From NCBI GenBank assembly GCA_025399215.1, contig MU621111.1, positions 52,948-116,947 of the forward strand: DNA of 64,000 nt, written 5' to 3'. The position numbers and the translations under genes are program-made. Source of the DNA: Globomyces pollinis-pini. Its lineage: Eukaryota > Chytridiomycota > Chytridiomycetes > Rhizophydiales > Globomycetaceae. Below, one piece after another: positions 1 to 64,000 of the stretch (positions within the stretch are counted from its first letter, which is position 1; every line of letters begins with the position of its first letter). Under the pieces are notes generated by a model. That model searched no databases and had not been told where the DNA came from. It saw only the letters and a program-made list of their open reading frames with translations.

Positions 1-938
1 TCACTAAGAGAAACTGTTATTTATCCATTGGTATATCCAGAACTTTATGAGTCTATTTCTGGCTTACTGGGACCACCAAGAGGTGCATTCTATGTTCCTT
101 ATATTAGGTGTGCTATTATATGGTCCTCCAGGTTGTGGAAAAACAATGACAGCAAAGGCATTGGCAAAAGAATCTGGTGCTACTTTCATCAATTTACACG
201 TTTCAACCATGACCGACAAATGGGTATAATCAAATCTTTAATGCAATATGTAGTTTGGTGAATCTCAAAAACTAGTCCATGCTTTATTTTCATTGGCAAA
301 AAAGTTACAACCTACTATTATTTTCATTGATGAAATTGACTCTTTTCTACGGGAAAGGTAAACATGAGTATGCATTTTAATACTTTGAAAAGAAAATCCA
401 ATGATCATGAAGCAACATCCATGATGAAAGCAGAATTCATGACATTGTGGGATGGATTAAACTCTGGAGAACAAACCAGAATCATTATATTAGGTGCAAC
501 CAATAGACCTAACGATCTCGACAAGGCTATATTGAGAAGAATGCCAAAACGATTCCAGGTCAATTTACCAGCTGTCCAACAAAGAAAGAAAGTTTTAAAC
601 TTGATTTTGAAAAAAATAGTTTTAGCTCCTGATTTTGATATGGATGAATTGGCATTGCTTACTGAAGGTATGTCAAATTCAGACTTGAAGGAGCTGTGCA
701 GAAATGCTGTTATGGTAAATAACGTTTATTTACCGTGTAGGTTCCAGTTCGTGAAGCAATCAGGACATTGAGAGGAAAGGATAAACTCCACCCCATTGAT
801 ACACAGGTAATTCGTTTCATTTCTTATGTTTAAAAGAAATTAACCATCCGGCCTGTAGAAATTGCTGATTTTCTTGGTTTCTTAGATGGATTGTTCTCCA
901 CCGCGACATTAGTACCCGTTCCCGCAGAGTTAGATTAG
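1..938 (+). CDS. MSP1: Msp1/ATAD1-type AAA ATPase (5' partial)
   Basis: Membrane-anchored AAA+ ATPase that extracts mislocalised tail-anchored proteins from the outer mitochondrial membrane. Visible in order: the LRETVIYPL segment, Walker A GPPGCGKT, Walker B FIDEID, the sensor region GATNRP, and the arginine-finger region LRRMPKRF. The N-terminal membrane anchor lies upstream of the window. Five introns at 83-107 (25 nt), 224-253 (30), 358-392 (35), 715-740 (26) and 807-836 (30) restore one continuous frame ending at TAG 936-938. Family assignment is firm because the segments around both Walker motifs read as Msp1 rather than as katanin or Vps4. Confidence 0.92.
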
Positions 939-1217
939 CTTATTATATGAATAATCAAAAAGTGTTTTCTCATACTTCATTATTATTACTACTATCGAAA
1001 GTCACGATTTCTCTGACGACTTTCTTTGTCCTTAACAAACACTGTGATTGTGTTACGGTTCTATGACTTGAAAGCAATTGATCATGAGTTTTACAATTCA
1101 GATCTATCTACCAGAGATGGTTTTTACTCAAATTTCAATTTAACATTAAATTATTCTTTTTATTTCGCTTCTATGTCATTTCTTTATAAGAGCAGGAGTA
1201 GGTATCGAATAAAATTG

Positions 1218-2337
1218 ATGGCCCATTTTGTTTCCCCAAAATTTTCAATCGTCCATTCGATCCCAAGATTTTCCTTCAGATCTTTCTCCACAAAGAAAAT
1301 AAATCCAATCAAGATGACAACAAAGAAAAGATCAAATGAAAGTGAAATTGAACCACCAAAGAAATTATTAAAAACATTACCAGAAGTGATAGAATTCAAG
1401 AATCAACCAGTACCTGGAGCAATTAAATTAGTATCTTGGAATGTTGCTGGAATTAACGCTGCATTGAAAAAAGGATTTGAAAGATATGTGGAAGCAGAAG
1501 ATCCAGACATTTTAATGTTACAGGAAACAAAAGCCAATACGGATTTGAAGTATATGAAAAAGTCTCGCTATCCATTTCAGTAAATGAGGTGTACATTAAA
1601 CGATAGGTACCAATCACACTGTACTTCAAAGAAAGGATACTCTGGAACTGCAGGTACATTAGGATTATGCTCTTACAAATTAGTATTTTCAAAGTTTAAG
1701 CCTTTGTCAGTGGAATATAAAGTCAATGATGATGAGCTTGATCAAGAAGGTAGATTTATCATTCTAGAATTCAATGGTAAACCAATTATTTTCATATATA
1801 CCTAGAATGGTACCTTATAGCTAGTTATATTGTCAATGCTGGAACAAAATTAGAAAGACTTGACTTAAAACACAAACATTTTGAAAAGTTGGAAAGTTAT
1901 TTTGCCGAACTACAAACAAAGAAGCCAATTATTTGGACAGGAGGTGAACAATCAGTATAGTTAACGATCAAGATATAAATGTAGCCCATACAGAGATTGA
2001 TTTAGCGCGTCCAAAGTCAAACTTAAAAACTGCTGGGTTTACCCCACAAGAAAGAGCTGATTTGACCCGACTCATAGAAAATCGAGGTCTAGTGGACACT
2101 TTTCGTCAACAAAACCCAGATGTGAAAGACAGATACACGTATTATTCTTACCGATTTGATTGTCGAACCAAAAATCTGGGATGGCGAATAGATTATTTTT
2201 TTGTAGATAATAAGTTGCTTGAGAAAGTGATATTGTCTGACATTCGCTCTAATATTTATGGAGCATCTGATCATTGCCCAATTTTACTCATTCTAAAGGA
2301 TGAAATGTCGAACAATACTGAAGTTGAAGATAAGTAA
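1218..2337 (+). CDS. AP endonuclease (APE1/ExoIII family)
   Basis: Base-excision-repair enzyme that cuts DNA 5' to abasic sites using a divalent metal. Exons joined at introns 1580-1606 (27 nt), 1654-1683 (30), 1777-1805 (29) and 1944-1972 (29) give 334 residues. Active-site motifs are SWNVAGI near the start of the fold, LQETKA (metal Glu), GDINVAH (Asp/Asn) and ASDHCPI (catalytic His) close to the C-terminus. The ATG at 1218 gives a basic, Ser/Arg-rich, acid-free leader that resembles a mitochondrial presequence. An internal ATG at 1314 would give a nuclear form with Lys-rich N-terminus, so dual targeting is plausible but inferred. The frame stays open upstream to 1026. Confidence 0.93.
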
Positions 2338-2604
2338 TTCACGATGTTTTTTTAATAAATGCTGAACAATCAATCAAAGTTATCTTAATCGTTCAAACAT
2401 AATGCATTGATTATTAGATTGTCATGAATTTCAGTAACGGTCGCGTATTATTCAATCCAACTCACAGAGTGATATCTTACAACATCATTATCTATGAATC
2501 ACCGATACATTGATACAGGAACCCAATTAGCAATATTCTAGTCGTTTGTGCATGGCTAGGGTTATGTGAGGGTTAATTGAAATTGGGTCCCACACAAAGT
2601 TTTC

Positions 2605-3973
2605 ATGTCGTTCGATTTCAACGCTTCCTTGTATGATGATTTAGACCCTCCTTCCCCAAAGAAACAAAAGCAACAATTGGATACTGATCCGAAAAAATCA
2701 CAGAATAGTCCCGTGAAAGTCACCAGTCACGATCATACCTTAAATCTTCTACCATCAACACAATATCCACCTTCCTCTAATCAATATCCTCCTGAAAACC
2801 AGTACCCTCCTTCAAATCAATATCCTACTGGAAACCAGTACCCTCCTCAGTCTTCCCAATATCCAAGTGTACCACAGCATCAATCTCAATCTTATTCTAC
2901 CTCTCAGCAGCAAGGTCATAGTAATCAACAGGATCAACCATCGCTTTCACATGTCACTGACCAACTAGCTTTAGGGTATTCAAATATTCCTGTAATATAT
3001 TTCATCTTTGTAGTAAAATGTTTATCGGTGGTTTGAAATGGGAAACAACTCAAGAAAAATTAAAGGCCTATTTTGGTAAATTTGGCCATATTATCGAGTG
3101 TGTTATCATGACTGATAACTTCACTGGTCGTTCAAGAGGATTTGGATTCGTGACTTTTGAAGATCCTAAAGTGTTGGATAGAGTTCTCAAACAAGATCAT
3201 ACCATTGATGGCAAAATAGTACAGTTTCATTTTAATTCAACTCTCTTAGGTTGATCCAAAACGTGCAGTTCCAAAAGATGAACAGGATAAAACAGAAAAA
3301 ATATTCGTTGGAGGTATAAATTAGAAAGTAGTTTATTTTTTTAAAAGGAATTCCTATGGATGTAACCAATGATGAATTTGGTGAATATTTTGAAAAGTAT
3401 GGTGTCGTTTTGGATGCTTCATTAATGTTTGATAAAAATACTGGAAGGTATTATATTTGCTCTGCTGAATTTTTTCTAGATCCAGAGGTTTTGGTTTTAT
3501 CACATTTGACGACTCGGAAGCAGTCAATATGGTCATGGCAGCTCAAGCTGACAAAGAGTTACGAATGCATGGTAGAAGGGTATGTTTTCTTATAGTTTTA
3601 CAAACCGCAATCAAAACCATACAATTATTTGGTGTTGCTCAACTTTTCCACCATCATTACTTTTAAGCCTATAAACTGGTACTAATTATGACAGATTGAG
3701 ATTAAACAAGCGACCCCAAGATTGAGGCAAGGAGTCTCACAGGATGGTAATGGACCAAATAGACGGAAAACAAACAGATTTGAACCATATAAGAAACCAC
3801 TAGGATTGCCAATTCATTCTGCTTATGGGGGACCAACAATTGATAAATTAACCTATCAACGTTTGGGTCCACAAAATGGACAAACTATTGATAATCGATC
3901 ATATGGTCGACATAGCAGTAGATCTTCTTCCCCAACAAGGGACGAATATGTGGTGGAATTGACGAGAAAATAA
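2605..3973 (+). CDS. Hrp1/hnRNP A-type RNA-binding protein, two RRMs
   Basis: Nuclear RNA-binding protein of the Hrp1/Nab4 (hnRNP A/B) type, probably acting in mRNA 3'-end formation or export. 372 residues: a Gln/Pro/Tyr-rich N-terminal region with repeated QYPP units (roughly residues 53-90), then two tandem RRMs with RNP2 MFIGGL and IFVGGI and RNP1 RGFGFVTF and RGFGFITF, then a basic C-terminal tail. Introns are at 2976-3013, 3219-3249, 3314-3347, 3448-3479 and a longer one at 3580-3694. The exon sum is divisible by three. The start gives the acidic MSFDFNASLYDDLD leader, and no better upstream ATG is in frame. Confidence 0.9.
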
Positions 3974-4077
3974 AGATTTTGTATTTATCATCTTTGCTCA
4001 CGAAAATTTCCATCATAAGTAATTGAAAAATGTGTAATGAAATAAAATATCAAGTCTTAACGTATATTTTTTAATAA

Positions 4078-5326
4078 TTAATTGGGATCCAAATTCATGA
4101 CAGATAATTCAGCCTTAAGATGTTTACACTTATTGATCAAAACATCAATAGCTTCTTCAAAAAGAACGTTTGGAGATAACGCACAAGTGGATTCAATAGA
4201 AACTAAAAATGAATACAAATAAAATTACAAATAAAATGATCCCGAACTCGAGTGAGTCGAACTTTATCTTGAAATTCTTTGTAACGCAAGCATTCTCTAC
4301 TAGCAGTGTCTTTACGTGGATTTGCAACAACTGCTACTTCCTCTTTTCCTTGCTTTTCCACTTCGATTGTACCTGGTGGGAAACACTTGGCAAATTTGTG
4401 GGCATCTGCTCCGGTAATTGGTTTCAGTATTTGTATATCTGGTAAAAGTCTGTATGAAGCAGTTCCTTAAAATTAGAGCACATAGAGTAAAATACCAACT
4501 GGAGACCATTTGGCATGCTCTTTACCAATTCCTTTAATACAATGTATAACTGCATCGATTTCCTAAAAGTATAAGCTGAAGGTTGATAAATACTTGGCCA
4601 GGACGTAGTTTGGCGATCAAAATATCATCATATAACGGTTTGATTGGCTTCTTTGCAAAACGCTCGGCTTGCTCTCCCTGAGGGACCCAAACCAATGAAC
4701 TAGAGAATACTTATCTATTAGTCAAGATAAAATACCTGAGCTGTTACAATACATGGCTTTTGGGTCAACTTCTGTAATACTTGCAGCAGGATTGAATGTA
4801 CATTTAGCTTGTAATGCAAAAACAATGGTGTCAATATCCGTTGCAGTTTGACCATCTATGTTTAAAATATGAATGGATACCTCCATTGCGATAGACAAAT
4901 TCTCTAGGATCGACATCAATTGGTATTAAACCCAATCTTTGAGCAAGAATTTCATCCCCAAGAATACTTGAATTATTGTCGTAGTAAATAGTTTCAATCG
5001 CCATTGTCGGAATCTAATATAAATACAAGTTCAATATTTTACTTCAGATATTAAAATCCGACGAAATGCGTTAGCAATAGAAGCATCCACTCCGATTAAA
5101 TCAAATTGCATAGTATCCTTTTCTAAAGATCCAATAACAACATCAAAATTCTAAACATCAAATTTTAAAAAAAATTGTACTTGTTGAAATGTATCCAAGT
5201 TCCAACTTAAATCTTCATTTGGGTACATGTGTGGAAAATCTGTGCTGGATACCTTCCATTAGGTCAATATCTTACATGAGAAACATGATCGTCATGTAAT
5301 AATACTCTTGTTCTCATTAACGACAT
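4078..5326 (-). CDS. RPC40: RNA polymerase I and III subunit RPAC1 (AC40)
   Basis: Alpha-like assembly subunit shared by RNA polymerases I and III. Nine exons give 342 residues, close to yeast AC40. Diagnostic blocks are [16 protein letters not shown] near the N-terminus, [14 protein letters not shown] (alpha-type dimerisation motif), the [13 protein letters not shown] block and [13 protein letters not shown]. Introns are 5253-5275 (23 nt), 5151-5180, 5014-5042, 4856-4880, 4710-4735, 4563-4593, 4466-4495 and 4203-4228. The 4710-4735 junction was fixed by frame: only the ATAAG acceptor restores the conserved [11 protein letters not shown]. The start is at the first ATG, four codons before a second one. 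Confidence 0.95.
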
Positions 5327-5617
5327 TGCCAGAAAAAAAAATAAAAAAAATGTTTAAACAACTTGGTTGAGATAGCGTCAAACGATCCTTACTCACTAGT
5401 ATGATATCTAATAGGTGATTGAATTATTAGCATTTTAATAAACAGCAGTATTAATGGCATTTGCATGTGAATTTTTTTTAATGACTTTCCATCTGTCAAT
5501 ATTCTTTAGAATCTGATTTCAAATATATCTAGTTGATAAATCAATAAAAATGGCAACAATTTCAACCTTTTTGTAGTTGGTTTTCACAGATGAATTGGAA
5601 CTTAAAAATCTTCAAAA

Positions 5618-6291
5618 ATGAAACCAACGTTAGCAGGAACAATTGAATATCTTCACAAACATGCTGTGATTCCAGAGTCTCAAAAAGACTCTTCAGAAGC
5701 TAAATTTGTAGAGAGATTTAGAAATTATTCACTCTCGGAAAAAGACAGGTCAGTTATTGATGGATTCCCTAGAATATTATTACTATCCTGTAAGATATAT
5801 TCACTAATTAGAAGCCGTTCTTGGAATTGTTGGAGGTGCATCAATTGTTGTGCCAGTGGGTAAGCGTTACAAATGGAGTTGGAAATTGCGACTTCCTGTA
5901 GCCTTTATGACTGGTTATGTTGGATTCGGTGTTGGTACTGCTATAGGAGTACAAATGATTGGTCGGAGATTCTTTAAAACTGATTATATTTATACTATGA
6001 GGTATCAAATCAATCAACTAAACTTTATAGACAATACAAATCTGAATATCCTAATTTATCATTCCAAAACTTTGATGAATGGTCCAAAGCGAATGAATGT
6101 AAGTAATGATAAAAGATTCATGTTTAGCGATGCTCAAAGATATGATGAAAAATGAATATCCTATTGGTGAACCGAAATTTGATTTCCCAGACTCAACCGA
6201 TAAACCGATTCAAAACCATAGTAATGTATCGGTGGTGCGAATGAATCAATATGGTGATCCAATTGATGTGGACACCAACGAGTTTAAATAG
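5618..6291 (+). CDS. two-TM protein, paralogue of the gene at 9741-10410 (OCIA-like)
   Basis: Function not recognised. 196 residues after removing introns 5790-5814 (25 nt), 6002-6030 and 6099-6127. A polar N-terminus ends in SLSEKD, followed by two hydrophobic Gly-rich segments separated by a short basic stretch with KRYKWSWKLR, then a hydrophilic acidic tail. The same layout and scattered identities (S-S-KD, the Gly spacing in both helices, a basic inter-helix loop) occur in the minus-strand gene 3.5 kb away, so the two are paralogues. The arrangement recalls OCIA-domain proteins of mitochondria/endosomes, but this link is weak. The exon sum is in frame. Confidence 0.7.
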
Positions 6292-6292
6292 T

Positions 6293-6514
6293 TTAGTAAT
6301 AGATTGTGGGTTTATCATTCAGTTTAATGATCAAAATTTGAGTGCTTTTCATCAGTGTGCTATTGTCCATAACTTCTACATGCAGCATTTTTATTCCATG
6401 TGTGAGCATTGACGTACTCATATGGTGAACAAGGACATTGTATGTTTCTTCCCCACGATTGACGTTTATTTTGTGAAAGGGCATGAGCTCGATGTTATTG
6501 GAGAGCCATATCAT
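6293..6514 (-). CDS. possible small ORF, 73 codons
   Basis: Open frame just downstream (tail to tail) of the preceding gene and 3' of the coiled-coil gene on the same strand. It begins with a plausible ATG and has no recognised domain. It could be a last exon of the 6601-7250 gene, but I found no donor/acceptor pair that joins the two in frame. The open frame extends about 48 bases upstream of the ATG without a stop. Kept only as a candidate. Confidence 0.25.
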   Translation of the reverse strand: MIWLSNNIELMPFHKINVNRGEETYNVLVHHMSTSMLTHGIKMLHVEVMDNSTLMKSTQILIIKLNDKPTIYY

Positions 6515-6600
6515 GCTTTTAGACCAGGTCGCGAAAGTTTTTGAGGCGGTTTCGCGATATGATCAAGATTCAAAAATATGTAAAGAAGCAATGGTTATAT

Positions 6601-7250
6601 TCAATTTATATGGACACTAATTTTGGCACATCTTAATAAATGCACTAAAATACTCTGGATTAAATGCAGTCTATCGTTTAGTTGACTGAATTCAATTACA
6701 TTTAATTTTTCTGATTCATTCTGCAAGCATTCATTTAACCTAGCATCAAACTCCGTTTTCTTTTGTGTATATTGGGACTCTTGTTCCAATTCTAATGTTA
6801 GTTTAACAATGAGAATACCCAATTGCGCGATATCAGCCAACCAGCTATTCCACAACCTAGTCACCGATTCCAGTAGCTTTTGGTTTTCATAGCTTGTTTT
6901 TAAACATTGCTGGTGATTTGCTTTTATTTTAGTTATTAAAGGTAGTTCATCTACGGTAAGTTGATGGTGATACCTTGAACGTTGAATGAATCAAACAAAG
7001 AAGCCTCTGGAATCATACCATCCAGATAATGTTTATGCTTTTCAATTGATTGAGTGAAAACTTTGGACCATTTGGTTAATTGACTCTTTGAATCATCAGT
7101 TTTAGGAGGTTTGGATTTCTCTTTCTTTAGCTTATTGATTAACTGCCATAATTCTTCAGAGTCACTTTCAATGAGTGTTTTATCCACATCCAGTTCTCGT
7201 TTATTCGAACGCTTGGATTTAACTTTTCCCATCAAAGTTTTTAAGCTCAC
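6601..7250 (-). CDS. Lys/Glu-rich predicted coiled-coil protein, unknown
   Basis: Not recognised. 208 residues after a 23-nt intron (6951-6973) that joins the N-terminal basic part (rich in Lys and Ser with the motif ESDSEELWQLINKLKKEK) to a Leu/Glu-rich helical C-terminal part. Composition and heptad-like Leu spacing suggest a coiled coil, as in kinetochore or tethering subunits, but nothing specific can be claimed. The intron is inferred because without it the frame stops after the NLP codons, and with it a 115-codon helical frame continues. It is divergent from the carboxypeptidase at 7526, with a 275-bp shared upstream region. Confidence 0.7.
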
Positions 7251-7478
7251 AAAATACTAAATGAACCAACTCCATCACTTTGAATACTAGTAATTGAGTT
7301 TTTTTTTTCGATGATGAGATCCAATGAAAATTGATTCAGGAAAGTGTCTGTGTATATACACATGAGAGCCCGAGTAAATACAAATTATAGCTTATAAGCA
7401 TATGGAAAGGGTAGTAATCGGACCATTTACATGCGCTAAGAAGTGTGCTTCTCATTACGTTGAACTGTCAAGGTTTAG

Positions 7479-7485
7479 TATAAAA
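7479..7485 (+). promoter_or_regulatory. TATA box of the secreted carboxypeptidase
   Basis: TATAAAA lies 41 bases upstream of the ATG at 7526, in the same relation to the start as the TATA boxes of the carbonic anhydrase copies at 42.7 and 44.3 kb. Recognised by sequence and spacing only. Confidence 0.6.
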
Positions 7486-7525
7486 CCAAGGGTGAATTCA
7501 CGTTAATGATTATCAGATACAAAGA

Positions 7526-8820
7526 ATGCACGTCTTAAAGTCCATTTCTCTCGCTGCTTGCTTCCTTCCTTCTCTTCTCGCTGCACCAAAGAAAGGCATT
7601 TACGAAGGTGATAAAGTCTACCAACTTGAAGTTGCCAATGAAACCGAAAAGAAGCTTATCACTGATTTGGTCAATGTAAATTTACAATTTCACTAACATA
7701 TTAGGATCATTCGTTAAAACTTGATCCTTGGACAGATGTTGTTGTTGGACCAGTTCATTTGCATGTTCCTGCCAAGGTTGATAAGAAAGTCATGGCCAAA
7801 CTGGCTGCTGTTAAGAAATCCATCTATGTCGAAAATCTTCAAAAAGTTGTTGACGAGGAAACAGCACATACACTTGCTCATCAAGAACAGTTTAAATCAC
7901 TCAGCATGGATCAAAGAGCTGATACTATTTTCACCGCATATCAAGATGCTGACACTTATTTGAACTTTTTGTTGTCTAAACCTGGTGCTCAAGAAATTTC
8001 ATTGGGCAAAACTTATGAAGGTAGAAGTATTCGTGGTGTGAAATTTGGAACTGGTGCTAAACAAATCTTCCTTAATGGAGGAATTCATGCTCGTGAGTGG
8101 GTCACCCCCGCAGCAGCTACCTACATTGCCAACTATTTACTTGGTACTGAAGCTGAAGCTGTCAGTTTACGTGAAAAGTTTACTTTCCACATTGTTCCAA
8201 ATTTAAATCCAGATGGATATGCTTATACCAGAAAATCTGGTGGTGAAAGAATGTGGAGAAAGAACCGTGAACCTAACCAAGGAAGTTCTTGTATTGGAAC
8301 TGATCCAAATCGAAACTTAGACTCTGACTGGGGTGATACTAATGGTGCTAGCTCCAGTCCTTGTGCTGATGACTATTTCGGTCCGTCTGCTATGAGCTCA
8401 GCAGAAGCAAAAGCTTTAGGAAATTACCTCAAAAGCTTAAAGGACGTGGTCAGTTATGTCGATGTACACTCCTACTCCCAATTATGGATGTTCCCATTAG
8501 GATACAAATGTGGTGTGAAAGTTCCAGACTACGCAGATTTGGCACAAGCTACCAAACTAGCCGTTGCTGCTCTTAAGGGTGTCAACAATTTGGACTTCAA
8601 AAACGGTCCAATCTGTGACACTATCTATCAAGCTACTGGAACTACTGCTGATTACACTTATGATAAATTAAAAATCAAGTACTCTTTTGCACTTGAATTA
8701 CGTCCTAAACAATCATTTGGAACAAATGGATTTGCACTTCCACCAAGCCAAATTGTAGCTGCAAGTGAAGAAACTCTTCGTGGACTTGTTGCTGCCTGGA
8801 ATTATGCATACACTCATTAG
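7526..8820 (+). CDS. secreted zinc carboxypeptidase, M14A family
   Basis: Extracellular metallocarboxypeptidase that removes C-terminal residues from peptides. 421 residues: signal peptide (about residues 1-18, hydrophobic, ending LLAA), an activation propeptide, then the catalytic domain. Zinc ligands are His and Glu of GIHAREW (about residues 178/181) and His of DVHSYSQLW (about 305). The substrate-binding Asn-Arg lies in DPNRNLDSDW. Catalytic Glu is in FALELRP (about 381), and the mobile Tyr in DTIYQATG. One intron at 7676-7704 (29 nt). It is complete and probably an active zymogen. A second member lies at 36847-38178 on the other strand. Confidence 0.95.
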
Positions 8821-9131
8821 AAGTTGTATAATAAAACAATTCTTTACATGATTTTTGTCTATTTTTATCATTTTGATAGATCCCAACAAGTAAGATCTGA
8901 TGAATTGAATCCATTCTTAATTTTTGTGTGAATCAGTATGTCCCATATACCTCAATTTTATCAATCAAATTATGCGTTATCGTGTTCTTTGACAGATAGT
9001 AAAAAGTCCAGAATAAATGCCAGAATCACCATACGGTAGTATAAACCCTACCTAACAGTAACAAATACTGCTCACTAAAATGCAAACTGTTGTTCAACTG
9101 TTTCACGTGATTTAGATGAAGGGAGAGAAAA
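8821..9131. other. intergenic, nothing recognised
   Basis: AT-rich 3' flank of the carboxypeptidase. It contains AATAAAA-like sequence just after the stop (8831-8836), a plausible poly(A) signal, and no supported ORF. Confidence 0.5.
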
Positions 9132-9374
9132 TTAGATAAGCTTTTCCGCACGGAACCATTTAATACCGCTTCTCAATAATACAACGATCTGAACTTACGA
9201 ATAACGACTTGGATGCCATAACCGATAGGAGGAGCGGTAAGTAGCATCAGTAATACAAATGCGGTTGCAAGTCAAAAGGATAGCCATATCATAAGATAAC
9301 GGTAGAGCGGTAAGTGAACCACGTTTATCAATGATTAAATTCGAGCGTGTAATAACTAAATTTTGATAAGTCAT
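9132..9374 (-). CDS. small unknown protein, 71 aa, split by a 27-nt intron
   Basis: Not recognised. An ATG at 9374 opens a frame with the segment RSNLIIDKRGSLTALPLSYD and a region rich in Tyr, Arg and Ser. A donor at 9198 and acceptor at 9172 define a 27-nt intron, the local norm, leading into a short last exon rich in Trp/Arg/Lys and ending in TAA 9132-9134. The exon sum (216) is a multiple of three. Its start is about 40 bp from the divergent small ORF at 9415. No targeting signal or membrane segment is evident. Confidence 0.45.
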
Positions 9375-9414
9375 ATAAATTGATTCCAACAATCGTGAAA
9401 ATCATTGCACAACC

Positions 9415-9663
9415 ATGTATATCAAATATGCATTGAAACTTGCAACGAAGCTAACAGCAAAGCAAATGGCTAAATTGATGTTGGAATATGATGAAATACT
9501 TACAAATCCCATACCTGAACACTTGGCATTTTGGAAACACACCGAGTCAGGGCATCTTGAGCATAACCAAGTTCTGAACAAAATAAATGTGAATAAAAAT
9601 TTGGCATGGAAATCTGTGTTGGTAAGAGATGAAAGTAGGTATTCTTTAAATAAACATTTGTAA
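9415..9663 (+). CDS. small unknown protein, 82 aa, basic N-terminus
   Basis: Not recognised. Helical, Lys-rich N-terminus (MYIKYALKLATKLTAKQMAK) followed by a polar segment with EHLAFWKHTESGHLEH. The basic amphipathic start could be a mitochondrial targeting helix. The last 15 codons may be intronic: a GTAAG follows the SVL codons and several AG acceptors lie downstream, so the true C-terminus is uncertain. Confidence 0.4.
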   Translation: MYIKYALKLATKLTAKQMAKLMLEYDEILTNPIPEHLAFWKHTESGHLEHNQVLNKINVNKNLAWKSVLVRDESRYSLNKHL

Positions 9664-9740
9664 AATTTTGACACAATCGTTTAGATTTCAATAAATTCTT
9701 AAAGATATTTATTTATAGATATTCTAAAAAGTCAGTTGGA

Positions 9741-10410
9741 CTAAATGATTACGTCTTCTAAGCGTGTCATGTCCACTACTGTGATTCGTGGAGACTCGTC
9801 ATCATCTTCAAATTCCAAATTCACGTATGTACGAGTTGGTCGCATAGTATCCCAATCGTCATCATAAAATTTAGTTTTGTGATGACGACTAAATTGCCAA
9901 CCTTGGCTGTTGCAGAATTGTGATACAGGGCCTAATTGTTAGTGTATACATGAACTTGCCTTCATTTACATCAAGAAATGAGTCGAATTGTTCATCAGAT
10001 ATTCTGATGACAAAATTTGAATTGTATGATTTTTCGGTATGACGCCAATTATTAAAAGTTTGTCCCCAACCACTGTTTTTCAGTAAGGCTCTGGATGCAA
10101 ATAAACCACCAGTTAAACCAAATGGTAATCCAATTGTAGCAAAGGTGGTGGTAAAGAATGTTTTTCCAAACCAACGGAATTTGAGAAATTTAGCAGTTCG
10201 TAATCCCATAAAAGCTCCAGTGGTGACTCCTATGAAAGTAGAAGCAATTGTAATTGGTTTTAAGCTGTTGATAATATTTATATCTTTTCTTGATGGTGAG
10301 AAATGACTAAATTCCTCTATAAATCTACCTGAAGGAGTATCTTTTAATTCTTGAGGAGTTTGTAAGGATTGAGTTAAACGGGCGAATGCGAAACCAAATG
10401 ATTCTTTCAT
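9741..10410 (-). CDS. two-TM protein, paralogue of 5618-6291 (OCIA-like)
   Basis: 206 residues. A polar leader containing FSHFSPSRKDINIINSL is followed by two Gly-rich hydrophobic segments with a basic KFLKFRWFGK stretch between them, then an acidic C-terminal tail with FYDDDWDTM and EFEDDDESP. It matches the layout of the plus-strand paralogue at 5618. The last exon is joined through an intron of about 49 nt (9907-9955). A shorter 24-nt alternative with a good branch site leads to an early stop, so I prefer the longer one, though this junction is the least certain part of the model. Confidence 0.68.
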
Positions 10411-10556
10411 ATTGTATTTAATTTGTAAAGTATGAGGTTTTATGGTGAAGTTTCAATTCGAATCCAAATTGCTTTTTCATCCTTTTTGTGTTCAATCCTC
10501 AAAAAGCGTAGGAACGAAATCTGATCTTGGCAAAAAAGACTTGAATAATTAGAGGA

Positions 10557-11461
10557 ATGATGATGGATTTGAGTAGAAAGTTAATACTAATCAAAATTGG
10601 AGGAGCTGCGATTACAAACAAATCAGAGTTTGAAACACTTCAACTGGAATCTATCACAAGAATTGGAACCCTACTTAAAAAGCTTATCGATGCTAATATG
10701 TATGATTTGATCTTGGTACATGGTGCAGGAAGTTTTGGTCATTTTCAAGTACATTCTGATATTTTTAATGAAAGGCTAAAAAATATCAAATAAATAATGG
10801 GAAAGGATTTCCAAATCTTCCGGATCCTGTACTTGAACAGAATTATAGGATGGGATTGGCATCAACCAGGCAAAGTGTTTCCAAACTAAGTAACGTGATT
10901 CTCGATTCGTTTATCCAGTTTGGAATACCAGTTATAACTGTATCAACGAATTGTCAATCATCAACTGAAAGTATGTTGGATCAAGTTGATGTGGCCTTGC
11001 GGTCAGGTTACATTCCAGTGGTCCATGGAGATGCTGTATTGACTGATGTTACTGGTAGAGGTACCATCTTATCTGGAGATACAATTACAATTGATTTGGT
11101 GGAGAAATATCAATTACGTGTATCTCATGTTATTTTTTTCACTGGTATATCGTCAGTTTACGGTGTTCAAAAGCCATCGTCAATTCCTACCTACCTTTCA
11201 ACCATCCACATTGATGAAGACGGCGGCTTGCATGATACCGATATAGTTCCTTTGCCAAGTGCACAAGGTATGGAAAAAAGTGTAGATACTACTGGTGGGA
11301 TAGTTGGCAAACTTGCCGTTGCTGGTAAAATAGTTTCCAGATACCATAAACCAGTATTCATCCTTGGAATATCTAAAGAGGAAACCGATAGTGTCTATTT
11401 AGATGTCCTCATTAATCAAATCCCCAAAATTGGTACTTGTCTGTTACCTATAAACCAATGA
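10557..11461 (+). CDS. IPK: isopentenyl phosphate kinase (amino acid kinase fold)
   Basis: Phosphorylates isopentenyl phosphate to isopentenyl diphosphate. 292 residues after a 26-nt intron (10749-10774). Motifs: ILIKIGGAAITNK (N-terminal Lys/Gly loop), VHGAGSFGHF (catalytic His region), AKKYQINNGKG, VHGDAVLTD, TILSGDTITIDL, and VDTTGGIVGKL near the C-terminus. These separate IPK from acetylglutamate kinase and UMP kinase. In eukaryotes the mevalonate pathway normally uses diphosphomevalonate decarboxylase; IPK salvages isopentenyl phosphate, and its fungal distribution is patchy as far as I know. The reading starts at the first of three consecutive ATGs. Confidence 0.9.
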
Positions 11462-11515
11462 GTATACAATATGTACGAGTGACCAATATATTTTACAATT
11501 TCAATTAAATATGAA

Positions 11516-13231
11516 CTATTTTTTTTCTAAAATTGAACTAGCTCTAGAGCTAGCACGCTGAAGTGTATCGTTCGCCAACTCCCACGTCTTTAATGGGGTT
11601 TCATTATTGCTCTTGCTGGATGTTGGATTAGCATCTGATGTCACTTTATCTTCAGACCAAGCAACTTTTGCGGGGAGTAATGGATAATGTCGTTTTTCTC
11701 TATACGACAATGCTTCCGTATCAGTCACTCCTGCAGCCTTTTCTTTCAGCGAATGATAAATTGATTGAACTTTTGGATAGTCTACTGGTTGTCGTATGAA
11801 GTTGTTCTCTATAGTCTCTTTACCCTGAAACTTCATTTTTTTATGTTTCTTTCCACATCGTCCCATTTGAGATTCTTGATATCTCTGGCTATCGACTCGC
11901 AAATCCAAAGATGATAATCCAGCAGCCGTGTTTGGGAATAAATTCTCCTTTTTGTCCAATTTGTTTTGATAGGACATTAAACCAACATCCAACGTTTGGT
12001 TAGCAAGTTGTTCCTTAAGTTTATCAAGTGGTTGATTCCAATTGATAAATTGTCGTTTATACTCAGTCTTGTAAGAAAGTTGTATTTGCTTTACCAAATC
12101 TTTGGCACTCAAGTACTGTTTTAAAACGGCGGATGGATTAGGTAATGGTGGAGGAGGTTGGTATGGTAATGTTTTTTTGATTTCATTTTCTTTAAATTCT
12201 TTCATACGCGATTCGTGTTCTTTGGTATTTTGGTAAATCTGAATCAAATCAATATAAAATATATGATACCTGGTCAGTAGGTGCTTTCATGTTGAATGAT
12301 TTCATCATATTTTCGTGATTGACTGGGTCGGTATTTCCAATTCCGAAGCTTCCCATCAAAGGTTTCTTTGTATATTTTTTATCCGGTTCATTATTCTTGG
12401 TTGACTGAAAGTGGATAAAAGGATCACTATTTGACTGCTTGTTTGAGCTTTTGGTGTTCTCTGATTTTTTCTCTGTGTGTATATTAGAAGCTTTCTGCTC
12501 AATTGTTGCTTTCTTCTCTTTATTGATGCCTGACTTGTTTATGGCATTGGAAATCGTTTCAGTTGAATTCGAATGATCTACTTGGCCCTTCATTGATTGA
12601 CCAAGATTTTCTGACATGGGTTGTGCAATAGGTACAGGTTTGGGTTGTGATTTAACATTACTCTGGGTACTCTTTGTTGGCGATGTTGACCGGGTTGGAC
12701 TAATCGAGATTGATTTTGTTGGACTCTTTGATCTTTCTCTTTCTAGTTTTTGATCCTCTGTTACACTTTCTTTAAGAGTTTTAGTTGGTGAAGTTTGAAG
12801 TGTTTTAGTAGGTGAAGTGGTAATATCCAGACTTTTGTTGGATGTATCAATGGGAGCAGACCATTCTACCTTTTTTATTAGTCCATTTCCAGTCTATGAT
12901 GATCAATGATTGTATATTACCTGAGCTTCATTCGTTGTCTGTTTGATGATCGTTTGTATTTCTTCATCCTTTACTTTTGAGGGTGATTTCAATGAGAACT
13001 GTGACTATAACAAGTATTAAAAGTAATATAATCAACCATATATTCAGTTTCCCCAGTAGAAATTCCAGTATTATCTTGATGTAAATGGTCAATAGTTAAG
13101 GGAAGGGTATCTGGGTGTAATGGAGGACATGCTTTCCAAGTAAATTGATTCTAGAAGAAATGAATAAATCTACCAGTTACAGTGTATTCACTTTGAAAAG
13201 GAAATTGCGAAGTAATCACGGTGTTTGTCAT
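11516..13231 (-). CDS. MDM1-like microtubule/centriole protein
   Basis: 531 residues in five exons, all introns phase 0 (13151-13180, 13005-13036, 12894-12920, 12239-12269). Three copies of a short S/T-E-Y-x-x-x-F motif are visible: SEYTNQFTWK (about 14-23), TEYMSQFSLK (about 52-61) and TEYKRQFINW (about 349-358). This repeat is the hallmark of vertebrate MDM1, a microtubule-binding protein that limits centriole duplication. The C-terminus has a YHSLKEKA...YREKR helix and ends with an ASSRASS-type segment, also MDM1-like. The middle is low complexity with SPTK repeats (candidate proline-directed phosphosites). I infer homology from the repeats and their order; it is not a strong full-length match. 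Confidence 0.6.
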
Positions 13232-14178
13232 GTTTAAGGAAGAATTTCGTGTTTGTTTTCGAATGAAAGAATACAATGAAATGAAAAATACAATCCAAAA
13301 ATGTTTCTTTTTCTAGTTGATGGGTCCAAACTGTCTACTGTTTGCATGGAACAGAAACAACTAATTGGATTAGATTTCAATATACTATGATGATGCTGTT
13401 AGATTTCATTATACTCAGATGGTGCTTTTAACCAACTATTCAACATCACCTTAGGAATGGTGATGTTGACATCTAGGACCAATTATGCTTCGAATAGTGT
13501 TGCAAATACCTGTCCAAAGGGCTAATATTAAAGAGAGCTTTAAATATAATGAAGTTAGAGGTTTATTTTCTTTAGTATTGCTATTACTGACAAGGGAGTA
13601 AAGAACTAAAGTGCATCAAATATGCCAAATAGGGTACAAGTGGAACACTAAAACTCGGATAGACTCAGATAAGCAATAGACTAATAATAAGCAATCCAAC
13701 AGTGTAACATTGTAATATTGAGTCAATCATGAGTAATTCAAGGGTTGATTGTTAGTAAAACATGTAACAATTTTATTATTCTTTGTTAACATTCTAGTAA
13801 ATAGTAAGAGTATTCTAGTAACTGTTAATGATTTAACATGCTAGTAAATAGTAAGTAAATGTAGTAATAATAATGCGAGATAGTTTATGTAATTTAATGC
13901 ACAATGCGAAATTAATCTTGTGAGAGAACACAATGTGATACTGATAAGATAAACAAACTCCGTCTGCTTCACGTTTGAAAACGATACAATTCCAATGGAA
14001 TACTCCACAATGAGACAGTATGTAACAAGATGTCAAACTGGCTCTTGATCTAATCTCTTGTGTTTTGGTGATGAATCTCCTAAGCGGCAAATTTGAAAAT
14101 CACATGAAGTGGCACGTTAAATGACTGACATTTGACTATAAATTAAACCTCAATTTCCCTAATTTTGTTTCTTTAAAA
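13232..14178. other. AT-rich intergenic region with short direct repeats
   Basis: No supported gene. The minus-strand open frame at 13833-14090 has no coding character. A 21-bp direct repeat (one mismatch), reading AACATKCTAGTAAATAGTAAG, occurs at 13788-13808 and 13835-13855. Confidence 0.6.
13788..13855 (+). repeat. 21-bp direct repeat pair
   Basis: Two copies (13788-13808, 13835-13855) differing at one base, 26 bp apart, within a TAGTAA-rich stretch. Probably local duplication; no function suggested. Confidence 0.7.
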
Positions 14179-14427
14179 ATGCTAAGAATTATTGGAAAAT
14201 TAAACAAAAGATTCATTCAAACTATTGCTGATCCTGCTGGTTTATCTCCTCAATTGTTTTACAATGATGTCCGATCTTCCCCTTATTGTCCTGCTTCTAC
14301 CATTCATGACCTCAAAGTATTACAAATTAAAATGAATAAAAGAGTGGATGTTGCTTCTGAATCTCGTATCGCTCTTCCTCGTTCTTCCAGAGGTCCTTCT
14401 CAATTGTTTATGCTTTTCAAGGAATGA
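14179..14427 (+). CDS. small probable mitochondrial protein, 82 aa
   Basis: Uninterrupted ORF. The N-terminus (MLRIIGKLNKRFIQTI) is basic and amphipathic without acidic residues, typical of a mitochondrial presequence. The mature part contains SSPYCPASTIHDL and IALPRSSRGPS. The size and targeting would suit a mitochondrial ribosomal or assembly protein, but I do not recognise the family. A CT-rich/ATTTTG stretch precedes the ATG and the next gene starts 230 bp downstream. Confidence 0.6.
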   Translation: MLRIIGKLNKRFIQTIADPAGLSPQLFYNDVRSSPYCPASTIHDLKVLQIKMNKRVDVASESRIALPRSSRGPSQLFMLFKE

Positions 14428-14659
14428 TCTAAAAAAACATTTCTTACTTTAAAATTTACCAGAATGACCTGCAGGTCTCATTTTAGTTCACCAAATAAAC
14501 CACCTTGTACAAATCAATTTTTTATTTGTATTGAAATTAACAACCATAATCTAAAGTACATCATAATCTATTTATTACCTTACCAGTAACTAGATATTTG
14601 AATGATAAAAAAGTCATCTTTTGTATGGATAAATCGAGTGATTTCTCAGTTGAACTGAA

Positions 14660-16075
14660 ATGAAAAATCTTCTACTTTGTAATTTATTCTCAAGAAAACT
14701 TCCATTTAAAAAAATGAATTTAAAAGTAATTCATCTTCAAATCCGTCGTCTAGTATTATCAAACAACTCAAATCTACAAACAAGAAGGTTACCTTGGTTA
14801 ACAACTACTAGAATTGTTTCTCAGAAACTTGAAGAAGCTTATCTTACCGTTGGAACTGATTTAAACGCAATACAACAACAATTTCTACCTGGTTTTCAGA
14901 AAAGTACCATCGAAGTTCGACTAAACTCTTATTTAAACAAACGTCGAAAATGGAAGATAGAAGAAGAAATTTATATTACAAATACCATAAAACGAGATGG
15001 TACTCTATCTATGAAAGAAATTTTATCGATTTCAAATACCTTGGGTCGAAGTAAAGCAGCAGTTATTGGAAGGGGATACAACGTAATATTACATAGGATA
15101 CGTTGTGAAATGGCCGCAATAAAATACAATACTGGGCAAGATGTGTTTGTATCAACTATATGTGATACATTGCTAGAGGAATATGAGGTTATGCAGAAAA
15201 GTAGTCCTGATGGCTGGTTTCCAGAAGAACGTACAATAACTTTACCCTATCAACATCCTTACATGCAACTTTTAGAGGAGGGTATTCGGAAATATGGTTT
15301 AAATGCGGAAGCTATCAGAAAAGAATATTTTCCAAACATGTGTTTGTGGATGGTTTGGAAAGATTTATCTCAATATTACCCATGTCATACCACCAAAGGA
15401 AACAAATTACCCGAAAAAATTGCTTTACTGAACCATGTCAAAGAACATGGACCACGAAATTGGAAAAAACTTCGTGAAAGTTACGGACTTCGAGCGCCTT
15501 GGTGTACAATAACATGGAATAAATTTCGAACAGAAATGGATATTAATTCATATGACTCTGTTCAAGTTGTACAGAATAAAATCGATGAACAAATAGCCAA
15601 ACTATCAAGAGATAATTTAAAGGAAGGTCAAAAGAAGTGGGACAATAAACATCAGGGAGGTAAATAATTGACCATTAACTCAATGGTAGTATTAGAAGCT
15701 GGAATTCGTATATTTGGACCTGATTTAAAAAAGATCCATGAAGTATTTTTTCCAAATCACACTTTCGAGGTGTTTGAAAAACATTATCATTTGGGATTAA
15801 CATCAAAAAAGAAATTTCGGTTTAATTTATCCGAATATATTGAAATACTAAAGTTTGGGTTGGAAAAGGAAGAGACTGGAAAATCCTGGCGAAGACTAGA
15901 TGAATTATTGAATCGTGTGCCAAATTCATGTTACACTAAATGGAAATACACTTTGAAGTTATTGGGATTTACAAGGTTAGATCCAGACAATGACAAGGCA
16001 AGAACAGCCATGCTAAAATATCTTGATATGCTAATCGAGAAACAACGTAAACAACAAGAATTGTTGGATGCTTAA
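14660..16075 (+). CDS. Myb/SANT-like multi-repeat protein
   Basis: 461 residues after a 30-nt intron at 15660-15689. Several helical repeats with spaced tryptophans resemble degenerate Myb/SANT units, for example RRKWKIEEEIYI, HGPRNWKKLRESYGL, and GKSWRRLDELLNRVPNSCYTKW near the C-terminus. Such proteins normally bind DNA. The first 45 residues lack acids and are rich in Leu/Arg/Ser, so the protein could be mitochondrial; an alternative ATG at 14714 would shorten this leader. No specific orthologue is recognised. Confidence 0.7.
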
Positions 16076-16250
16076 TAAAACTATTCGCAACGTATTTTGA
16101 TTCCTTCCAACTGAAGATAATAAGCTTTGTTTAGATCCAAGTAGCAATCAATAAAACCATTGACTATATAAGTGCTGGTAAGCCTTACGATACGATAATT
16201 CTAAAAATTTACGTGTCGGAGTTTAAGGTTTGTTGTTTTCTTAAACTTGA

Positions 16251-19200
16251 ATGTCTAAACCACCACTAGATACAAGAACAAACGATCAACTATCTTTCAT
16301 ATTTCCGAATGATTTAAAACAAGTAGTGTCAGAATGGGTCAATTCTGTATCCCATTATTTTTCAACAGTATTGATTGATATTGATCCACAAAGTTTTCAA
16401 CATCTCATTACTGATGCCATCAAGGAAAGGTCAAAAAAATTCGAAATGGATTTAAATGATGAAGAAAATGATATTGAGATTTCACATAATGCTAAATTTG
16501 AAGAAACTTTGGAACCACTAACAGGGAATTTGGTTGTACAACTTATATCAACCTTGGGACATTTTTCGGGTACAATTAGATCAGGTTCTGCTGCTTTGAT
16601 TGCACAATTAGCAGAAGTTTTGACTGATAATACGTTGGATCAAACTGCTCTATCAAGAATCTTGGCCGCTTTTGAAACTGGAGAAACTGGTACGATAAAT
16701 AATAATATTCAATCTCTAGGTTATTTCAATTGTGTTAGAGATTTGTTTGCTCTTATTAAAAATTATATGTCTATAATGGTTATATCTGTCATTGCAGGAT
16801 TAGAATTATATAACAATTCTACGGATTGGAGAATCAGAGGTATTTGCAATAGCGCAATAGCACAGATAGTTTATGAAAACAAATCAAAATTTATTCAAGA
16901 AGATAGATTGACAGCTGTTTGGAATCTATACTTTTCATTGGGGTCAATTCCATCTATTTCAACTATTTTCCCCGATCGCGTGGTTATTGTTGAAGCATTT
17001 TATTTACTTTCGCCATTGTATGCGGCAGAGGATAAAGAATTGGCGGCGATGGTCACTGAAGCAATACTGAAACTACCAAACAAGGTGAGATTAATCTATC
17101 ACTGATTTGTTTAGAGCGAAAATGAATCGAAATTAATTAAAAAGACTCTTTCTGTTATTTTTAGTAAATTAGTGACGATCAAGGTTGTTGATCCAAATTC
17201 AGATCAACCACCAGAAAAAATGAGTAAATCATGGTTTTATACTCACAGTTTTTCTAGATCAAATACCAAACGTGTTTTTAAATCTTATATCATCCCAAGA
17301 AGAAAGTGCATACGACCTACTATGTTGGGCAATTGAGAATTATTTTTCCAAAAATTCAACAGCTATTCAAGGAAATGGATTACAGGATTTTTTTATGTCT
17401 TTATCCAATCATTTCAGAGCTATTCCAGCGATTGTTCGTCATGGTGCAGCATTAGCTTTACTCTCCATTATAAGAATCAGCCCTACTTTCCCTGCCACCA
17501 ATGGCCATGTTTGGCAATTTATAGTTGCAGGTGTATTAGAATCTGATCATCTCTGTGCTGGTGTATATCTTAGTATCTTGGAAATTATTGATATTCCTGA
17601 TTCCGAACAAGTGAAGAATTTAATTGGGATTTTAAAACGTGATTCAAATATTCCAATCAGTTATGATGAAATATTTCTTTCCAATACCAAGTCCAACTCT
17701 ATTGTTACACATTCCGACTTGCTTGATCTTATCATCAAACATAGTCCACCTCTTGCTGGAACCATTTTACATAAACTTGCTAACTCGTTAAATTATGTCG
17801 GAAAGAAACAAAAGCTAAAGCAGATGAAGCTGCTAAGAATATGGGGAAAGAAAGCACCAAAGGTATATATACCATTTGAAATATTGACATATACTAGTTA
17901 GATATGTATATAATGCAAATATTGGTGCCATTATGTTCAAATAGTGACGAAGATATTCAACTTTTGGCTTTGATTGTTGTGCGTGATTTATTACCTGGGG
18001 TTGCGGGAATGACAACAGCCGATACACTATTTTTATGGAGATATCTATCAGTATTATTAAATCCAAAATTAGAAGGGGTAAGTAGTGGTACGTTTCTAAA
18101 TAATAGAGAGTCTTGTTATCCGCGATTCAATTAATGAGGGCATTCCCATTACCTCAATTGAATTCATTAAGTAGAGATGAGCTTGTTTCTTCTTTATTTG
18201 AATTAATTTTTCATTCCGACCCTGCGGTTAGAGCGGAAGTGTATACTTTTCTAGCCGACAATACTGAATATTGGAAAGCTGTTTCAATGTTGCACTCCGT
18301 ATTAGCCTTACTATTCCTTTCCCTTGGAGATTCGTATCCGGATAAGTAAGCAATTCCTTTTTCCTAACGACTAGTGTTAAAATAGTTGTTGATCAAATTC
18401 TTAAAATGGGTGGATCATTTATGACACCTATTTTATCACAATTGAATAAGATTAGGGATTCTGTAACCTCATCTCCTCTGAATCAAATGAGAGTATATGA
18501 CAATCTATGTACAGCCATGGCAATCAATAAAATCGAATTGCGTCCTCTAATTGATGCCATGATACTTCCGTTTAGAGTGGATCAGTTCTGGGACTTTTTT
18601 CTTAGTGGAATCCCTGAAAATCAGCTTGCTCGACCAGAAGATTATAATTATAAGAAAGTTTATATTCAAATGCCTATTTGGATTTCATTATTCTACACAA
18701 AGTTCAATGTTCCACCGCCTCCAATTGGTGCCGAGAATGGTAACATTAACTTTGGTAATTTGTAGGCGCAAGGCGAGATCAAATGCCAGTTACACCAATG
18801 GGAAAGCGTCGATTTATCTGCGGATTTATGCTTACATTACTTCCATGTTTGGGAAGCTACAACCCAAACTTGAGATACCTTTCGTGTATCACAATGATTT
18901 ATTGTTGTTTTAAAGGGGCGAATGGTCAAGGAGAAATGATTAGAGGTCTACTTGAATACTCGACACAATTTTTGCTTGTCAGCAAGTTTATCAGTTATCA
19001 ACTGTAATAATTGATTTTATTTTTATAATTTTATAGTTCTGCCATAGATATTTTTGCTGCGGTTGTAAGGCTTAAGATACCTGGTATTGCAGAATCTATT
19101 TTTCAAGAGTACTTTGAATTATGTTTAGAGTTTCTACACAATGCACATTCACCAATGATTCAAATATCTGTCTTGAATTTGTTGGAGGTGTTCTTATTGG

Positions 19201-22200
19201 TTTTCCCAAAAGGAATGTCAACTAAACTTCAAGAAGTACGTGATATTGCTAGGTAAATGCTACACAATTTGCTTATTCAAAGGGTGCTCATGGTCGATCG
19301 AGATCCTAATGTTGTTGAAGCAGCTTGCAAAGTATATCCATTAGTGTTTCGTGCAGGCTCTGGTATTCACGGCGCTGAATTTGAAAAGTTCTTGATACAA
19401 GAGCTTGATTTATTAGAGGATATTACTTCACCACCAGCATTAGCAGACCCACTTATTAACCATCTAAACGAAGATCAAATCCAGAGTATAATGATTTCAA
19501 ATTCTAATGTCAGGAATTGTTTCTGTTAGTATATTCTCATTAGGTTTGATTACCGACGGTACTAGCTCCCCATTTACAACTGCTCAATATTTGATGGTAT
19601 ATTGATAGGATTTTAATATTCCAGCGATACTTGTATCACGAAAAGTCGATATATAGACACAACGCTTTTGTATCAATCATAAATTTGGTATTCCAATATG
19701 TTAACATTTTAGTTCTCCGTAATGGATAATTTAGAAACATCTACGGTTATCTGGGTATTAATGCCACTTTACGCCGACTTAAATTATGATGTTAGATTAG
19801 CTTGGTCAAGATTCCGAAGAAATGCACCCAGCTTTTTGCAATTACGCTGCAACAGTATTCTTCCGCATCCTGATGATAATGCAATTCTGCCAATCATGTA
19901 AATAACTATGATCTTATAATTAGTTCCTGGGAAGATATTTTGACTGATCATACATCACTTGCAATCAATCATAAAAGTTTGCAAGATCTTGCATCTCCTA
20001 TTGATGCACTTGTCCCTGTTCAATCTTTTGAATTAGTAAACCAAACGATTTTCTCTTACCAATCTTTTAGCCTAAAGAAGATGAAGGTTTTCATTTACCA
20101 ACAATGTCTGTCAAACTACTGGCGAGATTTAAAGAGCTTCTTCAAAGTATGACTACAACATTGCCCCCAACTTCTCAAAACATTGTTTTGTACCATCTAG
20201 ATCAATTTAAAGAATTTCCACCACTGCAATGTCCAATGATGATGGTGTTGTCGGAATTTGGTTGCATGCATGATGATACATTTAAATCAACTGGACACAT
20301 ACTATTAAGTCATTTATCATTGGATCCTGATTTTGATAATGCACTTTTACTTGAAGCTTGTATATTGGGAATTGAAAACCTTTTAAGTATTTTATACCAT
20401 AATTCATAGGATAGGAAATTCTAGACCAATGATAGCAGAAATTGTAGAACAGTTGACTACACGTCAGGTTCTATCTGATGGCGATTTAATTGCTATTTCT
20501 TATTTACATGGTATTTTGAAAGACTTGATATCTCCAAATTTGGTGAGTGAAACTGTTGAAAAATTATCAGCCATGACTTCTAGTGCAAGATTTCCTCATG
20601 AAAAGCGATTATTAGCATCACATTTAGCAGGTAAATAAAGCTTCTTATGTATGTAGGTGAATTTGCCATACATGGGGCACCTGACGATCGAAAAACTTTA
20701 TTTGAAGCTCTACAAAGCTTTTTAGAATCCGCACCTCCTAATGCAATTAAGGAAAAGATATATATGGTAGCTGGGAGACTGATTCAAGAAGGTGAAGTCC
20801 ATCCACTTTTTAAAAGTATGGCGGTACAATCAAAGAAACTTTTGAAATCAAAAGATCCTAAAGAACGAATTCAATCATTATCAATATTTAGTATTTTTGG
20901 TAAAAGTCTACCACATGATGACAAACTTGGTTACTTACTTCGATACCTAGCAGATTCGAACGAAAAGGTATCTGGTATTGTTTAATTTCAGATACGAGAT
21001 GCTGCAAGAGATGTACTTATCAGCGAAGATTTGGTTAGTAATATTCGTCCTGACTTATTGGCACTACCTGTTGAAACTGGCCGTCGTGCACAGTTACTTC
21101 AGTCTGGTCGATTGCACACTATGGATTTAGTGGGAATTCAAATTAATCAGGGGGAACAAAAGGTTTTTTATATAGCAAACTTACATTATAGGAAACTTCA
21201 CAACCAGAATCCTCAACAGCTTATCTTCCGTGGGTATTTGGAACTAGTGCGACAGAAGATCCATTCAATATTCGATTTTTTCACTCTGATCTTCGACAAA
21301 GTTATTCCAAGTTATATGGAGTAAATGAGCTTCAATACGCTCGTTTTATGGAACCATTAACTACAGGAGTTATATATGAAGTCAATCAAAGGCTAAATTC
21401 TTGTTCACCTGGTAATGAATCTCATGATCACGAAAATGAATTGGTATGGGTAAATATACTAAAAGAAAGTTAAAAAATGTCAAACCATTATCTATTTTGG
21501 AAGTATTGATCAAACATTCTCCATCTATCGCAGTGAATCTTATCCAAAACCTATTAGAGAACATTGAAGCAGGTAATCCAGGAATAGATTAATGTTCATT
21601 AGTGGCTAAAATCAATAAAACTTCAAGTAAAGGAACTTTCAACGAAGATGAAGAAGACAATAGTGATGTGGGAATCATGACTCATATAATTGATTTGATG
21701 TGGAATTTAATGATTGCTTATGGGTTTAAAGGAGATATGGTCACTAATTGGTTGAAACGATTACGAGAATTTTTATCAGTTAGTAGTTCAACTTCTGAAA
21801 AACTTCGAGAAACACTTTATTATGATTTAGAAAAATCATTTTATTTCCAAAATCAATTTATAGATATTCCAATTATATCTGATGAACAGATTGCTGCATT
21901 ACAGGAATTACGAGATTTATCACAAGAAGCGATTTTGGATGTCGTTAAATCGGGGAAAACTGAAAAAGTTGGATTGATTGATAACAAAAATGATCAATGG
22001 AATGGTGAAGTTGATTCAGAGGTATACTTTGATACATTTAAACTTTTAATAGAGTGATTACCTTCGTAGACTCACCATTCTGTCGTTACAAGTTTTATCT
22101 GGTTATGGTCTTTATTTATCATTAACAAGAGGTATCGTTGATTTGGGTTAACAATAGATCTACCTGAAGATATGTTGGTAGATTCATTTCGTTTCCTAAT

Positions 22201-22774
22201 GCAATTCTTGGATGATGAACATCGAGGATTTCGTATTGTATTGACAGAATCAGCTGTTTCTATTGTATCATTATTAGAGAACTTTCAACAAATGCCTAAA
22301 CTTCAAGATTTGGTTCGAGATACCGTTCTTACCATTCATGGAAGATTATTAACCGAAAGTCAATACTTGTACCGAAAGGTTTGTTGATGATATGAAAATT
22401 AATATTTGTAGAAAGCGGACTTTGCTAGTTTAATATCTCAATTATCTGTTAAACTGGCCCCTGATGATTCAGTACATGCAAATATACTGTCAAGTTTACT
22501 TGAACTATGGAAAGATCCAGATAGTGAAGTACGAAATGTCTCCATCAATATGATTCAGGTTTGTGTTCATCTAAAACTGAACGAGTAGCATTTGGGTGAA
22601 ATGAGAATACCGGTGGTGATTAAAGGATTCCAAGATTCGACTGAAAACTCTATCAACTTGATGAAAGAAATTGTGATTTTAGGTAATCAAGAAGATTATC
22701 CAGAAAAAGATGCCCTTCAACGATTACTTAAATGGAGGTTCTCTAAAGACCCTAATTTCTGGACACTTTCATAA
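16251..22774 (+). CDS. very large HEAT-like helical repeat protein, unknown
   Basis: About 6.5 kb and many exons, giving a protein of roughly 1,900-2,000 residues. Introns placed include 17085-17114 and 17224-17257, then short ones near 17863, 18079, 18347, 18738 and 19255, all about 25-35 nt and each restoring the frame. The sequence is dominated by amphipathic helical pairs with HEAT/ARM character (for example around 17430, 18900 and 20850). No catalytic motif, membrane segment or signal peptide is seen. Candidates are large scaffold families such as focadhesin/RST1; I see no motif that decides. The frame opens at MSKPPLDTR and ends at TAA 22774. Confidence 0.72.
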
Positions 22775-22845
22775 ATATAAAACTTTCTATTTAAACATAC
22801 TAATGATATTTATTGAAAAAATTAGAATAACTCAAAACTTTCGGT

Positions 22846-24522
22846 CTAAGAAATTTTCGAATCAGGTTTAGGAGTAAAAGAATTAGCAGATGTGGCAGAA
22901 TTCATTTGCTGTTCAAAAAAACTGGGTGGAGTAGTTGAATTAGTTTTCATTGGAGTTGTAAAAGATGGAGGCTGCTGAACCGACGTACTAGGTTCAGTCA
23001 CAGTCGAATTGATATTGGTGGTGTGTGAGAAGTTGCTAACACCAAAATTGTTTTGAGAACTAGTTGCATTATTTTGAGTTCGATAGGAAAAGAGATTGCC
23101 ATGAGATTGTTCGGAAAATGGAGGTGGAACGTTTGTCTGTACATAACTTTGGGTAGACGGAGTCAAATTAAAATTATTTCCAAACGATTGATCCGTGGTA
23201 CTCTTTTGTGTAAACCCAAATGCTTGAGGATTGGCATTTTGTGCAAAACTAGCACGCCGCTGCTGATTTTCTATATTAGAGGATTGGAAAGAATTTGATT
23301 GCGCAGGTATTTGTACCAAATTAGAAGGTTGTTGAATATGGTTCGCCTGGCCGTTCATCTGCTGAATTTGGAAGCTGGAAGGATCATGTAACTGATGGAG
23401 TTGAGTATGCTTGTTTTGTAATTGAGCTGTTAAGAATTCCACTTGCTGCTTCAACTCACGGATATAGTCAGCCGCCTTAAACAATACAGTGCTTTTGGAA
23501 TGCTGGCCGCTGGTGTTACCTGGGCCAGTGGATGTTGGCACAACACTACTAAGTGCTGGAGTTAAATCTACAAGAACTTGGAAGCCTTCTCTAATCAATT
23601 TTCTTCTTCGCTGTTCAGATACAACATGGTTCACCCTTTTCTCACTCTCAGTGAGCAGATCACGACGAGGAAATCTCTAAACATCAGTCAGAAGTACACA
23701 AACCTTCGGAGGAGAGTTGCTATCTTGTGGTGGCTCTGCAGCTACAGCTGCAGAAGGCTTTGATGTGTCAACACTCAACTTTTTGGCTTTTGGTGCTGGA
23801 GCTTTTTCAGATCCAGCTCGTTTTTTAGGTCTACCAGGTTTACGCTTAAAATCGTTTGGCTGATTGGGTGTAATTGGCGAATTACTGCATCGACTCTCTG
23901 ATGAATTGGGGATATTAGTATTTACAGACAATCCATTTGGATAGTTTGACGTATTTTCATTGTTTGCTCTATTGGAAGTGGTTGCATTAGGTCTAGGAGG
24001 TAGCAACCCCAAAGCTGCATAGTTATTTAATTGGATAGACTGCAGTCTGGGATCTTGAAGTTTGGGATAGGTCAAATCAACATTACCACCATTATCTAAC
24101 ATCAATTACCCAAGATATATTATACTTGTGTTAGGAGAAAATGAAGGATTAGAATTCAAATTTGCTGGGTTTGGACTGACGATATTTGAATTAGCTGAAG
24201 ATGGATTTGATTGATAATTCATTAAACCATCTAAGAAATCATCAAAGTACTTTTTCTCTGTGTTATTCAATAAAGAATTCCCAGGACTGAATAAATCGAT
24301 TGATCCAGATGGAAAAACTATAAAATCAATAACTGATCAAAAAGAGAAATGTAAATGAGAGAGCTAGTGCATGAATATCCGTAACGTACCTGAATCATTA
24401 GAGAAACCCGATAAATTATTCCCTACTATTTTAGTACTATTAGTAAGGATACAAGAATCATCCGGTAAGAATTTAGAGTTATTTAACTGATTATTATTTG
24501 AATTAATATTATCATTTTCCAT
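22846..24522 (-). CDS. bHLH transcription factor with AT-hook-like motif
   Basis: 515 residues, introns 24318-24389 (72 nt), 24096-24125 (30) and 23677-23703 (27). Asn/Ser-rich N-terminus containing KKYFDDFLDGLMNY, then a basic KRKPGRPKKRAG motif (AT-hook-like, also a nuclear signal). The bHLH domain follows, with basic region KRVNHVVSEQRRRKLIREGF (contains the E-x-x-R-R core for E-box contact), a loop rich in Gly/Ser/Thr and a second helix running into a leucine-zipper-like AADYIRELKQQVEFL. The Gln/Ser/Asn-rich C-terminus is probably an activation region. An upstream in-frame ATG at 24585 is possible. Likely a nuclear E-box regulator; targets unknown. Confidence 0.9.
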
Positions 24523-24585
24523 TTGAATTGTATGGTATTTATTTTGGTGTTGGTTTGTGGGATGAATGATTTTTTCATATGTCAA

Positions 24586-25596
24586 AATTCAAATTTTTTA
24601 TTTTGAAGCATCAACGCCACTTCTTTAGTGGCAATCACATGTCAGTATCAGTCGTACAATCTCACACGCGAGAGTAGATTGTTTGCCCGATCATTGACTA
24701 GTGAAGTAATGTAAAATAGTGTCAGATTAAATAATGTATATTTAGATCTATCACTTGTTTTGATGTGCTTGTTACACGTTACGCTAGAAAACTATCATCC
24801 ATCTTTTAACTCTTGCATTGTACTGATTCTGATCATATATAATACTATCAAACACTAGCATTATGTGATTGTTCAAAAGTCCCCCATATTGTCGTCTTGA
24901 ACTTAGCTAGCACAGAGTATCACAAGATTAAATCGTACACCAATATTGAAGAATGAAAATGTAAAGTACTGGTATTGATGGTTGAATAGTTGCTCCCTTA
25001 ACAATTCATTATAAAAATTGTTGAAACATTTTGTAAGATACTTTCACCGCATTTATATAGTTTTTTCAGACAAATGACAACAAAATCAGTTAAAAGTGAA
25101 CATCCTACCACACACTTGAAACCCTTTTTGTAATGTTTTCTTTAACCATCAACTATTGGTTATGTTGAAATTTTTCGACAAGAATGGAATTGAACAATAA
25201 ACGACATATTCAGAGGCATAATGAAAGTAAATTTGGGCGTAAATAGGATCATTATTGTGAAGTATGGTATAAATGTCCAGATTTGGTTGGTGAATGATTC
25301 TAACAAAGCATCGCCACAAATGCCTCATTATAGCATTCCTAGTTGAGAAAACAACTGCAAACAGATAGATTAATCATTCATCTGATTACCAAATCCCAAC
25401 TCTTTCCTATTGGTTATTGAATAATAAGACTTTTCATGAATTCGGTTAAAACGCCATAAAGTCCAAATACCAAATTGAGAATAATACAAACAAAATGATA
25501 TATTGAGGATATGACTATAAAGTATTTGTTATATCAATAGTATTTGGTAAACAATAGTGAAAATACATAAAATTTATTAACAATTTAGTAACAACA
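24586..25596. other. AT-rich intergenic region, nothing recognised
   Basis: About 1 kb upstream of the bHLH gene with no supported ORF, tRNA-like B-box or strong repeat. Probably includes a long upstream regulatory region for the bHLH gene. Confidence 0.5.
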
Positions 25597-25770
25597 TTAA
25601 ACGGGAGAAGATGGAGTATCTTCACCCGATCGCTTTCTTTTCTTTGAATTGGCAGTATCAAAAGATAATCGACGCCAAAAGTGAGGTTGATTATTAGTTG
25701 GGTTGTAATTTGTCAAATCAAATTGAAAATGGAACATTTTAATAGGAGTAGGTCTTACGATAGAATCCAT
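25597..25770 (-). CDS. small basic protein, 57 aa, unknown
   Basis: Uninterrupted frame from ATG 25768-25770 to TAA 25597-25599. It has an ordered-looking N-terminal part (IKMFHFQFDLTNYNPTNNQP) followed by HFWRRLSFD and a Lys/Arg cluster KKRKRSGED that resembles a nuclear localisation signal. The codon choice is like neighbouring genes and it stands alone in a 1.9-kb gap, which argues for a real small gene. No family recognised. Confidence 0.5.
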   Translation of the reverse strand: MDSIVRPTPIKMFHFQFDLTNYNPTNNQPHFWRRLSFDTANSKKRKRSGEDTPSSPV

Positions 25771-26507
25771 GATTGTGTGGGATCTGAATAATAATTAAAT
25801 TGGACAAAATATAAACGTCAGTGAATTGTTTATAAGTCTTTGTAAGAAACCACCCCCAATTTAGAACATCCACATTTTTTTCCCTCTTTTGTCGGGGCGT
25901 CAGCGTGGTTCGTTCGTTTGAGGAAAGCCTTTGTTGTTTGGTTGTCCAATTATATCGGGTCTGCTTAGCCTAGCATTCAATCGAGTAAATCTCTGTCAAT
26001 GACATACAATTTCTGTTTGTTTATCGTCCATTTCATTGGCTGTTCATAGGACACATGATTTAAATTGTTCCAAATTTGGTCTTTTTCATCCACCTTTACC
26101 TGATATGGAATGTAAGTGATCCAGTCAGTTTGGGACTATTGAATTAAATTACTTTATGGTCGTTGTTATCGAAACACCATTTCTAACTTATCGTGGTTTA
26201 CTTACTTCCCGAACGTGAAGAAATCTTTATCTTATCTGAGGTGATAATATTTGTACTATTTAGTTGGTTCTCCAGTCTATTCTCAATGTTCTTCAGTGTT
26301 ATCATATCTTGATGGACCGCCAACGTTCAAAGATGACGGTCATTTACCTTTTATGTACAAAACCGTGGTTTTCATAAATTACGATCATATGGTTTTGATC
26401 TCTGTGAAGAATGATCGAAAGAATCCTTTCTAACTCAGACTAAAGACGGTGCCAGAATAATGTAGAGTCCATCAGTTTCTTCACAAACAGATCTAATTTA
26501 TTATTTT
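25771..26507. other. intergenic region with one ATG-less open frame
   Basis: The plus-strand open frame 26251-26433 starts without ATG, and an in-frame TGA lies directly before the only acceptor-like site, so I cannot turn it into a gene. Nothing else is visible. Confidence 0.4.
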
Positions 26508-27029
26508 TCAATTTCTAAGAACCACGATAGGAGAGTTGGTAATTGATGAATCATCTTCAGTTGGAATAGATTCATCGCAGATTAATTGTATGGTATTTTC
26601 GCGTACTATAGATAAGCATCGATGAGCAAACTGAACCTGATAAGGTATAGAGGAAAATAAAGACCATCCAACTCCACCCACGAAAGACAATATATGAGCA
26701 ACTAATGTTAAAACATCTTGTAGGATGTAATGATAGCTTGCAATATTGGCCAATAGAAAAAACAAACCCCAATAAAGTTTCGTTGAATGGGAGAGTCTTG
26801 AACAGAATCCCATAACTGCACAATAAATAATTGAAATTCCATTGCAAGGGACTATACATGAACAAAGTATAACTTGAAATAGTGTCCAGAAAACAAGGCA
26901 AGAGTAAAGAGATACTTTCATACCATGTTCCTTTACAGAAACTGCAACTGCAACTGTCAAGATCAAGTATTGAACGGTGTTATTTAAAGGATCTCCATAT
27001 TGAGGATCAAACAATCGACACGAGTCCAT
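26508..27029 (-). CDS. multi-spanning membrane protein, 173 aa, unknown
   Basis: Single-exon frame. Four or five hydrophobic segments, rich in Cys, Leu and Val, span most of residues 18-135 (for example LYSCLVFWTLFQVILCSCIV), followed by a polar C-terminal tail. There is no cleavable signal peptide and no recognised family motif. Small tetra- or penta-spanning proteins of the ER, Golgi or ciliary membrane look like this. Confidence 0.6.
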   Translation of the reverse strand: MDSCRLFDPQYGDPLNNTVQYLILTVAVAVSVKEHGMKVSLYSCLVFWTLFQVILCSCIVPCNGISIIYCAVMGFCSRLSHSTKLYWGLFFLLANIASYHYILQDVLTLVAHILSFVGGVGWSLFSSIPYQVQFAHRCLSIVRENTIQLICDESIPTEDDSSITNSPIVVLRN

Positions 27030-27355
27030 CGTGTAAGGATGAGGAAAGAAAAATCGATTGACGTTGGTATTGGAGAGGAGATGTTAGTAAATTCTTCAGC
27101 TGAGTTGATACTCAAACTTCCATATGTTATTGTTAAGAATGATGTAAACATATCAACATTCATCAAATCATAGTTGCATTCCTTTCCAATACATCAGTAG
27201 ATAAGTCCCAGATTGACATGAGCTAGATTATTCGCATCCATATACAAAGGATCAATATAGTCTTTGCTATTCCAGATCTCTGCTACCTTCCTGTCTATCT
27301 GTCTCTTGAACTGTGTCTGGACAAGTCAAAAATATTTTTTTCATACCCAACACAA

Positions 27356-28559
27356 ATGGTGGTTTCTTGGAATGCGATTGAAGGAAAATCATTAAAATTC
27401 GACACTGCTGAAGATGTTGCTACCTACTGCAAGGAAATTGAAAGTATAGAAGGTTTGGAACAGATTGTATTATCTGGAAATACTTTTGGAATTGAAGCTG
27501 CAAAAGCTATTGCACATTCCTTAAAAAATCAAACTGAAATGAAATATATCAAATTTGCAGATATGTTTACTGGACGTTTAAAAAACGAAATCCCAATTGC
27601 ATTAGATGAATTTGTGTTGGTATTTGAAAAAATGGTAAATCATTTCCTTATAGTCGCTAATTTAGGGTAGAATAAACTTATTGAATTGGATTTGAGTGAT
27701 AATGCTTTCGGACCTGCTGGTGCTAAACCCTTGATGCGATTAATCGAGAACAATCGAAATATTCAAATTTTGAAACTAAATAACAATGGATTGGGTATCG
27801 AAGGAGCCAGGTTAATTTCTTTGGCTTTGATAGCTGCTCATGAGAAAAACGTTGAAGAGGGTGTGCAAGATAATTTGAAAGTTATTGTTGCTGGACGTAA
27901 TCGTATGGAATCTCCTGGTGCTGGCCATTTGGCAAAAGCTTTCCAAGCTTTTAGCAAATCTTTGGTTCATATTCAAATGCCACAGAACTCTATTCGGCCT
28001 GATGGTATTAGTAATTTATTGAATCACATTTCTGTTTGTGAAAATTTGGAATTCCTTGACCTTCAAGATAATACTTTTACTGAAGAGGGTATGTTTACGT
28101 GGATTATTTATTTGTAGGATCTGTTTCGTTAGCTGCATCTCTTCCAAAGTGGCCCAATCTCAAACATCTCAACTTGGGTGATTGTCTTTTAGGACCTAAA
28201 GGAGGTACTGTAGTTTTATTCATATTTTGCTAGGAATGGCTGTTATCAAAGGGTTAACCAACTCAAACACCAAACTGGAGAGAATTGCATTATTCTTTAA
28301 TGAGATCAACGTTTTAGGAGCCAAACTAGTACCAGCCATGTTAAAAGATAAAACTGAATTGAAATCAATTGAATTAAATGGAAATAATTTCGAAGCTGAA
28401 TGTGATGAAGTGGATGAAATAAAATTAGCACTGGAAGAATTAGGTAAATCAGACGCGCTCGATGAATTGGATGAAATGGAGGTAGAGTCTGATGTGGAAG
28501 AAGATGAAGATGAAGAAGTGGATGAATTAGCAGATGCTCTATCAAAGACCAAAGTTTAA
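27356..28559 (+). CDS. RNA1: Ran GTPase-activating protein (RanGAP/Rna1)
   Basis: Activates GTP hydrolysis on Ran for nuclear transport. 369 residues, introns 27635-27670, 28089-28117 and 28205-28233. Leucine-rich repeats of the RanGAP type run through the protein: LSGNTFGIEAAKAIA, MFTGRLKNEIPIAL, LDLSDNAFGPAGAKPL, LKLNNNGLGIEGARLI, AGRNRMESPGAGHLA, LDLQDNTFTEEG. The conserved Arg-containing MFTGR and GRNR segments correspond to GAP-active regions. A very acidic C-terminal tail (poly Glu/Asp after about residue 330) is typical of the family. No SUMO-targeting extension, as in other fungi. Confidence 0.95.
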
Positions 28560-28708
28560 TAAAGTGCGTTTGATTTTCACATAAACCCTCATTAGATCAA
28601 CTTAAAAATTCACCCTCTTTATAGACTAATTATTTCTTTATTTCCTAAAACTGAAGATTTCACCAAATTACCACTTGATCGAACGTCTGTGATTTTTTTC
28701 CAAAAACA

Positions 28709-30657
28709 ATGACAGCGAATAATAGACTTTCAATGAATCCTTGGGATGACGATGGTTTGCAGATCAGCATAGTTTTTTATTTCTAGGATTAGAATCTAAT
28801 GAACCCCATAAACTGGATGACACTTTATTATTTTCAGGATCCTATTATGACAATGATCCTATTGCAGCTTACAAAAATATATTGAACAATAGCGCTACGT
28901 TAAATGATAAAGATAAGCCGGTAGATGTACCTGTTGATCCATACAAAGTGCTTATGGGGGAAACTATTGGTAGTTCAAATACCTCTCCATATTCAGAACA
29001 ATTTGATGAATCTAATTTTAAAAATCAAAATCATTATATGAATCAGGATCCTTTAAGTTCATCCAATCTTTACAATTCTGATGGTGCTATATCAAGTACT
29101 TTTCCAACTACCAGTGTCTATGCTGGTAATTCTGATGATCCTTGGAAAACAGCAGATTCATTAGAAATACCACCTCCTAAAGGTTATACTTTATTGTTTT
29201 TGATAACCAGGTGTGAATATCAATGTAGCAGAAAATAACGAACCTGAATCTGATCCATATGTATCTCCAGGTGGTGAAGACTACCTATTGGCAAATGATA
29301 CTATTGATGTAAATTGAATTTCTTACAATTTTATAGGTACAAACCTCAAACGAATCAAGTGGCCATTTATTTGGACATGTTACCTTCATTGTCACATCCA
29401 AGGCAAATTAATGAAACATTATTAATAATAGAACCATTCAAGCTCAGTATCACGAAGGTACTCGGATTTCCTTTGGATACAAGGTTTGAAAGTTAAGATT
29501 GATTATCTTAGAAATGTTGTTGAAAATTTATGGATTCCGAATTGTTACATCTTTACCTCCTAAAAAGGCAGTAGGGATGGATAATGCTTTTATAGAACGC
29601 AGACGGCGTGGGTTGTTAAGATTCATTAGCTTTATAGGTAATTTCGAGTATACTAAGGTTTAGGAAACCATCCTGTTTTTTCTAAAGATAAATTTGTAAT
29701 TGCATTCTTCACTTGGGAAACAGTATTTAAAATTGTGATTCATCATAGACTTTACAAAATTATCGAAATTCTCAACCTATTTTTTATGATGAAGAATTTT
29801 TGACTTTACAATTAACTGAAGCTATGATTTCTGGAATTCCAGCGGATTTAGATGATAGGATAACAGACTTTCGAAAGAATTTGACAAATCATACTGATCT
29901 AGTTTGTACCATGACAAATACACTAGAAAGATTTTTAATAAGATTAAAAGGTTTATTATCTTAACTAATTTCTCAGAATCCAATGCTGATATCCATTCTC
30001 TATGCGATTCACTCAGGTATTTGAAGTCAATGATGCTTAATTGAGAAAAGGAAACTTAGTAGTCCTCAAGAATGTCTATTATCCAATTGCAGAAAATGTA
30101 CACGTTTGGAAAAACAGTTCCATAGTTTTGCAGATGGATTAAATGATGTGTGTGTAACAAATGATAGACAAACTGAAGAGATTGCAGAAAATATTGTAGA
30201 ATCTTTGAAAAAGTATAGAGATGTTTTAACAGGATTTCAATTATTATTACAAAGACGTGATATGAACATTGCTACTTTATCACTTATTCCAACTCTAAAA
30301 CGTATACAAGTAAATAAGAATAGAATAGTGGAAATGACAGCTAAAGGAGTGAATCAAAGAGAAATCGATAGAGTAAATCAACTGATTGATCAAGTAAGAT
30401 GAATAAACTAAAGTTAGGATCATCGAGAAGCAGAGTATCAGGAAGCGCGAGTCAATTATCTTCGATATTGTGTTTGGACAGAATTTCGACAACTTCATTC
30501 TCAAAAAACAATCTTATCCAATTTAATTCATCAATCATTACAATGTCAGATAACACATGCCAGTGAACATTTACAAGTAATTTGAAATCATCAATTTTAA
30601 CAAGTATAGTTATGGAGTATTTTATCCGGCAGTATCAATGAAATATCGAAATATTGA
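28709..30657 (+). CDS. MVP1: sorting nexin Mvp1/SNX8 (PX-BAR)
   Basis: Endosomal sorting nexin that binds phosphatidylinositol 3-phosphate and shapes membranes. Twelve exons sum to 544 residues. Acidic N-terminus MNPWDDD, low-complexity linker, PX domain with the phosphoinositide core VSRRYSDFLWIQEMLL and PPKKAVGMDNAFIERRRRGL, then a helical BAR-like domain ending ILSGSINEISKY. Introns range 24-34 nt. The fourth (29403-29431) begins with GC rather than GT and is required to join VTSK to NHSSSVSRRYSDF. The next intron (29484-29511) was chosen by homology over a shorter alternative. Confidence 0.93.
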
Positions 30658-30689
30658 AATAAATAATTATTTGTAGTCATTCCATTTTA

Positions 30690-31245
30690 TTATTCATTAG
30701 GTTCTGATTCTTGATTTGAATCCGTTTGAATTTTATTCAATTCCGATTCAAATGAAATATGTTCTTCTTGAGCATCCAATGAAAGTTTGATAGCATCTTT
30801 AATGGATGGATTTCGTGAGATGTGAGCTATTAAATCAGCAAATTTTGGTTGACTGTATTCAATATCTTTTGTACTTTCAATTATTTCATCCCTTTCTTCA
30901 TATTCATCATCATCAACATTCGAATTTTGTTGTTCATCTTTATGTTGTAATTCATATACTTTATTTTTTAAATTTAAATCAGATAACAATTCTATAGTTA
31001 CTAATATTTCATGTTACCAACTGCAAATTTTTGAATATTATCTGGTCGTTGAGTCATTACTTTCGAAACAAAATAACTGATGATATCTTTAATTTCAGGA
31101 TGATTTCTTAAATAAAGTTCGTTTTCAATTCGAAGTTGAATCTGATGAATTTTAATCAAAATTGTTATTCCTTTACCTTTTCTGATTTCAACTTCTCTTT
31201 TGTATCATTAGATAATACTGATGGAATGGTGTCTGTTGTACTCAT
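30690..31245 (-). CDS. RIIAD1-like protein (RII-alpha docking/dimerisation domain)
   Basis: 164 residues, introns 31142-31176 (35 nt) and 30992-31017 (26). The N-terminal half carries a RIIa-type dimerisation/docking helix pair: NELYLRNHPEIKDIISYFV followed by SKVMTQRPDNIQKFAVELL. The RPDNI core and a KIQxRIxNExYLR-like entry match RIIAD1 more than protein kinase A regulatory subunits. The C-terminal half is acidic and absent from short RIIAD1 proteins. Proteins of this class are mainly associated with cilia and flagella, where they dock to amphipathic anchoring helices. No cAMP-binding domain is present. Confidence 0.78.
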
Positions 31246-31302
31246 GTAGAAGTTTAAAAAAGACGCGTTTTTGTGATATGATACACCATAGTTTTATTAA
31301 GA

Positions 31303-33323
31303 TTATTGTTGTAACTCAACATAACTTCCAGGAACTATTTTGTTAGATTAATACATAGTATCTTACATAATCCTTCAACACCATTAACAGCACCCGACCA
31401 CCAATCTTCACTCACAAAATTAATGTTGGTGATAGTATCACCAGTTTTGAATGTTATTTCATTTGATTCTTCTGCATCATAGTCATATAGAGCAATAGCA
31501 ATAGGATTTGCAGCCACGGCTTGAGTAACTTGCGGTACTGGTTCTGGGACGGCAGAATACTGTTGGGTTTCAGGAACTACAGGAGCAACTTCAACAGGTA
31601 AAAGTTCCACATAGTTGCTTGGGAAATATCCTTTCTCACCTTTGGAATTCACTCCTTCCCACCAACCTACTTGTTATACATATAGTCATTTACCTTCGTC
31701 AACTTGGACAATCGACGTAAGAATCTCTCCTTCATAAATGGAAATTTCATTTGGTTCCTCTAAAATATCAATTAAAATATCAATACCTGGAGAGTAGTCA
31801 TACAAAGCTTTTGCAGAAGGGCTTTGACTAGTTGAACCATTCAATTCTACAAAACATCAGGCAAAAAAATTACGTTGAGCGTTATTTCGAGCATTCTCAT
31901 CTGCTATCATTTTCTGTTCAACTTCTTTGTCAATTCGAGCACGCTCCTCTGCTTCTCTACGGTGCATAGCTTCAGCTTCAGCCTTGGCTTGATCTTCCGT
32001 CAATTTCAAGTCATGCATTTGCTGTTGCATGGCTGCAGTTTGTCGTTCTTGGTCTTGTTGAGCGGCAAGTCGCTCTTGTTCGCGTTGGGCAGCTAATCGC
32101 TCTTCTTGTTCTCGCTGCACAGAGATTCGATGTGCTTTATCTTCAGATCCAATTGATGGTCTGCTGTATACAGGACTTTTTGATTCAGATAATCGATTCA
32201 CCGGTGATACTGGTGTTGCAATAGAACTTCGGTTGAATGTAGCATTACCAGTAGGAGATGTAATCGATGATCTTGCTGGAGCTGAATAGGGCATAGATGC
32301 AACCCCTTCATCGTACAGTGGCTTTGGTTGTAATTTAATTGGTTGATAAGAAGAACTGGTAACAGTTTGCGGATTAGAGAACTGTGCAGTGCGGTAAGTC
32401 ACACTTCCACTGCTTCTGGCAGCAGGCTGCTCGTATAAAGGTTTTGGATTGGTTTTGACTGGTTGGTAGGACGACGAAACCACGTTAGGTTTTGGTGACT
32501 CAAACTTTTCAATTCCTCTTAGCGGTTTAGGATTAGTTTTAATTGGTTCATATGTTGACGATGCAGAGGAAAACAATGGTTTTGGTGCCTCGGCAGTAGT
32601 AGTCGATGGATTGGTAAAGTTCGACAGAGGTTTTGGGTTCGTCTGAATTGGTTGATAGGAAGACGAAGGTGATGAATAAAGCGGCTTTGATCCAGGATTC
32701 GGTTTTTGTGCAATTGGCTGGGAAGTATAACTTGGTTGATGTTGAACATATGTGTTTGAAATTGGCACAAAAGGTTTTGGACCATTGGAAGTCGTATTTG
32801 GCACACTTGGAGCAGGTGCCGGTCTATTCTTTTCGTTATGGATAGAATATTTGGCACCTGAACTATCTTTTACCTTCTGCATAATTAAAGCTGGTTCCAC
32901 ATCTTCTTCTGACCGAGCGTTGATATGGATATGAAATCCTTTAAAGTAATGGGCAACATCATTAACATGGTAATTGACTATAAATTAGTAAAACTATGAT
33001 TTACATAGTCCTTTTTTGCCAACTGGTACACCTTCACCACACTAATCAAATCAGATGAAGATGAACAAACTTACCCAAGAAATGAGTATAAATTTCGGTA
33101 ACTGTGAAATTGGTTCCACTACTCTTGCAAACGCATACTGAATCTTTCCACCTTCAAATTCTTCTTGTAGTTCTTCCAACCCACCATCACCAGTTTCCAT
33201 TACTTTTAGGTCATTATTTCCAGCGTAACCATAGATTGCCCAATTAGTTGGATCTTGAGAATTTAGTATTTTTTGATGAGATTCTTGAATCTCTTTAGAG
33301 TAGGTCGAGAGGTTGAGAGCCAT
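31303..33323 (-). CDS. ABP1: actin-binding protein Abp1 (drebrin-like)
   Basis: 616 residues in seven exons (introns 33042-33074, 32978-33004, 31847-31873, 31760-31786, 31670-31693, 31335-31366). Order: ADF-homology domain (about 1-140, with NWAIYGYAGNNDLKV and FKGFHIHINARSEEDV), a long Ser/Pro-rich region with repeated SSSYQPIKTNPKPL units, a Gln/Glu/Arg-rich coiled coil (REQERLAAQQDQERQ), and two SH3 domains, each with an ALYDY core (ALYDYSP... and ALYDYDAEESNEITF) and GWWEG/DWWSG. It links cortical actin to endocytic proteins. The final exon encodes only FPGSYVELQQ. Confidence 0.95.
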
Positions 33324-33742
33324 TAATGAAAAAGTAGAAAGTTGGCTTCACAAAGACACAAAACCAAGCACATAGCCATGACACTTACCAAGAATTCACG
33401 TTGCATATGTTAAAGTTTAGAACATTGAGATAGTATCACGAAAGTTTCTTAATGGGACAAGTAAGGATCCTTGTTTTAATGCAGCATTTATATTAATAGT
33501 CTATTTTATTTTCATTGTCATTTCATTTCACTAGTGTACACTTGATTACATCAGGTATTAAGAAACTCTTTTTTAACCTGTATTCCATACTATTCCATAT
33601 CAAAATACTATCAAATTGGTTATTGGATAAACTATTAATACTTTAGTCCATTTCATTTCAATTCATTTTTATATGTGATTTTATCCATTGAATTTCATTG
33701 GATTTCGTTTTTGGTTGGAAAAATTTTATCAGAGAATTTCAA
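33324..33742. other. divergent promoter region of ABP1 and PABPN1-like gene
   Basis: 419 bp, very AT-rich with short ATTCCAT repeats (about 33585-33620). No ORF supported. Confidence 0.5.
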
Positions 33743-34417
33743 ATGAGTGAAGCACCAGAAGTACTTCATAAATGAATCTAACAATAGTCAATGGAAGCTA
33801 TGGCAAAGAGATTTGAGGAGATGGAACAAGAAGCTGCAAAATTAAAGGAAATGCAAGCTCAAGTAGAGCAACAACTCAATGCCACTACGGATCTGAACAA
33901 AGAAGAAACAGATGCAAGATCTGCTTATATCGGAAATGTATTTGGTCTCTGCTTTGATATTAGGTGGATTATACAGCTACTCCAGAAGATTTACAAGCTC
34001 ATTTTTCTTCATGTGGAACCATCAACAGAGTTACAATTTTGTGTGATAAATTTACTGGTCATCCTAAAGGGTCAGTTTTATATTGAATTTGATATTGTAG
34101 ATTTGCTTACATAGAATTTGCAGATGTTGCTTCAGTGAAAAATTCATTAGCATTAAATGAAAGTATGTTTAAAGGAAGAGTACTGGCAGTATCTGCTAAA
34201 CGAACAAATATTCCAAGATTCCAAAGAGGTCGTGGAGGATACCGCGGAAGCAGAGGTGCAGGCTTTCGAGGCAGAGGTCGTGGTGCATATAGGTACATGT
34301 AATATTATCTAAACTTTAGGTATTTTTTTCAACCATAGATGACTTATCGATTTAGGTATATCTATTGATAAATATTTTAATCTCAGGGCACGAAGAGGAT
34401 TCTATCAACCATATTGA
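33743..34417 (+). CDS. nuclear poly(A)-binding protein, PABPN1/Pab2 type
   Basis: 165 residues: short coiled coil ([15 protein letters not shown] region), a single RRM with RNP2 AYIGNV and RNP1 GFAYIEFA, and a C-terminal RGG tail ([20 protein letters not shown]) ending YQPY. This order is diagnostic of PABPN1/Pab2, which binds nascent poly(A) tails in the nucleus. Introns are 33761-33787, 33938-33963, 34071-34100 and 34293-34386 (94 nt). The first exon holds only six codons. Confidence 0.93.
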
Positions 34418-34589
34418 TCAAAAAATTTACAAATCATCAAATTGTTTCTTCTTTTCAAGTAAAATATTATAAAAAAAATAATGAATAGAAAAGGGTTCAT
34501 TGAATATAAATAAAAATTGGTTGTAACTCTTACTTATTACTGAATGTGAATGTAAATCGTGATATCATGTGTTTATTCAATCCAGAGAA

Positions 34590-35197
34590 TTAAGCAACTG
34601 CTTTGATGGAAAAGTCCGGGTTAGCAGCAGATCCAGTAGGATCCAAATGAGGAGCAGATGGACGGTATTGATAACGATTTTTAATCATTGGTGGAAGATT
34701 TGAAATTGGGGCATTTGTAGAAGAATCTCCAGATGCAATACTAATACTATTAATACATTTAATTAAAAAAAGTTGTGATTGTTGCCAAAGCTGTGATTGC
34801 TTGTAAAATTATACCTTTTCAATTCTCCACTAGCCAACATTTGAATTTCTTTGGCATTGAAAACAACAGTTTTAGGATAATTTCTTCTAACATCTCTTTC
34901 AAAGTATCTATTTTTAGAAATACGGTTATCGACAGGAGCAACGAAATCTGGTTGGGAACCTGGAGCAACTTTACGATAATCGACAGCCTGACAATAGTTA
35001 AAATAGAACATCATTGTAAAGAGTATCAATAGAAATGAATAGGTAAGTATTAAGATATCTTACATCAGGGAAAGAGTTTGGAGAATCTGGGTTAACTCTG
35101 ATAATCCATTTCAAATCCGATAATTTTTTTGGAACTTCAGGTTAAAGAAACAAAAGAAATTACTTCCTCCAAAGTGTTTTGTTATGAATTTTGACAT
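34590..35197 (-). CDS. complex I subunit NDUFA7 (B14.5a) homologue
   Basis: Accessory subunit of NADH:ubiquinone oxidoreductase. 144 residues; introns 35135-35163 (29 nt), 34988-35063 (76) and 34747-34814 (68). The core segment with VAPGSQPDFVAPVDNRISKN followed by RYFERDVRRNYPKTVVF matches the NDUFA7 signature of a Pro-rich stretch, an Asn-Tyr/Phe-Tyr segment and D-x-R-R. The start gives MSKFITKHFGG, with no cleavable presequence, as is usual for this subunit. Presence implies the organism has respiratory complex I. Confidence 0.78.
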
Positions 35198-35471
35198 TGA
35201 AAAAGATGAAAAAAATGTCATTGAATTAATGGTAGTAGTCCTTTTAACAGTGACAATTGACTCTTGGTTTTACCAGTAGTTTTGAGAAACAGTTAAATTA
35301 ATTGGGGTTTAGTAAATAGATTGTTACATTGAGACTCTGGTTAGCAAAGAGAGGATCAATAATACCAATTCAAAGTAATTGACAGACAATCTTACATACA
35401 TCATATAGATTGATATCCTACTGTTTTGCTTACATACTTTATACTATGCGTCTGATTTTTTTCTTTTTTCA

Positions 35472-36590
35472 ATGTCTCTGTTTAAACGGTTACTGTCCAC
35501 GATAGTCCCTCATCAGACTCCTACTCAACGTTTACCTAGAAAAGTTCCTACCCCAACTTATCCTATTTCAGATGGTTCTGGACCATCAACTAAATCAACT
35601 TTCTTGTACTCAAATTCAAAAAGAACTGGTTTAGTTGCCTTAAAAAAAGGTATGACGGCTATTTGGGATGAATGGGGTCAATTAACTCCTGTTACTGTAC
35701 TGAAAGTATCAGACTGTCAAGTATTGGGCACTAGATTTCATCACGGTTGTGGTTCATACATGGTTCAAGTTGGTGCTGTCACTCAGAAAAAGTTACATCG
35801 TGTAAAGAGACCTTTATTATTTCATTATCGTAAATTCCAAGTTACACCGAAGAAGAAGCTGACTGAATTCAGAGTATTTATTTTCTTTTATTAACAGTAA
35901 GGTATCTCCTGATGCATGTTTACCTTCTGGTACAATCATATTGATTCTTTGACTATTTAGGTGTCAGGCTACAAGCAGCGCATTTTGTAGCAGGTCAATA
36001 TGTGGATTGTCAAGCCAAGTCAACTGGGAAAGGTATTGTCTCATTTTAACCCATTTCACCATACAAAATTTATCACTCTATTCAAACAGGTCTAATTAAT
36101 TAGGATTTCAGGGAGGAATGAAACGACACGGATTTAAAGGAGGTCCTGCATCTCATGGTGCATCTTTAAATCACAGAGCTATTGGAAGTACTGGAGCGTG
36201 CCAAGTATTACTTATGATTTTCTAAATGACAGGATCCTGGTAGAGTATGGCCTGGAAAGAAAATGCCAGGACGAATGGGAGGTGTAACAAGGACAGTTCA
36301 AAACCTCAAAGTAAATGAGTCATTAATATTGACTTTAGATCATGAAAATTGACAACGTACACAATCTAATTTATGTCAAAGGAGCTGTTCCTGGAGTAGA
36401 TAATGCATATGTTAGAGTATCCGATGCGATCAAGAAAGGATGGTATAAGAAAACATTCCCAGAGAATGCTGTTGTTCCTTTCCCTACCTTCTTTGGTAAA
36501 ACAGATGCATTACCACGAGAATCTCTTGCACCTGTAGGTGTGAAAGGCACCGTGGATCCTTTCAGCAGAGCTAGAGGTGAAAGAGCTTAA
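35472..36590 (+). CDS. mitochondrial large-subunit ribosomal protein uL3m
   Basis: 310 residues, introns 35874-35901, 35930-35960, 36033-36103 (71 nt), 36205-36232 and 36311-36338. The basic N-terminal presequence ([13 protein letters not shown]) is followed by the bacterial-type L3 fold: [34 protein letters not shown], and the [20 protein letters not shown] loop, then [16 protein letters not shown] and [16 protein letters not shown]. The conserved loop reaches the peptidyl-transferase centre. It is complete, and the exon sum is in frame. Confidence 0.95.
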
Positions 36591-36846
36591 ATATAATATT
36601 TTGTTAAGTATTTAATAACAATAGTATTTATCTATAATAATAAGTACCAGCTAATAATTCAGTGATTTTGAATATAATAGCCAATTTAGACAAGGTTTGT
36701 TCCAGTCAAACTCTAATACTCACATCAAAAACAATTTAATTTGTTCAATTTCCTCGAGTTCTAGTGAGCAATTCTAAATCGAAAATTCATTGATGATAAC
36801 AAACTTCTCAATTTATTTTATTGGCACATATGATTTATTTATTGTT

Positions 36847-38178
36847 CTAGTTTTTAGCTACATATTGCCAAAGAGTAATTAAACCTTCTAAAGTTTCTTT
36901 ACTTGCCAATTCAATTTGTGAAGCAGGTAGTGCAAAACCACGAGTTCCTAAATTTCCAGATGGGCGAAGCTCAACTGTGAATGAGTATTTGATTTTGAGA
37001 ACATCAAGAGCATAATCATCAGTAGAACCAGTAGTTGGATAGAGTCTGTTACAACTTTGTCCATATTGGAAAGTACGACCATCAACAGCTTTTACTGATG
37101 CAACTGCCAATTTAGAAGAGGCATTCAAGTCATTGAATTGAGGTGCTTTTGCAGTGCAACTGAATCCGTACGGGAATGTCCTAAAATATTAGCAAAAATA
37201 CGTCTTACCATTCTTGAGCATATGAATGTAAGTCAATGAAACTGACAGTGTTTGTCAACCCTTTCAAGTAGTTTGAAATAGCAGACACCTCTGCGGCACT
37301 TCCAGCACGCTTTCCATAGTAAGTTTCGGCACATGGATTAGAGCTAGCTCCAGCTTCAGACCAATGGGAATTGAAGTTACGATTTGGGTCAGTACCAATA
37401 CATGAACTTCCCGCATTAGGTTCGCGATTTTTTCTCCAGAAACGCTCTCCACCAGACTTTCTGGTGTAGGCGTAACCATCAGGGTTTGATACAGGTACGG
37501 CATGGAAAGTGAATTGTTGACGAAGTTGAACGGCACGTGGATCACTTCCCAGTAAGAAGTTACTAATGTATGTAGTAGCGGCAGGACTGATCCACTCACG
37601 AGCATGGATACCACCCAAGATAAAGATATTCTTTGGTCCGGTTCCGAATTTAATACCACGAATTGTTCTTTTTTCATAAGTGGTTCCCAAAACAATTTCT
37701 TGAACACCAGGATTGCCAAGCAGGAATGATTGGTAAGTGTCCGCATCTTGATAATCGGTAAAGAATCTAGCAGCTCTATCAGAAACTGTGAGGGAACGAT
37801 CAGACTCGGTTTGTTTCAATCGATCTTGATTCTCTTTAGAGTATCTGACCTCATCATCGACGACCTCTTGTAAATTCTTGATCAACACGGAGCGTTTTAA
37901 ACCGGATAATTTAGATAATACAGCTTTATCTGATTTTGAAGGAACATGTAAATCAACTGTTCCAATTTTGACCTTGGTCCATGCATCTAAGGTATATTTC
38001 TAAATATAATCAATAAAAACTAAATTACACCAATAACATCAGAGATTAATTTACGCTGTTCTTCATTATCAACTTGAAATTTATAAACTACATCTCCTTC
38101 ATAAAATCCACGAGTTGGTGCTGAGTAAACCGTGGACAGCAATAAACTGAGCGCATAAATTGATTTGATTAATTGCAT
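36847..38178 (-). CDS. secreted zinc carboxypeptidase, M14A family (second copy)
   Basis: 424 residues; signal peptide MQLIKSIYALSLLLSTVYS, propeptide beginning APTRGFYEGDVVYKF (parallel to GIYEGDKVY in the first copy), then the catalytic domain with zinc ligands in GIHAREW and DLHSYAQEW, DPNRNFNSHW for the carboxylate pocket and catalytic Glu in FTVELRP. Introns are 38000-38028 and 37181-37208. The first falls at the same site in the propeptide as that of the 7526 gene, so the two are paralogues. The substrate-pocket segment around the mobile Tyr (LYPTTGSTDDY) differs, suggesting different specificity. An upstream ATG at 38241 would mask the signal peptide and is rejected. Confidence 0.95.
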
Positions 38179-39001
38179 TTTGTGATGATTTGAAAGAAGT
38201 TTTATTTGAATCTTATAGTTAATATCCATATGTTGATACACGGATAACGTATGCCCATGGTTACACGCGCAGCTCCAAAGAGTCTTTTGCTGTCAAAGAA
38301 ACATCCAAATATAGACGACGGTCTTTAGCGTGGTTCCTTTACTGCATGTCCTTCAAGTGAAAAGTTATATGTATTAGAAAAGTATTGTATCTCAAGCAGA
38401 TCAATTGTACAGTACAATATTTGTACTTTATACTAAGCAGTTAAGAGTATAAATGAAAAGTCAACACTGAACTTATGAACCTGGATTAAAGCTAATCGTA
38501 TATGAATCCTTGTTGAAGTGATTAGTTTTTTTGAAATGATTCTGAAGGATCGACAGGAAAGCAGTTCCTTCAGTTGTTTGCAGCGGTCATAACCTTGCTC
38601 TTTAATGCAGTCTTTCATTGGTCTGGCATATCAAACTCATGTTATCTGTGGGAGATGTATGTTGTATCACACATGCGTATCTCCCTCCTATTTAACCTGT
38701 CTTAACCACTTTTCGCGTTAGAGACACATCATTCTTCTACCAGCGCATATACAAAAGGACCAAGATTGGTTGCGTTGATTTGGGGTTAAAGGAGTTAACT
38801 AAAAGAACTGTGAGTCTTACCAAAATCAAACACAGTCAGTGTGTGATGCGGTAGTCGTTTGCTTCGCATAAGATGGAGAACTTAACGAAAGCGCATGTGT
38901 GGGTCCTTTCTTATTCAAGCTCAGAAAAGACAAAATAATCAGCATTTTAATCAAAGAAGGTTTATATACTATTAAAAGGTTCACCAAAAGCTCTACAAAA
39001 C
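38179..39001. other. intergenic region, no supported gene
   Basis: The minus-strand frame 38433-38618 has three cysteines spaced by eight residues (KDCIKEQGYDRCKQL...) but no upstream context, twin Cx9C pattern or conserved neighbour, so it is not annotated. No tRNA-like element was seen. Confidence 0.4.
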
Positions 39002-40375
39002 TTAAGAAATATTTTTCAAGATCGATTCCAATCTGTCTTTATCAGGACAAGGGACTGATTTTGTGAAACCAAAAGATGGATTATAACCTATCCAAGAAAT
39101 CAATGACAAAACAGCAGTCATTGTTATTCGTGTCTCTAACCCTTTTTGTGGAGTTGCCAAACATGAGTCAGTCAGCAGAATTTGAACAGGATTGTTATTT
39201 GCAAATTCATCTTTAGATGTAGAATAAGTTACAGTCAATGGCTAATCGGTTAGTTAAGGAAATTTACAATGGTAAACGTAGTGTTTGTTTTACTCTTAAA
39301 ATTGATGTTATTTACAACTCCCTTTCCCCCAAAACCTGGGATGATACTACCAGTTTGAGATTTCAGATCGACCTACTATAAACACAATTAAACTAACCTG
39401 AACTGTGAATTTTTCCATTGTGATTGAGAAAAAACTAGGTGAATACAGAGAAACGTCTGTGGCATAGTCCATAGAAATTTTTATCGTTCCATCTTCGGAT
39501 TGGCTGGTTTGCAGGCCTGCTGAGTTTGTTGGGATATACAGATCAGACACAGTCGCTGTTGGCAGTCCAGGGAAAGCTAGATACAATAATATCGCCAAGA
39601 GCAGAATTATAAATAAAAAGCAGCAACAGCAGGAGCAAATTGATTTAAAGCAACAGCAGATGCGTGCGCGTGGTGCCTTGTAGTCATCATAATCCTCCTT
39701 ACTATTCATCAAAGGATCAAATGATGGTCTGACAGTATAGGGAGAAGGTTGACTGGAGCTGGGAGTTAAACCTCCAGGAGTAGTGTAAAATACATCATAT
39801 TTGTTTACCACTGGCTGTTGATTGTGAGTAGGCTCTTGACTGGCTAGTGAGTTGTCATATTGTGCAGGAGGAGGATATCTGGCGTTATTCAGATCCGCAA
39901 CTGTGTTAGGAGAGTATTGGTGCTGGGTTGGAATGTCTTCTTGAGTAGGGTAATTCAAATCCAGGGATGCAGAATGGCGAGGATCCGCTGACACAGGGCT
40001 ATAACCAACCCCGTCAGTAGCAACTGACATGGGCCTATTGTACTGAAAGTTAGCATTTGGTGCTATAGGATCGTTGTATTGATTGCTGACATGGGGTGCA
40101 TTTGCACCACGATAATCAGGGGTTGGTAACTGTGCGTAAGTAGTTGGTGAAGGCAACTGATACTGCGATTGGGGATAGTCTTTTGTAGCCTCAGAGAACT
40201 CGTAAGATGTTGGACTGTTGATACTTCCTTTTCGTTCCAAAGTTTCCAACCGTTGATCGACTGATGGAGTAGCTGTTGAATACTCATAACTTTGAAGAGT
40301 TTGGGTTCTAGGATATTGGAAATTTGGTTCATTTTCCTTGCTTCCATTTTGCTTTTGATTTCTTGACTCATTCAT
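39002..40375 (-). CDS. single-pass membrane protein with LEA2-like domain and Cys cluster
   Basis: 440 residues, introns 39373-39397 (25 nt) and 39242-39267 (26). A long disordered Gln/Pro/Tyr/Ser-rich N-terminal half (about 1-240) leads to a Cys cluster ICCCFKSICSCCCCF directly before a transmembrane segment (LFIILLLAILLYLAFPG). A beta-rich C-terminal domain follows (DGTIKISMDYATDVSLYSP, INFKSKTNTTFTI, PLTVTYSTSKDEF) resembling LEA2/LEA14 domains found in fungal vacuolar or plasma-membrane proteins. The cysteines are likely palmitoylated. Orientation by charge: N-terminus cytosolic. Confidence 0.72.
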
Positions 40376-40421
40376 CCTTTGGGCAAACTCTTCTCACTTT
40401 TCTTTCCAACTACCTAAATTC

Positions 40422-42103
40422 ATGAAAAGACCAAAATTAGCTTTATCCGCCTCTAATAGACTCAACGACACTCCTTTTCTGTTCAGAACCGACCTTTTGT
40501 TTTCGATATTTTGTTGGCTGGATCACAAAACGTTGATTAATGTTTCTATGGTCTGCAAAACTTGGAGATATCTATACAAAGCTCATATTTCTTTGTTTTA
40601 TAAGCAGCTGTTTTTGACTGACTATGGGCCTCCTCAACTAACTCATTCAAGTTGGAGGGATTACTATGAATTAATAACCAACTTCCACACTGGTACTTAC
40701 AAGTTTTTTTCAAATATGGAATCATTTAAATATTCATCATCAATGGATGACGGAGTGTATATGGATTGTTCAAATCCTCCGATTTATTGTTGGCCAACCA
40801 ATCCAGATAGATCATATTTTGTTGCACTAGAGGGAAATCAGATTTGTTGGTTGGATAAGGTTGATGGAATCGCTCTAGTGATTAATGTGGCCAAATATGA
40901 TTCATTTGACAAGTCAACGTTAGTCATAAAAAAACAGCATACTCTTGAAGGTCACGTATCTGATATTGGTTTACTATTAACAACTGCTGGAAAACTTCTA
41001 TCTTTTGATGAACTGTCAATGGTTTTTATTTGGTGCTTAGAAACATATACTTTACTTAGAACAATTGACACTTTTTCCAAGATCGATCAGATTATTGTAT
41101 CCATGAATGGTTTGTGTAGAATTTTTAACCTTTAGTTCACAATGACAGACTTGTAACTGGTGGTCATAATAAATCAATCGCTGTATGGGATATAAATACT
41201 GGAGATTGTATGTACCACTTCAGCATAAACGATGATTCAAGAGGTGGAACCCTAAATGTTGGAATTTGGGACGACTTAATAGTGTATGGATTGTCAAATG
41301 GAACATATGGATCCCACTGTATAAGAACAAAAACGTTTAAACACGAGTTCAGCATATACCCCAGTCGCATTTCTGCCGAAAATTCTCCATCAATTTTTGA
41401 AGACGATGTAGTACATACCTTTTTATTAGAGGAAGAAGAAGATATACCAGAAAACATTCTGCATGGAAGTCCAACTGATGCAGATTTGTCATGGATGGAA
41501 CATTTTAATTCCACACCCATTGCACAGCCGAATCAAACAATCGGAATTCAACAAGAATCAGTGATTACAGAACCAAGTATACCACAAGCTGAAAACGTAC
41601 CTGATGATTTACCCACCGATGATCTACCAAACGGCTCCCCCGCCCTATCGGGAGATAATTCCCCTTGGGAAGGTTTAACGGGCAGTCCAATTAACACCAA
41701 TACCCCTTTACCAGTTGTTACTGAATTACCTCTTTTAGAACATCATTTTCATCAACTAGATATTATGCCTAGAACTCTTGCATTGAATGGACATTTTCTA
41801 ATCACAAATAGTATAGATGACCATAGCATTCTTATTTGGGATGTCAATACTGGACAGCTAATTAGACAAATATCCGAGCAGCTGGCTGCAAGAAATTTAG
41901 GGTTTGACATCCCATTTCGTAATATACGATTAGCAGAATTTGGTAAAGGTGGGGACTTAATCCATGCTACGTTAGAAAATGGATGGCAAACACTCATATG
42001 GGATTTTAATCAGCAACGATCATGTAATGTTCTAAAAGTAGTATTGGAATGCACCCAAGCATCGGCCACTATTGATGTGTTTATGTGTATGCCTATCGGT
42101 TAA
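40422..42103 (+). CDS. F-box and WD40-repeat protein
   Basis: 551 residues with one 26-nt intron (41110-41135). The N-terminal F-box covers about residues 20-65 (LLFSIFCWLDHKTLINVSMV followed by CKTWRYLY), the SKP1-binding part of an SCF ubiquitin ligase. WD40-like blades follow, including TLEGHVSDIGLLL, GGHNKSIAVWDINTGDC and DDHSILIWDVNTGQL. A Pro/Asp-rich acidic insert (about residues 360-430) interrupts the propeller. Substrate unknown. It overlaps nothing and starts 46 bp from the divergent LEA2-like gene. Confidence 0.87.
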
Positions 42104-42435
42104 AATCACTGTTGTAATATATTTCTTGGCTTTATATCATTAGTTAGTTGTGTGAATCTCGGTGTATTTCAACACTGACTAGTATCTTCGAGTTATAAAC
42201 AACAAATCACAAGCACAAAACATGTACCAAACGGCTCCTATTGCCAACTATTAGCACACTTAAATTGCTTATCTGTTATGTATTAACTTCATCTGTATTG
42301 TGTATGGGAGTTGGAATGTTCATTGTAAATTAAGCAACTCAAAATGTAAATGATTCGAATTACAATACAAATTTTATATTCAATAATGGAATATATGTTC
42401 ATGAGGTCGGATGATTTTTTTTGTCCAATAGCCAT
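42104..42435. other. intergenic, nothing recognised
   Basis: 3' flanks of the F-box gene and of the truncated carbonic anhydrase paralogue; no ORF or repeat noted. Confidence 0.5.
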
Positions 42436-42710
42436 TTATAAATGGTGGTGATGTGGATGCTTACATCCTGCTCTGCACTTGAATTGAGAATGCGTGTTTT
42501 CATCGACATCAGCTACAGATTCTGGTCGGTTATAGGCTGAGAGCGACCCACGTTCAAACCCAAAGTATCCTCTCTTGGAAGTAAGCACTAGACATTAGAG
42601 AGATATAAATCGGTACCAGCATTGTTGCGAAATCCCGATTTGTACATATTGGAATTGTTTCTGCCAGTCACGCTCAAAACGCTTTTAATGGTAGTTTGAA
42701 GAAATCGCAT
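42436..42710 (-). CDS. catalytic-domain-deleted carbonic anhydrase paralogue, 81 aa
   Basis: Truncated copy of the adjacent gene at 43327-44256. Exon 1 (42617-42710) begins MRFLQTTIKSVLS, parallel to MRFLQTTVKSSMS of the intact copy, and is likewise a mitochondrial presequence. Intron 42588-42616 (29 nt) lies at the same place and phase. Exon 2 keeps the first few codons of the intact exon 2 (VLTSK), then jumps directly to the C-terminal segment YFGFERGSLSAYN (intact: YFDFENGTLSAYN) and the tail THSQFKCRAGCKHPHHHHL. All zinc-site and catalytic residues are gone. Exons total 246 nt, an intact frame with no stop, and TAA at 42436-42438. It may be expressed as a small Cys/His-rich protein or be a young pseudogene. 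Confidence 0.7.
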
Positions 42711-42747
42711 TTGAGTATCAATTATTTTATTACGCGCATAATCGTGG

Positions 42748-42754
42748 TTTTATA
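42748..42754 (-). promoter_or_regulatory. TATA box of the truncated carbonic anhydrase paralogue
   Basis: TATAAAA on the minus strand, 38 bases upstream of ATG 42710, at the same spacing as in the intact copy. Confidence 0.65.
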
Positions 42755-42765
42755 GGATTCTGTAG

Positions 42766-42864
42766 GTGGCTTTCAGTATTTGAAATTTGTTTTAGGGATT
42801 CGGCTTGGTAGGGCTACATGTGCAAGTAGGATCTGATAGTAATCGGATACAACTTGGATAGTTC
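42766..42864 (-). repeat. 99-bp promoter duplicate (copy 1)
   Basis: Nearly identical to 44313-44411 and in the same position upstream of the TATA box. Long identical runs include CAAGTAGGATCTGATAGTAA on the plus strand. It shows that the duplication included the upstream regulatory region. Confidence 0.9.
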
Positions 42865-43326
42865 TTAAACTGACACTTGGGGACAAATATCTCATGATGA
42901 TCATTGAAGGGCAAGTACATCTATTTTTTGATGTATTCGCATGATGAAATATATGAATTGATGCGATTCTCGGGAAATGGTACAATTTCTCCTAAATCTG
43001 CTTGTCACACTGCTATCCGAAAAATTAATTGGGGGTAAATGTTTTTCTAAAACATACATGTTCTACAATAGCCTTTTAAAACATGATCTTTACATCCTGT
43101 GACAAATTGGTATAGTCATGAATAAGAACCATATTACAGGGCAGTACGCTTATTCTCTTAATTGAGTCGCACCAACAATACACTTCATTCTCTTAATTGA
43201 GGTCGGAGTCTTTACTGTTTGTAAATCGGCAGACTAAAAAATATATAGGATATGAGATTACAAATTAATATATTCAGTTAACATAATTGTACATGAGGTC
43301 ATTTAATAGATTTGGTCAATGACCAA
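42865..43326. other. intergenic between carbonic anhydrase copies
   Basis: No gene supported. Contains a 15-bp direct repeat ATTCTCTTAATTGAG at 43152-43166 and 43187-43201. Confidence 0.6.
43152..43201 (+). repeat. 15-bp direct repeat pair
   Basis: ATTCTCTTAATTGAG occurs twice, 20 bp apart, between the truncated and the intact carbonic anhydrase genes. It lies in the flank that separates the two duplicated units. Confidence 0.75.
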
Positions 43327-44256
43327 TTACAATTGAGCGTGGTTATGATGAGCATCTTTACAGCCAGAATTGCACTTGAATTGAGAGTGAGTTTCTTCAT
43401 CGATTTCAGCTACCGATTCAAATTTGTTGCTTGCTTGATTGTAAGCGGATAGTGTACCGTTTTCAAAGTCAAAGTACCATCCAGATAATGTCAATTTGTT
43501 TTCCTTTAATCTGGACATGACCCATGGGTAAGTGGTCAGATTTTCGAGTGAACATAAGATGGATGCTTCCTCTAATCATATTAGATAATTCTATTCATTT
43601 CTTACCACAAGCTCGGTTTTGGACTTCAACCGGTTGGTCTGCAAAGGCTTTCAAAGTCTTATCTTTGGCTCTTTGTGCAATACTAACCCAAGGTCCTACA
43701 AAATCAAAGTCTCCAGTTGCTCCGCTCATTAATCCAGCAATACCTCCACATTTAGAGTGTCCCATTACAACAATATTTTCCACATTCAATGCTCGAACAG
43801 CATATTCTAAAGCTGAAGCGGTACCGTGGTACCCAGCATCAAGTTCATAAGGAGCCACTAGATTAGCGACGTTACGTACAACAAAGAAATCACCAGGATC
43901 ACAATCAGTAATGATAGCTGGATCAACTCTGGAATCGGAACATCCAATCAAGATACTCTTTGGAGCTTGCGAGTTCTTCAGTGATTCGAATAATTCCTTG
44001 TTTTCACTGAAGTATTTGTTTTTGAATCTTAAATGTCCATTGGCAAATTTGGTGTCTACCATTCCAGTAAGACTTGAGTTTACAATATCTTTTTTGGAAG
44101 CAAGTACTGCAGGTCAGAAGAAGATCTAAACTTACCAGCATTTACATTGGCAGTGTTGTGAAGTTTCATGGATCTTGGCATGTTGGAGTTGAAGCAAGAG
44201 ACACTTCGGCCAGCCATGGACATGGAGCTTTTCACGGTAGTTTGAAGAAATCGCAT
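43327..44256 (-). CDS. mitochondrial beta-carbonic anhydrase (copy 1)
   Basis: Hydrates CO2 to bicarbonate. 288 residues, introns 44107-44135 (29 nt) and 43572-43605 (34). N-terminal presequence from MRFLQTTVKSSM, rich in Ser/Met/Arg/Asn without acids, indicates mitochondria. Beta-class zinc site: Cys and Asp/Arg dyad in IGCSDSRVDPAI, His and Cys in MGHSKCGGIAG. Conserved SMLYTYPWV-like C-terminal part is SLENLTTYPWVMSR, followed by LTLSGWYFDFENG and a tail with KCNSGCKDAHHNH. The start at 44256 is preferred over ATG 44310 because a TATA box (44295-44301) lies between them. Confidence 0.95.
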
Positions 44257-44294
44257 TTGAATATCAGTTATTTTGATGCTTGATTTGATTCCTA

Positions 44295-44301
44295 TTTTAT
44301 A
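44295..44301 (-). promoter_or_regulatory. TATA box of carbonic anhydrase copy 1
   Basis: TATAAAA on the minus strand, 39 bases upstream of ATG 44256; conserved in the truncated paralogue. Confidence 0.65.
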
Positions 44302-44312
44302 GAATTCCAAGG

Positions 44313-44411
44313 GTGGCTTTCAGTATTTGAAATTTGTTTGAGAGACTTGGCTCGGTAGGGCTACATACACAAGTAGGATCTGATAGTAATCGGATACAAC
44401 TTGGATAGTTC
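44313..44411 (-). repeat. 99-bp promoter duplicate (copy 2)
   Basis: Partner of 42766-42864, upstream of the intact gene. Conservation of this block between a full and a catalytically dead copy makes it a candidate regulatory region. Confidence 0.9.
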
Positions 44412-44413
44412 CT

Positions 44414-44753
44414 AATGAAGCAACTCTCTGTATCGTTGATTCATGATAGTCGCCCACATGGAATGTACCAATGTTACGTTTCTGAGACTACTCCCTCATT
44501 TATATTATCGTTAAATTGTAGGGGTAATTGCTGGCTGTTAGTAGTGTTTTATAGCCAATCTCTTTGGGTGTTTTGTGCCAGCAATTTTATCGGGGTGTTT
44601 AATTTTGTTTGACACCAACCAATCGTGATTCTAATGTTAAATATAATAACTCAGCTAGATTAGCTATATTAATTGGTCTATGTAGCCGAATCTGATTTTG
44701 CGCATTGCATTTATGAATTAATGAATTCCAGTAAGATGAGAAATGATATTTAT
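44414..44753. other. intergenic, nothing recognised
   Basis: 5' flank of carbonic anhydrase copy 1 and 3' flank of the peroxidase fusion. The short open frame 44415-44612 shows no coding features. Confidence 0.5.
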
Positions 44754-46506
44754 TTAAATTGAGACAAAAAGAAAACATCCATAGATGGCTAGATGAACAA
44801 AGTGTCGTACAGAGCTTGATTTCACGTCATATCCATCCTTAGATGATTCACCATAAGTGGATCCACCTTGGTTATATTGTCCAGCATTACTATTGCCAGA
44901 TTGGTTATTGGAGCCATTGCTGTTTCCACTGCCACTTTGGTTGCCATTATTTCCGTTGTTATTACCACCTTGGTTACCATTGTTTCCGTTGCCATTTGTA
45001 GGCTGTGGTCCATTGGTAGTCACAGTCGTAGGTTCTGGATCGACACCTCCTTCTTCGATCAAATTCTTTTGAACATCAATCTTGAGATGAATGGCAGACA
45101 TTAAATTCTTATGGCGAGAGTTGAGCATCTTTTGAAATGAAATACTGTATTGATCAAAGAATTTTTGTTGATCTTCGGCATAAAGTTTGACCAATGGAAT
45201 TAATTCAGGATCTTTCATGATTCCACAATCAATGTTTAGAATACATTTGCCTTTCATCATGTTCTTGAAAATATCATTGTCAAACACTCCTGGTGTGTTG
45301 TCAAATGGTTCAAACTTCTTCTTGGTTGCATGTGGAGATATTTTTTGATGAACACCACTAATTTAATGAGTTTTAAGTATATTTACCCCATAGAATGCGA
45401 TCCAGTGACCAACACAACTATATCTTCGTTATTAAATCCCAACTGCTGAAGACGTGCCTTCATTTTACTGTATGAATCAGTACTATCATCTGGAATTCTT
45501 CCTTCAGGGCCAACAGGAGTAGCTACATCTTCACGTCCAACTCTAAATGGCATAGCTGGTCCACCACAATGTGTAACAGTGAGATGACCTGCCAAAGCGA
45601 TAATATCAGAACGGGAGTGGTTGTAGAATGTTGGAGGAACAAATTGAGTTGCAATTGAAGCTCCAAGGCCAAAGTTTTCCTTGTTTTCTAGAAAGAATGG
45701 AGTCGATCCATCACCAAATGGGTACGTTTCATTAAGTGGATCCCATAAACCGGCGTCGTGGAATGAACCGCGAATCCATAAAGCGGCCAAGTTGACAGAT
45801 GGAGCATCCTCTGGCATATGACTTGGATCTTGATTACAACCACCTGGAATACTGATATGCTCAACGAGAGAATCGGCGAGACTTTGGGTGCTCTTGAATT
45901 TCGAATTGGTGGGTTTTGGAGTTTCAGAGGTTGTGGTCACAGTTTTAGTAGAATCAACTTGAGTAATAGTAGATGTTGGTCCAACTGACACTGATGTTGT
46001 GATGTCCACCGGAGCAGGATTAACATCGTATGTGAAATCGGTACATTGGTAGATATCAAATGCCTTGGTTCCTCGTTTTGGATCTTCTTTTTGATGGCAA
46101 ATCACTTGAATGGTGAATGGATCACCCTTTTTCAATCCAGGAACTTTCTTGATATCGAATGGAACTTTGTATGTCTTTCCTTGCTTGGCACCTGCAAGCT
46201 CGCCAACCTTGTAAGGGAATGTCTTTGGATTATCACCAACACCAACGTAAATATCATTGTCTCCATTCCAGAAAAAGAAGAGTTCAATTTCGCCATCTAT
46301 AGATTAGAAGAAGAGACTGATATACTTGATTCGGAGTATGCAGCTCGGGGTACATTTGGCACAAGTCCATCATATCCACAAGGACCAACCTTTTGACCTT
46401 CCATGGCTCCAGGAGCATCTGGATTACCACGACCAGCAGGAACAGTGATCAGGAAATGACTTTTCACCAAAGAGCATAAACCAAAGATTGGTAACAACAA
46501 TTTCAT
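44754..46506 (-). CDS. secreted fusion: BIM1-like (LPMO-like X325) domain + haem peroxidase, GPI-anchored
   Basis: 564 residues, introns 46297-46325 and 45358-45386 (29 nt each). Signal peptide MKLLLPIFGLCSLVKS leaves an N-terminal His (HFLITVPAGRGNPDAP), as required for copper binding in LPMO-like BIM1/CBI1 proteins. The domain continues with VGPCGYDG, FFFWNGDNDIYVGVGD, ICHQKEDP and YQCTDFTYD. After a Thr/Ser linker comes a class II-like haem peroxidase: distal Arg/His in IRGSFHDAG, LAGHLTVTHCGGPAMPF, GREDVATPVGPEGRIPDD, proximal His in VTGSHSMG, and FDNTPGVFDNDIF. An Asn/Gly-rich linker ends in a hydrophobic C-terminus without a cytosolic tail, typical of a GPI signal. Each part is recognised; the combined activity is inference. 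Confidence 0.85.
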
Positions 46507-46593
46507 TTGTATTGTATTTTTAATATTTTGAAAGAGTGATTTGTGCTCTTATAAATGAAATTTGTAACAGTTTGAGTCATTTCATGACCCGAC

Positions 46594-46797
46594 CGCAAAA
46601 AAGGCTCCCTTTGGCAACGCCACTTTCTTTTTTTAGAAATTGATTGAGGGTCTATTGCTGTTAAAACCATAGCATTCCAAAGACTGAAACGTTACAAAAT
46701 CTTTTAAAAAATGTCTTTTTCGAACACTCCAATTGAGTTTCAATTAAATATGAAGTGGAGCAATCAAAGAAAAAAGGTGCTGTCGCAAAAAAGCCTC
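46594..46797 (+). promoter_or_regulatory. divergent promoter with repeated CGCAAAAAAGSCTC element
   Basis: Within the 396-bp region between two divergent BIM1-domain genes, CGCAAAAAAGGCTC (46594-46607) and CGCAAAAAAGCCTC (46784-46797) form a direct repeat with one mismatch, one copy nearer each start codon. TTATAA-like sequence precedes both genes. A shared regulator binding site is plausible, untested. Confidence 0.4.
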
Positions 46798-46902
46798 AAA
46801 ATAACCACAGTGGCTTAGCTGTTCCTAATTGGTAACTTGTGTTTTATGGATGGTCGCACATTTGACTCATAAAAACAGCGACTTTAGAATCAAAGAAGAT
46901 AG

Positions 46903-47817
46903 ATGATGAAAGTCGTACTTGGAGTCCTTGCTGTCGGAGCTTATGCTAGAATTGATATGTTGGAACCTAAACCACGAGTCCCAATGGGTGATCGAACAAC
47001 GGCACAACAAGTTAACTTGTGTGGTGGTGAACCAATAGATGTTGAACTGCCATCTAACCCAAGAGTCAAATTCTCAACACTTGGTAAGATCACAAGGATT
47101 AATTAACGTGAAGGTAATGCCGTGACTTTCAAGACCTATGATAATACCAAACGTTGTAACTTTTTCTTGGCTGTTGGGGACAAACCTGATTTTGATCCAA
47201 TATCACTTTATGATGCGGCACAATCTTTAGAGAATTTGAAAGCTGGTGGTACTAATAAGGTTGTCTTAGATAAGATTAGCGCGGTACCAGAATGGGTTGT
47301 GGGTGCTACTGGAACTCTTCAAATTGAATGTATTGAGGCTAGTAGAGGAAATCCAATTACTCATCAATGTGTTGATTTGGTGTTTGATGACGTTAACTCT
47401 ACTCCATCTTCAACTACTACTGTTGTTTCAACCACTTCCACCACTGTTGCTTCTACCACTACTGTCCCTGCAACTTCTGCCATAACTGATACTACTATTA
47501 GTATCTCTCTTTCTTCTACTGACGCTATCACTTCTGCAACCACAACCACTACTGAAGCAATCCAACCAACACTTATTGAATCAACCACCACTGCTGTGTC
47601 TTCCACTGGTTCAGTCGTCCCAACTGAAGCTACCACTATCGCGGTCACCACCACTAAACAATCTGACACGAAACCAACGTCAGCAGAAAAAGAGGACAAT
47701 AGATATTCCAAAACCGGGGATAAACCCTACAAAAACACTAATGGCTATAGTGACATTGAAAATTCTGCTTCCAAGCTCAATTCCATGGCTAGTCTTTTGA
47801 TGTTTTTATTCATTTAG
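46903..47817 (+). CDS. GPI-anchored BIM1-like surface protein lacking the N-terminal His
   Basis: 294 residues, one 30-nt intron (47084-47113). A hydrophobic signal peptide (about 1-16) is followed by RIDMLEPKPRVPMGDR, NLCGGEP and, further on, CNFFLAVGDKPDF, ATGTLQIECIEASRG and HQCVDLVFDD, which align in order with the BIM1-like domain of the divergent gene (PCG, GVGDNPK, IQVICHQKE, YQCTDF). The residue after the predicted cleavage site is Arg or Ile instead of His, so the copper brace seems lost. A Thr/Ser-rich stalk (about 125-250) and a hydrophobic C-terminus (SMASLLMFLFI) indicate a GPI-anchored cell-surface protein. Start at the first of two adjacent ATGs. Confidence 0.75.
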
Positions 47818-48081
47818 TTGAATTTATAAACTGAACTATATACTTATACATTCATTTTCCAATTAGTCTAGTTATGTTTTTTTGATCCTTTGTTTTTACT
47901 TTTTTACTAAACGCAATTGAAGACTGGTTGAACTTCAATGGGTCAAAATACTCAAGTGCAGTGAAAGTCACGGAGTAAATGCATAAATCTTAGATTTAGA
48001 GAAAAACCAAACTTCTGATCAAATTTAATATTTAAACGTGAGTATTTATTTATTCTGTACGAAATACTTACAGTTTCCAGA

Positions 48082-49088
48082 CTATGCAGAGGAAGCAGCG
48101 GATTTATGTGAATGTTGATGGTTACAAGTAGAATGCTGGGCTTTAATCTTTTCAATAACGTCTGCATGAGCTTCAATTTCCTCGATAGGTTCAAAGCTGG
48201 CTGTTTCTGGATTGAAGGCCAACAAATTTCCGGTCTCGAAATCAAAGTACCATCCAGAAAGTGTTAAAGAATTATCTTGCAGTTTGGACATAATCCATGG
48301 GTACGTTGTTAGATTTTCAAGCGAACATAAGATTGAAGCTTCCTCTAAGCTATTAGATTCCTGATATTGATTTTACCACATGCTCGGTTTTGTACTTCTT
48401 CTGATTGGTCACCGAAATATTGTAGAGTCTTTTCTTTGGCACGCTTAGCAATATTTACCCAAGGTCCAACAAAGTCAAAATCTCCAGTTGCACCACTCAT
48501 TAATCCTGCAATACCACCACATCTAATGTTTAATATACCAATATCTCTACTTTGAATGTCCCAAAACAATAATATTTTCAACTTTCAATGCTCGAACAGC
48601 ATATTCCAAAGCTGAAGCAGTACCGTGATAACCAGCATCAAGTTGATAAGGAGCAACCAAATTGGCAACGTTACGGACAACAAAGAAATCTCCAGGAGCG
48701 CAATCAGTGATGATAGCTGGATCGACTCTGGAATCGGAACATCCTATTAAGATACTCTTTGGAGATTGACCCAATTTCAAAGAGTTAAAAAGTTCTTTGT
48801 TTTCTGTGAAGTACTTATGTTTGAATCGTAAATGACCATCAGCAAATTTTGAATGTACAACTGAGAGTCAACATAAAAGACAGTAAACCTCTAGTGAGAC
48901 TTGATAGAACGACGCTATTAGAATCTTGAGAGATATTTAAAGCAGTATCAGCAACTAATCAAATGTTAAGATATGGTAAAGCTACCAGCATGAGGATTTG
49001 GAGTATTATGAATGAATTTCCAAGCTGCTTTTGATTGATTCCAACCAAAAACTGAAGTTAATCGAGAGGATGCTTTGATAGTGTTCAT
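48082..49088 (-). CDS. mitochondrial beta-carbonic anhydrase (copy 2)
   Basis: 295 residues in five exons (introns 48955-48985, 48861-48888, 48523-48550, 48345-48376). Presequence MNTIKASSRLTSVFGW is basic and acid-free. Active site: IGCSDSRVDPAI and LGHSKCGGIAG, the latter split by an intron inside the Lys codon. The C-terminal segment mirrors copy 1 (LTLSGWYFDFETGNLLAF), but the tail differs (STCNHQHSHKS). It shares with copy 1 the intron after the RAC codons and the first intron in the presequence region, and has two extra introns. Confidence 0.95.
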
Positions 49089-49694
49089 AAGTTAAGAAAT
49101 AAATTACAATCCAATGTCTTTTTGCTTCATTTAACTACAGGTTCCGAGTCAGCGCCCGTTGATTAACCGTTTGTGAACTCACTGAATTACACCAAAGAAC
49201 TTAAAAAAATACACTAAAAATACCATGAGAATCTTTGGTATTTTTGTCTTTTAATAGCAATCGAACTTTAAGTTTGAAAATCAATTGAAATATGGTATCT
49301 TTTGTTTTAATAGTTACACCACTTTCAAAAGTACTCGATCAGTACTGTAATTGGTAACCATACAAAATAAATCTGGATTCTTTTAGATTGTCCCAGTTAA
49401 ATTAGATACTTCAATGTGTTGTCATCACCCTCCCTTATCTTATCGCAATCCAATTAATTTAATGCAAGAGATGAAGAGATTATTGAAATAATCAATCAAT
49501 AGATGTTAAAGATACAATAAAATATATGAACTGACAACAGCTCAATGAATTCATTTACTTGTATGAACTGTCAATAAACTTTATCAATCACTTTGTCATT
49601 TTTATCGTTCTTCAATCAACTTTGCTTTGGTTCTGTAAACCCAAAATTGTGTGAAAAAAGGACATTGAATTCAATCGATTGAATTTAGAAACCA
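49089..49694. other. intergenic, nothing recognised
   Basis: AT-rich region between divergent genes, about 600 bp, without a supported ORF, repeat or tRNA. Confidence 0.5.
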
Positions 49695-50911
49695 ATGAAG
49701 AATTTTGTGAAATTGGACGTGATCAACAGAATACCAAGATTAACTGCGCAAGCATACAAAGGGCAGTCTGGTATTGTCTAATAGCTGATTATATAGGAAA
49801 AGTAGCCATTGTGGGAGGCAGTCTGGAATATACTGGAGCTCCATATTACTCTGCTATTTCCGCTTTAAGAACTGGATCCGATTTATGTCATATCATTTGT
49901 TCCCCAGATTCTTCCAGTATTATTAAAGTATTAGTATTCAAATTGACGTTTTCAACAGTCATATGCACCAGAGCTGGTTGTATATCCTTACCTGGTAGAT
50001 AATAACACCTAATAATCCAGGATCATAAATCAAACTATTCTTCTGAAATCCTCAACATCTTAAATCGTGTTAATTGCATCGTAATCGGACCTGGTTTAGG
50101 ACGACATCCAAAAACATTATCGTTGGTCTCCAACATTGTATTTTAACCATACGCTAATTCTTTAGATTCAAGAAACAAAGAATCTGAATTTACCTTTAAT
50201 TATAGATGCAGTAATCTATATTTAACGTATGAAAAATCCGTGCATTAACAATAATCGTAGAATGATATCTAACCACTCCATGTTTAATAGGATGGATTAT
50301 TTCTAATCCAAAATAATCCAAGTTTAATTCGAAATTATTCTAAAACAATCTTGACTCCCAATATTAACGAATTTAAAAAGTTATTGCAAGTCACCGTATA
50401 TAAAACATTGCTAATATATATAGGGATTGGAATTCACTGATAAAGACTCTGATGTTATGTCATTATCTTCCAAATTAGGTATTTTCTAGGTTATTTAAAA
50501 GCCAGGTGTGACTATTTTAAAGAAAGGACATCAAGATATTATCGCTTCTAATGGAATTGGTAAATTAGCATTTCTCACCATAGAATCAAATCTAAATTTA
50601 AATTTTGAGTTTCAATCGTGTTTGAAAAGGTGTGGTGGACAAGGTGACTTATTAACTGGAATTCTATCCACATTTGTTGGATGGTTTCTTAAATCGTAAA
50701 TTCATCCATAATTCAAAATAGTATTGAAGAAAGTGATGATAAAAATATTTTCGAATCATTGGCACTATCTTGCCATGCAGCAGGAATGGTTTTGAAGGTC
50801 GCTGCTGGCCGTGCATTTGAAGTTCGAGGTCGAAGTTTGGTAGCGTCAGATATCATTCCATTTATTGGACCATCATTCGAAAGCTTATTTGATCCCAAAT
50901 CAAGACATTAA
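49695..50911 (+). CDS. ATP/ADP-dependent NAD(P)H-hydrate dehydratase
   Basis: Metabolite-repair enzyme of the NAXD/CARKD family that restores damaged hydrated NAD(P)H. 300 residues in ten exons; introns of 24-38 nt plus one of 80 nt (50211-50290). Motifs in order: AYKGQSG-KVAIVGGSLEYTG (ribokinase-like nucleotide loop), SYAPELVVYPYL, IVIGPGLGR, IIDADGLFL, KTILTPNINEFKKLL, VTILKKGHQDII, CGGQGDLLTGIL (catalytic Asp) and HAAGMVLKVAAGRAFEVRGR. The exon sum is a multiple of three. The last junction (Cys codon at the 38-nt intron after VG) is the least certain. Confidence 0.9.
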
Positions 50912-51057
50912 ACGATTAGGGTATGAAAAATCTATTACTGATAACATAATTGTAGGTATACTGAAATTTGTTTTTAAAATATAATTGAATTCTCCCATTG
51001 ACATTCAAAAAATAGTTTTAAGATCTTTATTAATTTACGGACGACTGTAACTTGTAA

Positions 51058-53643
51058 TCACGGCAATTTTATGCTTGGATAAGACGAATGAATTGAAAAG
51101 TCTAATGTCACATTTTCTGCTTGACATTTCAAAGTCTCCAAAGCTTTCACATTATGTGTACATACTTTCAAACAGCGCGACACCTTTAAATGAATAAACT
51201 AAAATTACATTTGGATCATTTGGATAAGTTTTCTCAAGATCAATCCATGATAGTTGACAAGTAACAAATACAGTTATGACTTCCTCCAAAAATAGTTTTA
51301 TATCTTGTTCGTATATTGGATGTAGAGTGGCCAAATATTGTGCAGGTTGTAATAGAGCCGGAGATTGTAATAATCCCATATGCTTGAATCGGTTTTTGTA
51401 ATGAATTGATACATCAAAATAAGTTGGTTTGCTATTAAATTGTGGATTTAATCTGGATATCAAACAGCACAACTATATCGATTAGTACTAGTTTTAAATA
51501 CTCTGAATGAACCCAAAGTCAATAATCGATTTGCATTCAAAATCCTAATGTTAAGTTATATCTGATACTTTTGAATTATTTCAAGTTTTGATGAGGAATT
51601 TGATAAATCTAATTGTTGTATATGTGCCGTTAGATCCTTCGGTTTGTTATTGCTACTTGCCATCATATCTTCAACATGGGAGCAAAGGATAGAATACAAA
51701 TAATATATATAACTAAGAGGAATCAACTATAATTATGTTTACCAATAAAATAAGTCATATTCAAATGGAGCATAAAGCTCTAATTCAAATCCCATTGTAA
51801 ATGTAATGATGATCAAATAGAGTTTATGAAAATAGGCCCAAGATGAAAATGGATTAGTATTCTAAACATCAGTAAACGTTACGAACCTGAATAGAACTGT
51901 TGGCGTCTGGTCTCATCTGATCTAATTCATACAACTGTACATCAGCTCGTTCCAAATCCATCTGCAATGACTCCCACTTCTGGATTAAATGAAATAATTG
52001 TCTTCGTTGTCTGGCTCGATTCAAACTCAAAGTTTTAATCGATGTGGCAAAAGTCTACCAACTATTCAGTTCAAGAATATTATACCTTAGAGCATTGTGA
52101 TAATGCAACTGAAGTTATTTCGAGAATGTTTTCATTGATAGATTCAAAATATGGAACATGGATAAATGAAGATATCGAATCTTTCAAATATTCACTGATT
52201 GGCTATAATGAAAATTAATGAATATTAGATTACAAATTGACCAAGTATTTGTTTGTCACAAAGAAAAGACCGCTAAAGAATAAGTCCCGCTTACAAGTTA
52301 CATATAGATAAGACATTGTCAATACTGTGGGTGATACTTTATCCATCGAGAAATGATTCATCTGCATCTATATTATAAAAATACGCTAAGTGATATACTA
52401 AAATAAATTAAAAATGAAATACCAAATAGAAAATCAGGACGCATATTCGATTTTATCAATGCTATTTGTGATAGTTGCTGTAACATTTCTTTCCATATTT
52501 CTATGCCCTCATTGGTTGGTAATTTTTTCACAGCCATTGGTGTCTGTGGAAAAAACTTTCGATGAATCATTACATCAAATGAATCTAGTTGATTAATTGC
52601 ACTCAACGATTACGATCCATATTTGTACCCAAACTGACTGTTTTGTATATCAACTCTAATTGACATAGTGCTAATTGAATTGCTTTTTGTAATCCATCCA
52701 CATCATCATTGTTCAAAAGTCTTTCAAATATTTCTATTGCTAACTGTTCCAAAACTTAAATACTGTTTGATTACTTACAATCAAGAATTGAAATCGGTCT
52801 ATAATCGCAGGTATATGTGTTTCAATTGATTCATTATCAATAATGGTACTATCCAAAGCTCCAAATAAATCTGAACAGTGTTAATAATTAAAATAATGGT
52901 TTGAAAAATCCGAAAATAGACTGATAAATTGTATGCAATACCTCCAAACTTTTCTCTTGGTTCTTTCAAAATCTCAATAAGATTCTCTTTGAAGTATTTG
53001 ATTAAATCAACTACTGGAGCGTTATCTCGCGGTTCTAAATCCAACTCTTTATATCAGTATATTGAACTTATTACCATGAGAATCGGGACAAAAATCTTCA
53101 TCCTATCATTGAATTAAAATTGCTAAGTACATAATAAACACCAGCACTACCGATCAATTGTCGTGCTAACATCATAATTCCAAATAATCCACTCAAGTAG
53201 CTTCTAAATATTCTCGATTCCACATTATCAACATTGACTACATATACGCATGCAAAGTTTTGATCAAGCATTTGGCCTTTGAGCCATTCAATCTAATAAT
53301 TCAACTTGTAACAAGACTACCACTGAAATGAAAAGTGAATCCATAAGTCCGATTAACTGGTTTGATTCTAATGGTAGGGCAGCATCCTCAATACTTAGTT
53401 TTCCTCTTTCATTCGCTGGTGCAATATCTAATCCTGTATCCATTTTTGCATTCATGATTGGAATAGCAGACATTCCTTTCATTAAATTAAACCTACTTAC
53501 CATCAAACAAAGTAAAGTATTTCGAATGGATTAATGATCCGTTGGGTAGCTTACTGCATTCCTCTTTGAATTGAGATGTGATGTCTAACATAAAAATGAA
53601 GAAGAATTCGACTCACAACTTTCAAATCTGATTCATTACGCAT
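51058..53643 (-). CDS. NatC auxiliary subunit NAA35/Mak10
   Basis: Non-catalytic subunit of the NatC N-terminal acetyltransferase, which anchors it to ribosomes. Diagnostic N-terminal block: DITSQFKEEC, LFDGMSAIPIMNAKMDTGLD-like segment with SAIPIMNAKMDTGL, and LPLESNQLIGLMDSLF. A C-terminal block around 51180-51450 contains NPQFNSKPTYFD, HYKNRFKHMGLLQSPALLQP, which parallels the family's late conserved region. Many short introns (about 24-35 nt) break the minus strand; I did not resolve every junction, and the first intron after the SDLK codons is uncertain. The end at TGA 51058-51060 follows the segment SIHSSYPSIKLP. Confidence 0.8.
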
Positions 53644-53677
53644 TACCAATATTTTATTCGTTAATGTTTAAAGTTTA

Positions 53678-55528
53678 TTAAGCACTTTTGCCTCTGCTAG
53701 ATCGACGAGATGGAAGAGGTAATTTGGACGCTGAATCACCTTGATCCTTTACTTTACCGTCTGCCTTTGGAGTTTTTACCGGTGTTGCCTTTGATTTCTT
53801 GCTAACCTTATTTTGGTTAGTTTTAGGAGTACTGAGCTTTTCTTCTAGCTTGTTTTGCACTGGGGTAGCCTTGGTGCTAGATCTTGTCTCTCTAACTGGT
53901 GTGTCTTTCTTAGCAGGTGCTTCCTTCTTTGCAGGCGTTTCTTTCTTAGCTGGTGTTTCCTTCTTTGCTGGTGTTTCTTTCTTAGCAGGAGTTTCTTTCT
54001 TTGCCGGTGTTTCCTTCTTAGCAGGAGTTTCTTTCTTTGCCGGTGTTTCCTTCTTAGCAGGAGTTTCTTTCTTCGCCGGTGTTTCCTTCTTAGCTGGCGC
54101 TTCTTTTTTTGCCGGAGTTTCCTTCTTAGATGGTGCTTCCTTCTTTGCTGGAGCTTCCTTTTTCGCAGGGGTTTCTTTCTTTGCTGGAGCTTCTTTCTTT
54201 GCTGGCGTTTCTTTCTTAGCTGGGCTTTTCGGGATTACGGCTTCGACTTTCTCAGCGACTTCTTTTTTTGCTGGAGTACTCTTCTTGGCAGGAGTAGATT
54301 TCTTAGCAGAAGATTCTTTCACATTTGGAGTAGCAGATTCATTCTTCTTTTTGGCTGGAGTAGGTTTCGATTGCTGTACATCTTTTTTCGGGGTCGAGTC
54401 GGTTTTTTGAGACCGAGTTACACGTGGGGATTCTAACAAATCATCAGTTTCATTTTCCATTGCGATTTTCTTGCTTCGAGTATTCTTAGCACTCTCTCCT
54501 TCATTCTTGTCCTTGTCTTGGGCAACTGAGGTAGTGGCGGGGTTCTTTTTCACAGATTTAGTAGATGCCTTCTCTTTCGCATCAGCTTTCCCAGCAGATT
54601 TCTTTGGAGACTCTTTATTGTTATTCACAGGTCCCGAATTGCCAGACTCCGAAGTTTTAACCTTTTTGGCGGCTTGACTATCGGATTCATCAGTTGATCG
54701 TTTCTTGGGAGAAGATTTGGCAGCCTCCTTAACAGCATGGAATTCATAATCAATTCCTACCTCTTTTAACTTTTTATTCTTTGTTGATTCAGCATTCACC
54801 ATACGTGTTTTTCGTCTTTCGAATTGCTCTGGAGTTTTTTCCTATGGTTAAGCATACAAAACATACTTTATTATGAATTGCTTTTTGAATTTTATGGGTA
54901 GGTACGATTTTAAATGGCTTATTTGCATTTTTGAACACATTCTCATGCAATTTGTTTGCATCTACCACTTGGCCTATAAAGATTGAGATTTCATGGTGTA
55001 ATTACATTTTAAAAGGTGATTGGCCAACAAATAATTGTTCATTGTTTCAGCTACAATCTTTGCTACTTGATCGTTTTCAAATTCAATGAAGGCATAATGC
55101 TTGGAAGCACCAGTTTTCTTATTTCTAGATAATCGTAATCTTGAGACCGTCCCAAATTGAGAAAAATAAGCTTTCATTTCTTGTTCGTAAAAGCCGTGGG
55201 GAATACGACCAAGGTAAACCACACCTGGCTTTTCGGAAGGTTTGGAAACGGTCTTCACTTTACGCTTTAGAGCCACCGTATCTGATTTTGTAAGAATTTC
55301 AGGGGTGTTTGTGAGATTGATAGAGTCACCTTCCATAGGTTCTTCCATAGTTACATCCTGGCCATCTTCATCTGAACTTTCCACATCGCTACTCTCAGAA
55401 ATACCTGCTAAAGCAGCGCGAAGCTCTGTGTCTGACAATTGATCTTCATCTACAGGGAGCTTGATTTCGTCTTCTTCTTTCAAGGTTTTTTGTTCCTTTA
55501 TCACTTTTTTGTTTGTTTGGACTTTCAT
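53678..55528 (-). CDS. NIFK/Nop15-like nucleolar RRM protein with PAKKE-repeat tail
   Basis: 597 residues, introns 54974-55005 (32 nt) and 54842-54866 (25). Acidic N-terminus, then one RRM with RNP2 VVYLGRIP and RNP1 KHYAFIEF, followed by the NIFK-type extension [19 protein letters not shown] and VGIDYEF. This matches ribosome-biogenesis proteins NIFK/Nop15 (60S maturation). The unusual C-terminal half is Lys-rich and holds about 18 six-residue PAKKE units between Ser/Thr/Pro/Lys-rich flanks, resembling a histone H1 tail. Normal family members end soon after the IDY motif. Confidence 0.87.
53905..54225 (-). repeat. 18-bp coding minisatellite (T/A-P-A-K-K-E units)
   Basis: About 18 tandem 18-bp units within the nucleolar RRM protein, encoding TPAKKE or APAKKE with a few variants ([12 protein letters not shown]). 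Several synonymous variants alternate in blocks, as expected from unequal exchange. Units near the middle are the most uniform. Confidence 0.9.
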
Positions 55529-55811
55529 GACTTCAAAAAAAAAACAAAAAAAAAAAAATATAGTCAGTTCACTTGAATGGAATCAATGAAAACTTTGGTT
55601 TTTGTTCAAGTTTAGTAGCTTCGCGGATCAAAGAGTCCATGCATAATACATAGGCCTCAATGGAGATATGCATTTTTGTAGTTTATAAATGAGAATAATT
55701 TGAGAGCCAATTGGAACAACTTGATAGCCATGAAATGTTTGTTTAGATTTTTAGATAGTCTGATTTGTCCTTGTCAGTTTTTCTCCACGCGATTAACAAA
55801 GTTGATCAGAA

Positions 55812-58800
55812 ATGCAAGACGAAAATCCATTTGAAGCTGCAATAGAAGCAGAACACGCTTGGTCGACAAAAGATATAGGAAGGAATTCCATTTCAGTAAT
55901 TTCATTTCAATAATAGTTCAACAGGGTATATTGACTGAAGTACCAACTTCTGGAGTTACATCTTTCTTGACTAATTCCATCGGAGGTTTAAAATCAGATT
56001 CTACTCCTGCTATTCTGTCTGTACCGTTAAGAAGAGTGAAGTTGTCAGAATTTACACCATATTTAACATCAATCAATGATGTGATTGACAAATATCAACT
56101 ACACAAAGCTTTAGGTCCAACATCATTTGAAGGAATACCTTTATTAAATTCTAACGCATATAATGAAGAAGATGATAAGACTTTAGAAAAATTACAGTCT
56201 ATAATACCCATGAAGGTCCCTAAATCTATGGACCGGTTAAAACGAACAAGAATGTTATCTGCAAATCCACAAGTGAAGAAAATACCAGAAATATTTCAGG
56301 ACAAATCTTTTGATTTGAAAAACCCACATACTTTCAGTGCGATTGTCGATTATAAGGATGTTATTGGCCTAAGCGCAACAAATGAGGAAGCAATACACCG
56401 TGATTTAAAAGACAAACTAGTATTGTATAAAGATCATGTTGAAGTTCAATTGTTGAATGAAATCTCACTTCGTTCCAATTCTTTTTTTGGAGCTCTATCT
56501 AACTTGCAAGCGTTAGAGGTTGAAACCCAACAATGTATTGATAATATTCAATCATTGAGAAAGTCATTAGTTGATGTAACAGAATCAAATATCAAAAAGA
56601 GTTTAAAAGTTACACAATTAAAACAGTTTAGAGGGAATTTAACACAACTTTACAGCGCTGTAAAATCTATCGGTCAAGTAAAAGATTCCAAACCTATTAT
56701 AGAACTGCTAATTAAACAATCCGATTATGTTGGCGCACTTGATTTAATTGAAGAAACTGTCACAGTATTGAGAGGACAAACCAGTCAACAATTGGATGCA
56801 CAAGTACCCGCAAAAGAACGAGTCGGAACAGGAATTCATATTTATCGAAACAAAAGCATTTCCGAACATAATATGGATCTAAGTGCTGTCAATGCTGTAG
56901 CGCACCAAAATGATAATCTAGCAATTATCGTGAAGGACTTGTCAAAAGTTATGGAAGCAGAATTGGTTAATATTTTGCTATCTGATATAAAAGCTCACTT
57001 GTCAGATATACTTCGAAATCCTTATACCATTCAAAATTTACCCACTACTGACAGCAAAAGTCATATTAAAAATTCAATCAAATCCATTCTTCTGGAGCAA
57101 TACTCTATTAATGAAGTTGCTAACACAGCTGTTGAAGCCAACTTACCACATCCTACATTGACAGCAAAAGATGAAGAATTGAAATCGAAAATAGCACCTT
57201 TGGTTTCTGGGTTGTTAAAACTCGACAGATTAGAAGGTGCATTAGTTTCCATAAAAGATAGTTTTTTCAAAGAGATCAAAAAGCATTCTGAAACGGTATT
57301 GAATGCAATCTAATGCGTAGTTTTATCCAACTCTGAATATAAATACACCAGCAAAAACAGAAATGAGTCCCATCGGAGGCAAAATCCCCAAGAATGTTTC
57401 TTCACCTCAGATCACCACTCCAAAAGAGTCACAAACACCTAAAGAAATTAAACGATTATACGAAGAGTAATAGTAGTAATTTAACTTTCTATAGAGAGCT
57501 ATCTAAAAGCTTAAAGGCGATGACATTTGATACATTTTTCCATTCACTGATACAACTCATAATTTTTTACATGAGGGTGATTGAACAAAGTTGTATCATC
57601 AACGAAATCATTGTTAATATTATAAAAGAAGCGGAGCAAAATGGAATTGTGATTGGAATCAGCTCAGTTATCAAATTAGATAAAGATCAAAAGAAGGATG
57701 TGAATGATGATGATGACAATGAAGTAATAAGTGCTAGTCAACCGTCAGCCAGTGATCCCAAAGGAAATTCTGTAAATACGTACGAGCAGATGCGGCAACA
57801 ATCTAATAATGTGTTAATATCCACTGCTGAATTAACACATAATCGAACATATAAACTGATTGCCTTCCGAGCGGATCAAAATTCAAAACTCAATCCAAAA
57901 GATTTTTATCGCCTATTCAAAGTATCATGGGAATTTGTCGCATTGACAGAACAATTATTCGGAAAAACAGGATTTGGTTTAAAAGGGTCATTGCTGACCC
58001 AATCAAAATCATTTATCAATAATTTTCACGAAGAAAAATCAAAACAGCTTTTCTTGTTGTTGGAAAATGAACAGTGGATACAAGCAGATATCCCTATAGA
58101 TTTCCAGCATATGACTGAGCAATTACAACTTTCTGTTCCTTTCCAATCCAACTCAATCAGAACTCCCAAAACGTCTGTGCCAAATTTAAGTTCATCAAGG
58201 GGTATTTTAGATAATGATGATGATGATGAAATGGATTTGACATTGGCTGCTAGACGTGCCAATTCTTCAAGTGAATCACTAGATAAACCTGAATTAGCAG
58301 TTTCTTCAAAGTATTTGATTGTGGATGGCGCCAAGTATCATGCGGTAGTATCCGTTTTATTGTTTTTGAAAATGTTGACTGATTATGCTCAATGTGCTCA
58401 GAATATATCAGCATCTACGCCTGATATATTGAATAGGATCTTTGAATTTTTAAAGGTATTTTCATTAATTCTCATATTGTATTAGTTGTTTAATTCCAAA
58501 ACTTGTCAATTGATTTTGGGTTCTGGGGCAATGAAATCTGCCGGATTATCATCTATTACAGCCAAACACATATGTATAACCATTCTTTTGTTTTAATTAT
58601 TGTAGCGTTGACGTCTCAATCACTAGGATTGGTAATGGCAGTCATCCCATATGTTAGAAAGGGCATATCTGGTTTACTCAATGCCAGGCAACAAGTTTTA
58701 TTATCTGATTTTGATAAAATAATGGGAGTAATACTACATTATTGATTTCTTAGGATTATCGAGATCATCAAAATGAATTATTTATGAAGCTGGTGAATAC

Positions 58801-59376
58801 CATGGGTGAACGATTAGTAGTACATACTACAGGCTTATCCGTATCTCATTTTATTTCTTATCGATAGTCTATTAATTGGGATATTCCCGAACCGAAAGAT
58901 TTTAATTCTGATGGGATCTCTATTGCCATTTTCGCGCTGGTAAGCGAGACTGTAGCATTTCATAAAGTTGTTGCTAAATTTCTACCTCCCGAATCGTTAA
59001 GGGTAATTCAACTTTATTTAGCTCACGCCAGTCAATTATGAATGAAATTTTTAGATGTTATGTTCGTAAACTTGAGGAAGAATTTAAAAAAGTGGATTTG
59101 TTTTCTAGTGCTGGCAAAAATAGATTACTATCGGATACTCACTACTTTATTCAAACATTAGCTTCACTTGATGGTATTGATGGACCTGGATCACATCTGG
59201 AAATTTGTGTTAATAATCTGAAAATTAAAGATAGACGGACTGTTATACCTCCCAAATCAACTGCACCAACTGCTCCGGCCGTTGACAAGAAAAGTACAAG
59301 TGCGACCCCTGCACCCGCGAAGTCTTCATTTGGTTGGAATATGTTTCGCGAGAACAAAACTGATGGATCATCCTAA
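55812..59376 (+). CDS. VPS54: GARP complex subunit VPS54
   Basis: Tethers endosome-derived vesicles to the trans-Golgi. 1,112 residues in nine exons (introns 55896-55924, 57296-57320, 57467-57494, 58456-58485, 58574-58605 and three shorter-spaced ones to 59030). N-terminal AWSTKDIGRNSIS and VPLRRVKLSEFTPYL, long helical region, then the conserved C-terminal block LFNSKTCQLILGSGAMKSAG, ITAKHISLTSQSLGLVM and VIPYVRKGI that identifies Vps54. A Pro/Ala-rich end follows. The first and last intron acceptors lie about 8-10 nt past a nearer AG that would break the frame. Confidence 0.92.
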
Positions 59377-59582
59377 ATACACTAATTTACAATAAAATAT
59401 ACTAAATGACCCATTTTACGTGATCCTTAGTAAACAATTCAGGTTTTGAATTATTGGTACATGGTTAGATATCATGGTATCATAAATCTTCTTACAAGAC
59501 AGAATGTATTTTGATTCTTTACCAATGGAAAATATTAATCCACGATAAACAAACGTGGAGAAAGTGCTTGATACTATAATCA

Positions 59583-59798
59583 TTGGTATATCCACGCATC
59601 AGGTCAAAAAGAACCAAAACTACAAAACAGATCTTATCAATGAAAGATAAATCAAATACGATCTCACCACATGGTTCAATACAAATCAACATCAGTGGGG
59701 GAAGTTCATTGGACACGGTAGAGATGAGTCCCAATAAAGTACTCTCTGACTTATCAAAGACAATGAAACGATCAGCAACAGTTGGTAATAAGGAATAA
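59583..59798 (+). CDS. possible small ORF, no clear start
   Basis: A Ser/Lys/Thr-rich open frame of 71 codons ending 12 bp before carbonic anhydrase copy 3. The frame has no ATG at its head (internal ATG 59640), and an acceptor-like CAG at 59600 suggests it could be a last exon whose first exon I cannot find. Low confidence. Confidence 0.25.
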   Translation: MVYPRIRSKRTKTTKQILSMKDKSNTISPHGSIQINISGGSSLDTVEMSPNKVLSDLSKTMKRSATVGNKE

Positions 59799-59810
59799 TA
59801 TTGATTTTGA

Positions 59811-60752
59811 ATGATAGAGAAATTGGATAAATTTTTATCAGGATATAAACGATTTCATAAAGTAAATGTCAATCTATGATTAATATTATAGAATTACTTT
59901 TGTGAAAATCAATTACTATTTAAAACATTACAAACCGGACAGGCACCCAAAACTGTTTTGATTGGATGTTGCGATTCAAGGTATCCCCATCATGTCCTAA
60001 CGACGCGTAAAGAGTCGATCCGGCAATAATAACCGATTGTGATCCTGGTGACATATTTGTTGTTCGTAACGTGGCCAATTTGGTTGCACCACATAAAGTT
60101 GATTTCGGATATCATGGTACCGCTTCAGCGTTAGAATATGCAGTACGTGTTCTACAAGTCGAAAATATCATTATTTTGGGACATTCACATTGTGGAGGCA
60201 TTGAATTGTTGATGCAAAGTGATGATGCTCCAGAATTTGAAGTAATTTTTTCAACGTGTCTTAATGTTTAGTATTTAGGACATTGGATGAGTATGGGGAA
60301 AGCAGTAAGTTATTTGCAATTAAATTTTTAGGCCAAAGATAAAACTTTAAGGTGCAGCATTTTAAAGATGGTTAACGGTATATAGGTTCTATTCTGATCA
60401 ACCACGCGATGTTCAAAACCGAGCTTGTGGTAATAATTCTCTTTGCTGATATATAGAGAAAGCATCGATTCTACAATCTTTGGAAAATTGCGTCAGCTAC
60501 CCTTGGATTCATGGTGATTGACCTTCATTAATTTTGTAGAAAAATTGAAAGATGGATCATTGAGTTTAACTGGATGGTAAATTGTCGCTTTTAAATGATT
60601 TTCATAGGTACTTTGATTTTGATACAGGAAAATTATTGGGATACAATTCAGAGAAAAGTACATTCGAATCTTTAGATACTGACGAGTGCAATATAATAGA
60701 TCGGATAAAAGATCAAGCGACCCGTAATAGTCTCTCGCAGCCTTCTCAGTAA
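59811..60752 (+). CDS. beta-carbonic anhydrase (copy 3), intron-rich, no presequence
   Basis: 234 residues in nine exons; introns 59862-59891, 59981-60012, 60242-60271, 60305-60331, 60352-60385, 60430-60456, 60514-60539 and 60577-60607 (26-34 nt) restore a full frame that otherwise looks heavily broken. Zinc site: IGCCDSRVDPAI (Ser of the usual CSDSR replaced by Cys) and LGHSHCGGIE. The protein begins MIEKLDKFLSGYKRF, acidic and without a targeting leader, so it is probably cytosolic. It shares the RAC/intron position with the two mitochondrial copies and a SLSLTGWYFDFDTG-like tail with LTGW-YFDFDTGKLLGY. Confidence 0.88.
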
Positions 60753-60877
60753 TAACAAAATAGAGACAAGATACCGATTTAATATACTGTCTCTTCCATT
60801 ACCATTGTCTCACTATTTAAATGACAACGGGTATAAGTATTATCAATCAATGTGATTTTATTCCAATGTATCCATAT

Positions 60878-62111
60878 TTAGAAAAACAGTTTGAAAGGAT
60901 ATTGCCCAATTTTGGTACGAAAAACGAATAGCAAGATTGAATATCCCAACAAAAACAAAAACAAAGACACGTACATAAAGACTCGTTGATTCTTCAAAGG
61001 TAAAGCCGGAACACCTATTTTTCAATTGGATAATGAACCAAATTACCTTCAGTTAGTAGCAGAACTCCTAAAGAGATAAGTCCATCTAGGTGTGAGATAA
61101 CATTAAATGTACAAATAGACGAAATCACAAATGGTTCTGCACCTAGCTGATTTGAAAATCCAGAGGCCATAAAGGAGGCCGAACCATCAGGGGCTTTTGC
61201 TAAAAATGGTGGGTTTCGAATTGTATTCCACATAAATCCAGAACACATAATAGTAGAAAAGATCTAAAAGGGTTCAATAGCCTAAATGGTACCATGATTC
61301 CAAAAGTGCTGAAATTTTTGAAATTGATGTGGTCTTTCATATCGACAAAGGTGACTTTGAAAAATAATGCAACGGTACCAATGACCACAATAGGAGTCAA
61401 AAACTTTTGATAATCAATAGGGCGAGGAATTTTGATCTGAGATGAATTAAACCCAAAAATATTACATCCACTTTCAACTTTTTGTTGACAAATGCAGCGA
61501 GTTGATCCGCAGTAACACCACTTTCACTGTTAGATCAGATTAACATACGCGTGAGTATCATATTGGTCGAATGCAATACTTTCTTTGTTGGGACCTTCCG
61601 TGGGTGGAAATCGATAGATGAGAGGAACACTTTGGACTTGGAACTGGCTATCAGAAAAATATTAAAACCTGGTAATCATTAAATACATGATATTACCTAA
61701 TGATCAGTATGATAATTAAACCTTTTGAAACACATCGGAAGCTTTAGGATAATCCAGTACTGCGAAATACAGTTTTCCATCTACTTTAGAATTCTTCCAA
61801 CCTTTCGCGACCAACTCAAACTCTGGCAAGAACTGACTACAAAATCAATTAATAATAGCTTACGCACAAGGGGAGCAAGCATGTTCCTTCATTGTAGTTG
61901 TAAAGAAGACCAGGAGAGTATAATTACGGGGAGTTTCAGTGAATAGATTAAATGATGTTGAATCCAGAGGAATAATTGGAGTTTTATATTCATTTAGTTT
62001 CTTTACTCTCTGACTAATTGACGAACATGCAAAGAGTGGAATGAGTAACGACAGAAACAACATGAAAAGTAAAAAACAATTTCGAGTCTGAATCGCTTGC
62101 AATTGGATCAT
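60878..62111 (-). CDS. OST3: oligosaccharyltransferase subunit OST3/OST6
   Basis: Thioredoxin-like subunit of the N-glycosylation complex. 336 residues, introns 61837-61863, 61644-61721 (78 nt), 61521-61548, 61437-61465, 61264-61292 and 61015-61046. Order: signal peptide from MIQLQAIQTRNCFLLFMLF, lumenal thioredoxin fold with redox CxxC in EHACSPCAQFLPEF, cis-Pro region FQVQSVPLIYRFPP, then four transmembrane helices (TPIVVIGTVALFF, ..., YVSLFLFLLGYSILLFVF) ending in YPFKLFF. An upstream ATG at 62144 is possible, but the start at 62111 gives a better signal peptide. Confidence 0.93.
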
Positions 62112-62144
62112 GTTTCCAATCCAAGTTTTAATGTCATTCAGCAT

Positions 62145-62505
62145 TTAGTTGAATCAGTTGTGAATTGCTTTAGATCGGACTTTCTATCCAATTGTTAGAT
62201 TTAGCTGTTGAAGGAATTTGCAATTTTTGAATGACTGATCAATTCGATGTTCATTCATCTTCTAGCACTTGATTGTACTTAACTCAATTAAATTCTCTGA
62301 TAATTTAAATTCAACAAAATGCACAATTGGTAATTAGAATATTAAGGAAAGTAATTATAAACTTTAGGTATAGCAAATAAATGTAAATCCATGGCTGGAC
62401 TGAAGCAATATGTTTTGGAACTCCATGTAGTAAAATATCATTGAAGTTGATGATTATCTGGCTCACATTCATATAATTTTTTTTTATTTTTTTTTTATTC
62501 TTTCG
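62145..62505. other. divergent promoter region of OST3 and RRS1
   Basis: AT-rich; includes a T-rich run at about 62478-62500 just before the RRS1 start. No ORF supported. Confidence 0.5.
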
Positions 62506-63603
62506 ATGGACGTTACTTCACAGCTGAATATATTGGAAGAGAAATAGTAAGAAAAATACAATGCAATCAATGATTCACTCAATCACCTTCAACAGTCTAT
62601 TGATATCAGTTAGCTAATTCTTTGTAGCAATGCCGTTCAAGTGGATAAACTCATTCCGTTGGAAATAGACTTGCAATGTTTGACAGCATTAGACTCAAAT
62701 CCATTGGATTTATCTCAGTAATACATATGGAATTTAACTCTTAGAATTCATAAGAACGATTATTTATTATCAGAAGCTAGAAATTCTTGTCAATTGCTAC
62801 TAAATGCCATTTTCACTCAACCTACCGTTTCCAACCAAGATGGTGTCTTTGCCACCTTACCTAGGTCAATGGCAAATCAATTACCTCGAGCTAAGCCTAT
62901 TCCAAAAATGAGACCCGCTACTAGATGGGAAAAGTAAACTGTCTAAACTAATGGTTCCTTTAGATTTGCTGCTGCAAAGGGTATTCGAAAAGTTAAAAAG
63001 AAGCGTGTTGTATATGATGAAGCTATGGGTGAATATCGACCTACTTATGGTTACAAAAATGCTGGAAAGACCACCAAAGATTTATCGGATTGGGCTGTTG
63101 AAGTTCCTGACCATGATGGTGATTTTTGTTATTATTAATTGTTAGATGGAACCAAAGACGTCTTCCAAGAAAAACGAGATGCAAAGAAGGAAAAGGTTGC
63201 CAAAAACGCGATGCAACAACGTAGAAATCAGGAAGAAGCTCATGCCTCTACTAGTGGAAAAGACTACAAGGTATACAAATCTACATTGACACATATAGGC
63301 ATTCCGAAAACAACTTTTACGTAAACAAATTGTTGATAGTAAAATATCCACTGCTTCACTTGGAAAATTCGACCGAAAATTAGAAAATGACAATGTTAAA
63401 ATCAAAGGCACCAGAAGAAAGGTAATTTAGTTAAAAAATTAAACATCTACCATTAGTTTGAATCCAACACCATTAGCCATAAGGAAGAGAAAGAAAAGGC
63501 ATTGGATATTGCTGAAAAGATTGGTAGGCCAAAAACTGGAAAAAGTGAGATTAGTGTACGAAAAGCTGTCAAATATGCTAAAGCTCAAAAAACTAGAAAA
63601 TAA
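62506..63603 (+). CDS. RRS1: ribosome biogenesis protein RRS1
   Basis: Assembly factor for the 60S subunit (5S RNP/Rpf2 partner). 289 residues, introns 62547-62627 (81 nt), 62718-62744, 62934-62963, 63119-63145, 63271-63298 and 63422-63456. The diagnostic core is LPRAKPIPKMRPATRWEKFA then AAAKGIRKVKKKRVVYDEAMGE and PTYGYKNAGK. An N-terminal helix with DLQCLTALDSNPLDL precedes it, and a Lys/Arg-rich C-terminal nucleolar tail ends KYAKAQKTRK. The exon sum is in frame. Confidence 0.94.
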
Positions 63604-63695
63604 TTCTTTAATAAATGATCATTTTTAACTCTAACTAATGTAATCTGGACAAAACACATAATGCATTCAAATTTTAATTAAGTCTTTATTAGGGA

Positions 63696-64000
63696 CTATT
63701 CTTTCATATTAATTGAATATTGAACTTTGTCATTCGTCTTTGATTCTACGAGTTCCGCTTTCAGCATCGTTTCAGCATTTACTTCCCAATGCCCATACGT
63801 TTGGTCAAGGTAGATTCCAAAACAACCTCCCACAATCGTCACGCCATTCACCAAAGCTACAATTAACATAATAAACCAAGAGCACGATTGAAAGTTTTTG
63901 TAAACACATTTCTCACATGGTTGTTCGTATGTTGGAAGACTGGTAGTGATTCTTCGTGATACACGATCAAAGAAATACTTGAGTTCAGGTTCCACTACAT
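63696..64000 (-). CDS. membrane protein, C-terminal part (runs off the window)
   Basis: An open frame continues through the window edge. It encodes a basic Ser/Arg-rich segment, CEKCVYKNFQSC (two Cys pairs), one transmembrane segment (WFIMLIVALVNGVTIVGGCF) and a polar C-terminal tail of about 40 residues. The frame is consistent with a type II or multi-pass protein whose N-terminal part lies outside. Not recognised. Confidence 0.55.
   Translation of the reverse strand, partial: VVEPELKYFFDRVSRRITTSLPTYEQPCEKCVYKNFQSCSWFIMLIVALVNGVTIVGGCFGIYLDQTYGHWEVNAETMLKAELVESKTNDKVQYSINMKE

Follow-up and report, generated by a model that had tools for sequence, protein, structure and literature searches.

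We have found that a single gene of Globomyces pollinis-pini (Rhizophydiales, Chytridiomycota) encodes a BIM1/X325-like domain and a haem peroxidase in one chain, and that the same pair recurs in eight other proteins. This BIM1-peroxidase design is real and conserved, and it is apparently undescribed. Actually, full-text literature searches, which covered few subscription journals, returned no description of a BIM1/X325-peroxidase architecture, in agreement with what the initial annotation of this DNA had supposed. Since the pair is visible in the precomputed domain lists of four database proteins, it should be regarded as undescribed as far as searched, rather than unseen. Copper sites of the histidine-brace kind have been set beside haem as alternatives used by nature (PMC10952591), and here one domain of each kind, a histidine-brace copper-type and a haem domain, is combined in one chain.

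Gene structure and detection of the two domains

The gene occupies positions 44754-46506 on the minus strand of the window, i.e., the whole stretch of 64,000 nucleotides analysed, which is part of contig C22 in a genome of 18.5 Mb and 459 contigs. It has three exons and two introns, and its spliced translation is a protein of 564 residues. Exon 1 (46326..46506) encodes a signal peptide and the start of the BIM1-like domain; exon 2 (45387..46296) is a single open frame that covers the bulk of the BIM1-like domain, a Thr/Ser linker, and the peroxidase up to its proximal His; exon 3 (44754..45357) encodes the remaining peroxidase, an Asn/Gly-rich linker, a hydrophobic C-terminus, and the stop. 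Intron 1 (46297..46325, GTATAT...CTATAG) and intron 2 (45358..45386, GTAAAT...AATTAG) are each 29 nt long and of the GT-AG type, and both splices match a deposited protein (P0001), 'heme peroxidase [Globomyces pollinis-pini]', which is 100% identical to the window protein over its full length. The three-exon chain of 564 residues proposed initially is thus reproduced.

Along the chain, all on the minus strand, come the signal peptide (residues 1-16, 46459-46506, assigned by inspection), the BIM1-like domain (residues 17-152, 46022..46458 with intron 1 inside, delimited by profile and alignment), the Thr/Ser-rich linker (residues 153-190, 45908..46021, from the sequence and the structure model), the haem peroxidase domain (residues 191-469, 45042..45907 with intron 2 inside, from Pfam, alignment, and the structure model), and the Asn/Gly linker with a C-terminal hydrophobic stretch (residues 470-564, 44757..45041), which is GPI-signal-like on hydropathy.

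The exon 2 frame spans little more than 300 codons; it leads from within the BIM1-like domain across the Thr-rich linker and as far as the proximal His of the peroxidase. That is, the fusion cannot stem from any splice-site choice, and the claim that both domains lie in one chain is upheld by this frame and by the recurrence of the pair elsewhere. BIM1-like genes do stand beside a peroxidase gene in a cluster on contig C401 of the same genome, but a model in which two neighbouring genes were merged by mistake is extremely improbable, and is rejected on the continuous frame and on the recurrence of the pair in eight further proteins, which come from this genome, other genomes, and metagenomes.

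We have found that stock Pfam detects one half of the protein, as it reports the peroxidase (PF00141, E=3.7e-25) and gives no match to the BIM1-like family PF20238 even at E<=10. On the other hand, two fused relatives pass the curated cut-off of PF20238, P0002 with 39.7 bits and P0006 with 47.8 bits, as does a single-domain paralogue from the same genome with 34.6 bits, and residues 1-151 of the window protein share 43–44% identity with two such single-domain paralogues (E 1e-31 to 3e-32). A profile was built from eight single-domain sequences (P0043 and seven from the same genome); it matches the window protein with 97.9 bits (E=6.5e-28, Z set to 24736), while none of 200 shuffled versions matches at E<=10. 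By the test proposed initially, the Pfam miss would count against the fusion, an objection that these matches outweigh: in the window protein, stock Pfam finds the peroxidase and the family profile finds the BIM1 part. Among the 55 proteins found, this profile gives nine matches at E<1e-8, namely eight fused proteins and P0043, itself a training member; the degenerate P0012 is matched at E=0.18, and the remaining 45 give no match at E<=10. With a 13-sequence profile, which adds four fused relatives, P0012 reaches E 5.2e-7. A profile of 15 family members has LaX325 (6IBH) as its first match in the PDB (E=3.5e-8). As stock Pfam overlooks the BIM1-like domain in at least two members (P0001 and P0012), further fusions may hide under plain 'peroxidase' labels.

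Like the X325/BIM1 proteins (Cbi1; PF20238; LaX325 and Cryptococcus Bim1), the window protein shows a signal-peptide-like start followed by His1, an early Cys (PCG in this family), a YQCxD motif towards the end, and a GPI-like tail, in addition to the match with the family profile; LaX325 and Bim1 are described, in the available parts of their reports, without a second enzyme domain, while here a haem peroxidase is attached. LPMOs (AA families) also have an N-terminal His on a secreted beta-rich domain, but no LPMO family was matched in the Pfam scans, and X325/Bim1 proteins are reported not to cleave polysaccharides. NCBIfam gave nothing besides catalase-peroxidase matches far below the cut-off in P0001 and P0006 and one chance-level match in P0001; searches of the window against Rfam and of a plasmid collection gave no match.

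Distribution of the pair in chytrids

Besides the window copy (P0001), the fused proteins are P0002, P0004, P0005, P0006 (Polyrhizophydium stewartii), P0007 (Entophlyctis sp. JEL0112), P0008, P0045 (Gorgonomyces haynaldii, a model that begins inside the BIM1 domain), and the degenerate P0012, all from chytrids or metagenomes. The initial annotation had suggested a search for the pair in other fungi, which thus yields eight more proteins, one of them degenerate. The named hosts are three Rhizophydiales species and one Chytridiales species. As several other chytrids have the same pair, it is a real protein design and no peculiarity of a single genome.

In a tree of 43 peroxidase domains, whose alignment omits 13 of the 55 found proteins (fragments, tandem, merged, and near-duplicate models) and the single-domain P0043, all nine fused proteins fall in one clade of 16 rows with a support of 98/97, so the architecture is no isolated case. 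The clade also contains six proteins whose models lack the BIM1 part (P0009, P0010, P0013, P0014, P0017, and P0024), and P0046, which begins inside the peroxidase and is uninformative on this point. Outside the clade, all 26 ingroup rows lack BIM1, 25 of them judged by profile and one, a gene on contig C8 of the same genome, by its reading frame. This indicates that the peroxidase does not need the BIM1 part, though gene models can miss 5' exons, so that the absence of BIM1 holds for the models.

The simplest reading is that the BIM1 part was gained once, at the root of the clade, and was lost afterwards in Cladochytrium and several Chytridiales, while separate gains are also conceivable. The tree counts six changes, which is too high, as P0045 was scored there without BIM1 despite its partial domain. 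In the BIM1-domain tree (22 rows, with stars on 5 of 19 inner branches), fused proteins are intermixed with single-domain ones, and its poor resolution supports neither a single origin nor multiple ones. A region search for other BIM1 fusions scored 47 candidates and returned four proteins and no new partner domain, but it is weak evidence on other architectures, since it overlooked the known fused P0001, P0005, P0006, and P0007.

Some other arrangements were observed in the family. P0009 (Obelidium) and P0010 (Siphonaria), which belong to the fusion clade and have no BIM1 part, show a signal-peptide-like start running into ...AHGxGLPVPA, like a BIM1 start, which is possibly a scar of domain loss. 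P0003 (Podochytrium sp. JEL0797, 655 aa) has two tandem peroxidase domains in one chain, and P0042 (Siphonaria sp. JEL0065, 613 aa) has a LicD domain ahead of a peroxidase of the same family, though it could be a merged gene model.

Putative copper-site and peroxidase residues

In the window protein, His17 (46456-46458, minus strand, by position mapping), the presumed new N-terminus, comes directly after ...LVKS, which agrees with the claim of a His straight after the signal peptide, the peptide and its cleavage being judged by inspection. Five fused proteins have models that extend into the signal peptide, and four of them (P0001, P0002, P0005, and P0006) keep this His1. In the fifth, the degenerate P0012, it is replaced and the chain reads ...VCQIQF; in P0004, P0007, P0008, and P0045 the position lies outside the gene model. 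On the other hand, the His in the SGH of LaX325, which we take to be the second brace ligand and which fits the profile, corresponds in the profile alignment to Phe69 of the window protein, a column that could shift by about a residue as the MAFFT alignment places LaX325 differently. The same column holds Tyr in P0002, P0004, P0005, P0006, P0007, and P0008 and Glu in P0012, and the model of P0045 does not extend to it; of five single-domain C401 paralogues, three have His there, one has Phe, and one has Tyr. With Phe or Tyr here, unlike in LaX325, the histidine brace would be non-canonical. The copper domain proposed initially is therefore supported in part: His1 is present, but the second-His column is Phe69, and Tyr in six of the nine fused proteins.

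The fused proteins have in addition a conserved Cys-His pair (C127-H128) in the loop where LaX325 carries its Asp. His128 (46094-46096, minus strand, by alignment) and Asp141 are invariant in all nine and in the single-domain P0043. Asp141 is two residues away from the GGD Asp of LaX325, and the loop here, which contains His128, is not Gly-rich; Asp73 and Asp75 lie close to the lost second-His column. The copper ligands of X325 proteins are described as His1, an internal His, and an Asp, which stands on a Gly-rich loop in Bim1 (PMC7529816, PMC10952591), and the Bim1 authors remark on a swap of His and Asp positions between Bim1 and CopC (PMC7529816). A similar swap could have occurred within the fused subfamily. 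In its fullest form, this would give a 'peroxide-guarded copper receptor', conserved across chytrid orders and serving copper uptake under oxidative stress, in which, by a CopC-like swap, the second His has moved to His128 on a loop, with Asp73/Asp75 or Asp141 as its acidic partner; we consider this full form unlikely.

Two AlphaFold models bear on the suggested structure check, with a mixed outcome: the peroxidase domain is modelled, though patchy in the second model with blocks down to 50, but the first 35–40 residues, including His1, have a pLDDT below 50. Confidence is also low over residues 155-186, which suggests that the Thr/Ser linker is probably flexible. The structure-search matches listed for both models are peroxidases only, with LaX325 not among them, and have no bearing on the BIM1 part. 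At the other end, the last 15 residues (550-564) have a mean hydropathy of 2.13 and are preceded by the small residues SSS. This supports the surface-type tail noted before, and a GPI-like tail of this kind would anchor the protein at the cell surface.

The peroxidase half is well conserved. The distal stretch R236-D241 (45755-45772) and the proximal His361 (45395-45397) were placed by alignment on the minus strand, and Arg236, Phe239, His240, His361, Phe382, and Asp390 are unchanged in all nine fused proteins, with Asn268 kept in eight. The claim of complete haem peroxidase motifs is confirmed, while its assignment to a class II type is not, as residues and solved relatives point to a Hybrid B-like enzyme. 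Like Hybrid B (HyBpox), this is a secreted fungal PF00141 protein with a distal Arg-x-x-Phe-His and a proximal His, Phe, and Asp. Its N-terminus is signal-peptide-like, and the organism-named relatives are chytrids, six of them by taxonomy look-up. The proximal Phe382 is found in 41 of 41 aligned family members, where Family I has Trp, and the best solved-structure relatives are ascorbate and cytochrome c peroxidases. Unlike these class I enzymes, the fused proteins are secreted, have the proximal Phe, and carry Ile (eight of nine, Ile370 in the window protein) or Val (one) at the position of the ascorbate-peroxidase Arg172. Classical class II is rejected on residues, and ascorbate peroxidase on Ile370 and Phe382.

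On the other hand, the distal acidic Mn-binding residues reported for Hybrid B were not seen among the 41 aligned members at positions -3 and -7 from the distal Arg, which we take to be the Mn positions by analogy with manganese peroxidase: all 41 have Leu at position -3, while at position -7 there are 36 with Asn, two with Asp (one of them fused), and one each with Ala, Gly, and a gap. Past the peroxidase of the window protein Pfam reports no domain of any kind, and so no C-terminal sugar-binding domain; papers disagree on how general such a domain is in Hybrid B (PMC4232752, PMC5571214). The proximal Phe is given as a Hybrid B criterion, against Trp in Family I (PMC5571214), and Hybrid B enzymes have been reported from chytrids. 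Overall, the peroxidase appears to fit fungal Hybrid B better than classical class II, judged by residues and solved relatives; the tree contains no Dikarya Hybrid B, class II, or class III sequences.

Proposed function and genomic neighbours

The layout is a His-first BIM1/X325-type domain, a flexible Thr/Ser stalk, a Hybrid B-like peroxidase, a second flexible stalk, and a GPI-like tail. From the sequence, we infer copper binding, haem binding, surface anchoring, and a guarding role, and we tentatively favour, at somewhat short of even confidence, a secreted, membrane- or wall-tethered chytrid protein that retains copper. Its BIM1 part would bind copper at the cell surface, and the tethered peroxidase would destroy H2O2 next to the copper site; this would keep copper on a peroxide-labile site and limit Fenton chemistry, so that copper handling could continue under peroxide stress. 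In Cryptococcus, the copper protein Bim1/Cbi1 is reported to be GPI-anchored and to interact with Ctr1 (PMC9258870), and Ctr transporters are encoded in the present genome as well. Stoichiometric H2O2 reportedly releases the copper of Bim1, in which the authors see a proposed off-switch for copper import (PMC7529816). As H2O2 strips the copper of Bim1, an attached peroxidase would remove the stripping agent where it counts, and this reported lability makes the coupling more specific than in the initial annotation, which had suggested a general link between copper capture or redox chemistry and peroxide removal. The meaning of the copper loss has so far only been proposed (PMC7529816), and a 2014 paper called it completely unknown what Hybrid B peroxidases do (PMC4232752); the fusion ties a Bim1-type domain to a Hybrid B-like enzyme, and directly poses the question whether the peroxidase keeps the copper on.

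The main alternative, which we regard as rather unlikely, is that the BIM1 part serves for targeting or as a structural module and holds the peroxidase at the wall, with a degenerate or unused copper site. The Phe/Tyr in the second-His column fits this, as does P0012, the other fusion gene in this genome (7116-8420 of locus L022, C401:1-9999), which counts against guarding: its peroxidase pocket residues are intact while its BIM1 part is heavily eroded and His1 is lost, as if the copper domain had decayed and the enzyme had been kept. It also fits that a diverged BIM1-like gene, transcribed divergently next to the window fusion (46903..47817, plus strand, with a short intron at ~47087-47116 placed by eye), has Arg in place of His1, and that its counterpart in the P0012 cluster (L022 ~4005-5199) has Lys. 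Both have a Thr-rich stalk and a hydrophobic tail; the former matches the single-domain profile weakly (E 0.0012) and gives no Pfam PF20238 match. These two BIM1-like genes, each sharing a contig with one of the fusion genes, are possibly copper-free members. Fusions of Hybrid B peroxidases to sugar-binding domains have been published (PMC4232752, PMC5571214), and the C-terminal carbohydrate-binding/WSC domains of the ascomycete enzymes are believed to play such a wall-holding role; here, unlike in those fusions, the extra domain is N-terminal and BIM1-like. Against a mere module stand the His1 in four of five fused proteins with a complete N-terminus, the His128 and Asp141 in nine of nine, seemingly beyond the need of a passive scaffold, and the report that Bim1 has no recognisable polysaccharide-binding sites (PMC9258870).

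Quite improbable is a redox pair, in which peroxide would be produced at the copper site from O2 and a reductant, and consumed on the spot by the peroxidase, e.g., for wall cross-linking or for attack on pollen or algal phenolics. The pocket is complete, and the Phe for the class I Trp together with the lost Arg172 may suggest donors different from cytochrome c and ascorbate, but purified Bim1 is reported as not redox active, its H2O2 being ascribed to leaked copper (PMC7529816).

Further BIM1-like genes surround these fusions. The C401 cluster holds, within 13.6 kb, at least five single-domain BIM1-like genes together with the degenerate fusion and the gene of the Arg/Lys type. In addition, the fused P0005 and the single-domain P0043 are presumably on one contig of 105200 bases, so there may be a tendency for fused and single BIM1 genes to lie close to each other. 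The whole genome gives 14 six-frame PF20238 matches, some of which are the same genes on the overlapping contigs C106 and C419, and three Ctr matches; additional BIM1-like genes surfaced only with a paralogue query. The intergenic stretch common to the window fusion and its divergent neighbour (46507..46902) carries one TAAGCCACTGTGG site. The 6-mer AGCCAC/GTGGCT, mostly as TGTGGCT, occurs 20 times in the 500 bp upstream of 10 of the 17 BIM1-like genes checked, with sites of divergent pairs counted twice and several of the promoters paralogous (window 46507-46902; L008, L009, L011, L012, L015, and L022), and nine times across the 64-kb window. None of the three Ctr loci has it, nor does the C8 peroxidase locus; thus the promoter motif sought in common between BIM1-like genes and copper transporters was not found at these three Ctr loci, which gives no support to co-regulation with copper import.

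Elsewhere in the window, 53678-54841 is a lysine-rich frame with a long tandem peptide repeat and no Pfam match. Three carbonic anhydrase-like genes also lie around the fusion gene (43595-44113, 48372-48861, and 59829-60431); the first matches Pro_CA, and the other two match the first, in pieces, at 86/82% and 41–71% identity.
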